DNA from: an uncultured Pelagibacteraceae bacterium | Lineage (GTDB): Bacteria; Pseudomonadota; Alphaproteobacteria; Pelagibacterales; Pelagibacteraceae | DNA length: 64,000 bases | Assembly (NCBI GenBank): GCA_902582155.1 | Contig: CACHRI010000004.1 | Span: forward strand, 32,274 to 96,273 | Reading direction: 5' to 3' | Part shown: positions 1 to 64,000 of the stretch, in pieces | Numbering within the stretch: the first letter of the stretch is position 1 | Layout: every line of letters starts with the position of its first letter | Made by a program: the position numbers and the translations under genes | Notes under the pieces: model-generated | Told to the model about the DNA's origin: nothing | Seen by the model: only the letters and a program-made list of their open reading frames with translations | The model's database searches: none

Positions 1-376
1 TACAGCGTGACCGTTTCTTACCATCCATCGATTAAGATTTGTTTTTTCTTTAAAACACCTGGCTAGATATCTTTCATATCTATCTTTAGAAGAAGAAATG
101 CATTTAATCTTTGATTTATTAATTTTTGCCTCTAGGTTTTCTTTTGAAACCTCACCACAATTATAATCTTTATAAAATGTAAATCCGACAATTGATGAAA
201 TTTTAAGTTTCTCTTTTTCGCATTTTTGTCTTATTTCTGGAGCATCTATTCCCTCAAGCCTAATTTTGTATTCTTTAATATGAACAGTGTCACCATCAAC
301 TATTCTTGGAACTCCAATTATTTCTTCAGCTAAAATATTAGAAGTGAGTATTAAAAATAAAATTACTATTCGCATA
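1..376 (-). CDS. SNase-like (thermonuclease family) secreted protein, partial, runs off window edge
   Basis: Own translation from ATG at 376: signal peptide then VPRIVDGDTVHIKEYKIRLEGIDAPE...DRYERYLARCF...LNRWMVRNGHAV, typical SNase-like motifs; absent from ORF track because it is open at the edge. Confidence 0.85.
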
Positions 377-378
377 GT

Positions 379-819
379 CTAGTTTTTAAATTTTATAATT
401 ATATTAAATATAAAAAAGGCAAATATAACCCCTATACCGTTGGCAAACAAATCATTTAGCTCAAAAGCTCTATTTGGAATTATTAAGTGCAACAATTCAA
501 ATATTATTGAAACACAAAATAAAAAAGTGAAACTAAAAATTATTTTTTTATACTTGTTGTGAGCAATAAAACCAAGAATGCTCAAATAAAAAAAGAACAT
601 TAAATGGTTGATTGAAGTACCAAGTGGATTAGCAATTAGTTTGGGCTGTTTTCCAAGATCTCCATAAAAAAGAAAACCAATTAGACTACCTGGAAATAAA
701 TATAAAAGTAATAAGACTATTAATGATAAATAGTATGTATATTTTATGACTTTATATATAGTATTTTTCATTTTGATATTATTATAGTACAAAATAATTG
801 AATTAACTATTATGAGCAA
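379..819 (-). CDS. VanZ-like family membrane protein (start may be the internal ATG at about 771)
   Basis: Hydrophobic, multiple TM segments, FELLHLIIPNRAFELNDLFANGIG motif typical of VanZ-like proteins. Confidence 0.7.
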   Translation of the reverse strand: MLIIVNSIILYYNNIKMKNTIYKVIKYTYYLSLIVLLLLYLFPGSLIGFLFYGDLGKQPKLIANPLGTSINHLMFFFYLSILGFIAHNKYKKIIFSFTFLFCVSIIFELLHLIIPNRAFELNDLFANGIGVIFAFFIFNIIIKFKN

Positions 820-1531
820 ATTAATCCTTACAAGACATGGTCAAAGTATTTGGAATGCAGAAAATAGATTTACAGGATGGGTGGATGTAGATCTTTCAGA
901 AAAAGGTGTTGAGGAAGCAGAAAAATCAGGCGAGTTATTAAAAAAACTTAATATTAAAATAGATATTTATTATACTTCTTTTTTAAAAAGGGCGATAAGA
1001 ACCTTAACTACTATACTTAAAAAAAATAATCTTGAGCTTAAATTTAACACTGCTTGGCAACTAAATGAAAGACATTATGGATCGCTAACTGGACTTAATA
1101 AAGATGAAACTAAAAAAAAAATTGGTGAGGAGCAGTTTAAAAAGTATAGAAGATCATGGGATATACCTCCACCTCCTATGCCAGAAGATAGTAAATATCT
1201 TTCAAATTTCAGTCCATTAAATGGAAGTATTCCAATTGGAATGATACCATTTACTGAGTCTTTAAAAAATACTTATCAAAGAGTTATCCCATTCTATGAA
1301 AATGAAATTAAAAAAAATCTCTCTGAGGGAAAAAATATTCTAATCTCGGCACATGGAAATTCATTAAGAGCACTGTGCAAATTTTTGTTTAAAATTTCAG
1401 ATAATAAAATTAACGAATTAGAAATTCCAACTGGCAATCCATTAGTAATTGAATTTGAAAAAGATTTAAAGGTTAAAAAATATTTTTATTTAGATAAGAC
1501 TAGGGCTAAAAATATAATTTTTAATCAGTAA
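812..1531 (+). CDS. gpmA: 2,3-bisphosphoglycerate-dependent phosphoglycerate mutase
   Basis: LTRHGQSIWNAENRFTGWVDVDLSEKG, ERHYGSLTGLNK, SAHGNSLRAL motifs. Confidence 0.95.
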   Translation: MSKLILTRHGQSIWNAENRFTGWVDVDLSEKGVEEAEKSGELLKKLNIKIDIYYTSFLKRAIRTLTTILKKNNLELKFNTAWQLNERHYGSLTGLNKDETKKKIGEEQFKKYRRSWDIPPPPMPEDSKYLSNFSPLNGSIPIGMIPFTESLKNTYQRVIPFYENEIKKNLSEGKNILISAHGNSLRALCKFLFKISDNKINELEIPTGNPLVIEFEKDLKVKKYFYLDKTRAKNIIFNQ

Positions 1532-2219
1532 TATTTAAATTTGATATTTTGTTATGCATATTTTTAGTATTAAGATGATAAAATTTTTGGCTACTTTCAC
1601 AACCATAAAGCTTATTCTCACTTATTAATTTATCCCAAACTTCATTCATTGAAAAAACTTTTTTAGTAATCGGATCTAAATAATTTCTGTCTAGCAACTG
1701 AAGGCCTGTAAAAATAAAATTTTTCTCATTATCTCTAGAGATAATATTATTTTTTAAATTAAAATCTCCTTTAAAAGAAGTATCGAATGATAGTCTCTTA
1801 TTAACCAAAAGCAGACATGGTTTTTTATTCTCATGGTAGATTTTTTCTAGAGATTGCATTTCAACTAAATAATTACTTAACCATAGCGTATCTGGGTTCA
1901 CAACAAAAAAAGGATTTTTACCAAATATTTTTGTACCTTCTTTTACCCCGCCACCGGTATCTAGTAACAAATCTTTTTCATTGGAAATAGTTATTTTTAC
2001 TTTTGACTTGAAATTTAATATAAATTTTTCAATTTGATCTGCTAGATGATGAACATTTATAATTATTTTTTCCACTCCATGATTTTCTAAAAGATTTAAA
2101 GATCTCTCTAATAAATTTTTACTTCCTACCTTAATTAATGGTTTAGGTGTTTCTAAGGTTAACGGTTTCATTCTTGTGCCAAGTCCAGCAGCTAATATCA
2201 TCGCATGTTTAACGCTCAT
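1521..2219 (-). CDS. murU: Nucleotidyltransferase, MurU-type (MurNAc-1-P uridylyltransferase)
   Basis: MILAAGLGTRMKPLTLETPKPLIKVGSKNLLERSL; adjacent to amgK-like kinase and tsaE. Confidence 0.75.
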   Translation of the reverse strand: MSVKHAMILAAGLGTRMKPLTLETPKPLIKVGSKNLLERSLNLLENHGVEKIIINVHHLADQIEKFILNFKSKVKITISNEKDLLLDTGGGVKEGTKIFGKNPFFVVNPDTLWLSNYLVEMQSLEKIYHENKKPCLLLVNKRLSFDTSFKGDFNLKNNIISRDNEKNFIFTGLQLLDRNYLDPITKKVFSMNEVWDKLISENKLYGCESSQKFYHLNTKNMHNKISNLNITD

Positions 2220-2225
2220 AAAATT

Positions 2226-3176
2226 TTAATTTTTTAATTTTTTTATCTTAATGTGTTTGTTTAGTAGTAGTTGAAAATTTTTAAAAATAGGATTTTTAAG
2301 CCGTCTATTTATTAAATTCCAAGTATGTGGTAAATACTTTAAATAAGTTGACTTATTATCTCTTTTGCTCAATCTAACAAATATTCCTAAAATTTTAAGG
2401 TTTCTTTGAACTGATAAAATATCGTAGTCGTTTTTTAAGTTTAAAAATTTTTCATTTTTTAACTTTGATTTTAAATGGTAAAATTTAAGTAGTTTATTTT
2501 GCAAATTAATAGGTAATTTTATTCTGACATCGTCAATTAATGAAACTACATCATAAAGTGGGTTACCAATTATTGCATCTTGACTATCAACTAAACCAAA
2601 AACTTTTTTATTAATCATGATATTAGATGCATGAAAATCCCTGTGTACGAAAGTATTATTCTTAAAATAAAGCTTTTTAAAAATCTTATTTAATTCTTTT
2701 TTTAAAACTCTTTTAGTCTTGCTAATTTTTAATCTTTTAAAATTAAACTTGAGATACCAATCAAAAAATAAGTCAGATTCCTTATGGAGATTTGATAAAG
2801 AATATTTTTGAAGTTTAATATTGTATTTTTTGAAATTGTATTTTTTTTTAATTTTTATTTTTTGTAACTTTAAAATGATTTTTATTAAATCTTTATAGTA
2901 ATTTAATTTATTTTTTTTTTTTATTATTACATCATAAAAAGATTTTTCACCTAAGTCTGAAATTTCAATCATATTGTTTTGATAGTGATTGCTTATAAGT
3001 TTAGGGGCATTAATCTTATTCTCTCTAAGAATCTTGTTTATTATCACGTAGGTAATTAAATTTTTAAACTTTTCTTTGTTGGCTTGAACTATAATTGAAG
3101 TTTTATTGCCTTTTTTTAATCTATAAAATTCTCTAAATGATGCATCTCCTGAAATCTTTTTTAGTCTGTAATTCAT
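2226..3176 (-). CDS. amgK: Aminoglycoside phosphotransferase-family kinase, AmgK-like (MurNAc/GlcNAc kinase)
   Basis: GDASFREFYRL and FVHRDFHASNIMINKKVFGLVDSQDAIIGNPLYDVVSLIDD motifs; tsaE-amgK-murU context. Confidence 0.75.
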   Translation of the reverse strand: MNYRLKKISGDASFREFYRLKKGNKTSIIVQANKEKFKNLITYVIINKILRENKINAPKLISNHYQNNMIEISDLGEKSFYDVIIKKKNKLNYYKDLIKIILKLQKIKIKKKYNFKKYNIKLQKYSLSNLHKESDLFFDWYLKFNFKRLKISKTKRVLKKELNKIFKKLYFKNNTFVHRDFHASNIMINKKVFGLVDSQDAIIGNPLYDVVSLIDDVRIKLPINLQNKLLKFYHLKSKLKNEKFLNLKNDYDILSVQRNLKILGIFVRLSKRDNKSTYLKYLPHTWNLINRRLKNPIFKNFQLLLNKHIKIKKLKN

Positions 3177-3616
3177 TTAAAATTTTTCCACTTACCTGTT
3201 CCTAACAATCTTAGTTTTCTTTCGTTATCGTGTTTAGCATAGTCTAAATGAATTTCTAGTTTATCAGATTTTGGAATTTTTATTAGACTTGGCCACTCTA
3301 TAATTTTTATTGCATTTTCATTTTCTTGAAATATGCCTAAAGTATCGAGTTCCTTTTCATTTTTAAGTCTGTAAAGATCATAATGCATAATTTTAAATTT
3401 TTTCAAATCATACTCATATAATAAGTTAAAAGTGGGGCTCAAAACCTCCGTGGTATTTGAACCTTCTTTTTTTTGTAAATAATTAATTAAATACCTAGTA
3501 AATGTAGTTTTTCCTACACCAATTTCTCCAGTCAAACATATACAATCTTTTTCTTTTAATTGATCTGCTATTTTTTCAGAAAAAGAATTGAGTTGCTCTA
3601 AAGATTTTATAATCAT
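3173..3616 (-). CDS. tsaE: tRNA threonylcarbamoyladenosine biosynthesis ATPase TsaE
   Basis: CLTGEIGVGKTTFTRYLI Walker A, SPTFNLLYEY, MHYDLYRL motifs. Confidence 0.9.
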   Translation of the reverse strand: MIIKSLEQLNSFSEKIADQLKEKDCICLTGEIGVGKTTFTRYLINYLQKKEGSNTTEVLSPTFNLLYEYDLKKFKIMHYDLYRLKNEKELDTLGIFQENENAIKIIEWPSLIKIPKSDKLEIHLDYAKHDNERKLRLLGTGKWKNFK

Positions 3617-3627
3617 TTGCTACTAGT

Positions 3628-4920
<1,293 letters not shown>

Positions 4921-4969
4921 TTATCGGGTTTTAACAATATAACTTAAGCTAATCAAGAGTGAACTAAGA

Positions 4970-6484
4970 TTAAATTTTTGGCAACAAAACTTCTACTTGT
5001 GCTCCTTTCTGATTTAACCTATTTGAAGCTGCAATTGCGCCTTTATGTAGCTCTACAATATTTTTGGCAATATTTAAGCCTAAACCTGAATGCTCACCAA
5101 AATTCGAAGGTCTATTGCTATAAAACCTTTTAAAAATTTTTTGGGGAGAAGCCTCGGTAAAACCAGGACCTTGATCTTTAATTGTCATTACAAAATTACT
5201 GGATGTTTCGGTTAAGTCAATTTCTACTTTTTGATTATTACCGCTGAAGGAAATAGCGTTATCAAGCAGATTGGCGATTACTTGCTCTAATCTATTTTCT
5301 ATACCAATAATGAAATAGTTATTTTCATTACTATTCGAAAAATGAGTTTTTATTTCAATATTTTTATTCTGGTTCTCAAGATCTTGTTTGAAATCCTCAA
5401 CTACGTTTAAAATAATTTTCATAAGATTTACTTTATGCATTTTTTCTCTAGATAGTGATGCCTCATCTTTTAACATTTGCGAGTAATCTGTAATAAGTCT
5501 CTCAATTCTTTCAACATCATGATTTATAATTTTCATTAATTTGTTTTTATCACTAGGGTTTCCAGTTTTATCTAATAATTCCGATGCTCCCTTTAAAGAG
5601 GCTAAAGGATTTCTAATTTCATGCGCCAAGTCAGTAGAAAAAGTTTCAGCTCTATTAGTTCTTTTTTGAAGTTCTTTGGTCATTTCGTCTATCGATTTTG
5701 TAAGTTTTCCAACTTCATCCTCTCTTACAAAAAATTTTTTAATATCAATATTTTGGTCAGATTTATTTTTTATAGCTTCAGTAAATGACACCAAAAACCC
5801 AATTGGCTTTAGTATATACTTATTTAAAAAAAGTGAAAAAATTAAAATTACTAATGCGACTGCTAAAACAGTTCTAATTATAAAGTTTTTTCTTTCTTCA
5901 ACCGCTAAAAGAATATCATTTGCCTCATTCGTAACCATAATAAAACCAACTCTGTTATCATCTACATTTAGTTCGCTAATGGTACTTACAAAAAAAGAAT
6001 TGTTAACTTTGTTTTCTAAAGTAATTGGTTGATCTTTGTATTTTTTGTCTATTAAATTTTTAATTAAGTTAGAATTGCCCTTTTTTTTTGTTATAACACT
6101 ATTAATTTCCTTTTTTATTTCTGCGCCTTCCTCTATTACTTCGTCAGATTTTTCAAATACACTTGAGTCTAAGTCGAGAATATTGGTATCTCCTATCAAT
6201 TCTCCATCTATAGAAAAAAATTGTACTCTGTCTAAGCTTTGGAATAAAAATCTAGTAGAAAGTAAAAACTTTTTTATTCCCTCTTTATTAAACTCTACTC
6301 CCAGTCTTTGTATATGATCTGAAGTATTATTAATTATTGTAAATTGATTTGCCGAAGTTTTTTTTACGAGATTGGGTTGTATTGCGTTAAGATAAATTAA
6401 TGTAAACAATCCTAAAATTGAAAATACCGATAAGTTAAATAGTAAAAATTTTCTTAAAATTGACGATGTTTTTTTCTTCTTCAT
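4970..6484 (-). CDS. chvG: Sensor histidine kinase, ChvG-like
   Basis: N-term TM, HAMP, LAHEIRNPLASLKGASELL H-box, HATPase C-term; adjacent to ChvI-like regulator. Confidence 0.85.
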   Translation of the reverse strand: MKKKKTSSILRKFLLFNLSVFSILGLFTLIYLNAIQPNLVKKTSANQFTIINNTSDHIQRLGVEFNKEGIKKFLLSTRFLFQSLDRVQFFSIDGELIGDTNILDLDSSVFEKSDEVIEEGAEIKKEINSVITKKKGNSNLIKNLIDKKYKDQPITLENKVNNSFFVSTISELNVDDNRVGFIMVTNEANDILLAVEERKNFIIRTVLAVALVILIFSLFLNKYILKPIGFLVSFTEAIKNKSDQNIDIKKFFVREDEVGKLTKSIDEMTKELQKRTNRAETFSTDLAHEIRNPLASLKGASELLDKTGNPSDKNKLMKIINHDVERIERLITDYSQMLKDEASLSREKMHKVNLMKIILNVVEDFKQDLENQNKNIEIKTHFSNSNENNYFIIGIENRLEQVIANLLDNAISFSGNNQKVEIDLTETSSNFVMTIKDQGPGFTEASPQKIFKRFYSNRPSNFGEHSGLGLNIAKNIVELHKGAIAASNRLNQKGAQVEVLLPKI

Positions 6485-7182
6485 TAACTAACATTCCATC
6501 TATATCCACTTCCGTACCTAGTTTCAATTGCTGAAAATTTTTCATCAACTTTTTTAAATTTCTTCCTAATTCTTTTTACATGACTGTCGATAGTCCTGTC
6601 CTCAATTTCGGTATTTTCCTTATAAGCAATATCCATTAAATGCGCTCTTTCTTTAATTACCCCTGGTCTTTTAGCTAATTCCTTAACAATTAAAAATTCA
6701 GTAGTTGTGAGTTTGTCAGGTAGAGCCTTGCCATTCCATTCGCACTCTAACTGAGAAGGATCAAGTTTAAGTTTCCCATGTGAAATAATGTTCTTACCAT
6801 CTTCGGATTTTTCAATTTTTTTTCTAAGTTGAACTCTTATTCTTTCAACTAGAACTTTCATAGAAAATCCTCCAGATTTTTTTACAAAATCGTCTGCTCC
6901 CAGCTTTAAGCCAAGAAGTTCATCAACTTCTTCATCTTTTGAAGTTAGAAATATTATAGGTATAGACATTTTTTTTCTAATTTTTTTCAGCAGTTCTTCA
7001 CCATCCATTCTAGGCATCTTTATATCTAAAATTGCAAGATCTGGAGGATTTCTTGTTAAGCCTATTAAAGCAGACTCACCGTCAATATATGTTTGAACTT
7101 TAAATCCCTCTCTTTCAAGGGCTATGCTTATACTGGTAAGAAGATTTCTATCATCATCTACTAATGCTATTGTGTTACTCAT
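6484..7182 (-). CDS. chvI: Two-component response regulator, OmpR family, ChvI-like
   Basis: Receiver ([22 protein letters not shown]) plus winged helix ([16 protein letters not shown]...RYGSGYRW). Confidence 0.87.
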
Positions 7183-7232
7183 AGTTTAATTTTCATAATT
7201 AAATTGTCAAAATTTAGGCCACATAATATTAA

Positions 7233-10004
7233 TTAGTGGGCTTCTCCCCAATTATAACCTGAATTTACACTCACTTCCAATGGAATTGAAAACATGTGAT
7301 GTTCGGATGATGAAACAGAAGTCATCGCTTTTTTTATCAATTTCTCATTATTTTTTTGATCATTCACAGTACTTTCAAATACAAGCTCATCATGAATCTG
7401 TAATAGCATTTTTGCATTAATCTTTTTATCTAAGTCTGTTAATTTATCAATTTCTATCATTGCTAGTCTGATAATGTCTGCAGCTGATCCTTGTATTGGA
7501 GCATTTATTGCAGCACGCTCTTGAAATGATCTTATACTAAAATTCTTATCATTTATGCCTCTTAAGTGTATCCTTCTTCCAAAAATATTTGTAACGTATC
7601 CTTTTTGCCTGCAAGATTTTATAGTTGAATTCATATAATCTTTAATTTCAGGAAACTTCTTAAAATACTTATCAATAAATTCTTGAGCTTCTTGATTTGA
7701 AACTGAAATCTGCTTTGCCAAACCATATTGTGTTATACCGTATATAATGCCAAAGTTTATTGCCTTAGCTTTTCTTCTTAGGTCATCATTAACTTTATTT
7801 AAAGATACGTTAAACACCTGACTTGCGGTGAGTGAGTGAATATCTTGATTGCTCTTAAATGCTTTTTTCAACTCTTTGACGTCCGCCATATCTGCAAGAA
7901 TTCTCATTTCGATTTGATTATAGTCAGCAGAAATCAAAATATTGTTTTTTTCAGCTATAAAAGCTTTTCTAATATCCTTGCCATCAGATGTTTTGATAGG
8001 AATATTCTGTAAATTTGGATCACTTGAGGCTAATCGACCAGTATTAGTAGCCGCTAATAAAAAGGAAGTGTGAACCCTTTTTGTTTTTAAATTAATATGT
8101 TCTTGTAAAGCGTCGGTATAAGTACTTTTTAATTTTGAGTCTTGACGCCATTCTAGAACTAATTTAGGAAATTTATTTCCTGCTAATGCAAGTTCTTCTA
8201 AAATTTTTGCACTAGTTGCCAGACTTCCTTTTTTTGTCTTTTTTAATTTTGCAATCTTTAATTCATTATATATAATTTCACCAAGTTGTTTAGGTGAACC
8301 AATGTTAAATTCTTTTCCCGATATTTTGTAAATTTCTTTTTCTTTACTTTTAAGTCTTTTTTCAAATTTTTTAGATAAATTTTTCAAATATAAGTCATCG
8401 ACTTTTACACCATTTAATTCTAACTTTGATAACAATTTAATCATTGGTTTTTCAAAAACTTCATAAATTTTATTGAGATTTTGGCTGTCGACACGTTCTT
8501 TCAAAACATTATATAATCGCAAAGTTATATCAGCGTCTTCAGCTGCATATTTGGTTGCATCCTTCAAATTAACCTGTGAAAAATTTAGCTGTTTTTTTCC
8601 TGTTCCAACTAATTCTTTATAAGTTATTGTTTTATGTCCAAGATGTAACTCAGATAAAACATCCATATTATGACGATTATTACCAGCATCTAGAGTATAC
8701 GACAGAAGCATAGTATCTTCGATTGAGTTAATGTTAATTTTATATTTTTTTAGCACCATTAAATCATATTTTATATTTTGACCTACTTTTTTTATACTTG
8801 GATCTTCAAGAATAACTTTCATTTTCTCTAGAACTAAATTTTTATTTAAATTTTTATCCCCCTTATGTGAAACTGGAATATAATATGCTTCATTTTCGTC
8901 GCAGCCAAAAGATACACCAACTATTTCAGCATCTATTGGATTTAACGAAGTGGTCTCTATATCAAATGAAATAATCTCTTTTTCGTTTAATTTTTGTATT
9001 AGTTTTTCAAAATCTTTTTCATTTTGAATGCATTTGTAAAAACTGGTATTTACTTTCGATGAACCAGTATTTTTCATTTCTTTCGTAAAAGATGACTTAT
9101 CGCCTTCCCCATAAAAACTGATAGCTTGACTTAGCAGCCTATTAAATTCCATATCTCTCAAAAAATTAAAAAGATTTTCTTTATTCACATCTTTTAAAAT
9201 AAAACTACTCAATTCATCCTTAACTGGGACATCATCCTTAAGTGTAACCAATTTTTTACTCAACAACGCTTTATCGCTATTTTCTAATAAAGTTTCCCTT
9301 CTTTTATTCTGTTTAATGTTTTTTACATTTTTTAATAAATTATCTAAATTTTTATATTTATTAATTAATTCAGCAGCAGTTTTAATTCCAATGCCAGGAA
9401 CTCCGGGAATATTGTCTGATGAGTCGCCTGCTAATGATTGAACGTCTACTACTTGGTTTGGTTTAACACCAAATTTTTCTATAACTTCTTTTTCACCAAT
9501 GACCTTACTTTTCATTGGATCAAACAATCGAATATCTTTTGATACAAGCTGCATTAAATCTTTATCTGAAGATATAACAGTTACTTTTGCTCCTCTCTCA
9601 GTAATTTGTTTAGCATATGTAGCTATTAAATCGTCAGCCTCATAATTTAAAAGTTCTATTGAAGGTAAATTAAAAGCCTTAACTGACTTCCTTATATACT
9701 CAAATTGTGGAGCAAGATCTTCTGGCGCTTCACTACGATTTGCCTTGTATTCACTAAAAATTTCATTTCTAAAATTTTTTCTTGCAGAGTCAAAGATTAC
9801 TGCAAAGTGAGATGGCTTTTCCTTGCTATTATCTGCTCTCGCATCTTCAAGTAATTTGAATAACATTGAACAAAATCCACTCACAGCTCCAGTTGGCAGA
9901 CCATCGCTTTTTCTTGAAAGTGGAGGGAGAGCATAATAAGCTCTAAAAATATACCCAGAGCCATCTATTAAATAAAAATGATCAGTTTTTTTAATTTTGC
10001 TCAT
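7233..10004 (-). CDS. polA: DNA polymerase I with 5'-3' and 3'-5' exonuclease domains
   Basis: YLIDGSGYIFRAYYALPPL; FDIETTSLNPIDAEIVG; SADYNQIEMRILA; INFGIIYGITQYGLAKQI; QIHDELVFE. Confidence 0.97.
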   Translation of the reverse strand: MSKIKKTDHFYLIDGSGYIFRAYYALPPLSRKSDGLPTGAVSGFCSMLFKLLEDARADNSKEKPSHFAVIFDSARKNFRNEIFSEYKANRSEAPEDLAPQFEYIRKSVKAFNLPSIELLNYEADDLIATYAKQITERGAKVTVISSDKDLMQLVSKDIRLFDPMKSKVIGEKEVIEKFGVKPNQVVDVQSLAGDSSDNIPGVPGIGIKTAAELINKYKNLDNLLKNVKNIKQNKRRETLLENSDKALLSKKLVTLKDDVPVKDELSSFILKDVNKENLFNFLRDMEFNRLLSQAISFYGEGDKSSFTKEMKNTGSSKVNTSFYKCIQNEKDFEKLIQKLNEKEIISFDIETTSLNPIDAEIVGVSFGCDENEAYYIPVSHKGDKNLNKNLVLEKMKVILEDPSIKKVGQNIKYDLMVLKKYKININSIEDTMLLSYTLDAGNNRHNMDVLSELHLGHKTITYKELVGTGKKQLNFSQVNLKDATKYAAEDADITLRLYNVLKERVDSQNLNKIYEVFEKPMIKLLSKLELNGVKVDDLYLKNLSKKFEKRLKSKEKEIYKISGKEFNIGSPKQLGEIIYNELKIAKLKKTKKGSLATSAKILEELALAGNKFPKLVLEWRQDSKLKSTYTDALQEHINLKTKRVHTSFLLAATNTGRLASSDPNLQNIPIKTSDGKDIRKAFIAEKNNILISADYNQIEMRILADMADVKELKKAFKSNQDIHSLTASQVFNVSLNKVNDDLRRKAKAINFGIIYGITQYGLAKQISVSNQEAQEFIDKYFKKFPEIKDYMNSTIKSCRQKGYVTNIFGRRIHLRGINDKNFSIRSFQERAAINAPIQGSAADIIRLAMIEIDKLTDLDKKINAKMLLQIHDELVFESTVNDQKNNEKLIKKAMTSVSSSEHHMFSIPLEVSVNSGYNWGEAH

Positions 10005-10042
10005 AATTTATATTACCTAATTATATGTTATATTAAAAATTT

Positions 10043-10975
10043 ATGATTAAAACTGCATTATCTGTTGAAAACCTTTCAAAAGTATATTCTGGTGATAAAA
10101 AAAATTCTCCAAAAATAAACGCATTAAATAATATTTCTTTTGAGGTAAAGCAGGGGGAAATATTTGGTTTACTAGGTCCAAATGGTGCAGGCAAAACAAC
10201 GTTTTTAAGTATATTAGCTGGAACAGTTATAAAAACTAGTGGTAAAATAAATGTGTGGGGCTTTGACCTGGACAAAAATCCCAGACAAGTTAGAGCTTCA
10301 ATAGGTATCGTTCCTCAAGAAGTTAATTTAGACGCTTTTTTTAGTCCAAAAAAATTATTAGATTTACAAGCTGGTCTCTACGGAATCAAAAATAGTGAAA
10401 AAATTACTGAAACAATTCTAAAGTTAGTTTCTCTAGATAAAGAGGCTGAAAGTTACTCTAGAAATTTATCTGGAGGTATGAAAAGAAGACTATTGATAGC
10501 AAAAGCCATGGTTCATCAACCTCCAATTCTAGTGCTAGATGAACCGACAGCGGGTGTTGATGTAGAACTAAGAAAAAATCTATGGAGCAACGTTAAAGAA
10601 TTAAATAAAATAGGTGTTACTATCATTTTAACTACTCATTATTTATTTGAAGCTCAAGAAATGTGTGAGCGAATAGCTATCCTTAACAAAGGAAACTTAG
10701 TGGCTTTGGATACTACAAAAAAGCTACTAGACAGAATAAAGACTAAAAAAATTTTATTTAAACTTAAAAAATTTAATACTGAAATAAAGCTTTTTTTACC
10801 TAATATAAATTTTTATATAATCTCAGATAGTGAGATTTCCGTTCATTATGAAAAAGAAAATGTTGATTTTGAAAAATTAATAAATTATTTGAAAGAAAAT
10901 GGCCTTAAAATCTTAGATATTTCAATACATGAAGGAGATCTTGAGGACGTGTTTCTTAAATTAACAAAAAACTAG
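10043..10975 (+). CDS. ABC transporter ATP-binding protein (ABC-2/YadG-like)
   Basis: GLLGPNGAGKTTFLSILAG, LSGGMKRRLLIAKAMVHQPPILVLDEPTAGVDVELR. Confidence 0.9.
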   Translation: MIKTALSVENLSKVYSGDKKNSPKINALNNISFEVKQGEIFGLLGPNGAGKTTFLSILAGTVIKTSGKINVWGFDLDKNPRQVRASIGIVPQEVNLDAFFSPKKLLDLQAGLYGIKNSEKITETILKLVSLDKEAESYSRNLSGGMKRRLLIAKAMVHQPPILVLDEPTAGVDVELRKNLWSNVKELNKIGVTIILTTHYLFEAQEMCERIAILNKGNLVALDTTKKLLDRIKTKKILFKLKKFNTEIKLFLPNINFYIISDSEISVHYEKENVDFEKLINYLKENGLKILDISIHEGDLEDVFLKLTKN

Positions 10976-11006
10976 ATTATTAACAAAAATAAAGGTAAGT
11001 TTAAAT

Positions 11007-11570
11007 ATGGAACTCGTAAAAAATTTTAAATATTCAGAAATATTTAAATACTCTTTAATTATTTTATTTACCACTATATTATTGGCTATATCTTCAAAAT
11101 TTAAAATTCCATTTTATCCAGTGCCAATGACTATGCAAACTTTTATGGTGCTTCTTATTGGAGTTTGTTTTGGATGGAAATTGGGAGCTACTATAGTTTT
11201 ATTTTATCTTATTGAAGGTTTAATTGGCTTACCGGTTTTTTCAGGAACTCCTGAGAAAGGCTCTGGTTTAGTTTATTTTACTGGGCCAACAATGGGATAT
11301 TTAATAGGATTTATCTTTGCAGTAATCTTAAGTGGTTTATTTAAATATAATAATAATATACTTTTCAATTTTGTTAAATTGTCTTTGAGTGTAAGTATCA
11401 TTTATATACTTGGTTTATTTTGGCTTGGAATTTTAATTGGTTGGGATAAGCCCTTATTTGCTCTAGGTGCAAAACCTTTCTTATTAGCTGAAATTTTTAA
11501 GATATTTATTCTTACTGCGGTTATTTCATTATTTAGAAATAACATAAAAAATTTTAAAAATTGGTTGTAA
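11007..11570 (+). CDS. bioY: BioY family biotin transporter
   Basis: PFYPVPMTMQTFMVLLIGVCFGWKLGA...GLIGLPVFSGTPEKGSGLVYFTGPTMGYLIGF. Confidence 0.92.
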   Translation: MELVKNFKYSEIFKYSLIILFTTILLAISSKFKIPFYPVPMTMQTFMVLLIGVCFGWKLGATIVLFYLIEGLIGLPVFSGTPEKGSGLVYFTGPTMGYLIGFIFAVILSGLFKYNNNILFNFVKLSLSVSIIYILGLFWLGILIGWDKPLFALGAKPFLLAEIFKIFILTAVISLFRNNIKNFKNWL

Positions 11571-11572
11571 TA

Positions 11573-12145
11573 CTACTTCGGAGATCTCTTAGATAAAATT
11601 CTTTGAAGTGTTCTTCGGTGCATTTTTAACCTTCTAGCGGTTTCAGACACATTCCTGTTACACAGCTCAAAAACACGATGTATATGCTCCCATTTTACTC
11701 GATCGGCAGACATTGGGTTTTCTGGTGGTTTAGCCTTAGACTCGGGAGAGGCTAACAAAGCCGACTCAACGTCATCAGCATCTACGGGCTTTGCGATATA
11801 ATCTATTGCTCCAGCCTTGACCGCGGCAACAGCTGTTGGCAAGTTGCCGTAACCTGTTAACATGACAATTCTACATTCTGACCTGTTTTTTGACAGCTCT
11901 TTAACCACATCTAATCCATTGCCATCCTCTAATCTAAGATCAATTACTGCAAAATTAGGGGGTATTTTCCTCGCAATATCGAGGCCTTCGACTATTGTTT
12001 TAGCTTCCTTTACTTTAAAGCCTTTTTTCTCCATTGCTCTAGAGAGTCTTCCTCTTAATGGATCATCATCATCCAAAATAAGCAGTGATTTATCCTCAAA
12101 ATCAGCCAAATTCAGTTGTGGAGTTTGTAGATTATTCTTTCTCAT
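11573..12145 (-). CDS. regA: Redox response regulator RegA/ActR/PrrA family
   Basis: LLILDDDDPLRGRLSRAMEKKGF, PPENPMSADRVKWEHI, Fis-type HTH NVSETARRLKMHRRTLQRIL. Confidence 0.92.
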   Translation of the reverse strand: MRKNNLQTPQLNLADFEDKSLLILDDDDPLRGRLSRAMEKKGFKVKEAKTIVEGLDIARKIPPNFAVIDLRLEDGNGLDVVKELSKNRSECRIVMLTGYGNLPTAVAAVKAGAIDYIAKPVDADDVESALLASPESKAKPPENPMSADRVKWEHIHRVFELCNRNVSETARRLKMHRRTLQRILSKRSPK

Positions 12146-12146
12146 G

Positions 12147-12165
12147 GAGACCTATATAGGGTCTC
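12147..12165. promoter_or_regulatory. Perfect short inverted repeat GAGACC-TATATAG-GGTCTC immediately upstream of regA start
   Basis: 6-bp arms, 7-nt loop, ending 1-2 nt before the regA ATG (12145..12143). Confidence 0.4.
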
Positions 12166-12232
12166 TTAGAGTAATTTCAACCTCCTTCGAAGAAGATTTA
12201 AACATATCGGCAATGCATTTTTTTCTTTACAT

Positions 12233-12273
12233 AAGGTGAAAAAACCTTAAAAGCCGTCAAATAAGGGTTTTTT
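12233..12273 (+). promoter_or_regulatory. Candidate attenuator: alternative hairpins AAGGT/ACCTT and AAAAAACCTT/AGGGTTTTTT upstream of ornithine decarboxylase
   Basis: The segment around CCTT (12244-12248) can pair upstream (12233-12237) or downstream (12264-12273, ending in a T6 run), 50 nt before the ODC start. Confidence 0.4.
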
Positions 12274-12322
12274 ATAAATTTTTTGAAAACTCTTTTGTGT
12301 TAATAAACGGGGTACACATGAA

Positions 12323-13501
12323 ATGGAAAAATTTAGTGACGTTAACGAACTAGTTAACACTCTTAAACCAGTAAATCCAGTATACTGTATACGCCCAGAT
12401 ACCATAAAAAATTCTATAAAATTATTTAAAGATAAGTTTCCTGGAAAAATCTTATATGCAGTAAAAACAAATCCGAATGAATTTGTTCTAAAAAATATTA
12501 TTAAAAATGGTGTAGATAGATTCGATGTTGCATCAATTAATGAAGTCAAACTAATTAGAAAATTAAGTACTAAATCAAGATTGTACTTTATGCATCCAAT
12601 AAAATCACGAGAAGATATTTCGTCAGCATATTTTAATTATAACGTAAAAGATTTTTCTTTAGATACTAAAGAAGAATTAATGAAAATTTTAGATTCTACA
12701 AAAAATGCAAAGGACCTGAATCTTTTTGTAAGAATAGCAGTTTCAAATGAACATGCAGAATTAGATTTATCAAGAAAGTTTGGTGCATTACCTGCTGAGG
12801 CCTTAGGATTAATTAGATTGTGCAAACATCATGCAAAAAGACTTGGGATTAGTTTTCATGTTGGCTCTCAATGTATGCACAAGATTTCCTTTTCTAAAGG
12901 TTTAAAAGAAATATCGAGTCTTATTAAAAAGACAAAAATAATTCCTGACATAATAAATGTAGGAGGTGGTTTTCCATCTATATATCCAGATTTAAGACCG
13001 GAGCCAATCGAAAATTATTTCAACGAAATAAAATCGGGATTAAAACATTTAAAACTAGAAAAACTTCCTGAAATTATTTGTGAACCTGGTAGAGCTCTTG
13101 TTGCTGAAAGCGGCTCTACTATTGTCAGAGTAAATCTGAAGAAAAAAAATAAACTTTATATTAATGATGGTACATATGGCTCTCTTTTTGATGCGGGTGT
13201 ACCAAACTTTATATTACCTTCAAGATTAATAACAAGTGGTAGAATACAATCAAAAAAAATTACTGCATTCCAGTTTTACGGCCCAACTTGTGACAGCTTG
13301 GATTTTATGAAAGGTCCATTCTTGTTACCAAACAATGTAAAAGAAGGAGACTACATAGAATTAGGTCAATTAGGTGCCTATGGAATAACTTTTAGAACAA
13401 AATTTAATGGTTTTTTCTCAGATAAAATCGTTGAATTAAATGACAAACCAATTATGTCGCTATATGATGACTCAAGTAAAATTAATTACTTGGTTGCATA
13501 A
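12323..13501 (+). CDS. Ornithine/lysine decarboxylase, alanine-racemase fold (group IV PLP)
   Basis: ILYAVKTNPNEFVL (PLP lysine), ISFHVGSQ, VGGGFPSIY, CEPGRALVAESG, YGPTCDSLDFM. Confidence 0.93.
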   Translation: MEKFSDVNELVNTLKPVNPVYCIRPDTIKNSIKLFKDKFPGKILYAVKTNPNEFVLKNIIKNGVDRFDVASINEVKLIRKLSTKSRLYFMHPIKSREDISSAYFNYNVKDFSLDTKEELMKILDSTKNAKDLNLFVRIAVSNEHAELDLSRKFGALPAEALGLIRLCKHHAKRLGISFHVGSQCMHKISFSKGLKEISSLIKKTKIIPDIINVGGGFPSIYPDLRPEPIENYFNEIKSGLKHLKLEKLPEIICEPGRALVAESGSTIVRVNLKKKNKLYINDGTYGSLFDAGVPNFILPSRLITSGRIQSKKITAFQFYGPTCDSLDFMKGPFLLPNNVKEGDYIELGQLGAYGITFRTKFNGFFSDKIVELNDKPIMSLYDDSSKINYLVA

Positions 13502-14547
13502 TGAATAAAAAAAAGAGTCCAGGCGCAGGGCATAACAAAAAATCATTTTTAAATAAACCTATCGAGCACATTGATATCACGAAATTTGATGCTCGAAGCA
13601 TAATTAGCTCTATGAGCAAAATGTCTTTTACCTCTAGAGACACTGCTAATGCATCAAAAATTTTTAATGAAATGATAGAAGATAAGTCTTGTTCAATATT
13701 TTTAACCTTAGCAGGATCAACTTCTGCTGGCGGCTGTATGAAACTGTATTCAGATCTAGTTAAATATAACATGGTAGACGCAATTGTTGCGACTGGGGCT
13801 TCTATAGTTGATATGGATTTTTTTGAAGCTTTGGGTTTTAAGCATTACCAAGGTTCTCAATTTGAAAATGATACTAAGCTTAGGGAGAATTATATTGATA
13901 GAATATATGATACCTACATTGATGAAGACGAACTCCAAGCATGCGACCAAAAAATTTGTGATATAGCAAATTCTTTAAAACCTAAAAGCTATACATCACG
14001 AGAATTTATATTTGAAATGGGTAAATATCTTAAAAAAAATTCAAAGAAAAAGGACTCATTAATTGAAACAGCTTTTGACAATAATGTTCCAATTTTTTGT
14101 CCTGCTTTCACTGATAGTTCTGCAGGGTTTGGGCTTGTAATGCATCAGGAGCAAAATCCAAAAAATCATTTGACAATTGACTCGATAAGAGAATTTAGGG
14201 AATTAACCGAGATAAAACTGAAATCTAAACAATCAGGATTGTTAATGATAGGTGGAGGCGTACCAAAAAATTTTATACAAGATACTGTTGTTTGTGCAGA
14301 ATTATTAGGGAAAAAAGTTGACATGCATAAGTATGCAGTTCAAATAACAGTTGCTGATACAAGAGATGGTGCGTGTAGCAGTTCAACTTTAAAAGAAGCA
14401 AGTTCTTGGGGTAAAGTAGACATTTCAAAAGAGCAAATGGTTTTTGCAGAGGCAACTAGTGTATTGCCACTTATTGCGAGCGATGCTTTTCATAGACAAA
14501 ATTGGAAAAAAAGAGACAGAAGAGAATTTTCAAAAATTTTCAAATAA
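13501..14547 (+). CDS. Deoxyhypusine synthase-like protein (bacterial homospermidine synthase-like)
   Basis: FLTLAGSTSAGGCMKLYSDLV, GGGVPKNFIQDT, TLKEASSWGKVD (DHS active-site lysine region). Confidence 0.85.
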   Translation: MNKKKSPGAGHNKKSFLNKPIEHIDITKFDARSIISSMSKMSFTSRDTANASKIFNEMIEDKSCSIFLTLAGSTSAGGCMKLYSDLVKYNMVDAIVATGASIVDMDFFEALGFKHYQGSQFENDTKLRENYIDRIYDTYIDEDELQACDQKICDIANSLKPKSYTSREFIFEMGKYLKKNSKKKDSLIETAFDNNVPIFCPAFTDSSAGFGLVMHQEQNPKNHLTIDSIREFRELTEIKLKSKQSGLLMIGGGVPKNFIQDTVVCAELLGKKVDMHKYAVQITVADTRDGACSSSTLKEASSWGKVDISKEQMVFAEATSVLPLIASDAFHRQNWKKRDRREFSKIFK

Positions 14548-14548
14548 G

Positions 14549-15445
14549 ATGAAATTTCTAAAACAAAAAGATGGTTTTTTGGGATATGATGCTAATACAA
14601 AAACTAAAAGTAAAGTTGTGGTGGTGCCATTTGGGCTAGAAAAAACAGTTTCATATGGAGGTGGCACAAAGAATGCACCAAAAGAGATTATTAAAGCTTC
14701 TCATCAAGTTGAATTATTTGATGAAGAATTAAATAAAGAGACTTTCAGACATATAGGTATTAAAACTTTAAAACCTTTTAAAATTAAAAATCAAATCAAA
14801 TCTGCTTTAACTCAAATAGCTAATATAAATGAACAAATTCTATATAAAAAATTATTTCCATTAGTTTTAGGTGGTGAACATTCTATTACAAGTGGCTCGA
14901 TAAGACCTTTTGTAAAAAAATATAAAAATCTTTATATTCTTCATTTCGATGCTCATGCAGATTTAAGAGAAAAGTACAACGGAGAAAGATATTCTCACGC
15001 AACAGCCATTAAAAGATGCTTAGATTTTAAAAATGTGAAAGTAATATCATTTGGTATAAGAAACTTATCAAAGGAGGAAATGAACTTTTACAATAATAAT
15101 AGAAAAAAAATTAAAATTTTTTGGGGAAGCAAGAAAAATAAATGGAAAATATCTGAAATTCGCAAAATATTTAAAAATAAGAATGTTTATATCACATTTG
15201 ACGTTGATGGTTTCGACTCTAGTTTAATGCCAGCTACCGGCACACCTGAACCTGGTGGAATGTTTTGGGATGATGTTATGCCTATACTTAAAAATGTTTG
15301 CTCAGTTTCTAATGTAGTGGGTGCAGATATTAATGAACTTTCACCAATTAAAAACTTTAATTCATGTAATTTTTTGACAGCAAAACTAGCCTACAAAATC
15401 ATATCCTACGTATTTGAGTTTAAGTCAAAATACTTAAATCGCTAA
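14549..15445 (+). CDS. speB: Agmatinase/arginase family ureohydrolase
   Basis: LGGEHSIT, LHFDAHADLREKY, ITFDVDGFDSSLMPATGTPEPGG; ATG at 14549 preferred over the track start 14444, which overlaps the upstream gene. Confidence 0.88.
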   Translation: MKFLKQKDGFLGYDANTKTKSKVVVVPFGLEKTVSYGGGTKNAPKEIIKASHQVELFDEELNKETFRHIGIKTLKPFKIKNQIKSALTQIANINEQILYKKLFPLVLGGEHSITSGSIRPFVKKYKNLYILHFDAHADLREKYNGERYSHATAIKRCLDFKNVKVISFGIRNLSKEEMNFYNNNRKKIKIFWGSKKNKWKISEIRKIFKNKNVYITFDVDGFDSSLMPATGTPEPGGMFWDDVMPILKNVCSVSNVVGADINELSPIKNFNSCNFLTAKLAYKIISYVFEFKSKYLNR

Positions 15446-16709
15446 CACTCCATTTTATTTTTACTTTAGCTCCTTTTAAGGAACTGCCATTTTCAAATGA
15501 TATAACAGCTGATTGCCTTTCTAGTAAAGTTTTGCCTAAAAAAGTTCCTAATCCTAATCCCTTATTCTCTTTCGATAGTTTTGATCTAGATTTGATATAA
15601 GGCTCTCCAAGGGCTTTAATAATATCTTCTGGAAAACCTGGGCCATCGTCTTCTATTAGAATATATATATTTATATTGTCGCTAATAATTGAGATGAGTA
15701 TATTCTGATTTGCAAATTTGACTGCATTACCTAAAAAGTTTCTCAATCCATATACAAGTTCAGGATTTCTTTTAATATCTATCTTATTTATATCTTTATC
15801 TGTATTTAATTTAATATTTTTTTCCGATGACTCTTTAAAAGATTTTATTATTTCTTCTAATAAATCTTCAAAGGTCATGGAGCTTAAAAACTCATCGTTA
15901 ATAATTTTTTTTTGTGATATTTTTTTTAGAATTTCACTACATCTTTTTGTCTGACTTAATAATAAGTCTAAATCTTTAGTGAGTTTTGAATTGTCTCCTA
16001 CTTCTTTCCTCATCTCCTTAGCAACAACTGATATTGTGGCTAAAGGGGTGCCTAAAGAGTGAGCTGCTGCTGCAGCTTGTCCTCCTAAAGATTCTAATTC
16101 ATATTCTTTTGCTAATATTTGCTGAAGTTTGTTTAAGGCATCAGATCTTTTTTTTGTTTCTCCAGCAAAACGGATGCCGAAGTAACTTAGAAACAAAAGA
16201 CCGATTATTAGAGAAATTAAAATTCCTGTTACATAATAATTTGGGAATGAAAGCACATATTCCTCCATTCCAGGTAATGGCAAGTTAAAAAATGTTAGAA
16301 CAAAAAGTAATAGTATTGTCGACGAACCAAGTATAATTGTACTACCCATACTTAAAAAAGTTGAAGAGACAATCGTTGGAACTATTAAAAGAATTGCAAA
16401 AGGATTAAATATTCCCCCTGTTAAAAATAAAAGAATACTTAATTGAATGATGTCATACATTAAAAATGTAGTAGAATATAAATCTTTTAGTAAAGTTGCT
16501 TTAACTCCAAATTGCAAATAAATGTTCGTAAAAAAACCTACAAAAATAACTATATGACAAAGTAAAACTGGAAAGTTTAGGTCTAAATAAAAGTAAACTA
16601 AATTTATTGAAAAAAGTTGGCCAGAAATTGCTATCCACCTTAATATAACTAGTGTTTTTTTATCTAAATTTAGGTTTTCTCCTAACCTGAAAATAGTAGC
16701 AAAATCCAT
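15420..16709 (-). CDS. regB: Redox sensor histidine kinase RegB/ActS/PrrB family
   Basis: 6-TM N-term, quinone-site motif GGIFNPF, AAAAHSLGTPLATI H-box, RCSEIL cysteine motif, HATPase. Confidence 0.93.
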   Translation of the reverse strand: MDFATIFRLGENLNLDKKTLVILRWIAISGQLFSINLVYFYLDLNFPVLLCHIVIFVGFFTNIYLQFGVKATLLKDLYSTTFLMYDIIQLSILLFLTGGIFNPFAILLIVPTIVSSTFLSMGSTIILGSSTILLLFVLTFFNLPLPGMEEYVLSFPNYYVTGILISLIIGLLFLSYFGIRFAGETKKRSDALNKLQQILAKEYELESLGGQAAAAAHSLGTPLATISVVAKEMRKEVGDNSKLTKDLDLLLSQTKRCSEILKKISQKKIINDEFLSSMTFEDLLEEIIKSFKESSEKNIKLNTDKDINKIDIKRNPELVYGLRNFLGNAVKFANQNILISIISDNINIYILIEDDGPGFPEDIIKALGEPYIKSRSKLSKENKGLGLGTFLGKTLLERQSAVISFENGSSLKGAKVKIKWSVSDLSILT

Positions 16710-16714
16710 GAGAT

Positions 16715-18790
<2,076 letters not shown>

Positions 18791-18879
18791 TTAATTAATC
18801 AAATTTTATATCATTTTTTGTTGTCAATATACAATCGACAAACTTGAAGGCCTTCTATTTGTATTTAATATCAACAGTT

Positions 18880-18919
18880 TTAGATGATTTTTTAAAAAAA
18901 AAAACTAAAAGAGTTTTTT
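18880..18919 (-). terminator. Weak AT-only hairpin with long T-run just after dnaN
   Basis: Minus strand AAAAAAACT-CTTTT-AGTTTTTTTTTTTT directly 3' of the dnaN stop. Confidence 0.4.
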
Positions 18920-20035
18920 TTAAATTTTCATCGGCATTATTACATAAAAACTGTTTTTATCTGAATTATCTAAAACTAAAACTGGAGAGGTTGAATTTTT
19001 TAAACTAAAAGTAAGTTCTTTGTCTTCAACTTCAGAAGCTATATCTATTAAATATTTTGAATTAAACCCAATTACCAAATCATCGCCATCATATTTAGCC
19101 GGAACAATCTCGTTTCCATCTCCCGAGTTTGTGCTATTTACAGATAGTTTTAGTTTATCTTTGCTTAATTCTAATTTTACGCCTTCTTTTCTATCTATAG
19201 AAACAGAGGCAACTCTCTCAACAGAGCTAATAAAGTCAAGAGAAGAAACTATCAACGTCTTAGAGTTGTCTTTTGGAACTACTTTTTGATAATCTGGAAA
19301 CTTTCCATCTATTACTTTTGAAATTAAATTTATTTTTCCAATAGAAAACTTTATTTTATTCTCACTTGTTTTTATAAATAATTTCTCATTTGTCTCATCA
19401 ATTAAAGAACATAGCTGAAATACTGTTTTTCTTGGAATTATCATTGAGGAAAAATTATTGATATCTTTTACATTTATGCTGCTTGAAGATAGCCTGTGAC
19501 TATCAGTTGCAACACCAGTTAAAAATGTATTCTTATTAGACTCTGTGGCATGAAGATATATGCCATTTAAATAATGCCTCGTATCATCATTTGATATTGA
19601 AATCTTGGTTTTATTCAAAAGTGATAAAAAACTTTTCCTATCTAATTCTATCTCCTTGCTGACAAAGTCATCATCAAAGGTAGGAAAATTACTTGGAGGC
19701 AAACAAAGGAGGTTAAAATCAGAATTTTCAGTTTTTAAACTCAATTTATTCTCACTTTTTAATGTAAAATTTAATTCAGAATTGGAGGGGATCTTTCTCA
19801 AAATATCAAATAGAACGTTTGCTGAGGTCGTTGTACTACCTTCCTCTATTAGTTTTAAGTCCGAAATTTCATCGTTGAAAACAATATCTAAATCTGTTGC
19901 AACTATCTCTAGTTTATTATCTTTTAAATTTAAGAGAACATTAGAGAGAATAGGTAGAGTATTTTTTTTTTCAACTACTCCCTGCACAAAATTTAGCGAT
20001 TTTAATAAAAGATCTCTTTTTATATTAAACTGCAT
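18920..20035 (-). CDS. dnaN: DNA polymerase III beta clamp
   Basis: MQFNIKRDLLLKSLNFVQGVVEKKNTLPILSNVLL...C-term VIMPMKI. Confidence 0.96.
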   Translation of the reverse strand: MQFNIKRDLLLKSLNFVQGVVEKKNTLPILSNVLLNLKDNKLEIVATDLDIVFNDEISDLKLIEEGSTTTSANVLFDILRKIPSNSELNFTLKSENKLSLKTENSDFNLLCLPPSNFPTFDDDFVSKEIELDRKSFLSLLNKTKISISNDDTRHYLNGIYLHATESNKNTFLTGVATDSHRLSSSSINVKDINNFSSMIIPRKTVFQLCSLIDETNEKLFIKTSENKIKFSIGKINLISKVIDGKFPDYQKVVPKDNSKTLIVSSLDFISSVERVASVSIDRKEGVKLELSKDKLKLSVNSTNSGDGNEIVPAKYDGDDLVIGFNSKYLIDIASEVEDKELTFSLKNSTSPVLVLDNSDKNSFYVIMPMKI

Positions 20036-20040
20036 TAATT

Positions 20041-21432
20041 TTAATTTTCCAATAAAAGACTTTTAATTTGAATTAAATTTTTTTTCATTTCATCATCTTT
20101 TTCGGAAAGTTTAGTGATTGTTTTAACTGCGTGTATTACTGTCGTGTGATCTCTATTAGCAAATCTTCTTCCTATTTCTGGAAGGGACCTAGTAGTCATT
20201 TTTTTTGCTAGGAACATTGCTATCTGCCTGGGTCGCGCTAAAGGTCTTGATCTTCTTTGAGATAACATGTCATTAAGAGAAATATTAAAAAAGTTAGAAA
20301 CAGTATTTTGAATTTTATCTACGGTGACAATTTTTGCCTGATTAAAGACATCTTTTAAGATATTTTTACAGTCATTTATCGTCAATATTCTTTTATGAAC
20401 TCTGCTAAAAGCAATAACTCTATTTAATACTCCAATTAATTCTCTGATATTTGTTTTTGCCTCTACAGAAATAAAATCAACAACCTCGTCTGTTATATTT
20501 ATATGTTCCTTAAATTGGTTTTGTAAATTATTTATTTTATCTTTAATAATATTTTTTTTAAGATCTAAATCCGGAACATCAATGTCTATTATTAGTCCGC
20601 CAGACAGCCTAGATTTAATTCTCTCTTGAACTCGATCTAATTTCATTGGTGGCCTATCTGCTGATATAACTATTTGAGATCCTTTATCTAAAAGACTATT
20701 AAAGGTATGAAAAAATTCTTCTTGTAGGCTTTCTTTCCCTCTAATGAACTGTATATCATCAATTATAAATACTGAGGATTTTCGAAAGAAATCTTTAAAA
20801 TTTACCATATCGTTTTTTTTAATTGATTTTATAAAGTGATACATGAATCTCTCTGCAGAGATAAACATGACCTCCTTGATAGACTGAAGCTCGAGACCTA
20901 TAGCATTTAAAAGGTGCGTTTTTCCAAGACCAACGCCTCCATAAATGTATAAAGGATTATATCGTGAAGCTTGTTCACAAACTTTTTTGGAATAAGAGAG
21001 AGCGACTTCGTTGCTAGTCCCTTTTATAAAATTACTAAAATTTAGGTTTGGATTCAATCTATTATAATTTAATATTGAATCTTTTATCTCTGTTACTTTA
21101 TTAAATTCATCAAGTCTAAACTCGTCTTTAACACTTTTTTGATCTTCAATAATTTTAAATTCTACTCTGGTTAAGCTTAATTTAAAGGTTTTGATTAATT
21201 CAAGGATTTTGTCGAGATATCGAGAAACAATCCAATCTCTGAAAAATCTCGTCGGTACGCCCAAAACAAGATAGTCATTATACTCTTTAATTAAAGTTAT
21301 ATTTTTTAACCAACTAGAATAGATTTCTTCACCGAAATTTTTTTTTAATTCTGATTGGAAATCAGTCCAATTTATTACTTTTTCTTCCTCTGAAACAAAA
21401 AAGTTCTGTTGATTTGATGACTTATTTTTCAT
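20041..21432 (-). CDS. dnaA: Chromosomal replication initiator DnaA
   Basis: NPLYIYGGVGLGKTHLLNAIG, VFIIDDIQFIRGKE, RPRQIAMFLAKKMTTRSLPEIGRRFANRDHTTVIHAVK. Confidence 0.98.
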   Translation of the reverse strand: MKNKSSNQQNFFVSEEEKVINWTDFQSELKKNFGEEIYSSWLKNITLIKEYNDYLVLGVPTRFFRDWIVSRYLDKILELIKTFKLSLTRVEFKIIEDQKSVKDEFRLDEFNKVTEIKDSILNYNRLNPNLNFSNFIKGTSNEVALSYSKKVCEQASRYNPLYIYGGVGLGKTHLLNAIGLELQSIKEVMFISAERFMYHFIKSIKKNDMVNFKDFFRKSSVFIIDDIQFIRGKESLQEEFFHTFNSLLDKGSQIVISADRPPMKLDRVQERIKSRLSGGLIIDIDVPDLDLKKNIIKDKINNLQNQFKEHINITDEVVDFISVEAKTNIRELIGVLNRVIAFSRVHKRILTINDCKNILKDVFNQAKIVTVDKIQNTVSNFFNISLNDMLSQRRSRPLARPRQIAMFLAKKMTTRSLPEIGRRFANRDHTTVIHAVKTITKLSEKDDEMKKNLIQIKSLLLEN

Positions 21433-21638
21433 GAGTTAAAATTTACTAGAAACTTAAAAAACCTTATTATCAATTGACTTGCAACAAATATTTTTTAATT
21501 TAGAAAAAAAAAACAAAGTTGGTTGTATACTTAGCGTGTTGATAGAAAAATTTATTTTACAACCCTTAACAGAAAAAAAACTATATGTTGTCCTGTAAAT
21601 ATACGAACTTGAAATTTTAACAACTGATGATTGTCGGA

Positions 21639-21893
21639 TTAAGAAATCTTTTTTGAAATTCTTGAAATTTTTCTTGAAGCAGTTTTCTTATTTACAATAC
21701 CTTTTTTAGCAACCTGCGTTAGAATTGATTGAAATAATGGAAAGTATTTCTTTATGGCTTTTTTATCACCTTTAACAAGTAAATTTTCCATCTGTTTTAC
21801 AGCAGATTTATATTTACTTTTCCTAATTCTGTTAACAGATGTCTGTTTTTTTACTCTACGAACTCTTCTTATGGCAGATTTTGTATTTGGCAT
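21639..21893 (-). CDS. rpsT: 30S ribosomal protein S20
   Basis: MPNTKSAIRRVRRVKKQTSVNRIRKSKYKSAVKQ; internal ATG preferred. Confidence 0.93.
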   Translation of the reverse strand: MPNTKSAIRRVRRVKKQTSVNRIRKSKYKSAVKQMENLLVKGDKKAIKKYFPLFQSILTQVAKKGIVNKKTASRKISRISKKIS

Positions 21894-21932
21894 TGTTAAA
21901 TTTTTATATATGTCCAATATATCTGGGTCAAC

Positions 21933-22799
21933 TTAATATTTTTGACATTTAGGACAAAAAAAAGTTGATCTGTTAGAGATTTTCAAAGCTCTAATTATAC
22001 CCATACAATTTGGGTGCTTGCATCTCTCTCCTTTTCTTCCATAAACATTAAAATATTGCTGATAATTGCCGTCTTCACCCTCAACGCTGCTAAAATCCTT
22101 AATAGATGATCCACCCTCTTTAATTGCTTTTTTTAACACTTTTTTTATGTTTGCTATTAATCCTATAACCTTTTTTTTAGATATTTTGTTTACCTTAATT
22201 TTTGGGTTTATTTTAGATAGATATATCGCTTCATTAACGTATATATTCCCAAGACCAGATACAAATTTTTGATTCATTAATAAATCTTTTAAGTAAATTT
22301 CTTTCTTCTTAGTATTATTTATAAAATAATTTATATTAAATTTATTTGAAAGTGGTTCTGGACCAAGTTTTTTTAAATGAAAACTATTATCTAAATTGGT
22401 TGTTTTTTCAATCTTAATAAATCCAAATTTCCTCACATCGTTATAAATTAACTCAATGCCTTTGTTAAATTTAAATATGACATGGTTATGTTTGTTACTG
22501 CTACCCTTTAAATCAAAATAAAAACTTGAATTAAAATTATTTTTTTTGACGCGTATTATTATCTTACCTGTCATACCTAAATGAATAAGGATTGTGTGGT
22601 CGTTACTTAAGTTTATTAGGATATATTTAGATCTCCTATCAATTGATAAAATTTTCGAAGAAATCATTTTTTTCATCAAATTTTGATTAATTTCATATCT
22701 TAAATATTTGTTATGTATTTGAATCTGTTTTAAAGTTAAATGATTTATTGTCTTTTTAAGAGACTTTTTAACAACTTCAACTTCAGGTAATTCTGGCAT
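21933..22799 (-). CDS. mutM: Formamidopyrimidine-DNA glycosylase
   Basis: True N-term MPELPEVEVVKKSL; C-term zinc finger CKHPNCMG...STFFCPKCQ. Confidence 0.96.
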   Translation of the reverse strand: MPELPEVEVVKKSLKKTINHLTLKQIQIHNKYLRYEINQNLMKKMISSKILSIDRRSKYILINLSNDHTILIHLGMTGKIIIRVKKNNFNSSFYFDLKGSSNKHNHVIFKFNKGIELIYNDVRKFGFIKIEKTTNLDNSFHLKKLGPEPLSNKFNINYFINNTKKKEIYLKDLLMNQKFVSGLGNIYVNEAIYLSKINPKIKVNKISKKKVIGLIANIKKVLKKAIKEGGSSIKDFSSVEGEDGNYQQYFNVYGRKGERCKHPNCMGIIRALKISNRSTFFCPKCQKY

Positions 22800-22809
22800 A
22801 TAATTAATT

Positions 22810-23511
22810 ATGTATTTACGTAACAATAAATCTAAACTAGTAGAAAAAGTTTTCAACAACGTATATGACAAATATGATTTAATGAATGATATTTTATCAT
22901 TCGGAACACATAGAATTTGGAAAAAAAAATTAATTTCTTGGGTAAATCCTTTAAAAAATAACAAAATAATTGATGTCGCTGCAGGTACGGGTGATATTGC
23001 AAGGCTATGTTCTCAAGCAACAAACAATGAAAGCTTGATAACATGTGTAGAACCCAATGAAAAAATGATATTAGAGGGGGAAAAAAAATTAAAAAATTTC
23101 AATAATATAAATTGGGTAAAATCCTCAGCTGAAGTTTTGCCGTTTAAAGATAACATTTTTGACTATTATGTAATAAGTTTTGGAATTAGAAATGTTAGCA
23201 ATTTAGACAAATCTTTAAAAGAAGCTTTTCGCGTACTTAAAAAGGGTGGAAGATTTTTTTGTCTCGAATTTTCAAAAGTTGAAAATGAAATATTAAAAAA
23301 CATATACAAAAGTTATTCAAAATTATTACCATCGATAGGTAAGCTTGTTGTAGGTGATAATATGCCGTATGATTATCTAGTCAAAAGTATTGAGCAATTT
23401 TACAATCAAGAAGAATTTGTAAAAAAAATAGAAGACAACGGTTTTTATAATGTGAAATTTAGAAATCTGACGAATGGTATCGCTTCAATACATACCGGTT
23501 GGAAAATTTAA
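22810..23511 (+). CDS. ubiE: Ubiquinone/menaquinone biosynthesis methyltransferase UbiE
   Basis: VFNNVYDKYDLMNDILSFGTHRIWKK, DVAAGTGDIA, SFGIRNVSNLDKSLKEAFRVLKKGG. Confidence 0.96.
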   Translation: MYLRNNKSKLVEKVFNNVYDKYDLMNDILSFGTHRIWKKKLISWVNPLKNNKIIDVAAGTGDIARLCSQATNNESLITCVEPNEKMILEGEKKLKNFNNINWVKSSAEVLPFKDNIFDYYVISFGIRNVSNLDKSLKEAFRVLKKGGRFFCLEFSKVENEILKNIYKSYSKLLPSIGKLVVGDNMPYDYLVKSIEQFYNQEEFVKKIEDNGFYNVKFRNLTNGIASIHTGWKI

Positions 23512-23513
23512 CA

Positions 23514-25079
23514 ATGATAAAAAGACTAATACAATTATTTAAGATTGCTAGAAAGCTTTCATCATCTGGTGCATTAGAAACTATAGACCAGATATATAAA
23601 ATTCCTTTAATTCTAAAAATATTTTTTGATGTGATTTCTATTGGTGCCCCAAAAAAAATATTAATTAGCTCTAAGTCATCGGGAGAGAAATTATGTGATG
23701 CATTAGAGGGTATGGGCACTACTTTTATAAAATTAGGTCAATTTCTTGCAACGAGGCCAGATATTATAGGAAAAGAGCTAGCGAACGATCTTGAAAAATT
23801 ACAAGATAAATTACCTCCTTTCAGCTTTGAGGAGGCAAAATTAATTTTGAAAAAAGAGGTGGGCTTTAAACAATTTAACAATATCATTGACTTATCAAAA
23901 CCCATTGCTGCCGCATCTATAGCACAAGTTCATCTTGCAAAAATAAAAATTGAGGATAAAGAGCAAGATGTTGCGATTAAAATACTAAGACCAAATATTG
24001 AGAAAGTTTTCAACGAAGAGTTAGATGCGTTGATGTTATTTGCGTATGTTGTTGAAAATACAATACAAAAAACAAAAAGACTAAAGTTAGTAGAAGTGGT
24101 TCACCTTCTCAGAGAAATAACAAATATTGAGATGGATCTAAGGTTTGAAGCTGCTGCAGCAAATGAATTGTTTGAAAATACAAAAAATGACAATGGTTTT
24201 AAAGTTCCTAAAATATATTGGCAATATACATCCAAAAAAGTTCTTACTTTAGACAAAGTAGAAGGTGTTTCAATCAGAAGTCATGAAGCATTGAAGGAAA
24301 AAAAAATTGAGTTAAAAAAAATTGCTGAAAATTTAATTCAACATTTTTTAAGGCAGGCAGTTAGAGATGGTTTTTTTCATGCTGATATGCATGAAGGAAA
24401 TTTATTTGTTGATAATGAAGGAAACATAGTGCCGGTTGACTTTGGTATTATGGGTAGACTAGATAAATATAATAAAAAATATCTAGCTGAAATTCTCTAT
24501 GGATTTATTAAAAGAGACTATGTAAAAGTTGCTGAGGTACATTTTCAAGCTGGGTTAGTTCCAGACACTGCATCTAAGGAGGAGTTTGCACAAGCTTTAA
24601 GGTCAGTAGGCGAACCAATATTTGGACAAAACATTAAAGATATATCAGGCGGCAATCTGCTTTCGCAATTATTTGAAATTACAGAAAAATTTAATATGGC
24701 GACACAAACTCAACTTTTGCTCTTACAGAAAACGATGGTTGTGGTTGAGGGTGTAGCAAGAAAACTATATCCTGAGACAAATATCTGGAGTGTTTCAAGA
24801 CCGATTCTGGAAAATTGGCTAGAAAGCTTGAAAGGACCCAAAGCTACAATATCTAGTGCAATTGATACATCAGGTGAAATATTGAAAAGAATTCCAGATC
24901 TACCTGAATTTATGGATAAAGCTAATTACGCCTTACAACTGATAGCGGAAGGCAAATTAAACCTTATTAATAGCAATAATAATTCAATTGAAATGGAAAA
25001 GTTAAAAATAAAAAGTTTTAGAAATAATATTTTAATTTCTATATTAGGTATTGTAATTGTATCATTAGTGGTATTTTAA
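23514..25079 (+). CDS. ubiB: Ubiquinone biosynthesis kinase-like protein UbiB
   Basis: LGTTFIKLGQFLATRPD (KxGQ-type), AAASIAQVHLA, DGFFHADMHEGNLFVDNEGNIVPVDFGIMG. Confidence 0.93.
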   Translation: MIKRLIQLFKIARKLSSSGALETIDQIYKIPLILKIFFDVISIGAPKKILISSKSSGEKLCDALEGMGTTFIKLGQFLATRPDIIGKELANDLEKLQDKLPPFSFEEAKLILKKEVGFKQFNNIIDLSKPIAAASIAQVHLAKIKIEDKEQDVAIKILRPNIEKVFNEELDALMLFAYVVENTIQKTKRLKLVEVVHLLREITNIEMDLRFEAAAANELFENTKNDNGFKVPKIYWQYTSKKVLTLDKVEGVSIRSHEALKEKKIELKKIAENLIQHFLRQAVRDGFFHADMHEGNLFVDNEGNIVPVDFGIMGRLDKYNKKYLAEILYGFIKRDYVKVAEVHFQAGLVPDTASKEEFAQALRSVGEPIFGQNIKDISGGNLLSQLFEITEKFNMATQTQLLLLQKTMVVVEGVARKLYPETNIWSVSRPILENWLESLKGPKATISSAIDTSGEILKRIPDLPEFMDKANYALQLIAEGKLNLINSNNNSIEMEKLKIKSFRNNILISILGIVIVSLVVF

Positions 25080-25086
25080 TTAATAA

Positions 25087-26313
25087 ATGAAAATTAAAAT
25101 GAAAAAAATTCTGTTAATAATTGGCGGTGGTGTATCCGCATATAAATCTCTTGACCTTATAAGACTGTTAAAAAAGAATGGATTCGAATTAAGAACCATA
25201 CTTACTAAAAGTGGCAAACAATTTGTTACACCCTTATCTTTGATTTCTTTATCAGGAAGTAAAGTTTATGAAAAATTATTTGATAAACAAAATGAAACTG
25301 AAATTGATCATATTTCACTTTCAAGGTGGGCAGATTTAATAATAGTAATTCCAGCAACAGCGAACATGATAAGTAAATTAAGTCATGGGAAAGCAGAAGA
25401 CCTTGCAACTACCTTAATGCTTGCTTCGAATAAAGACATAATATTAGTACCTGCAATGAATGTGAGAATGTGGAATCACAAAGCCACTCAGGAAAATTCA
25501 AAAAAATTAGTATCTTATGGCTATAAATTTCTTGGTCCTACTGAAGGATCAATGGCGTGTGGAGAATTTGGAAAAGGTAAAATGCTTAGTCCTAAAAAGA
25601 TTTTTAGTGAAATTAAAAAATATTTTAATGAAAAAGACCTCGTAAAAAGTAAAAGATTAAGAGCTTTAGTGACTACAGGGCCTACAAGGGAGTATCTAGA
25701 TCCAGTTCGATATATTTCAAATGAGTCAAGCGGTAAACAAGGATATGAAATAGCTTTAGCCTTAAAACGAAGGGGATTTAATACTGTTTTGATCGCGGGA
25801 CCATCAAATATTCAAAAAGAAAAAGGTTTAAAAATAATTAAGGTGAAAACTTCAGAGGAAATGTTTAAAGCTGTAAAAAAATATTTACCAGTTGATGTGG
25901 CGGTTTGCACTGCTGCGGTATCAGATTTTAAACCAATAAATTATAAAAAAAGTAAAATAAAAAAAATTAATAAAAGAGAAAACATTATTTTAGATAAAAC
26001 TGTTGATATATTGGATTATATTGGAAAAAATAACCGGTACCGTCCAAAGCTTGTAATAGGCTTTTCAGCAGAAACCGAAAACTTGCTTGAAAATTCAAAA
26101 ATAAAATTAAAAAATAAAAATGCTGATTGGATAATAGCTAATGATGTTTCTAAAAATGATATTGGATTTAATAAAGAATATAACGAGGTAACAATAATAG
26201 AATCAAATGGTAAAATATCTCAAATTAAAAAAAATAAAAAAAGTTTTATAGCTTCAGTATTATCAGGAAAAATAATAAATAAATTGTTAATTAATGGTAA
26301 AAGTATTAATTAA
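25087..26313 (+). CDS. coaBC: Bifunctional phosphopantothenoylcysteine decarboxylase/synthetase
   Basis: GGGVSAYKSLDLIRLLKK, PAMNVRMWNH, TTGPTREYLDPVRYISNESSGKQG. Confidence 0.95.
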   Translation: MKIKMKKILLIIGGGVSAYKSLDLIRLLKKNGFELRTILTKSGKQFVTPLSLISLSGSKVYEKLFDKQNETEIDHISLSRWADLIIVIPATANMISKLSHGKAEDLATTLMLASNKDIILVPAMNVRMWNHKATQENSKKLVSYGYKFLGPTEGSMACGEFGKGKMLSPKKIFSEIKKYFNEKDLVKSKRLRALVTTGPTREYLDPVRYISNESSGKQGYEIALALKRRGFNTVLIAGPSNIQKEKGLKIIKVKTSEEMFKAVKKYLPVDVAVCTAAVSDFKPINYKKSKIKKINKRENIILDKTVDILDYIGKNNRYRPKLVIGFSAETENLLENSKIKLKNKNADWIIANDVSKNDIGFNKEYNEVTIIESNGKISQIKKNKKSFIASVLSGKIINKLLINGKSIN

Positions 26314-26731
26314 GAAACTAGATAAGCAGGCTATAATACCAAAATATGAAACATTTGGCTCTTCCGGTTTAGATTTATCTGCAAACATAAATTCAAGTTT
26401 AATAATTAAACCAGGAGAAAAATGTTTAATACCAACCGGTTTAGCTGTTTCAATACCAAAAGGATATGAGCTACAGATAAGGCCAAGATCTGGTTTAGCT
26501 ATAAAAAATTCTATAACTGTCTTAAATACCCCCGGAACAATTGACTCTGATTATAGAGGGGAAATAAAAATAGTATTAATAAATTTAGGTAATGAAGATT
26601 TTAAAGTAACAAGTGGCTCGAGAATAGCTCAAATGATTTTGTGCCCAGTATCAATTGCAGAAATAGAAGAAATAGAAGATTTAGATAAAACAGATAGAGG
26701 TAGCGGTGGTTTTGGGTCAACAGGAAAATAA
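26294..26731 (+). CDS. dut: dUTP diphosphatase
   Basis: SSGLDLSA, RPRSGLAIKNSITVLNTPGTIDSDYRGE, RGSGGFGSTG. Confidence 0.97.
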   Translation: MVKVLIKKLDKQAIIPKYETFGSSGLDLSANINSSLIIKPGEKCLIPTGLAVSIPKGYELQIRPRSGLAIKNSITVLNTPGTIDSDYRGEIKIVLINLGNEDFKVTSGSRIAQMILCPVSIAEIEEIEDLDKTDRGSGGFGSTGK

Positions 26732-26734
26732 ATC

Positions 26735-27478
26735 ATGAAGATTTCTGCAAATGAATACAAAAAATTTTCAAAACAAATCATTTTAAAAAAATTTGGTTTA
26801 GCCGGTCAAAAAAAAATATTTTCTTCTAAAGTTCTTGTTATTGGTATTGGTGGTTTAGGTTGTCCTTTATCAATTTATTTAGCTAGTTTAGGAATTGGTA
26901 AGATTGGCATCGCCGACAACGATAAGGTAGAATTATCTAATTTAAATAGACAAATAATTTATAGCAATAAAGACATAGGAAAATATAAAGTTGAGTTAGC
27001 AAAAAAAAGAATAAATTTGATAAACAAAAAAACAAAGGTAACTACTTATAAAACAAGGGTAAATAAAGATAATATTAAAAACCTAATTAAGGATTATGAC
27101 ATTATTTGCGATGGCACTGATAATTTTGAAACCCGATTTTTAATAAATGATTACTGTTTGAAATATAAAAAAATATTAATTTCTGGCGCAGTTAATGGGT
27201 TCGATGGGCAAATTTTAAAGTTTGATTTTAGAAAAAAAACACCTTGCTTTAGATGCTTTATGCCGCACTTACCAGACGAGACGAATAATTGTGAAACTGA
27301 TGGAGTTACGCCTACTATAACTGGTATAGTTGGTACATTGCAAGCCAATGAGGTTCTCAATACTATTCTTAATTTAAAATCAAATTTAGAAAAAAAAATA
27401 CTAATTTTTAATTCTATAGATATGAATTTTAGAAAAGTAAAGCTATCTATAAATAAAGAGTGTAAAAACAAATGCTAA
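26735..27478 (+). CDS. HesA/MoeB/ThiF family adenylyltransferase
   Basis: VLVIGIGGLGCPLSIYLASLGIGKIGIADNDKVELSNLNRQIIYS; DGTDNFETRFLINDYC; CFRCFMP zinc motif. Confidence 0.9.
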   Translation: MKISANEYKKFSKQIILKKFGLAGQKKIFSSKVLVIGIGGLGCPLSIYLASLGIGKIGIADNDKVELSNLNRQIIYSNKDIGKYKVELAKKRINLINKKTKVTTYKTRVNKDNIKNLIKDYDIICDGTDNFETRFLINDYCLKYKKILISGAVNGFDGQILKFDFRKKTPCFRCFMPHLPDETNNCETDGVTPTITGIVGTLQANEVLNTILNLKSNLEKKILIFNSIDMNFRKVKLSINKECKNKC

Positions 27479-27909
27479 GAATATTTTTTTTGTTGTCTTT
27501 GTTTTTTCAATCAATTGCGTTATCGGAAGAAAGTTATTTTTTAACATTAAGAAATAATGAAGTAAATTTAAGATTAGGACCTTCATTTGATTATCCAATC
27601 AAAATTATCTACAAAAAAAAATATTTACCAGTATTAATAACTGAGCGGTCTGAAAACTTTAGGAAGATACGCGATCATGAAAAAAACTCTGGATGGATAC
27701 ATATTTCTCAACTTTCAAAAAAAAAGGCTGGAATTTTATTAGATGATAAAATTTTATACCGTAAACCAACTATCTATTCAAAACCTATTGCAAAGATTAA
27801 AAGAGGACGATTAACGATTATTGCAAAGTGCAAAAAAGAATGGTGTAAGATTAAAACTGAAAATTATTCAGGTTGGATAGAAAAAAAGGATATTTGGGGA
27901 AAATTGTAA
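27472..27909 (+). CDS. Secreted bacterial SH3-domain protein
   Basis: Signal peptide, NEVNLRLGPSFDYPIKIIYKKKYLPVLITE; two SH3-like repeats. Confidence 0.8.
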   Translation: MLRIFFLLSLFFQSIALSEESYFLTLRNNEVNLRLGPSFDYPIKIIYKKKYLPVLITERSENFRKIRDHEKNSGWIHISQLSKKKAGILLDDKILYRKPTIYSKPIAKIKRGRLTIIAKCKKEWCKIKTENYSGWIEKKDIWGKL

Positions 27910-27912
27910 TAC

Positions 27913-28158
27913 TTATTTATTTTTAACTTTTGAAGCCCAAAACTTGTCTAACAAAAAGTACCAAACAGTATTTGCCAGTGGTTCGACTATAGCGTCCGTT
28001 AACGCAATAGAGAAAGAAACGTCTGCAATTAACATAAGTACTGTTATTGCAATCACAAAGTGACCAATTGTATAAACTAAAGTACGTAAAAGAGAGCCTT
28101 TATTATTTTCGTATATTCTCCTAGCTGCTCCATGTATGCCATGAGTAAGTTCAGTCAT
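27913..28158 (-). CDS. DUF2061-like small membrane protein, apparently co-transcribed with katG
   Basis: 81 aa, two TM; SLLRTLVYTIGHFVIAI...EPLANTVWYFLLDKFW; 1 nt from the katG stop. Confidence 0.7.
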   Translation of the reverse strand: MTELTHGIHGAARRIYENNKGSLLRTLVYTIGHFVIAITVLMLIADVSFSIALTDAIVEPLANTVWYFLLDKFWASKVKNK

Positions 28159-28159
28159 A

Positions 28160-30340
<2,181 letters not shown>

Positions 30341-30353
30341 TTAAGTTAATATG

Positions 30354-30376
30354 TAGTTTATAATAATTCTAAACTA
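30354..30376. promoter_or_regulatory. Irr/ICE-like palindrome in katG promoter: TAGTTTATAATAATTCTAAACTA
   Basis: 23-nt inverted repeat with one mismatched pair, 20 nt upstream of the katG ATG; resembles the alphaproteobacterial ICE TTTAGAAnnnTTCTAAA as I recall it. Confidence 0.6.
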
Positions 30377-30395
30377 GAAAGTCAATAAAAGATAA

Positions 30396-30815
30396 CTATT
30401 TTTGAATTCTGATTACAACTTCGAGATTTTTTATTTTTTTACCTTTTGGAGGGACAGGAACTTTGCTTAGTTTTATTTGGCTATAATGAATATCAGTAAG
30501 TTCTTTACTACCTTCATCATAAAAGTGGTGATGCGACTTAATGTTCGTATCATAATAACTTTTATTTTTACTAGTTAGAATTTCTTTTAGGTATCCAGCG
30601 CTAGTGAATGCCTCAACTGTATTATAGATTGTTGCTAAAGAAACTTTCATAGTTCTGTTATTATTTATTTTTTTATTTAATGTCTCAACAGTAAAATGAA
30701 AGGTTTTTTTTCTATCAAATAAAAACTGACAAATCTTTAACCGCTGTTTTGTGGGTCTAAGGTTTGACGATCTTAGTTTTTGAACGTACATTTTTGAATT
30801 ATTACTGATAATCAT
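30396..30815 (-). CDS. irr: Iron response regulator Irr (Fur superfamily)
   Basis: LRSSNLRPTKQRLKICQFLF, VSLATIYNTVEAFTSAGYLKEI, YYDTNIKSHHHFYDE, KVPVPPKGKKIKNLEVVIRI; next to fabA as in other alphaproteobacteria. Confidence 0.88.
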   Translation of the reverse strand: MIISNNSKMYVQKLRSSNLRPTKQRLKICQFLFDRKKTFHFTVETLNKKINNNRTMKVSLATIYNTVEAFTSAGYLKEILTSKNKSYYDTNIKSHHHFYDEGSKELTDIHYSQIKLSKVPVPPKGKKIKNLEVVIRIQK

Positions 30816-30828
30816 TGATTTTGCTTTC

Positions 30829-30845
30829 TTTATAATTCTAAACTA
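30829..30845. promoter_or_regulatory. Second Irr-like half-site TTTATAATTCTAAACTA between irr and fabA
   Basis: Shares ATAATTCTAAACTA (14 nt identical) with the katG-promoter palindrome. Confidence 0.45.
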
Positions 30846-30891
30846 TTTATATATAATTACTTAATTTTATCAAGTAAAACCATAATTTAAA

Positions 30892-31398
30892 ATGAAACAA
30901 AAGAATAGTTATAATTATCAAGATTTAATTGATTGTGGAAATGGTATTCTTTTTGGAGAAGGAAATGCAAAACTACCACTACCTCCAATGCTAATGTTTG
31001 ACAGAATTACTAAAATTGAAAATAATACTGGATCTTTCAAACGAGGTTATTTAGAAGCGGAATTAGACATTAAAGATGATTTGTGGTTTTTTAAATGTCA
31101 TTTTCAAAATGACCCGGTAATGCCTGGGTGTCTTGGACTAGATGCTATGTGGCAATTGGTTGGTTTTTATCTTGGTTGGACTGGAGAACCTGGAAAAGGA
31201 AGGGCTTTAGGAGTAAGCACTGTTAAGTTTACTGGCGAAGTACTAAAAAAGATTAAAAAAGCAACATATAAAATCAATGTAAAAAGAATTTTAAAAAAAG
31301 AGGGTGCTGTAGTAGGATTAGCGAATGGCACACTAGATGCTGATGGTAAAATAATTTATGTGGCAGAAAATTTGAAAGTAGGATTATTTAAATCATGA
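30892..31398 (+). CDS. fabA: 3-hydroxydecanoyl-ACP dehydratase/isomerase
   Basis: [42 protein letters not shown]. Confidence 0.97.
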
Positions 31399-32606
31399 GA
31401 AGAGTGGTGATTACAGGTCTTGGAATAGTATCTTGTCTTGGGAACAATCAAGAAGAAGTTTACAAATCTTTGTTAAATTCAAAATCAGGCATTTCATTTG
31501 CTGAAGAGTACAAAGAACATAATCTCAAAAGTCACGTACATGGAAAACCAAATATAAAACTTTCAGATTTTGTAGACAGAAAAACAATAAGATTTATGGG
31601 ATCTGGTTCAGCATATAATTATATTGCTATGAAAGAAGCAATTTCTGACTCAGGTCTGGAAGAAAATGAAGTAAGCAACTTTAAAACTGGAATTATTATG
31701 GGCTCTGGCGGACCATCAATAGAAAATGTAATTCTAGCCGCAGATAAAACAAGAGCTAAAACACCAAAATTGATGGGACCATTCATTGTTCCAAGAACTA
31801 TGGGTAGTACAGCTTCAGCAACACTTGCTGTGCCTTTTAAAATTAAAGGTACAAATTATACCATGAGTTCTGCATGTGCAACTAGTGGTCACTGTATCGG
31901 AAATGCGATGGAATTAATTCAAATTGGTAAACAAGATATTATTTTTGCTGGTGGAAGTGAGGAAGTCCATTGGGCAATGACCGCTATGTTTGATGCGATG
32001 ACTGCATTGTCCTCAAAATACAATGATAAACCTGAAACTGCTTCTAGAGCTTATGATAAAACAAGAGATGGATTTGTTATTGCTGGTGGAGCTGGGGTAT
32101 TAGTAATGGAAGAGTATGAGCATGCAAAAGCCAGAGGAGCAAAAATTTATGCTGAGCTAACGGGCTATGGTGCAACGTCTGATGGTTATGACATGGTAGC
32201 ACCATCTGGTGAAGGTGCTGTAAGGTGTATGCAAATGGCTATGGCCACTTCTAAAAACAAAATTGATTATATTAACACTCATGGAACATCTACTCCTGTG
32301 GGAGACATTACAGAATTAAATGCTGTTCAAAAAACTTTTGGAGAAAGAATTCCCAAAATTAGTTCAACCAAATCTTTGTCGGGACACCCGCTAGGAGCTG
32401 CATCAGTGCACGAGGCAATTTATTGTTTAATTATGATGAAAAATAATTTTATTACTGGTTCCGCAAATATAAATGAAATCGATGAAGAGGCCAAAAAGTT
32501 TCCTATAATAACAAAAACTGAAAAAGATGCATCTCTTAATACAGTAATGTCTAATAGTTTTGGGTTTGGTGGAACAAACGCTGCCTTAATTTTTGAGAAA
32601 GTATAA
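31395..32606 (+). CDS. fabB: Beta-ketoacyl-ACP synthase I
   Basis: [53 protein letters not shown]. Confidence 0.97.
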
Positions 32607-32609
32607 TTT

Positions 32610-33395
32610 ATGAGTTTAATGAAAGGAAAAAAAGGATTGATTATGGGTGTTGCAAATGAGAGATCAATTGCATGGGGTATTTCCCAAAAACTTGCAGAGG
32701 CTGGCGCTGAACTAGCTTTTACATATTTGGGTGATGCCCTAAAAAAAAGGGTTATACCTTTAGCTGAAAAACTAAATTCAAAAGTTACTTTTAGTTGTGA
32801 TGTTGAAAAAAAAGATGAAGTTATTAAGTTGTTTGAAGATATAAAATCAAAATGGGGTAATATTGATTTTGTTGTGCATGCAGTAGCCTTTTCAGATAAA
32901 TCAGAGTTATCAGGTGAATATTTAGATACAACAAGAGAAAACTTTCAAAGAAGTATGTTAATTTCATGCTTCTCTTTTACGGAAGTATCCAAGGAAGCCT
33001 CTAAGATAATGAAAAAAGGAGGAAGTTTATTAACACTTACTTATGAGTCTACTAAAGCAATTCCAAATTACAATGTAATGGGAGTTTGTAAATCTGCTTT
33101 AGAAGCAAGTGTAAAATATTTAGCAAGAGATCTTGGGCACAAAAATATTAGAGTAAACGCTATAAGTGCTGGACCGATTAAAACTTTAGCAGCTTCTGCA
33201 ATAGGAGACGCAAAATTTTTATACAAATGGAATGAAGATCATTCCTTTCTTAAAAGAAATGTTGATATTCACGATGTAGGAAATTCAGCACTTTACTTAC
33301 TAAGTAATCTGGCAAGTGGTGTTACAGGCGAAATACACTATGTTGATGCAGGTTATAATAAAGTTGGAATGCCTGATCCGAAAAACATAACCTAA
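32610..33395 (+). CDS. fabI: Enoyl-ACP reductase
   Basis: KKGLIMGVANERSIAWGIS, LTLTYESTKAIPNYNVMGVCKSALEASVKYLA. Confidence 0.97.
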   Translation: MSLMKGKKGLIMGVANERSIAWGISQKLAEAGAELAFTYLGDALKKRVIPLAEKLNSKVTFSCDVEKKDEVIKLFEDIKSKWGNIDFVVHAVAFSDKSELSGEYLDTTRENFQRSMLISCFSFTEVSKEASKIMKKGGSLLTLTYESTKAIPNYNVMGVCKSALEASVKYLARDLGHKNIRVNAISAGPIKTLAASAIGDAKFLYKWNEDHSFLKRNVDIHDVGNSALYLLSNLASGVTGEIHYVDAGYNKVGMPDPKNIT

Positions 33396-33467
33396 CTTGC
33401 GATAATTACATTTCTAAATTGCACAAATAGATAATACTAAATTATGAAAAGAGTTTAAAATTATAAA

Positions 33468-33983
33468 ATGAAAAACTTAAATAAAAAAGTTAAAGAAAAA
33501 TTTGACAATTTTTTTGATTGGATAAAAGGTGCAGAATTAATAGAGCTTGAATCATGTAATCCTAGCGAAGATCCTATTAGACCTGAACTCGATAATAATT
33601 TTAGAACTAGTTATGGACGCAAAATATATGGTGTAAAATTTAAAAAAGAAATATGCGCAATAATGTGTTTTGGGTTTACAAATGAAATTCCAAAATCAGT
33701 GGAAGAGCTAGATTTAATGACAAAAGATGCACATTTGCAAAGTATCAGAAGAGATCAAAAAGTTGGTAAAATAGCAATAGCATATACAGTTTGGTCAAAA
33801 AAGAGGGGAGGAGGAAAATTAATTGTAAAAGAAGTATTTAAAAAAATAAAAAAATCTAACCATTTAAATAGGTTAGTTACACTTTCTCCGCTAACTGATA
33901 TGGCAAGAAACTTTCACTTAAGAAACGGTGCAATAGAACTTCAAGTTAATAAGGAAACTCAAAATTTTGAGTACAAAATTTAA
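33468..33983 (+). CDS. Small GNAT-fold protein with malonyl-CoA decarboxylase C-terminal-like motifs
   Basis: AIAYTVWSKKRGGGKLIVKEVFKKI (acyl-CoA-binding-like loop), LVTLSPLTDMARNFHLRNGAIEL. Confidence 0.6.
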   Translation: MKNLNKKVKEKFDNFFDWIKGAELIELESCNPSEDPIRPELDNNFRTSYGRKIYGVKFKKEICAIMCFGFTNEIPKSVEELDLMTKDAHLQSIRRDQKVGKIAIAYTVWSKKRGGGKLIVKEVFKKIKKSNHLNRLVTLSPLTDMARNFHLRNGAIELQVNKETQNFEYKI

Positions 33984-33988
33984 ACTAT

Positions 33989-36061
33989 TTAAGCAACTGC
34001 TTGCTTGATAGAAAGTTTGACTTTGCCTCGATCAAAACCAACAACTTTTACTGAAACTTCATCTCCTTCTTTAACAACATCTGTAACCTTGGCAACTCTT
34101 TTCCCGGCTAATTCAGAAATATGTACGAGTCCATCTTGCTTTCCAAGAAAATTTACAAATGCACCGAACTCCATTATTTTTACTACTTTGCCTTTATAAA
34201 TTTTGCCTATTTCAGGTTTGGCTATAAGACCTTTAATAATATCTATAGCCTTATTACGAGATTTTTCATCTGGTGCTGCAACTGTTACTTCTCCGGTATC
34301 TTTTACATCAACTTTAGCCCCCGAACTTTCAACTATTTCTCTTATTGTTGCGCCGCCCTTACCAATTACAGTAGCTATATCTTTTTTATCTACTTTAATT
34401 GTTTCCATTTTAGGGGTGTGTTTAGAAAATTCTTTCCTAGATGTCTTTATAGCCTTATTCATCTCTTTCAGTATATGCTCTCTGCCTGCTTTAGCCTGTT
34501 TTAAAGCTTTTTCCATTATATCGAAAGTTATTCCTGTAATTTTAATGTCCATTTGTAATGAAGTAATACCATCTTTAGTACCAGCTACTTTAAAGTCCAT
34601 ATCTCCAAGATGATCTTCGTCTCCTAAAATGTCAGACAATACTGAAAAGCTATCTCCCTCTTTAATCAAGCCCATTGCAATGCCTGCTACAGGTTCTTTA
34701 ATTGGGACTCCAGCATCCATAAGTGATAGTGACGTTCCACATACTGTGGCCATTGATGATGATCCATTAGACTCTGTTATTTCTGAGACCACCCTTAGAG
34801 TATAAGGAAAATTTTCTTTAAGCGGCAATGAAGAATTAATTGCCCTCCAAGCTAATTTTCCATGACCGATTTCCCTTCGACCTGTTCCAATTCTTCCACA
34901 CTCTCCAACAGAAAATGGTGGAAAATTATAATGTAGCATAAAGTTTGATCTTTGCATCCCATCTAAGCTTTCCAATCTTTGTTCGTCATCAGTCATTCCT
35001 AAGGTCGTTACTACGAGAGCTTGGGTTTCACCTCTCGTGAACAAAGCTGATCCATGCGTTCTGGGTAGCACACCTACTTCACACTCAATTTTTCTTACGT
35101 CTTCCAATCCTCTTCCATCTATTCTTTTTTTATCTTTTAAAATAGCAGTTCTTACAATGTCTTTTTCAAGTGACTTAAGTTGCGACATCGCTTGATTCTC
35201 TGTTATATTTTCATCATCCTTGAACATTTCTTTGCATTTTGTATCTATTTCTGAAATGGCTGATGATCTCTTTTTTTTATCAACTTCTTTGAAAGCTTTT
35301 CTTAAATCCGCTTCAAATTCTTTTGTAATTTTTTTCATAAGTTCGGTATTATCTACCTCTTCAATTTCCCACTTTGGTTTACCAGCCTTTTTTGCTAAAC
35401 TTTCGATGGCTTTTATAATAGGTATAAATTTTTCGTGACCAAATTTTACTGCATCTAACATTATTTTTTCCGATAATCCTGATGTTTCAGACTCTACCAT
35501 CAATACAGCATCTTTTGTGCCTGCTACTACTAAATCTAATTCTGAAGTTTTTAATTCCTCTGGTGATGGATTTAACAAATATTTTCCATCTTTATACCCT
35601 ACTCTACTAGCTCCTATAGGACCTTGAAATGGAAGACCTGAGATTGCTAAAGCGGCAGATGAAGCATTAATAGCAAGTATATCTGGTTGATTTTCACCAT
35701 CGTATGAAAGTACAGTTGGAAGAAGTTGTACTTCATTCATAAAGCTAGCAGGAAATAAAGGTCTTATTGGCCTATCTATTAATCTTGAAATTAATGTTTC
35801 AGCCTCTGTCGGTCTAGCTTCCCTTTTAAAATAACCCCCAGGAATTTTTCCAGCAGCATAATATTTTTCTTGGTAATTCACTGATAAAGGGAAATAATCT
35901 TGACCGTCATTAAGTTTTTTTGCTCCAACGGCTGTAGCTATAACCACTGTTTCACCACAAGTTGCAATTATAGATCCATCAGCTTGTCTAGCTACTTTAC
36001 CAGTTTCAAATTTTAATTTTTTTCCGTTAATTTCTATTTCTTCTTTATTTATTTTAAACAT
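33989..36061 (-). CDS. pnp: Polyribonucleotide nucleotidyltransferase
   Basis: [44 protein letters not shown] and S1 domains. Confidence 0.98.
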
Positions 36062-36321
36062 TATTTTCTTAAGTTAAGTTGTTTTATTATTTTTTCATAT
36101 GATTTGGGATTATTTTTTTTTAAGTAACTCAATAGTTTCTTTCTTTTATTGACTGACTTTGATAAGCCCGTCGTTGAATGTTTATCTTTTTTAAATTTCT
36201 TAAAATGGATTGCCAGTTTCTCAATTTTGCTACTTAGCAGTCCTATTTGTACCTCGGCTGAACCAACATCATTTTTATTGATTGCTAAAGAGTTAATTAT
36301 ATCTTTTTTTTTCTGTTTCAT
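36061..36321 (-). CDS. rpsO: 30S ribosomal protein S15
   Basis: [50 protein letters not shown]. Confidence 0.96.
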
Positions 36322-36694
36322 TTTTCTTATTCTCTTTTATTATTTTTTCTATTTTTTCCGCATATTCAAAAGAATTATCTTCTATGAAGTTTAGCTTAGG
36401 AAGAAATTTTAATGATATCTTCTTTGACAGAGCTTTCCTAACAATATGTGCGTTATCAGTCAAAACTCCTACTATTTCTTTCATATCTATTCCGCCAAGA
36501 GGTATCACATAAACTCTTGCAGTTTTCAAGTCTGGTGTCATTCTTACTTCGGTAACCGTGATAAGTCTAGAATTAAAAGACGAAATTTTAGTCTCGTTCT
36601 TGATAAATAGCTCTCCTAGGCTCTGCTTAACCAGTTCACCGACTCTCAGCTGTCTTTGGGTGTAACCTTTGTTGGATAAATCATTATTAATCAT
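36293..36694 (-). CDS. rbfA: Ribosome-binding factor A
   Basis: QRQLRVGELVKQSLGELF...VTEVRMTPDLKTARVYVIPLGG; 29 bp overlap with rpsO. Confidence 0.93.
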   Translation of the reverse strand: MINNDLSNKGYTQRQLRVGELVKQSLGELFIKNETKISSFNSRLITVTEVRMTPDLKTARVYVIPLGGIDMKEIVGVLTDNAHIVRKALSKKISLKFLPKLNFIEDNSFEYAEKIEKIIKENKKNETEKKRYN

Positions 36695-38886
36695 ATAGTT
36701 CTCTCAATTTTTTTTATCTGATAAGCTTCTATAATATCTTTTTCTTTAAAGTCTATAAAATCCTTCAAGCTAATTCCGCATTCTAAACCATTTTTAACTT
36801 CTTTGACGGCATTTTTTTCTCTAAAAATACTTGATATCTCACCATCATAAACGACAGCGCCATCTCTTACTATTCGTGCTTTAGACTTGCTCAATATTTC
36901 TCCTTCAATCACTTTAGAGCCAGCAATTTTGCCAAATTTTGAAACTTTAAATATTTTTTGTACCTCAGCCGATCCAAGAGATATTTCTGTTGTGTCCGGC
37001 TCTAAAAGACCAGAAAGTTTTTTCTCAATAAATTCTATAGCCTCGTAAATAATGTTATAAAATTTAATTTCAACTTTTTGCTCGTCAGATAGTTTTTTTG
37101 CCTCTCTATTCGCCTTAATGTTAAACCCAATTAGAATAGCGCTAGATGCTTTGGCAAGCGATACATCTGTCTCATTTATCATTCCTATATCAGACAAAAT
37201 AATTTTTGGTTTTACTTCTGGGTGTGATATTTTTTCTATTGCCATTTTGAGAGCTTCGCTTGAGCCGTGCACATCAGATTTTAAAATTATGTTTAATTCA
37301 TCTTTTTTTTCTTCGTTATCAAAAATTGTTGATTTTTCATTTAAATTTATTTTTTTACTTGATGAACTGTCTCTTTTAAACTCTGATATTTCTCTAGCGC
37401 TGTTTTCATTATCTGTTACAGTAAACTCAGCGCCCGAAAATGCAGTTCCATTCATTCCTAGTATTTCTACAGGCATTGAAGGAAAAGCTTCATCTATAAA
37501 TTTACCTTCATGATTTATCATTGCTCTAATCTTTCCCCAAGTCTTGCCACAAACAAAATGGTCTCCTTTTTTTAAAACACCGTTTGAGATTAATACTGTT
37601 GATACTGGGCCTTTTCCTTTATCAATCTTGGACTCTATCACTACTCCTGTAGCTTTATCTGAAATTGATGCTTTAAGATCTAATATTTCAGATTGAAGTA
37701 AAATAGTTTCTTTTAGTTTATCTAGATTAGTTTTTTTTGTTGCAGATACTTCAACAAATAATGTATCACCACTGAGTTCTTCGGCTACAAGCTCATATCT
37801 CATTAAGTCATTTTTTATTTTAGTTATATTTTTATTTGGAAGATCAGATTTATTTATAGCAACAATTATTGGGACTTTAGCTGCTTTAGCATGATTGATG
37901 GCTTCAACCGTTTGGGGTTTAATCCCATCATCTGCTGCTACTACTAAAACCACTATATCAGTAACTTTAGATCCCCTTGCTCTCATTTCAGTAAAAGCGG
38001 CATGTCCAGGCGTATCAATAAATGTAATTAGTTGATTATTCTCAGCTTTAACTTGATACGCACCTATGTGTTGAGTTATCCCTCCAAACTCGTTTGAAAC
38101 TACATTTGATTTCCTAAGTGCGTCTAATAATGAAGTTTTTCCGTGATCAACATGTCCCATTATGGTTACTATTGGCGGCCTTTTTTTTATTTGACCACTC
38201 ATAGATTTTTTTTTACTTACTTCATTTGCAGGAAAGCTTTCTAGGATTGGTTTATGTCCAAATTCTTTTACGATATATTCTGCTGTATCCTTATCAATAG
38301 TGTGATTAATAGTGGCTATCACCTTCATATTAAATAAAAATTTAATTATATCATTGGACTTTTCTGCCATTCGGTTTGATAACTCTTGAATTGTTATTTG
38401 TTCAGGAATATTTACTTCTCTAATAACTTTCTTGTATTCCTTCTTCTCATCTAATTCTGGATTATTCTTTTTTTCTTTCATTCTAGCTCTTTTGACTGAG
38501 GCTAAACTTCTCTGTTTTATTTCAATTTCTTCAACATTGAGAGCTCTCGATACGGTTAATTTAAAATCTCTTTTATCAATAGGTGTTTTAAGCTTTAATT
38601 TGCTCTTTCCAGTAGGCTTATCATCTTTCTTAATGAAAGCTTTAGTCGCTTGTTGTTCTACAAATTTTCTAGTAAATTTTTTATTTCTTGTTTCTTGATT
38701 TTTAAAACTTTGATCTTTAAGGGCTGGTGATTTAAAGTTTTTAATTCCCTTAAAAGTGTTTTTTTTATTTTTAGAGATTGAATATGATTTTTTGTTTTCT
38801 TTATTATTAAAAGAACTCGTGTCTATTTTCTTTTTAAAATTAGACCCTATTGTTAAAGTTTTTTTCTTCCCTTTTTCCTTATCCAT
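36691..38886 (-). CDS. infB: Translation initiation factor IF-2
   Basis: [75 protein letters not shown]. Confidence 0.98.
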
Positions 38887-38889
38887 AAT

Positions 38890-40443
38890 TTATTTATAAA
38901 CAATATTTCTCGCTGCCATTATTAACTGATCTGCTTCATCTCTATTTAAAGAAAACTCTTCTAGATATCCTTGTATTCTAATTTTTTTTCCTTTAATTTC
39001 ATCATATCCACCAACTAATTCATCAGTTGATAGGTCTGCAAAATCTGACAATTTTTTAATATTTTTTTGTCCTAAAATTACTAACATCCCCTGTGTCATA
39101 CCCTTTAAATTAATTAACTGTTCTTCAACACCAAGTTCTTTTAGTTTTCTGCTAACTTCCTCTTTTACTTTGACTAAGCTCTCTTCTGATCTTTTTATTA
39201 ATTCTTTTGCAGTATCTTCATCAATAGCTTCTATTTTAGAAATATCCTCAACTTTTGATTGTGAAATTTCTTCTATACTTTGAAAACCCTCTGAAACTAA
39301 TAACTGACCTAAAGTTTCATCCACTTCAAGATTCTTTATCAAAGAGTCTGTTTTGTCTTTAAAATCTGCCTGACGTCTCTCAGAGTCTTCTTTATCCGTT
39401 AAGATATCAATTTCAAAATTTGTTAATTTTGAAGCTAATCTTACATTTTGTCCTCTTCTACCGATAGCTTTACTCAAATTTTCTTCACTCAGTATAACAT
39501 CAATTTTTTTGTTGGATTGGTCTATTAATACTTTTTGAATTTCGGCTGGAGACAACGACTCAGATATTAAAGTTGGCAAATCTTCTGTCCATTTAATAAT
39601 ATCAATTTTTTCACCGTGAAGTTCATTTACAATAGTTTGTACTCTACTTCCTCGCATTCCAACACATGCCCCAACTGGATCAATAGATGTATCTTTTGAA
39701 TAAACACAAATTTTTGCTCTGCTACCTGGATCTCTAGCTACTGATTTAATTTCGATTACTCCTTCATAAATTTCAGGAACTTCTTGAAAAAATAGTTTAG
39801 CTAAAAATTGAGGATGCGCTCTTGATAGGAATATCTGATGTCCTTTTAATTCTTTTTTTACCTCATAACAATATGCTTTTACGCGATCTCCTGTCTTTAG
39901 GATTTCTCTTGGAATTAATTCATCTTTTTTAATAACTCCTTCAGCTTTTCCAAGGTCCATAATAACATTGCCATATTCTAGTCTTTTAATAATACCGCTT
40001 AATATTAGGCCTTGTTTGTTAATAAAATCTTCATATTGTCTATTTTTTTCAGCTTCTCTTACCTTGGAATTAATTACTTGCTTTGCACTTTGAGCCGCTA
40101 TCCTTCCAAAATCAATTTGGGGAAGATCTTCATAAATTTTATCACCAACTTTCAATGCTTCTTCACTATCCTTTTTGATTGAATTAGCATCGGCAACCAA
40201 TATTTCTTTACTGGGATCTTCAACCATTTCTACGACTTCTAAAACTTTTTGAATACTTATGTTTCCAGATTCTCTGTCAATTTTTACTAAAATCTCATTA
40301 TTATAACCAAATTTTGTTAATGCTGCTTTTTGTATTGCACTTTCCATTGAACCTATTACGATATCTTTATCGATAGATTTTTCATTTGCAACCGCATCTA
40401 CAATTCTAAGCAATTCTAATTTATCAAGACCTCTATTAAGCAT
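38890..40443 (-). CDS. nusA: Transcription termination/antitermination factor NusA
   Basis: MLNRGLDKLELLRIVDAVANEKSID; S1 and KH domains; GACVGMRGSRVQTIVNELHGEKIDII; ATG at 40443 has AGGAG upstream. Confidence 0.96.
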   Translation of the reverse strand: MLNRGLDKLELLRIVDAVANEKSIDKDIVIGSMESAIQKAALTKFGYNNEILVKIDRESGNISIQKVLEVVEMVEDPSKEILVADANSIKKDSEEALKVGDKIYEDLPQIDFGRIAAQSAKQVINSKVREAEKNRQYEDFINKQGLILSGIIKRLEYGNVIMDLGKAEGVIKKDELIPREILKTGDRVKAYCYEVKKELKGHQIFLSRAHPQFLAKLFFQEVPEIYEGVIEIKSVARDPGSRAKICVYSKDTSIDPVGACVGMRGSRVQTIVNELHGEKIDIIKWTEDLPTLISESLSPAEIQKVLIDQSNKKIDVILSEENLSKAIGRRGQNVRLASKLTNFEIDILTDKEDSERRQADFKDKTDSLIKNLEVDETLGQLLVSEGFQSIEEISQSKVEDISKIEAIDEDTAKELIKRSEESLVKVKEEVSRKLKELGVEEQLINLKGMTQGMLVILGQKNIKKLSDFADLSTDELVGGYDEIKGKKIRIQGYLEEFSLNRDEADQLIMAARNIVYK

Positions 40444-40455
40444 TTTATTACTCCT

Positions 40456-40482
40456 AAAAAAAAATGGGCAAATGCCCATTTT
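40456..40482 (-). terminator. Intrinsic terminator between metK and nusA, ending just before the nusA Shine-Dalgarno
   Basis: Minus strand AAAATGGGC-ATTT-GCCCATTTT (9-bp stem) running into T9. Confidence 0.85.
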
Positions 40483-40534
40483 GTAAATTTAATAATTTGC
40501 TTATTATTAAAGAATATTTAAGGCTTTTTCAAGT

Positions 40535-41701
40535 TCACATCTTTTTAAAAATCGACGTTTTATCAGTTTTTTCCCAAGAAAATCCACCCTTATCGGTTGG
40601 TTTTCTGCCAAAGTGTCCATATGCGGATGTGATTTCATAAATCGGCTTATTTAGACTTAACAATTCTCTTATTCCCCTAGGTGATAAATCAAAATTATTT
40701 CTTATAATTTTTTCAACTAAGTGCGTTTTATCTTGATCATTTTCTCCTAATTTTAAATATATAGATAGTGGTTTTGATACACCTATAGCGTAAGATAACT
40801 GAATTAAACATTTGTCTGAAACGCCGGCTGCAACAATATTTTTTGCTAAGTATCTTGCTACATACGCTGCAGATCGATCAACTTTTGTAGGATCTTTTCC
40901 TGAAAAAGCTCCTCCACCATGAGGTGCCGCTCCGCCATAAGTGTCTACAATTATTTTCCTTCCTGTCAATCCTGTGTCTCCGTCAGGTCCTCCGATTATA
41001 AATTGACCAGTTGGGTTTATATAAATTTCTGAAGACTCTAGATCAGTTATTAGTTCTTTAGGAATAGCTTTACTTATGTATGGTAAAATTAAATCTTTTA
41101 CTTTTTCTTGATTTAAATCTTTAGAATGTTGTGTGGAAATTACTACAGAGGTAACTTTAGATGGTTTTCCATTTACATATTGCATAGTGACTTGGCTTTT
41201 TGAGTCAGGTTCAATACCTTTGATAACCCCCGACTTTCTATCATTAGCCATTAATCTTAAGATTTTATGTGAATAAAATATTGGTGCTGGCATTAAATCT
41301 TCTGTCTCTTTACATGCGTAACCAAACATGATCCCTTGATCGCCCGCACCTTCATCTTTATTATCCTTCGAATCAACTCCCATGGCTATGTCTGATGATT
41401 GAGCATGAAGATGTGACTCGATAAGCGTTTGCTCTTTCCATGAAAAACCATCTTGATCGTATCCAATATCTTTAATGCAACTTCTTACTTTTTCAATAAT
41501 CTCATCTTTACTTATTTCGGGTCCGCGAATTTCACCCGCAAGAACAACTTTATTTGTTGTTGTCAATGTTTCGCAAGCTACTCTTGAATATGGGTCTTTG
41601 GAGAGATAACTGTCAACTACCATATCTGATATTCTATCACATACTTTATCTGGGTGTCCCTCAGATACCGACTCGCTTGTAAATAGATAATTTTTTTTCA
41701 T
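40535..41701 (-). CDS. metK: S-adenosylmethionine synthetase
   Basis: [54 protein letters not shown]. Confidence 0.98.
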
Positions 41702-43254
41702 TTTTTATATTTTAGAAAGATAATTCCATATGTAAATAAAAGGGCAAAAAAGATCAAATCATTTTTATTTCCCCTCTTTTTTTTGTGTATTGGTATCTTA
41801 TATTCTATGTTTCCAGTCTCATTATTCTTAAGTCTTTTAATGATTTTTCCTTTGTTGTTAATTATTGCAGAAATTCCTTTATTAGCTGATCTTACAAGAA
41901 AAGAGTCGGCCTCAATTGCTCTAAAAATTGATTTTGCAAAATGTTGATGTGGGCCAATTGAATTTCCAAACCAACCATCTTCTGAAATATTAATAATTAG
42001 ATTATTTTTAACATTTATATTTTGGACTAGTTCTGGGAAAATTATTTCATAACAAATCAAAGGTTTTATTGTTACATCATTATAATTAAAAGTTTTTTTT
42101 AATTCTCCTTTACTAAATGAACCATATCCTTCAGTAATTTTTTTCAAACCCATTTGTTCTACTAGATTCTTTAATGGCATATATTCCCCAAATGGTACCA
42201 GTTTAATTTTATTGTACTGAAATTTTTTTTTAAAATTGTTGTCAACTATTACAAAACTATTAAAGAATTTATCTTCTTTTTTATCTAAAGTGTTAATACC
42301 TAGTATTATTAGATGATTAGAAGAAAAGTTTTCTTTGAATATATTTTCATAATTTTGAATTTCAAAAAAATATTTTCCTGAAAGTGCTCCCTCAGGCCAA
42401 ATAAATAAAGTTTTTTTATTTTGATCAATTTCACTATATCTAATCAATTTTTTTAAACGAGATGAGACCTCTTTTTCTGACAAATTGTATTTTAAATCAA
42501 AGTTAGGCGAAATGATCTTTATATTAATAAATTTACCATTTTTTATATTTTGTGAATTTTTTAATTCATTACCATTTAAAAGGAAGTTGCCATATAAATA
42601 GTTCAAAAAGAACAAAGATATAAAGATTAAAAATATTAAGTTTTTAAATCTTAATTTGGTAATAAAAAAAATTAATGGTAAGCAAAAAAAGGATATTGAG
42701 ATCAAATTGAAAGCAAATAAACCAATGGGGTTTAAAATTTGTAAGACTTCAGTAAACCATGACCAACTGTAAGCCCATAAATTCCAAGGAAATCCAGTAA
42801 ATATTTTTGATCGTATATAGTCTGTAACTGCTAACATTATACAAAATAAAAAGATTGAGCTTATTTCAAGTTTTATATATTTCCCGCAAACTAAAGTTGC
42901 TAATCCATAAAATAACCCTAGTATTAATGGAATAATGATAATCGTAAATGGTATCAAGAAGTTTAAACTTTCATCAAATTCTAAGGAGTTTGAAATCCAA
43001 TAAGTTCCTGATAAGAAAAAACCTATACCGAATAAATATCCAACATAGAACAAATTGATAAGGTGAGGTTTTTTACGGTATGTATTTTTTGATCTTTTAT
43101 TAATGTTACTTATAACTAAAAAAAGACATGGAAATAAAAAAAAATTTATAAACGTTAAATTAAAAGGTTGAAAAGTAAAAACAGTCAGACACCCTATCAG
43201 GAAAGGAATTATAAAAACCAATAGCATTCGACTATTGAGAATAAAATTAAGCAT
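41698..43254 (-). CDS. lnt: Apolipoprotein N-acyltransferase
   Basis: [60 protein letters not shown]. Confidence 0.95.
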
Positions 43255-43716
43255 TTAATTTATTTTTTTTAAAAGTTTATTTTCAATTAGTTTCATTTTC
43301 TTATAACTATTCTCGCTTTTATGATCATATCCAAATAAATGAACGAGACCGTGGACCCAGAGAGAGTCTAGATGTGCTTTAAAGTTTTTATTAGTAATCG
43401 GATTAATTTTATCAAAATTAATTATAATATCGCCCAAATAAATTGAGGAGTTGTTGCTTAATAATTTTTTTAATTCATTTTTTGTTTGATTAGGAAAAGA
43501 AAGAATATCTGTTGGTTTATTTTTCTTTCTAAATTTTTTGTTCAAAGCTTTAATTTCTTTGGAGTTAGAAAGCGAAAGACTAAAAGCATAACAATTTTTC
43601 TTTTTAAAAAGTCTATCATCTTTAATTTTACTAATTTTTTGCTTTAGGTAATATTCCGGTTTTTTAAGAAATTTTAACCAAGATTTATCTTTGACAACAA
43701 CATTAATCTTTATCAT
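43255..43716 (-). CDS. ybeY: Endoribonuclease YbeY
   Basis: LNKKFRKKNKPTDILSFP, GDIIINFD, HGLVHLFGYDH. Confidence 0.94.
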   Translation of the reverse strand: MIKINVVVKDKSWLKFLKKPEYYLKQKISKIKDDRLFKKKNCYAFSLSLSNSKEIKALNKKFRKKNKPTDILSFPNQTKNELKKLLSNNSSIYLGDIIINFDKINPITNKNFKAHLDSLWVHGLVHLFGYDHKSENSYKKMKLIENKLLKKIN

Positions 43717-44704
43717 CGAGATTTTTTTTAAACGCTTGGATAATTTTCGTCACCAACGGATGTCTCACCACATCCTTGTGATCAAATTCAACTAATTTAA
43801 TTTCTTTGACCTTGCTTAATATTTTTTTTGTTTTAATTAAACCTGAATGAGACTTATTCATAAGATCTATTTGTGAAGGATCTCCATTAACTACTATTTT
43901 TGAATTTTCGCCTATTCTTGTAAGAAACATTTTTATCTGTGTTAGTGTAGCATTTTGTGCTTCATCTAAAATTGCAAACGAATTTTTTAAAGTTCTTCCC
44001 CTCATAAAAGCCAAAGGCGCTATTTCAATTTCACCCGACTCAATTTTTTTGTTAATTTTCTCATATCCAAAAAGATCATATAGCGCATCGTAGAGCGGCC
44101 TCAAATATGGATCAACTTTTTCTTTCATGTCTCCAGGTAAAAAACCTAACTTTTCTCCTGCTTCAACGGCTGGTCTTGACAATATTACTTTTTCGACTTT
44201 TTTTTCAAATAACATTGTCATTGCTACTGAAACTGCTAAAAAACTTTTACCAGTTCCAGCTGGTCCTAAAGCCATAGTTATATCATTTTTTGTTAACGCG
44301 TTAATATATTCAGATTGTTTTTTTGACCTAGCAATTACAGTTTTTCTGGGAGTTCGTATTAATTGACTTAAGCTATGAACATCAGCTTTAGACATTGGAC
44401 CTTTAGTTTTTACTGACAAAGTTAAATCTTGCTCTTCAATCAATTTTGTTTTGATGTATTTATTTATTAGAAATTTAATTGCTTCAGATGCATTGGTCAC
44501 ATATTCTTTTTCACCTTTAATAGTTATTGAATTTCCCCTAAAAAATATTTTAGTCTTAGTTAATTTTTCTAGCTCATTTAAATTTTTGTTAAATTCACCA
44601 ACAACTGAAATTAAAATATCATTATTATGTACTTTGATATTTATAGTTTCATTATCAATTTTTTTAAGACTAAAAGTTTGATTTATATTTTCAATTTTTG
44701 ACAT
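43703..44704 (-). CDS. phoH: PhoH-like ATPase (YbeZ)
   Basis: MALGPAGTGKSFLAV, SRPAVEAGEKLGFLPGDMKEKVDPYLRPLYDAL, FAILDEAQNAT. Confidence 0.95.
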   Translation of the reverse strand: MSKIENINQTFSLKKIDNETINIKVHNNDILISVVGEFNKNLNELEKLTKTKIFFRGNSITIKGEKEYVTNASEAIKFLINKYIKTKLIEEQDLTLSVKTKGPMSKADVHSLSQLIRTPRKTVIARSKKQSEYINALTKNDITMALGPAGTGKSFLAVSVAMTMLFEKKVEKVILSRPAVEAGEKLGFLPGDMKEKVDPYLRPLYDALYDLFGYEKINKKIESGEIEIAPLAFMRGRTLKNSFAILDEAQNATLTQIKMFLTRIGENSKIVVNGDPSQIDLMNKSHSGLIKTKKILSKVKEIKLVEFDHKDVVRHPLVTKIIQAFKKNLDDKD

Positions 44705-44709
44705 ACTTA

Positions 44710-46086
44710 TTAAGCGGCTAGATCCTCGTTAGTATCTATAATCTCACCATATACGGTGTGATGGGAAAATTTATTAATTTTGACTTGTTTTTCCTCACCA
44801 ATTACATCTTTTTTAGAATAAGCTATTACTGGATTATTGTATTCATCTCTTCCAAAATATTTATTATCTTCGCTTTTTACTTTGTTCTCAAATAAAGTAT
44901 TAACATTTCTTCCTAAAAGACTTTTTTTATAATCGTGCTTTATTTTATCTGCAATGTTTTGAAATAATATTAATCTTTTTTTAGCTACACTATTATCGAT
45001 CAAGGACAATTCGCTTGCTGGTGTTCCAGGTCTTGGGCTAAAAACATATGAATAAGAATTTATAAATTTAACTTTTTTCATTAACTGGCAAGTGTTTTTA
45101 AAATCATTTTCATTTTCACCAGGATAAGCAATTATAAAGTCACTAGCAAATTTAATTTTAGGATTTATATCTTTTAATTTTTCAATAATTTCTAAATATT
45201 CTGAAATATCATGCTTTCTATTCATGTTTTTAAGAATTTTATCAGATCCGGATTGAACTGGTAAATGCAGTAAGGGCATTAGTTTTTTACAATGCTTGTG
45301 CACATCAATTAAATCATCTGTCATATCCTTTGGATGAGATGTTGTGTAACGAATTCTTTTTAAATCCTTTTTTTCATTAAGTGCATTAATTAAATCTGAC
45401 AATCTTTTTCTATTTCTATTATAAGCATTAACGTTTTGACCTAATAATGTAATTTCTTTAGCACCATTAGCAATAAGTTCATCGGCTTCCTTTAAAATTT
45501 CTTCTAAAGTTCGGGAATATTCAGGACCTCTAGTGTATGGAACAACACAAAATTTACAAAATTTATCACATCCTTCTTGAATAGTTAAAAAAGCTGATAC
45601 TTTTGAACTATGATTAATTGTTAGTTTTAATTTATCAAATTTATTAATTGTTTCAAAATTTGTTAATTCTTTTTTAATTTTTTTATTCTCTATTTCTTGA
45701 ATAACTTCATTGATTTTTTGATATGATTGAGGCCCAATTACTGCATCAACATAATGCTCTTTTTTTAAAATTAAGTCACCTTCAGCTTGTGCTACGCAAC
45801 CTGCAATGATCAAAATTGGTTTTTTTCTTTTCCTATACTCTTTTTTAACTCTTCCAATGTCATGGAAAACCTTTTCAGTAGCCTTTTCTCTTATATGACA
45901 AGTATTAATAACATAGCAGTCAGCGTGTAGCTTGTCTGTTGTAGGAAAATAATTAATTTTTTTTGTTAAATCAAATATTCTATTGCTATCATATTCGTTC
46001 ATTTGACAGCCAAATGTTTTTATAAATATTTTTTTTTTCAAATTATTTTTTATTTTTCGATCCATATAATTCAAGCTTATGGTCAA
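44710..46086 (-). CDS. miaB: tRNA-2-methylthio-N6-dimethylallyladenosine synthase
   Basis: IKTFGCQMNEYDSNR, QEGCDKFCKFCVVPYTRGPEYSR radical SAM, TRAM domain. Confidence 0.96.
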   Translation of the reverse strand: MTISLNYMDRKIKNNLKKKIFIKTFGCQMNEYDSNRIFDLTKKINYFPTTDKLHADCYVINTCHIREKATEKVFHDIGRVKKEYRKRKKPILIIAGCVAQAEGDLILKKEHYVDAVIGPQSYQKINEVIQEIENKKIKKELTNFETINKFDKLKLTINHSSKVSAFLTIQEGCDKFCKFCVVPYTRGPEYSRTLEEILKEADELIANGAKEITLLGQNVNAYNRNRKRLSDLINALNEKKDLKRIRYTTSHPKDMTDDLIDVHKHCKKLMPLLHLPVQSGSDKILKNMNRKHDISEYLEIIEKLKDINPKIKFASDFIIAYPGENENDFKNTCQLMKKVKFINSYSYVFSPRPGTPASELSLIDNSVAKKRLILFQNIADKIKHDYKKSLLGRNVNTLFENKVKSEDNKYFGRDEYNNPVIAYSKKDVIGEEKQVKINKFSHHTVYGEIIDTNEDLAA

Positions 46087-46468
46087 CTAAATTATATCCA
46101 AGTTTTTTTGCTATTCTAATTTGCAGTTCCTCTATATCTTTATCTACAAATTCAATTATTTCTCCCGTGTTAATATCAATAAGATGATCATGGTGTTGGT
46201 CGGTTGAAGGCTCGTATCTTGACTTACCCTCTTTAAAGTCGTGTCTTTCAATAATTCCGGACTCCTCAAATAATTTCAATGTCCTGTACACTGTCGCTAT
46301 ACTTATCTTTTTATCAACCAAGCTTACCCTTTTATGTAATTCATCTACATCTGGATGATCTTTAGACCCAAATGTTAATTTAGACTCAGACATTACTTTA
46401 GCAATAACTCTTCTTTGCTCAGTCAGCCTAACACCTTTTTGCTTACATTTTTCCTCTAAAACACTCAT
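46043..46468 (-). CDS. fur: Fur/Mur family metal regulator
   Basis: GVRLTEQRRVIAKVM, ISIATVYRTLKLFEESGII, QHHDHLIDINTGEIIEF. Confidence 0.88.
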   Translation of the reverse strand: MSVLEEKCKQKGVRLTEQRRVIAKVMSESKLTFGSKDHPDVDELHKRVSLVDKKISIATVYRTLKLFEESGIIERHDFKEGKSRYEPSTDQHHDHLIDINTGEIIEFVDKDIEELQIRIAKKLGYNLVDHKLELYGSKNKK

Positions 46469-46487
46469 TTCATCTTTCTCTTTTATA

Positions 46488-46868
46488 TTATTGGTATATT
46501 GGTTTTATCAATTTATTTTCTAATTGTTTATTTTTTATCAAAATTTTAATATTTTCAAGGTTTAATTCTGATAATTGCTCTTTTTTATAGCCATAAATTT
46601 TAACTCCCGATGCTATCTGGATTCCTTTTGCCACAGATATTGAAATTCTTATTGAAGAGTAACTTCCAGGGCCCAAATTCACAATTATTGAGTATTTGTT
46701 GCTTAATTTTACTTTGTGTTTATTTACAAAATTTATAATATTGCTAACAAGGAGATTATTAGACTTGATATTATTTTGTAATTTCTCTACAAAAAATTTA
46801 TTGTCAAATTTGATACCAATTAAATTATTTTCACCCGTGCAACTAATTATTAAAAAATTATCAATCAT
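46488..46868 (-). CDS. tsaB: Shortened TsaB (t6A biosynthesis)
   Basis: MIDNFLIISCTGENNLIGI; NLGPGSYSSIRISISVAKGIQIA; only 126 aa, ends LIKPIYQ. Confidence 0.8.
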   Translation of the reverse strand: MIDNFLIISCTGENNLIGIKFDNKFFVEKLQNNIKSNNLLVSNIINFVNKHKVKLSNKYSIIVNLGPGSYSSIRISISVAKGIQIASGVKIYGYKKEQLSELNLENIKILIKNKQLENKLIKPIYQ

Positions 46869-47889
46869 TACTTTTTTATTACTATTTAATTTAACTTTAA
46901 TACCTAGCGTACATACCAATGAAACTGGAGTTGATGACTTTGGTATAATTACTATAATGTATCATCGTTTTGAAGAAAATAAATACCCATCTACTAATAT
47001 TAGAATTAATCAATTCAAACAACATTTAAAGCTTATAAGAGATAATGGAATAAAATTTGTTAATCCCTCAAATTTTGAGAATGAATTAAATTTAAATAAA
47101 ACTGAAAGAAAATTACTCCTTACAATTGATGATGGATATAAATCCTTTTATGATAATGCATGGCCTATTTTGAAAGAGGAAAAAATCCCTTTTATATTAT
47201 TTGTGAGCACTAGAGAAGTGGGGAAAAAAGGTTATATGACATGGAAAAATATTAGAGAAATAGCTCAATATGATTTTGTAGAAATTGGAAATCACAGCCA
47301 TACTCATGATTATCTAATAGATTTTCAAGATGACGAAATTATTAAAGACCTTAAAACATCAATTGAAATTTTTAAAAATAATCTAGGACAAAACTCTTAT
47401 TTTTTTTCATATCCTTTTGGTGAATTCAGTAAAAGTTTTAAAGATATAGTTATTAACCTTGGTTTCAAATTTGCTTTTGGCCAACACTCTGGTGTTGCTG
47501 ATTTTACAAAAAATAATTATGAGTTACCAAGATTTCCCATCAACGAAAAATATGGGGAAATTGATAGATTTAATACAATTTTAAGGACACTTCCATTTCC
47601 TTATGAATTTATATCGCCAGAAGAAAAGTATATAGGTGATAAAGATAATCCGCCGAAAGTTAAAGTTAAATTTTACAATCATTTAAAAAATTTAAAAAAT
47701 ATTAATTGTTTTTCTAACGAAGAAGATAAATGGAGAAATTCTGTCATTGAATTTACCGATAATTTTGACTTAAGTATAAATCTAGAGGGAAAATTTACGA
47801 CAGAAAGAGGAAGAATAAACTGTTCATTAAGGGAAAAAGATAATTTTTATAGATGGCTTGGTATACAGTTTGTAATTAAAGAAAAATAA
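46837..47889 (+). CDS. Polysaccharide deacetylase family protein, likely GTG start
   Basis: In-frame GTG 46837 gives signal peptide MQLIIKKLSIITFLLLFNLTLIPSVHT; IMYHRFEEN, LLTIDDGYKSFYDNAWPIL, EIGNHSHTH, FSYPFGEFS. Confidence 0.85.
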   Translation: MQLIIKKLSIITFLLLFNLTLIPSVHTNETGVDDFGIITIMYHRFEENKYPSTNIRINQFKQHLKLIRDNGIKFVNPSNFENELNLNKTERKLLLTIDDGYKSFYDNAWPILKEEKIPFILFVSTREVGKKGYMTWKNIREIAQYDFVEIGNHSHTHDYLIDFQDDEIIKDLKTSIEIFKNNLGQNSYFFSYPFGEFSKSFKDIVINLGFKFAFGQHSGVADFTKNNYELPRFPINEKYGEIDRFNTILRTLPFPYEFISPEEKYIGDKDNPPKVKVKFYNHLKNLKNINCFSNEEDKWRNSVIEFTDNFDLSINLEGKFTTERGRINCSLREKDNFYRWLGIQFVIKEK

Positions 47890-47891
47890 TA

Positions 47892-49421
47892 TTAAAGTTT
47901 TATATCTTTTTTAACAACAGAATTAGTGAGCTGTACTGTTTCAAAATCCGACAGATCATTTTGCTTGATAATTTTTTCTAATATTTCAGTATACTCTTTA
48001 CCTGTTTGAGCGTATCTATCTAGAGTGTCCGTTAAGTCTAATCCTTTAATATTTTTGTTTCTTTTTCTTAAACTAAACCTTTTTTCTCTAAATTCAGAAT
48101 AACCTTTATGAGTATTTAAATTATTTTTGTAAGCTTTAACTGAGGCTCTTAAAATCGGAAACCTAAGTATTTTATGGTTCTCATGTTTTCCTGCGTTAAG
48201 TGGTTCTATACCCTGACCAGTCCAAGTCCATTGACCAAATATTGCGTTTCCCTCTAAAGCAAATCTAGACGTTCCCCAGCCACTTTCCTTTGCAGCTTGA
48301 GCTAAAGCTATCGACACTGGTATTATATCCATTCTCTTGTTTAGCTCGGTAAAATCTGAGTTTTTAACTTTATACTCTCTAAGTTTTAACCTCAACCAAG
48401 ATTTTTCTTTGTCTGATGTCATTTTTTTTGAGGTAATTTTCTTAAGCTTTATTTTATCATCTAAAATTTTTTCATTTTCAGCAACTACCAAAGGTAAAAC
48501 AATTTTAATAAAAGTCTCCTTCTTTAACTGGGTGTTTTTTATTTCGTCTAAATCTTTTGGAAATTGTGTGAAATATATTGGTTTTACTTTTTTGTGGTTT
48601 CTCACAGTTTTTAAATCATATTCAACATCATCAAATAAACTTAATACTGTTTCGGTTTTAATATTTAAATTTGGTAGGACTAATTCAGTAACTTGACTTG
48701 GAGATTTTTCTTTTTTTGGTTCAGGTTTTTTTACTTGCTTTTGCTCCTCTTTTTTTTGAGGTTTTTTTTCTATTTTTTTCTTTACTTCTTTTTTTTGTTT
48801 TTCAATTTTTTTTGGTTTATCTTTCTCTACTGGGATTGATTGAGTTATATTATTTCCGTCATAGTTTTCTTTTATGGTGTAAAAAGTTATGCCAATGGCA
48901 CACGTAATTACTACAATACCAAAACCTTTAACTAACTTGTTAGTTTTTGTTTTTTCAACTTCAGAAGTATAGAAACTGCTGAACATATCTACTAATGCAT
49001 TTGAAATGAAATTAGAAACAGTATTAAATACTTTAGGGATTGTATTTAAAATGCCAATTCCTAAATTACCTGAATTCCTCCACAACCTTATGAAGAAATT
49101 TCCAACACCTCCAGTGGTATCATCGTATAATCCTGAGGCTCCTTTTTTTGTTCTTTTGAAAAATTTTCCTACTCCGTCAGTTGTATCGCTATAAATTCCA
49201 GAAACCCCTTTTCCTGCTTTTGAAATAGGATTTGAGATGCTTTTCTTAAAAAAGCTTACATTAAAATCTTTAGGAATAGGAACGTTATTCTTTTTTAAAA
49301 TATGCTCGATTTGTTGAGTGGTAAGATTTTTTTTTCTTTTAATATAGTTTTGGATTTCAGATATTTTATATATCTGAGCTAATTCTAATAACTTATCTCT
49401 GTAACTTAAATTTTTTTTCAT
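47892..49421 (-). CDS. Bax/glucosaminidase-domain protein with cytoplasmic repeats, one TM segment and a Lys/Pro/Glu-rich linker
   Basis: C-term IPVSIALAQAAKESGWGTSRFALEGNAIFGQWTW; TM GFGIVVITCAIGITFYTI; KPKKIEKQKKEVKKKIEKKPQKKEEQKQ linker. Confidence 0.85.
   Translation of the reverse strand: MKKNLSYRDKLLELAQIYKISEIQNYIKRKKNLTTQQIEHILKKNNVPIPKDFNVSFFKKSISNPISKAGKGVSGIYSDTTDGVGKFFKRTKKGASGLYDDTTGGVGNFFIRLWRNSGNLGIGILNTIPKVFNTVSNFISNALVDMFSSFYTSEVEKTKTNKLVKGFGIVVITCAIGITFYTIKENYDGNNITQSIPVEKDKPKKIEKQKKEVKKKIEKKPQKKEEQKQVKKPEPKKEKSPSQVTELVLPNLNIKTETVLSLFDDVEYDLKTVRNHKKVKPIYFTQFPKDLDEIKNTQLKKETFIKIVLPLVVAENEKILDDKIKLKKITSKKMTSDKEKSWLRLKLREYKVKNSDFTELNKRMDIIPVSIALAQAAKESGWGTSRFALEGNAIFGQWTWTGQGIEPLNAGKHENHKILRFPILRASVKAYKNNLNTHKGYSEFREKRFSLRKRNKNIKGLDLTDTLDRYAQTGKEYTEILEKIIKQNDLSDFETVQLTNSVVKKDIKL
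49083..49208 (-). repeat. Imperfect 22-aa (66-bp) tandem repeat in the Bax-domain protein
   Basis: GVSGIYSDTTDGVGKFFKRTKK / GASGLYDDTTGGVGNFFIRLWR. Confidence 0.85.
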
Positions 49422-49964
49422 TTAAATTGCTTCTACTGAGTTTACTTCTTTTACGTAATGCTTAAGTAAATTTTGTACGCCCTGTTTTAAAGTCATTATA
49501 GAACTCGGACATCCAGAGCATGCTCCTTGAAGTTCCACCTTAACCACGCCATTATCAAAAGATTTAAATTTAATGTCGCCACCATCTCTTGCAACTGCTG
49601 GCCTTATTTTAGTATCTAGAACGTCCTTAATTTTTGAAATAGTTTCATTTTCATCAGATTTTTTTTCCGTTCTATTTTCAGTCAAAATTGGGTCCTTAGT
49701 TTTTTCAAAATAATCATTTAATTGTGAAATAATCATTGGTTTTAAACTGTCCCAAGAAGCATTTTTTTCTTTTTTTACTGTCAGAAAATTATCTGAAACT
49801 AAAACAAGTTCAACACCTGAAAAATTTAATAGCTCTTTTATAAATGGAATTTTAATGTTGTTTAAATTTGATTTTTTAAACTCTTCAGTGCCAACCTTAG
49901 ATAAAATTTTTTGTGATAAAAACTTTAACGAATCTGGGTTTGGTGTTTGTTCAACTTGTATCAT
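49422..49964 (-). CDS. nfuA: NifU family Fe-S scaffold (Nfu)
   Basis: TPNPDSLKF N-term; IRPAVARDGGDIKF...LQGACSGCPSSIMTLKQGV. Confidence 0.95.
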   Translation of the reverse strand: MIQVEQTPNPDSLKFLSQKILSKVGTEEFKKSNLNNIKIPFIKELLNFSGVELVLVSDNFLTVKKEKNASWDSLKPMIISQLNDYFEKTKDPILTENRTEKKSDENETISKIKDVLDTKIRPAVARDGGDIKFKSFDNGVVKVELQGACSGCPSSIMTLKQGVQNLLKHYVKEVNSVEAI

Positions 49965-49979
49965 TGTACGATATGTATA

Positions 49980-50981
49980 TTACACAAATCCTATTATTTC
50001 ACGTATCTTTTTAAGGTTTTCCTCAGCGATAATGCTGGCTTTTTGTTTGCCTTTTTTTAATACATCTTCAAGGTGTTTTTTATCTTTCATTAATTTAACA
50101 ATATTCTTCCCGATTGGACTAATTGTCTCAACTAATTTTTCTGACAATTTTAACTTTAAAGATGAAAAATCCTTTCCAACAAATTCATTTATCGTTGTTT
50201 CTATTTTTTGATCTGACAAGTCTGAATAAATGCTTAATAAATTATATGCTTCAGGTCTCTTCTCATAATCTTTTATATTTTCAGTAATTGGGTCTGCATC
50301 AGTTTTTGCTTTTTTTATTTTTTTTACTATTTCATCAGAACTATCTTTCAAATTAATTCTGGAATAATCTGAGTCTTCTGACTTACTCATTTTTTTTGTT
50401 CCATCTCTTAAACTCATAACTCGAGAAATATTTTTTTGTATTAAAGGCTCTGGTAATGGGAAAAAATCCTGCTGATTAAAATCATTATTAAATTTTTGAG
50501 CAATATCCCTCGACAATTCTAAGTGCTGTTTCTGATCAGCACCTACCGGTACATGAGTAGCTTTATACAATAATATATCTGCGGCCATTAAATTTGGATA
50601 AATATAAAGACCAACACTAGCTTTTTCTTTATCTTTTCCAGCCTTATCTTTAAATTGTGTCATGCGATTTAACCAACCTATTCTACAAACACAATTTAGT
50701 ATCCAAGCTAATTCCGCGTGTCCACTAACTGATGATTGATTAAAAATTATACTTTTGTTTGAGTCCAGTCCAGAAGCTAAGAATCCTGCTGTAGTTTCTA
50801 AAATATTTGAGTTTAATTCTTCCGGATTTTGAAAAGTTGTAATAGCATGTAAATCAACTACACAATATAAACAGTTCATTGACTTTTGAAGTGAAACAAA
50901 ATTTTTTAAAGCTCCTAGATAATTTCCAAGATGTAAATTACCAGTCGGCTGAACCCCAGAGAATACTAATTCTTTTTTCAT
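49980..50981 (-). CDS. trpS: Tryptophanyl-tRNA synthetase
   Basis: [43 protein letters not shown]. Confidence 0.97.
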
Positions 50982-50982
50982 A

Positions 50983-52509
50983 CTAATTTGTTTTAAAACT
51001 TTTAAAGTTAAGTACTTTTAAAAAATAACAAATTAAAAAATACAATAAAGCAATAAATATTACTATAATTAATAAGTATACAACTTTATAACCACTTGAA
51101 TAAATCAAGTTTTTTGCAAAATAATTTAAACACGTGTTTAAAATATAAGATATTACAGAGGTGGCAAATACTATTTTCATAAAATTTCTATAAAAATTAT
51201 AATCGATCTTCAAGAAACCTATTTTTAATAGAATATACAAATAATAAAAAACTCCTATCCAGGTAGATAAAGTTGTGGCAATAGGAATGATTATAAAACC
51301 AAATTGTCCAAAAAATAAAACACTTACGGCAATATTTACAAAAACCACAACTGACGAAACTTTGAAAGGTGTCATGGTATTGTCTCTTGCAAAAAAGAAA
51401 TTTGCAAATATTTTTAAAACTGCGAAAGCTGGAACTCCATAACCAAAATATTTTAGTGCCAAAGATGTTTGCTCAACATCGTTTTCCGTGAAAGACCCAT
51501 AACCAAATAATGCATTAACAATTTCTTCTGAACCTATTATCAAAGCTAAACTAGCTGGCAAAGATAGTAATAAAGATAGTTCGATAGACTTATTTTGAAC
51601 TTTGTATACTTGACTAATTTTTTTATTTTTAATTAATCTACTTAACACAGGTAAAGACACTGTGCTCACAGCAATTCCTGCGATTGCAAGATTAATTTGA
51701 TAAATCCTATCTGCGTAATATAGATAAGAAACTGCTCCAGCCTGGAATGATGCTATTATTGTTCCTACTAAAATACTTATTTGAACAACTCCTGATGAAA
51801 AAATACTAGGTAATAATCTTTTTAAGAAAAATTTTACCTTATTTCTAATTTTTTTCTTTAAAACAAATGAAGGTCGATAATATTTTTTTGCAAAAAAGAT
51901 TAAAAAAATTAATTGTATTAAACCAGATAGTGAAACTCCATAAGATAAATTTAGAGCATAATCTAATTCAAAATAATATGATAAAAATAAAGATAAAATT
52001 AAAATTAAATTTAGAAAAATTGGTGCTGACGCTGCGGCAGCAAATTTATTTTCAGAATTTAATATACCGGCAAAAAAAGATGACAAACTTACAAAAGCCA
52101 AAAATGGGAAAGTCACCCTTGTAAATTCGACCGCTAGATTAAATTTTTCATTATCAATAATAAATCCTGGGGCAATCAAGTAAACTACGTAAGGAGCAAA
52201 AATTTCTACTATAAAAACAATAGTCAAAAGGCCCAAAGTTAATAAAGTTAAAACTTCATCTGCAAATCTTTTGCCTTGATTTTTCCCTTTGATTTTCTCA
52301 GTTGTGTAACTTGGAATGAAAGCTGCATTAAATGTACCTTCGGCAAACAACCTTCTAAATGTATTCGGAAGTCTAAATGCAACAAAAAAGGCATCGGCAT
52401 AAATCGAGGTTCCTAAAAATATAGCAATTAAAATGTCTCTGAAATAACCTAAAACTCGGCTCAACATTGTATAAAAACTAAATACAGTGGTAGAAGATAA
52501 TATATTCAT
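50983..52509 (-). CDS. murJ: Lipid II flippase MurJ
   Basis: [50 protein letters not shown]. Confidence 0.96.
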
Positions 52510-52566
52510 ATTTAAGACAAAATTATCAGTGATAAATTCATTTATATATTACATACTCAAAATCCA

Positions 52567-54852
52567 ATGACAAAAAAATCAAAAATTGATCATTATTCAG
52601 ATAAAGAGGCTTTAGATTTTCATATAAGTAATAAGTCTGGCAAAATTGAGGTTAATTCTTCAAAACCACTTATCACAAAAAGAGATTTATCACTTGCTTA
52701 TTCACCAGGTGTAGCGGCCCCAGTTAAAGAGATTTCTAAAGATTCTTCAAAAGCCTATGACTACACTTCAAAAGGAAACCTAGTAGCTGTAATAAGTAAT
52801 GGTTCTGCAATTCTTGGATTAGGAAATTTAGGATCATTAGCATCGAAACCAGTAATGGAAGGAAAAGCTGTATTGTTTAAAAGATTTGCAGATATCGACT
52901 CAATTGATATAGAAATTGATAATCAAAACGCTGATGAAATAATTTCTACTATTAAAAATATATCAGGTACTTTTGGTGGAATAAATCTTGAAGATATTGC
53001 TGCTCCAGATTGTTTTATAATTGAGCAAAAATTAAAAGAAATTTTAGATATTCCGGTATTTCATGACGACCAACATGGCACAGCAATAATTACTACAGCT
53101 GCATTAATAAATGCTTTAGATATTTCAAAAAAGAAAATTGATAAAGTTAAAATAGTTGTAAACGGTGCTGGAGCTTCAGCAATAGCGTGTACCAACCTTT
53201 TTAAAAAGATTGGAGTAAAAAATGAAAATGTAATTATGTGTGATAGGAAAGGAGTAATTTATAAAGGAAGAGATAATGTTGATCAGTTCAAATCTGCTCA
53301 TGCAATCGAAACTAATCTTAGAACACTTGAGGAGGCCATTAAAGGAGCAGATGTTTTTCTTGGTCTTTCGGCTAAGGATGTTGTTAGTAGAAATATGATA
53401 AAGTCTATGGCAAAGAATCCAATTGTATTTGCATGTGCAAATCCTGATCCTGAAATAAAGCCTGAGATAATTAATGAAGTACGAAGTGATGTTATTATTG
53501 CAACAGGAAGATCAGACTATCCAAACCAGGTAAATAATCTAATTGGCTTCCCGTATATTTTTAGGGGTGCATTAGATGTAAGGGCAAAAATTATTAACGA
53601 CGAAATGAAAGTAGCCGCTGCTAATGCAATAGCATTGTTAGCAAGAGAGGATGTACCTGATGAAGTTGTTACTGCATATGGAGGTGAGAGACCAAAATAT
53701 GGAAAAGATTATATTATACCTTCAACATTTGATCCTAGACTTGTGAGAATAATTCCTTCTGCTGTAGCGGAAGCAGCAATTAAAAGTGGTGTAGCTAGAA
53801 AAAAAATTGATAATTTGGAGAGTTATAAAGACCAACTAACTGCCAGACTAGATCCTTCTATGTCCTTAATGCAAGGTATAAATGCAAATGTAAAAAAAAG
53901 TCCAAAAAAAGTTGTTTTTGCTGAGGGTGAAGATGACAATATGCTTAAAGCGGCAATTGAATTTGGAAAAAATAAATTAGGAACACCAATAGTAATTGGA
54001 AACGAAAAAAGAGTTAAAGAAACATTAAACAAAATTGGGCTTGATGAAAATTTCAAAATTCAAATTGTTAATTCTGCTAACAAAGAAATGAGAGAGAAAT
54101 ATACAAAGTATTTATATAAAAAACTTCAAAGAACCGGACAACTCGAGAGAGACGTCGATCGATTAGTAAGAAATGATAGGATTGCCTTTGGTTCTTCTAT
54201 GGTGGCATGCAAAGACGCTGATGCAATGGTAACTGGAAACATAAGACATTACGCTGCTTCAATAGAAAAACTAAAACATGTCTGCGATGCACGGAAAGGC
54301 GAGCCTATATTTGGAATGACAATGATGGTGTTTAAAGGAAGAACTGTCTTAGTTGCAGACACTAACGTTGAAGATTTTCCTTCTTCAGAAAGATTGGTTG
54401 CGATTTCTAAATCTTGTGTGAGGGTTTCGAAACTTTTTGGTTTTGAACCCAAAGTAGCTTTTTTATCACACTCAACTTTTGGCAAACCAATTTCAAGAAA
54501 TACAAAACATGTCAGGGATGCTATAGATATTTTAAAAAATGAAAAAGTGGATTTTGACTTTGATGGAGAGATGCAACCAGATGTGGCGTTAAACCCAATT
54601 TACCAAGATGTTTATCCTTTTTCAAAGATTGTTGGAAGAGCTAACATTTTGATCATGCCTGCACTTCATAGCGCTGCAATCTCAACAAAACTAATGAAAT
54701 CTTTTGGAGGTGCTAAATTAATCGGACCATTACTAATAGGTTTGGATCTGCCAATTGAAGTTGCACCACTAAGATCAAGTACATCAGATATTTTAAATCT
54801 AGCTTCAATTGCTGCTTATTCTGCGGATGTGATTGACTATAAAAAAAACTAA
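52567..54852 (+). CDS. maeB: NADP-dependent malic enzyme with phosphotransacetylase-like C-terminal domain
   Basis: [33 protein letters not shown]-terminal PTA-like domain. Confidence 0.96.
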
Positions 54853-55430
54853 AGCTTATTTCTACTTAGCTCTGATGCTAAGTATATTGATGGTATAATC
54901 TTTTCAACGTCATAGATTTTATTTGCCTCAGCCATTACTTCCTTTTTTTCTTCTACATCCATGGCGATACCAAATATGTATATTTTTTTATTTATTGTTT
55001 CCAATGTATAATTTCTTGATTTTGTTTTTTTATTCAAGATTAAGGCTGTGCGCAACTGGCTCGTTATAAGAATATCTTTTGCAGTGCTTTTAAAATTTGA
55101 ATTCCCTTTAATTGTAATTGCATTTTTGACTTCTCTAACACCTTTTGTTTCCCATGCTAGTTTTGTTATTTTTATTTTTTCTTCTGGCTCGTCCACTTTT
55201 CCGGCAAGAAAAATTCTGCCATCTAAAACTTCAACCTGAATATTTATAAAATATTTTTTTTCACTCAGCGATAATCTTGCAACTAAATTTTTTTGCATAA
55301 TTGTATCATCAATTTGCATGCCAATTGTTCTTGGATCAAATGTAACATCTACACCAGCACCAAATCTTGTTGCGGGCGAACAACTGAGCAGTAGTAGAAT
55401 AATAAATGTATTTAATAAATAAATTCTCAT
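54849..55430 (-). CDS. BON-domain lipoprotein, DolP/YraP-like
   Basis: Lipobox LLLSCS; two BON-type segments (VEVLDGRIFLAGKVDEPEEKIKITKLAWETKGVREVKNAI). Confidence 0.82.
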   Translation of the reverse strand: MRIYLLNTFIILLLLSCSPATRFGAGVDVTFDPRTIGMQIDDTIMQKNLVARLSLSEKKYFINIQVEVLDGRIFLAGKVDEPEEKIKITKLAWETKGVREVKNAITIKGNSNFKSTAKDILITSQLRTALILNKKTKSRNYTLETINKKIYIFGIAMDVEEKKEVMAEANKIYDVEKIIPSIYLASELSRNKL

Positions 55431-56257
55431 TTTTTATTTTTTAAACAAATATCATATACAATTTTTTTTGATATATTTTCTTTTGTCGATACCAATTCAA
55501 CAACATCTTTAACAGTATAACTTTTCATATATTTTGTAACTTGATTTTCAATTTTACTCATATTTATTGTTGGTAACTTATCAATTTTTCTTTTTGAAAT
55601 AACGACTGTTAACTCACCTTTTAATGTTTTTTTAAAAAGAGAAATATTATCTAAACTATCTCTGTAATATGTCTCATATTTTTTAGTCATTTCTCTAGCA
55701 ATAAAAATATTTCTATCTATTAATAGTTTTTTAAATGCTTTTAGATAAAAATTTATTCTGATAGCAGGTATAAAAAAAACCAAAGAGTAGTTTTCTAAAT
55801 TAAGTTTTTTTAAAGTAGAATAAAGCTCATTTTCATTTTTTGGTAAAAATCCATAAAATAGGAATTGTCCATCAAAACCAGATAAGCTAACTGCAGAGGT
55901 AACAGCGGACGGACCAGGGATAGTAAAAATATTATGACCCTTTTTAGCACATTCATTAATAAGTATATTTCCTGGGTCTGACAAAACAGGTGTGCCAGCA
56001 TCGGAAATTAAAGACAAAATTTTGCCCTCATTTAAATATTGTATAATTTTATTTACAGATTTTTTCTCGTTAAACTTATGGTATGAAATTAGATTATTTT
56101 TTATGTTTAAATTATTTAAAAGTTTAATAGAATGTCGTGTATCCTCGCAAAGGATAAAATCTGATTTTTTTAAAACTTCAACTGCTCTAAATGTAATATC
56201 TTTTAGGTTTCCAATGGGAGTAGAAACAATATACAGGCCTTTGATTAAATTTTTCAT
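55427..56257 (-). CDS. rsmI: 16S rRNA (cytidine1402-2'-O)-methyltransferase
   Basis: LYIVSTPIGNLKDITFRAVEVLKKSDFILCEDTRHS; SDAGTPVLSDPG; IPGPSAVTSAV. Confidence 0.96.
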   Translation of the reverse strand: MKNLIKGLYIVSTPIGNLKDITFRAVEVLKKSDFILCEDTRHSIKLLNNLNIKNNLISYHKFNEKKSVNKIIQYLNEGKILSLISDAGTPVLSDPGNILINECAKKGHNIFTIPGPSAVTSAVSLSGFDGQFLFYGFLPKNENELYSTLKKLNLENYSLVFFIPAIRINFYLKAFKKLLIDRNIFIAREMTKKYETYYRDSLDNISLFKKTLKGELTVVISKRKIDKLPTINMSKIENQVTKYMKSYTVKDVVELVSTKENISKKIVYDICLKNKK

Positions 56258-57413
56258 AAGTTTTTTTAAAAAATTATTATTTATTTATATATTATTATTT
56301 ACAAATTTTAACTCTTTTGCGGATGAAAGCCAGAGATCGTTGCGAATAGGTTTATTGGCTCCTTTTTCTGGTGAATACAAAGATATTGGTCAATCTATAA
56401 TGCTCTCTCTTCAACTAGCGTTAAAAGAAATTGGCGACGACAATGTAAAGATATTTCCTAGAGACACAGGCTTTAATAATGAAAATAAACTAGTTAGTTC
56501 TATTGAATCTTTACAAAAAGAAAATGTCAGGATTGTAATTGGACCGATAAACTTTGAAGATTTTAATGTGGTTAAAAGTTATAAAGATATGATATTTATC
56601 TCTCCTTCTAATACTGACCCAAACGTACAAAATAATATATTGAGTGTTGGGGTTAGCCTTGAGTCTCAAATTAAATCCATCGAAGAATTTATAAAAAAAA
56701 ATAACAGAAAAAAAACAATTATAATGTATCCTAAAAACGAATACACAAAATTAATAGACTCTAAAATTAATAATATGAATTTAGAAAAGAAAAAAATATT
56801 TAAATATGATCCAGACCCAAAGGTGTTGACAGGTGACATAGAGAAGTTAACAAATTACAAGCAAAGAAAAAGAAATCTTATTTCAAGAGTCAAAATGCTG
56901 GAGGAAAAAGAGGACGAAGCATCTAAAATTGAACTTAAGAGATTAGAACAAAAATATACCATAGGTAAAGTAAACTTTGACTCAGTTATTATCATTGATT
57001 TTGGTAATAGTTTGAAAAGTGTATTAACCTCTCTGGTCTACTCAGACGTTAATCAAGATGATGTCATTATAATTACTGTAAATCAATGGTTTGATAAAAG
57101 TATTTTTTTAGAAAATTCAATAAAAAATTTGTACTATCCATCTGTGAATATCAAAAACTTTGAGAAATATACAAATAAGTATTCAAAAGCTTTTGGTTTA
57201 CAGCCAAGTGAGATTACAATTCTTACATACGATGCTTTGGGCCTGATTTATTATATTTGGAATAAAAAAAATTACAAAATTACTTCAGTGAAAGATTTTA
57301 CAATTAAAGACAAAATTAAAGGAAAGATTGGGACCTTCAATTTTGAAAATGGAAAACTTATACAAGAATTAAATATGTATAAAGTATCAGATAACAAATT
57401 TATAAAATTTTAA
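56241..57413 (+). CDS. LpoA/LppC-like penicillin-binding protein activator, likely TTG start
   Basis: In-frame TTG 56241 gives signal peptide MIKFFISFFKKLLFIYILLFTNFNSFA; periplasmic-binding fold (RIGLLAPFSGEYKDIGQSIMLSLQLAL). Confidence 0.8.
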   Translation: MIKFFISFFKKLLFIYILLFTNFNSFADESQRSLRIGLLAPFSGEYKDIGQSIMLSLQLALKEIGDDNVKIFPRDTGFNNENKLVSSIESLQKENVRIVIGPINFEDFNVVKSYKDMIFISPSNTDPNVQNNILSVGVSLESQIKSIEEFIKKNNRKKTIIMYPKNEYTKLIDSKINNMNLEKKKIFKYDPDPKVLTGDIEKLTNYKQRKRNLISRVKMLEEKEDEASKIELKRLEQKYTIGKVNFDSVIIIDFGNSLKSVLTSLVYSDVNQDDVIIITVNQWFDKSIFLENSIKNLYYPSVNIKNFEKYTNKYSKAFGLQPSEITILTYDALGLIYYIWNKKNYKITSVKDFTIKDKIKGKIGTFNFENGKLIQELNMYKVSDNKFIKF

Positions 57414-57986
57414 TTTTTTTTTAAGTTTTTTAAAAGCTATGCTTCTATGATCAATTTTCAATTTTCTTCTTTTTTGCATCTGTCCAAAAGTAATTTTAGA
57501 TTTGTTAGGTAGGAAAATTGAATCATAACCAAATCCATTTGTTCCAATAATTTTTTTTGATATTTTCCCATTTATAATCCCTATTGAAGTCAAAATCTTT
57601 TTGTTACTAAGTTTAATAGATAAGCTACAAAAAAATTTTGCTCTTCTATCTTTTTTATATTTAATTTGTTCTAATATACTTTGCATGGCTTTTTTAAAAC
57701 CACCTCTTTGTTTAGCAAATCGTGCTGAGTAAATTCCTGGTTGATTTTTCAAAGCTTTTACTTCAAGACCTGAGTCATCTGATATTGAGATAATTTTTGA
57801 CTTTTTAAAAAAATAATTTGCTTTTAATTCTGAATTTGACTTAAATGATCTGCCAGTTTCTTTTGGTGCCTTGATATTTAAACTATCTGGTGAAATCTTC
57901 CTAAATTTTTTACTTACTAATTTGCTTATTTCTTTAAATTTTCCTTTATTGTGAGTACCTATTAAAATTTGAAGTTTTTTTTTCAT
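57387..57986 (-). CDS. rdgB: XTP/dITP diphosphatase
   Basis: LIGTHNKGKFKEI, SDDSGLEVKALKNQPGIYSARFA, GTNGFGYDSIFLP. Confidence 0.95.
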   Translation of the reverse strand: MKKKLQILIGTHNKGKFKEISKLVSKKFRKISPDSLNIKAPKETGRSFKSNSELKANYFFKKSKIISISDDSGLEVKALKNQPGIYSARFAKQRGGFKKAMQSILEQIKYKKDRRAKFFCSLSIKLSNKKILTSIGIINGKISKKIIGTNGFGYDSIFLPNKSKITFGQMQKRRKLKIDHRSIAFKKLKKKLKFYKFVI

Positions 57987-58030
57987 TATGGGCTAGTAAT
58001 TCAATTTTTTGTTATTATATAGCATTTTAT

Positions 58031-58594
58031 ATGAGTAAATCTAACAAAGACAAAAATATAAATAAAGAAGATAATGAAATTGGTAAAGAAGAGTCAAAAA
58101 AAGAAGAACTTACGATTGAAGAAAAATTAAAAGTATCTGAGGAAAAACTACTTAGATCATTGGCAGACTCTGAAAATCAAAGGAGAAGATTTGAAAAGGA
58201 AATTAAGGATGCCTTTGATTTTGGAGGATTTAATTTTGCTAAAGAAATGCTGACTTTGATTGATAATCTTCAAAGAGCAAAAAAATCTATACAAGAAGAC
58301 GAGTCATTAAAAAAAAGTGAAGATTTTGAAAAATTTCTTAAAAATATTGAAATTATAGAAAAAGATTTACTTTCTGTTTTTAATAAAAATAAAATTACTA
58401 AAATAAATTGTATAAATGAAAAATTTGATCCAAATTTTCATCAAGCCATGATTGAAGTTGAAAATGAAAAAGTGGAACAAGGTACCATTGTCCAAGAAAT
58501 TCAATCAGGTTTTATGTTCGGTGATAGATTGCTAAGACCCTCTTATGTAGGAATATCAAAGAAAAAAGTCGAAAAAAGTGAAGAAAATAAATGA
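58031..58594 (+). CDS. grpE: Nucleotide exchange factor GrpE
   Basis: LRSLADSENQRRRFEKEIKDA; C-term VQEIQSGFMFGDRLLRPSYVGISK. Confidence 0.95.
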   Translation: MSKSNKDKNINKEDNEIGKEESKKEELTIEEKLKVSEEKLLRSLADSENQRRRFEKEIKDAFDFGGFNFAKEMLTLIDNLQRAKKSIQEDESLKKSEDFEKFLKNIEIIEKDLLSVFNKNKITKINCINEKFDPNFHQAMIEVENEKVEQGTIVQEIQSGFMFGDRLLRPSYVGISKKKVEKSEENK

Positions 58595-58603
58595 AAATCA
58601 TAC

Positions 58604-58631
58604 CTTGTAACAGAATATTTAGACCCCATAT
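58604..58631 (+). promoter_or_regulatory. Sigma-32 (RpoH)-type heat-shock promoter for dnaK
   Basis: CTTGTAA - 13 nt - CCCCATAT, 21 nt upstream of the dnaK ATG; matches consensus CTTGAAA-N(12-15)-CCCCATNT except one position. Confidence 0.75.
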
Positions 58632-58652
58632 ACATTGTAAACAAAGGATAAT

Positions 58653-60581
58653 ATGAGCAGAGTAATAGGAATAGATTTAGGTACTACAAATTCTTGTGTG
58701 GCAATCATGGATGGTACGCAAGCCAAAGTATTGGAAAATACTGAGGGCGCAAGAACCACGCCGTCTGTTGTAGCCTTTTTAGAAAAAGAGGAAAAACTAG
58801 TCGGTCAACCAGCAAAGAGACAAGCTGTTACGAATCCAGAGGATACAATTTTTGCTGTTAAAAGACTTATAGGAAGAAAATTTGATGGTCCATCAGTTCA
58901 AAAAGATCTTTCAAAAGTACCATATAAAATTATAAAATCAGAAAACGGTGATGCCTGGGTGGAGGGTAAAGGAAAGAAATACTCACCATCTCAAATCTCG
59001 GCGTTTATACTTCAGAAAATGAAAGAAACTGCCGAAAAATATTTAGGACAGGCAGTGACAAAAGCTGTAATAACGGTGCCAGCTTATTTTAACGACTCTC
59101 AGAGACAAGCAACTAAAGATGCCGGAAAAATTGCAGGACTAGAAGTTTTAAGAATTATAAATGAGCCAACAGCTGCATCACTAGCATATGGCTTAGATAA
59201 AAAGGGTGGAAAAAAAATTGCTGTTTACGATTTAGGTGGTGGAACATTCGATATTTCAATATTAGAAATTGGCGATGGTGTATTTGAGGTTAAATCGACA
59301 AACGGAGATACTTTTCTTGGTGGAGAAGATTTTGACGACACAATTGTAGAATACTTAGCAAATGAATTTAAAAAAGATAACTCTATTGACTTAAAGTCTG
59401 ATAAACTTGCATTACAAAGGCTAAAAGAAGCCGCAGAAAAAGCAAAAATTGAACTTTCATCTGCGACGCAAACTGAAATAAATCTTCCATTTATTACAGC
59501 TGACAAGACAGGTCCAAAGCATTTAAATTTAAAGTTTACTAGAGCTAAGCTTGAAGCACTAGTGCAAAGTTTAATTGAAAGAACACTAAGTCCTTGTAAG
59601 ACAGCATTAAAAGATTCTGGTTTTTCCGCTGCAGAGATAAATGAAGTAGTTTTAGTTGGCGGCATGACAAGAATGCCTAAAATAATTGAAACTGTGAAAA
59701 ACTTTTTTGGCAAAGAGCCAAATAAAAGTGTTAACCCAGATGAAGTTGTTGCTATGGGAGCAGCAATTCAAGCTGGAGTTCTTCAAGGTGATGTTAAAGA
59801 TGTATTATTGTTAGATGTTACGCCTCTTTCATTAGGTATAGAAACTTTAGGTGGTGTTTCTACCAAACTAATAGATAAAAATACAACCATACCAACGAAG
59901 AAAAGCCAGGTATTCTCTACTGCTGAAGATAACCAGCCTGCAGTTTCAATCAGAGTTTTACAAGGTGAGAGAGAAATGGCTGCAGATAATAAACTATTAG
60001 GAAATTTTGAGCTAGTTGGTATACCGCCAGCCCCAAGAGGAACTCCGCAAATAGAAGTGACATTTGATATTGACGCAAATGGTATTGTTAGTGTTTCAGC
60101 GAAAGATAAAGGTACCGGTAAAGAACAAAAGATTCAAATACAAGCTTCTGGAGGATTATCTGACGATGAAATAAATAAAATGGTAAAAGATGCAGAAGCA
60201 AACAAAGAAGCTGATAAAAAGAAAAGAGATGCTGTTGACGCAAGAAATCAGGCAGACAGTATAGTTTTCTCTACCGAGAAGAGTTTAAAAGAACATGGAG
60301 ACAAAATTTCAGCTGAAGAAAAAAAAGCTATAGAAGCAGGAATATCCGATCTAAAAGAGTCTTTAAAAGGAACAGATACTGAAGATATTAAGAAAAAAAC
60401 ACAAAATCTTGTACAAGCTTCGATGAAGCTTGGTGAAGCGGTATACAAGAGCCAACAGAAAGACCAAAATAATAAAAACGACAAAAATGATAAGGGGCCT
60501 AAGGATAAAGGTGGAGACAAAGAAAACGTTGTTGACGCTGATTTTGAGGAAGTAAAAGAAGATAAGGAAAAAAGCGCCTAA
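58653..60581 (+). CDS. dnaK: Chaperone DnaK (Hsp70)
   Basis: [38 protein letters not shown]; acidic C-term. Confidence 0.99.
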
Positions 60582-60604
60582 GATAAAAAAAGGAGCAATT
60601 TCTT

Positions 60605-61732
60605 GTGGGAAAAAGAGATTATTATGAAATCTTAGGTGTATCTAAATCCGCATCCAAGGATGAAATAAAAAAAGCCTATCGTAAACTAGCACTAAAATAC
60701 CATCCCGATAAAACAAAAGGCGACAAAACTTCTGAAGATAAATTTAAAGAAGCAAGTGAGGCATATCATGTTCTTTCTGATGACAAAAGAAAAACAAATT
60801 ATGATCAATTCGGTCATGCAGCATTTGAAAGTGGTGGTGGACAGGGATTTGGTAATTTTGATTTTGGCTCATCGTTTTCGGATATATTTGAGGACTTTTT
60901 TGGAGATGATGTTTTTGGAGGTGGAAGAAGGTCAGGAAGAAGAGCCTCTAATAGAGGAAATGATTTAAGATATGATGTTTCAATTGCTTTAGAAGAAGCC
61001 TACTCGGGTCTAAATAAAAAAGTAAATTACACTACGTACAAAAAATGTTCTAGATGCACAGGACAAGGTTCTGAACCTGGCTCGAAACCAATAACATGTA
61101 ATTACTGTAATGGGAGAGGTAAGGTTAGATCAAATCAAGGTTTTTTTACAATTCAACAAACCTGCCCTGAATGTAGTGGCTATGGAGAAACAATAGGTAA
61201 TCCTTGTAAACAATGTAGAGGTAATGGAAAAACACAATCGAAAGAAAATGTATCAGTAAAAATTCCTAAGGGTGTTGACGATGGTACAAGAATTAGAGTA
61301 ACAGGAAAAGGAGAGGCTGGTAGCAAAGGTGGTTCTACTGGAGACTTATATTTATTTATATCTATAGATAATCATAGTATTTTTAAAAGATCTGATGAAC
61401 ATTTATATTTTGAATTGCCCATAACATTTACCGATGCTGCGCTTGGGACATCTGTTGAGGTGCCATCAATAGACGGCGGTAGGACTAAGATAAAAATTCC
61501 ACCTGGAACACAACATGGTAAACAATTAAGACTTAGAGGTAAAGGAATGCCATTGCTTAGAGGAAGTGGTTATGGAGACTTATACATAAAGATTATTACT
61601 GAAGTTCCATCAAGTTTAAATTTGAAACAAAAGGAACTTTTAGAAGAATTCAGAAAAATTGAGTCTGAAAAATCTAGTCCAATTATTAAAAACTTTTTTG
61701 AAAAAGCAAAAAAATTCTGGAAAAATTCTTAA
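60605..61732 (+). CDS. dnaJ: Chaperone DnaJ, GTG start
   Basis: KRDYYEILGVSKSASKDEIKKAYRKLALKYHPDK; four CxxCxGxG-type zinc motifs. Confidence 0.98.
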   Translation: MGKRDYYEILGVSKSASKDEIKKAYRKLALKYHPDKTKGDKTSEDKFKEASEAYHVLSDDKRKTNYDQFGHAAFESGGGQGFGNFDFGSSFSDIFEDFFGDDVFGGGRRSGRRASNRGNDLRYDVSIALEEAYSGLNKKVNYTTYKKCSRCTGQGSEPGSKPITCNYCNGRGKVRSNQGFFTIQQTCPECSGYGETIGNPCKQCRGNGKTQSKENVSVKIPKGVDDGTRIRVTGKGEAGSKGGSTGDLYLFISIDNHSIFKRSDEHLYFELPITFTDAALGTSVEVPSIDGGRTKIKIPPGTQHGKQLRLRGKGMPLLRGSGYGDLYIKIITEVPSSLNLKQKELLEEFRKIESEKSSPIIKNFFEKAKKFWKNS

Positions 61733-61738
61733 TTAAAG

Positions 61739-61906
61739 ATGGCTATGCAAGAAATCATGTCTGCAATTTTTCTTTTAGCAGTGTTATTTTTAGTGCTACC
61801 ATCATTCTTAAATACCAACAACAAAATTAAACAATTCACTCAAAATATTTCCATTTGGACTATAATTGTCCTTATTATTGTTGTAATTATAAACCTTATT
61901 ATATAA
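61739..61906 (+). CDS. 55-aa two-TM small membrane protein, unknown function
   Basis: Own translation MAMQEIMSAIFLLAVLFLVLPSFLNTNNKIKQFTQNISIWTIIVLIIVVIINLII; stop overlaps the dapB ATG by 1 nt; too short for the ORF track. Confidence 0.55.
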   Translation: MAMQEIMSAIFLLAVLFLVLPSFLNTNNKIKQFTQNISIWTIIVLIIVVIINLII

Positions 61907-62682
61907 TGAAAAAAATCAATTTAGCTATAACAGGTTGCTTAGGAAGAATGGGTCAACAAATCATTAGATCCTCTAAAAACAATAAAAACTTTAAATTAGT
62001 TTCTCTGACAGAAAACAGGAGGATCTCTAAAAAAATTTCTGGTATAAAACCTGAACTTAACACCATTGAAGCGTTTAAAAAAGCAAATGTAATTATAGAC
62101 TTCACTGTTCCCAAATGTACGCTGCAGGTTTTAAAGATTGCTTCAAAATTAAAAAAAAGAGTTGTAATCGGAACTACAGGTTTTTCCAAAAGAGAAGAAG
62201 ATTTAATAAAAAAATATTCAAAAAAAATACCTATCCTTAAAGCTGGCAATATGAGTTTAGGTGTAAATCTTTTAATGTATTTAACTGAAATAGCTTCTAA
62301 ATCTTTAAGTGATAATTTTCTTACTAAAGTTTATGAGGTTCATCACAAACATAAAAAAGACCATCCATCAGGAACTGCACTGATGTTGGGTAAAGGCATA
62401 GCTGATGGTAAAAACAAAAATTTTTTCAGCTTGATAGGAAAAAAATATTTAAATAGGAAAAAATTTCCTTACGGAAAAAAAATAAATTTTAATTCTATTC
62501 GAAAAGGCAATGTTATTGGTGAACACGAAGTAAAATTTTCTAGCGGCAAAGAAATAATAACTTTAAATCATGAGTCTTTTGATAGATCATTATATTCTGA
62601 AGGCGCTTTGACTGCGTCTAAGTGGATAATGAGGAAAAAACCAGGTCTTTATTCAATGAGAGATCTTTTAAATTTTAAGTGA
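61906..62682 (+). CDS. dapB: 4-hydroxy-tetrahydrodipicolinate reductase
   Basis: INLAITGCLGRMGQQIIRSS; VIGTTGFSK; EVHHKHKKDHPSGTAL; internal ATG at 61906 preferred. Confidence 0.95.
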   Translation: MKKINLAITGCLGRMGQQIIRSSKNNKNFKLVSLTENRRISKKISGIKPELNTIEAFKKANVIIDFTVPKCTLQVLKIASKLKKRVVIGTTGFSKREEDLIKKYSKKIPILKAGNMSLGVNLLMYLTEIASKSLSDNFLTKVYEVHHKHKKDHPSGTALMLGKGIADGKNKNFFSLIGKKYLNRKKFPYGKKINFNSIRKGNVIGEHEVKFSSGKEIITLNHESFDRSLYSEGALTASKWIMRKKPGLYSMRDLLNFK

Positions 62683-63332
62683 ACAATAAAAGAAAATCTT
62701 TAATTATTCAAAAGACATTGAATAATATCTACCCTAAAGTTCCTATTCCATTAAGCTATAGGAATACTTTTACTTTACTTGTTTCTGTTTTACTTTCGGC
62801 ACAATGTACCGATGTTAATGTCAATAATGTAACCAAAAATATTTATCCAAAATATAATCATCCAAAACATTTTGTGAAATTAGGCAGAAAAAAAATAGAA
62901 CGATTAATTAAGAAGATAGGAATTTTTAGAGTTAAAGCAAAAAGTATTTACTACCTTTCAAAAACTTTAGTAGAAAAATATAATGGTAAAGTTCCAAATA
63001 CTTACGAAGAACTTGAGCAACTTCCTGGTGTTGGACATAAAACAGCTAGTGTTGTCATGTCTCAAGGATTCGGTTTTCCAGCATTTCCTGTGGATACACA
63101 TATTCATCGATTGGCTCAAAGATGGGGATTAACAAATGGTAAAAATGTTGTTCAGACTGAAAAAGATTTAAAGGCTGTCTTTCCAAAGAAAAGTTGGAAT
63201 AAACTTCATTTACAAATTATCTGGTACGGCAGAGAATATTGTAAGGCAAGAGATTGCTTTGGTTTAACTTGCAAAATTTGTAAAAGCTGTTACCCAAATA
63301 GAAAAAAGAAATTTACAGCAAAGAAAGCTTAA
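62679..63332 (+). CDS. nth: Endonuclease III, GTG start
   Basis: LLSAQCTDVNVNNVTKNIYPKY; LPGVGHKTASVVMSQGFGFPAFPVDTHIHRLAQRWG; C-term 4Fe-4S cysteines. Confidence 0.96.
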   Translation: MNNKRKSLIIQKTLNNIYPKVPIPLSYRNTFTLLVSVLLSAQCTDVNVNNVTKNIYPKYNHPKHFVKLGRKKIERLIKKIGIFRVKAKSIYYLSKTLVEKYNGKVPNTYEELEQLPGVGHKTASVVMSQGFGFPAFPVDTHIHRLAQRWGLTNGKNVVQTEKDLKAVFPKKSWNKLHLQIIWYGREYCKARDCFGLTCKICKSCYPNRKKKFTAKKA

Positions 63333-63333
63333 T

Positions 63334-64000
63334 ATGAAAATTCTAGGTATAGGAAACGCGATAGTAGATGTTATATGTAAAATTGATGACAATTTCTTAG
63401 AGCAGAATAAACTTACTAAAAGTACAATGAAACTAGTCGATGAAAGTGAATTTAAAAAACTTCTTAGAAATTTGAAAATTGAAACTACTATATCTGGCGG
63501 TTCAGTGGCTAACTCTATTGTGGGTCTTTCTCAACTTGGAAATGAGGTAGGATTCATTGGTAAAGTAAATGATGATGATTTAGGTAAAAAATATTTAGAA
63601 GGTTTAGAAAAAGAGAAAGTAACTTTTCATTCCAAGATTAAATCTGAGGAAGTACCAACTGGGACTTGTTTAATTTTGATTACTCCAGACACAGAAAGAA
63701 CAATGTGTACTTTTCTAGGTACAGCAGGCAAAATAAGTGAAAATGATATTGATGAAAAAATAATAAAAAAAAGTGACATTACATTTTTAGAGGGATATTT
63801 GTGGGATAAAGGTGATCCACAAAAAGCATTTAATAAAGCAATAAACAACTCTATTCAGTCTGCTATGTCTCTCTCAGATTTATTTTGTGTTGAGAGACAC
63901 AAAGAAAACTTTTTAGATTTAGTTCAAAATAAATTAAATATCGTATTTGCAAATGAACAAGAAATTATGGCTTTAATTAATACCAAAAATTTTAATGATG
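63334..64000 (+). CDS. PfkB-family (adenosine kinase-like) sugar kinase, partial at window edge
   Basis: Own translation MKILGIGNAIVDVICKIDDNFL...SGGSVANSIVGLSQLGNEVGFIGKVNDDDLG...FANEQEIMAL; absent from track as open at edge. Confidence 0.88.
   Translation, partial: MKILGIGNAIVDVICKIDDNFLEQNKLTKSTMKLVDESEFKKLLRNLKIETTISGGSVANSIVGLSQLGNEVGFIGKVNDDDLGKKYLEGLEKEKVTFHSKIKSEEVPTGTCLILITPDTERTMCTFLGTAGKISENDIDEKIIKKSDITFLEGYLWDKGDPQKAFNKAINNSIQSAMSLSDLFCVERHKENFLDLVQNKLNIVFANEQEIMALINTKNFND

Follow-up and report, generated by a model that had tools for sequence, protein, structure and literature searches.

How is the catalase-peroxidase gene katG controlled in a SAR11 bacterium, a member of one of the most abundant kinds of cell on Earth, with a small set of regulators and a habitat in which peroxide is present and iron is short? 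The window, a stretch of 64,000 nucleotides from a Pelagibacteraceae genome, raises this question at one locus. The katG gene (28160..30334, minus strand), predicted to encode a catalase-peroxidase of 724 amino acids (NF011635, 1019.5 bits at a cut-off of 981), lies directly downstream of irr (30396..30815, minus strand), encoding a putative Fur-family iron response regulator of 139 amino acids, and a palindrome is located between the two genes. On the far side of katG, 1 nt after its end and on the same strand, a gene for an 81-amino-acid DUF2061 membrane protein (27913-28158) is possibly co-transcribed with it. An earlier note on this DNA had proposed that the palindrome places katG under iron- or heme-dependent control by Irr rather than under control by OxyR.

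An ICE-type site that accompanies irr

The gap between the two minus-strand genes amounts to 61 nt and contains the entire site. In its extended form, delineated by sequence and conservation, the palindrome TAGTTTATAATAATTCTAAACTA (30354..30376, without strand assignment) consists of 11 pairs about a central A, of which 10 match, as had been described together with the position of irr immediately upstream; the distance to the katG start at 30334, given previously as 20 nt, is 19 nt. The ICE-type operator core (30357..30373, minus strand) reads TTTATAATAATTCTAAA and deviates by one mismatch from TTTAGAANNNTTCTAAA, again in agreement with the initial description. On the coding strand the core is TTTAGAATTATTATAAA, with the form TTTAGAA-TTA-TTATAAA, against a consensus of TTTAGAAYNRTTATAAA in irr-bearing relatives, and contains the inner 15 nt TTAGAATTATTATAA. 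Scoring was performed with TTTAGAA-N3-TTCTAAA, the ICE consensus of the earlier note; the core matches this pattern with one mismatch, and its arm pattern is shared by 96 relatives.

Similar palindromes might be expected at random in AT-rich DNA, and for weak matches this is the case: at up to three mismatches, 40 sites were observed in the window against 39.8 expected from shuffled sequences, so such matches are uninformative and were discarded. The katG operator is the sole 1-mismatch site in the window. Pattern searches of the whole 977-kb genome recovered five sites with at most one mismatch; among the near-consensus sites examined, only the katG operator is intergenic while all others lie inside reading frames, and only the katG site matches TTTAGAAYNRTTMTAAA exactly. 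Among 20,000 upstream sequences of 200 nt generated by a first-order Markov model, the best match had at most one mismatch in 22 and two mismatches in 291. The decisive evidence for the site is conservation.

In a sample of 197 Pelagibacteraceae (SAR11) genomes, katG was found in 131 and irr equally in 131, and 126 katG upstream regions were read, 99 from genomes with irr and 27 from genomes without detected irr, whereby absence was judged on incomplete assemblies. All 99 genomes with irr have, no more than 200 nt upstream of katG, an ICE-like site of the pattern TTTAGAA-N3-TTATAAA (96 with one mismatch to ICE, three with two), but only three of the 27 without irr do (G006, G170 and G175; Fisher p 7e-23, relatedness ignored). 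The nearest katG relatives among named genomes belong to uncultured Pelagibacteraceae single-cell genomes and to Ca. Pelagibacter ubique SCGC AAA795-E07. On the KatG tree, irr and the site each change state six times, and the few independent contrasts, four supported pairs of which three agree, none opposes and one is without difference, are too few for a significant sign test. The site is real, strongly conserved and tracks irr, and the palindrome is kept at katG across irr-bearing relatives, conservation being the check that the earlier note had proposed. The three exceptions are of two kinds. In G170 the contig begins just before katG, where irr would be; in G006 and G175 fabA directly adjoins katG and the operator persists, which looks like a deletion of irr that spared the operator. 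In the group of G001, G049 and G077, fabA is located beside katG and the site is gone.

The promoter of irr itself carries an intact TTTAGAAYNRTTATAAA in many relatives, but a degenerate version in the subclade of the window. The 14-nt match at 30829..30842 (minus strand), TTTAGAA-TTATAAA with the 3-nt spacer missing, is probably a remnant of such a site and was rejected as a second operator. Perfect copies of TTTAGAANNNTTCTAAA, considered as further targets, occur in 10 of the 197 genomes, and none was used; the one locus read (L261, G119) contains many short repeats besides the exact ICE and is on a contig that seems, by its sequence, not to belong to the genome. Of 29 alphaproteobacterial katG loci from outside the order, 7 carry an ICE-like site (at most two mismatches) close to katG, several of them in DNA of 63-67% GC, and in two (L370, L372) an irr-like gene with an HHH motif adjoins katG. 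Among other mixed katG loci outside the Pelagibacteraceae, a site at katG was seen in a Rhizobiaceae MAG only (L258).

Promoter overlap and an exchangeable scavenger gene

The position of the site is suggestive of its function. A putative -35 hexamer TTGACT (30380..30385, minus strand) and a putative -10 hexamer TATAAA (30357..30362, minus strand), both read from the sequence, form the promoter-like arrangement TTGACT-N17-TATAAA, and the operator spans the spacer and the -10 element; in 56 of 96 relatives TTGA is located 16-17 nt before TATAAA. The base that breaks the palindrome (30361) is the A at the second position of the putative -10 hexamer, and no base of sigma-70 -10 elements is more strongly conserved than the A at this position. 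The imperfection of the palindrome can thus be attributed to a promoter -10 that doubles as half-site, and the site therefore looks like a repressor operator. In Rhodobacter sphaeroides, an Irr box overlapping the start of mbfA goes with repression (PMC3413700), and by analogy the position over the putative -10 fits repression of katG.

Across the 96 sites, core positions 2-6 and 11-17 do not vary, whereas the flanks do; these sites were chosen as having at most one mismatch from TTTAGAANNNTTATAAA, which favours uniformity, yet the choice covers 96 of the 99 regions. The TTTAGAA half, which lies outside the -10, shows no less conservation than its partner. Palindromic covariation of the flank bases was considered as support, but is partial only and was set aside. 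In three genomes (G014, G154, G190) the best-scoring copy is instead located before the -35; their loci L118 (G014), L122 (G190) and L135 (G154) possess a tandem pair of palindromes ahead of katG; one of the two, located before the -35, has the form TTGAGAAYNATTCTCAA, and the pair would constitute a possible double operator.

Where irr is present but katG is not (32 genomes), the gene directly following irr is rubrerythrin in 31; as identified by Pfam, rubrerythrin occurs in 31 of the 197 genomes, always alongside irr and never alongside katG. An ICE-like site, often with two mismatches, precedes rubrerythrin in 23 of 24 loci read. A sister family shows this order too: in 21 of 26 loci read, rubrerythrin comes after irr, and the ICE separating them is exact or has 1 mismatch. 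Two loci of that family (L302 1927, G236; L304 1925, G242) carry the exact ICE TTTAGAATWATTCTAAA after irr; there, in place of rubrerythrin, the nearest long downstream gene, on the opposite strand, encodes a photolyase-related protein (PF04244 in L302).

The KatG proteins found after irr are themselves of two types, KatG-A and KatG-B, about 54-57% identical. In a first KatG tree, whose outgroups were close to type A only, the two were not separated (AU p 0.46); in a tree with type-B-like outgroups, a single clade of both types was rejected (AU p 4.7e-45). As KatG-A and KatG-B do not form one clade, and with rubrerythrin added, three enzyme origins are therefore represented in one place that would be operated by Irr. 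This place downstream of irr, occupied by KatG of either of two origins or by rubrerythrin, has on comparative grounds the character of a slot for interchangeable peroxide scavengers. Genes may have been swapped behind a kept operator, or operators may have re-evolved. What computation shows is the site with its conservation and its link to the presence of irr, the overlap with promoter-like hexamers and the exchange of enzymes.

The signal and competing explanations

Taken together, we consider it probable that the palindrome is the operator of katG, bound by an Irr dimer in a repressing manner and relieved most likely via peroxide, and that the window displays one state of an Irr-operated scavenger slot. 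A dimer of Irr produced from the adjacent upstream gene would bind the operator, cover the spacer and the -10 and block RNA polymerase, so that katG is off. Inactivation of Irr would relieve repression, most likely through a reaction of peroxide with iron, or with iron derived from heme, at a PerR-like His/Asp site, with heme possibly assisting. Binding, repression and signal are inferred here from the sequences. Of the original proposal of Irr/ICE control, the ICE-type operator, Irr as likely cognate regulator and katG as target hold up (99/99 against 3/27), and the recurrence of the site at the irr promoter in many relatives and before the rubrerythrin that replaces katG adds to them. Against this stands that irr of the window lineage is itself without an intact operator. 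Furthermore, purified R. sphaeroides Irr did not bind the promoter of the katE catalase, which is under OxyR, so that a direct link between Irr and catalase is not established in that organism (PMC3413700). A literature search of partial coverage found no report of direct Irr action on katG.

The protein encoded by irr scores 145.9 bits with NF045678 (IrrA; curated cut-off 150) and 134.2 bits with NF045677 (Irr; cut-off 170), both values lying under the cut-off; among the orthologues found at this locus in a sister family, some score above it. The Irr-model scores are far above those of the PerR and Fur models, PerR reaching 77.9 bits, and the regulator thus does not score best as PerR. In an alignment with B. 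subtilis PerR (2fe3), all five PerR ligands (H37, D85, H91, H93, D104) have His/Asp equivalents in the window Irr; these do not distinguish PerR from Irr, since the same ligands are conserved in Bradyrhizobium japonicum Irr (PMC4700492). The HxH/HHH motif of the metal or heme site is present (SHHHF). The N-terminal CP heme-regulatory motif of the B. japonicum type, which does not occur in all Irr proteins, is absent, the sole Cys of the window Irr being found in ICQF.

The strongest competitor is the classical iron/heme model, in which Irr represses katG at low iron or heme, so that this heme enzyme would be produced only under sufficient supply of both, binding of heme releases Irr from DNA and peroxide has no direct part. 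It shares the likely regulator, and rhizobial Irr generally represses at low iron (PMC3413700, PMC7762939). KatG as a heme enzyme fits the model, as does the HxH motif of the window Irr, which is needed for heme-responsive DNA binding in Rhizobium leguminosarum Irr (PMC7762939). On the other hand, the CP motif is missing, rubrerythrin, which can take the place of katG, does not belong to the heme enzymes, and the set of targets looks peroxide-centred rather than iron-centred. In Ca. Pelagibacter ubique under iron limitation, rbr mRNA rose 1.57-fold (P 0.025), a small change, and the irr transcript followed stationary phase, not iron (PMC2864753); that rbr adjoins irr in this strain is deduced from relatives. 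The rise of rbr at low iron counts against simple low-iron repression. The classical model appears possible but rather unlikely.

Several observations point towards peroxide. His63 of B. japonicum Irr becomes oxidised (PMC4700492), and exposure to H2O2 leads to degradation of this Irr (PMC4902296, citing Yang 2006). The inner 15 nt of the operator, TTAGAATTATTATAA, are identical at 13 of 14 positions to the B. subtilis PerR box TTATAATNATTATAA (as given in PMC545781), with one specified base differing. Peroxide is no less likely than iron as the signal, and peroxide relief with a contribution of heme or iron is modestly favoured over purely iron- or heme-dependent relief. While Irr as the agent of the proposed iron/heme-dependent control is retained, iron or heme as its signal is not established, with PerR ligands kept, the CP motif absent and rbr up at low iron.

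Fur or another Fur-family protein might bind the palindrome instead of Irr, with katG as a direct Fur target. Fur-family boxes are similar to each other, Fur has been found by ChIP on the katG promoter of Magnetospirillum gryphiswaldense (PMC3251581), and a second Fur-family gene (46130-46471) is located about 16 kb from irr in the window. However, the site has the ICE pattern and accompanies irr, and counterparts of the second gene also occur in irr-less genomes (e.g. G001, G009, G012, G022) whose katG is without the site, which renders this explanation improbable. Equally improbable is a positive operator: Irr activates some targets depending on the position of the ICE (PMC7762939), but the site covers the putative -10, where a bound protein is expected to block polymerase, and the precedent of mbfA goes with repression (PMC3413700). 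Least credible is a chance palindrome or plain promoter conservation without operator function; while the genome is AT-rich, weak ICE matches are at chance level and half of the site doubles as -10, the TTTAGAA half outside the -10 is equally conserved and the site is missing from most katG promoters of irr-less relatives.

Independence from OxyR, the remaining element of the earlier note, is probable: no OxyR-like protein was detected at E<=1e-20 in the 88%-complete assembly of the window's genome, with the query genome G165 found as control, and none was found in the incomplete assemblies of five relatives. In the one known case, G165, a relative without detected irr, an OxyR-like LysR gene (L094 231-1115; 222.8 bits to NF008361, cut-off 329) is divergent from katG, which is without ICE, as if an exchange of regulator had taken place.

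Relation to known regulatory systems

A direct operator of Irr at katG and rbr, if true, would mean that peroxide defence is switched without OxyR, and would offer a testable explanation of why rubrerythrin mRNA goes up when P. ubique is limited for iron. An Irr with a single target in SAR11 would equally represent a minimal case for testing what Irr senses. More tentatively, and with slightly less than even confidence, SAR11 Irr may have been narrowed from global iron regulation to a dedicated, PerR-like response to peroxide at one adjacent slot, where unrelated scavengers (KatG of two origins, rubrerythrin) replace one another behind a common operator.

The closest parallel is the ICE/Irr box of Rhizobiales and Rhodobacterales (mbfA, bfr, ccpA), which has the same palindrome with one change and the same regulator family; at the repressed R. 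sphaeroides mbfA the site lies at the core promoter, as at the window katG (PMC3413700). In contrast to these systems, the gene presumably regulated in SAR11 is katG or rubrerythrin, adjacent to irr; only one strong intergenic site was found in the window's genome, one arm is nearly always TTATAAA and the window Irr is without the CP heme motif. PerR systems, as in B. subtilis and in deltaproteobacterial perR-rbr operons, share the arrangement of a Fur-family repressor gene beside a peroxide scavenger, and in Geobacter perR-rbr-roo the palindrome overlaps the -10 (PMC545781), as it does the putative -10 of the window katG. The likeness extends to the operator (13/14 to TTATAATNATTATAA) and to the five conserved ligand residues, whereas the regulator scores as Irr (145.9 against 77.9 bits). 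Fur at katG in M. gryphiswaldense likewise places a Fur-family protein on an alphaproteobacterial katG promoter, the regulator being Fur, not Irr (PMC3251581). Finally, Ca. Pelagibacter ubique, of the same organism group, possesses both irr and rbr (SAR11_0399), with rbr instead of katG; the study in question reports expression only and describes no operator (PMC2864753), and relatives display the order irr-ICE-rbr.
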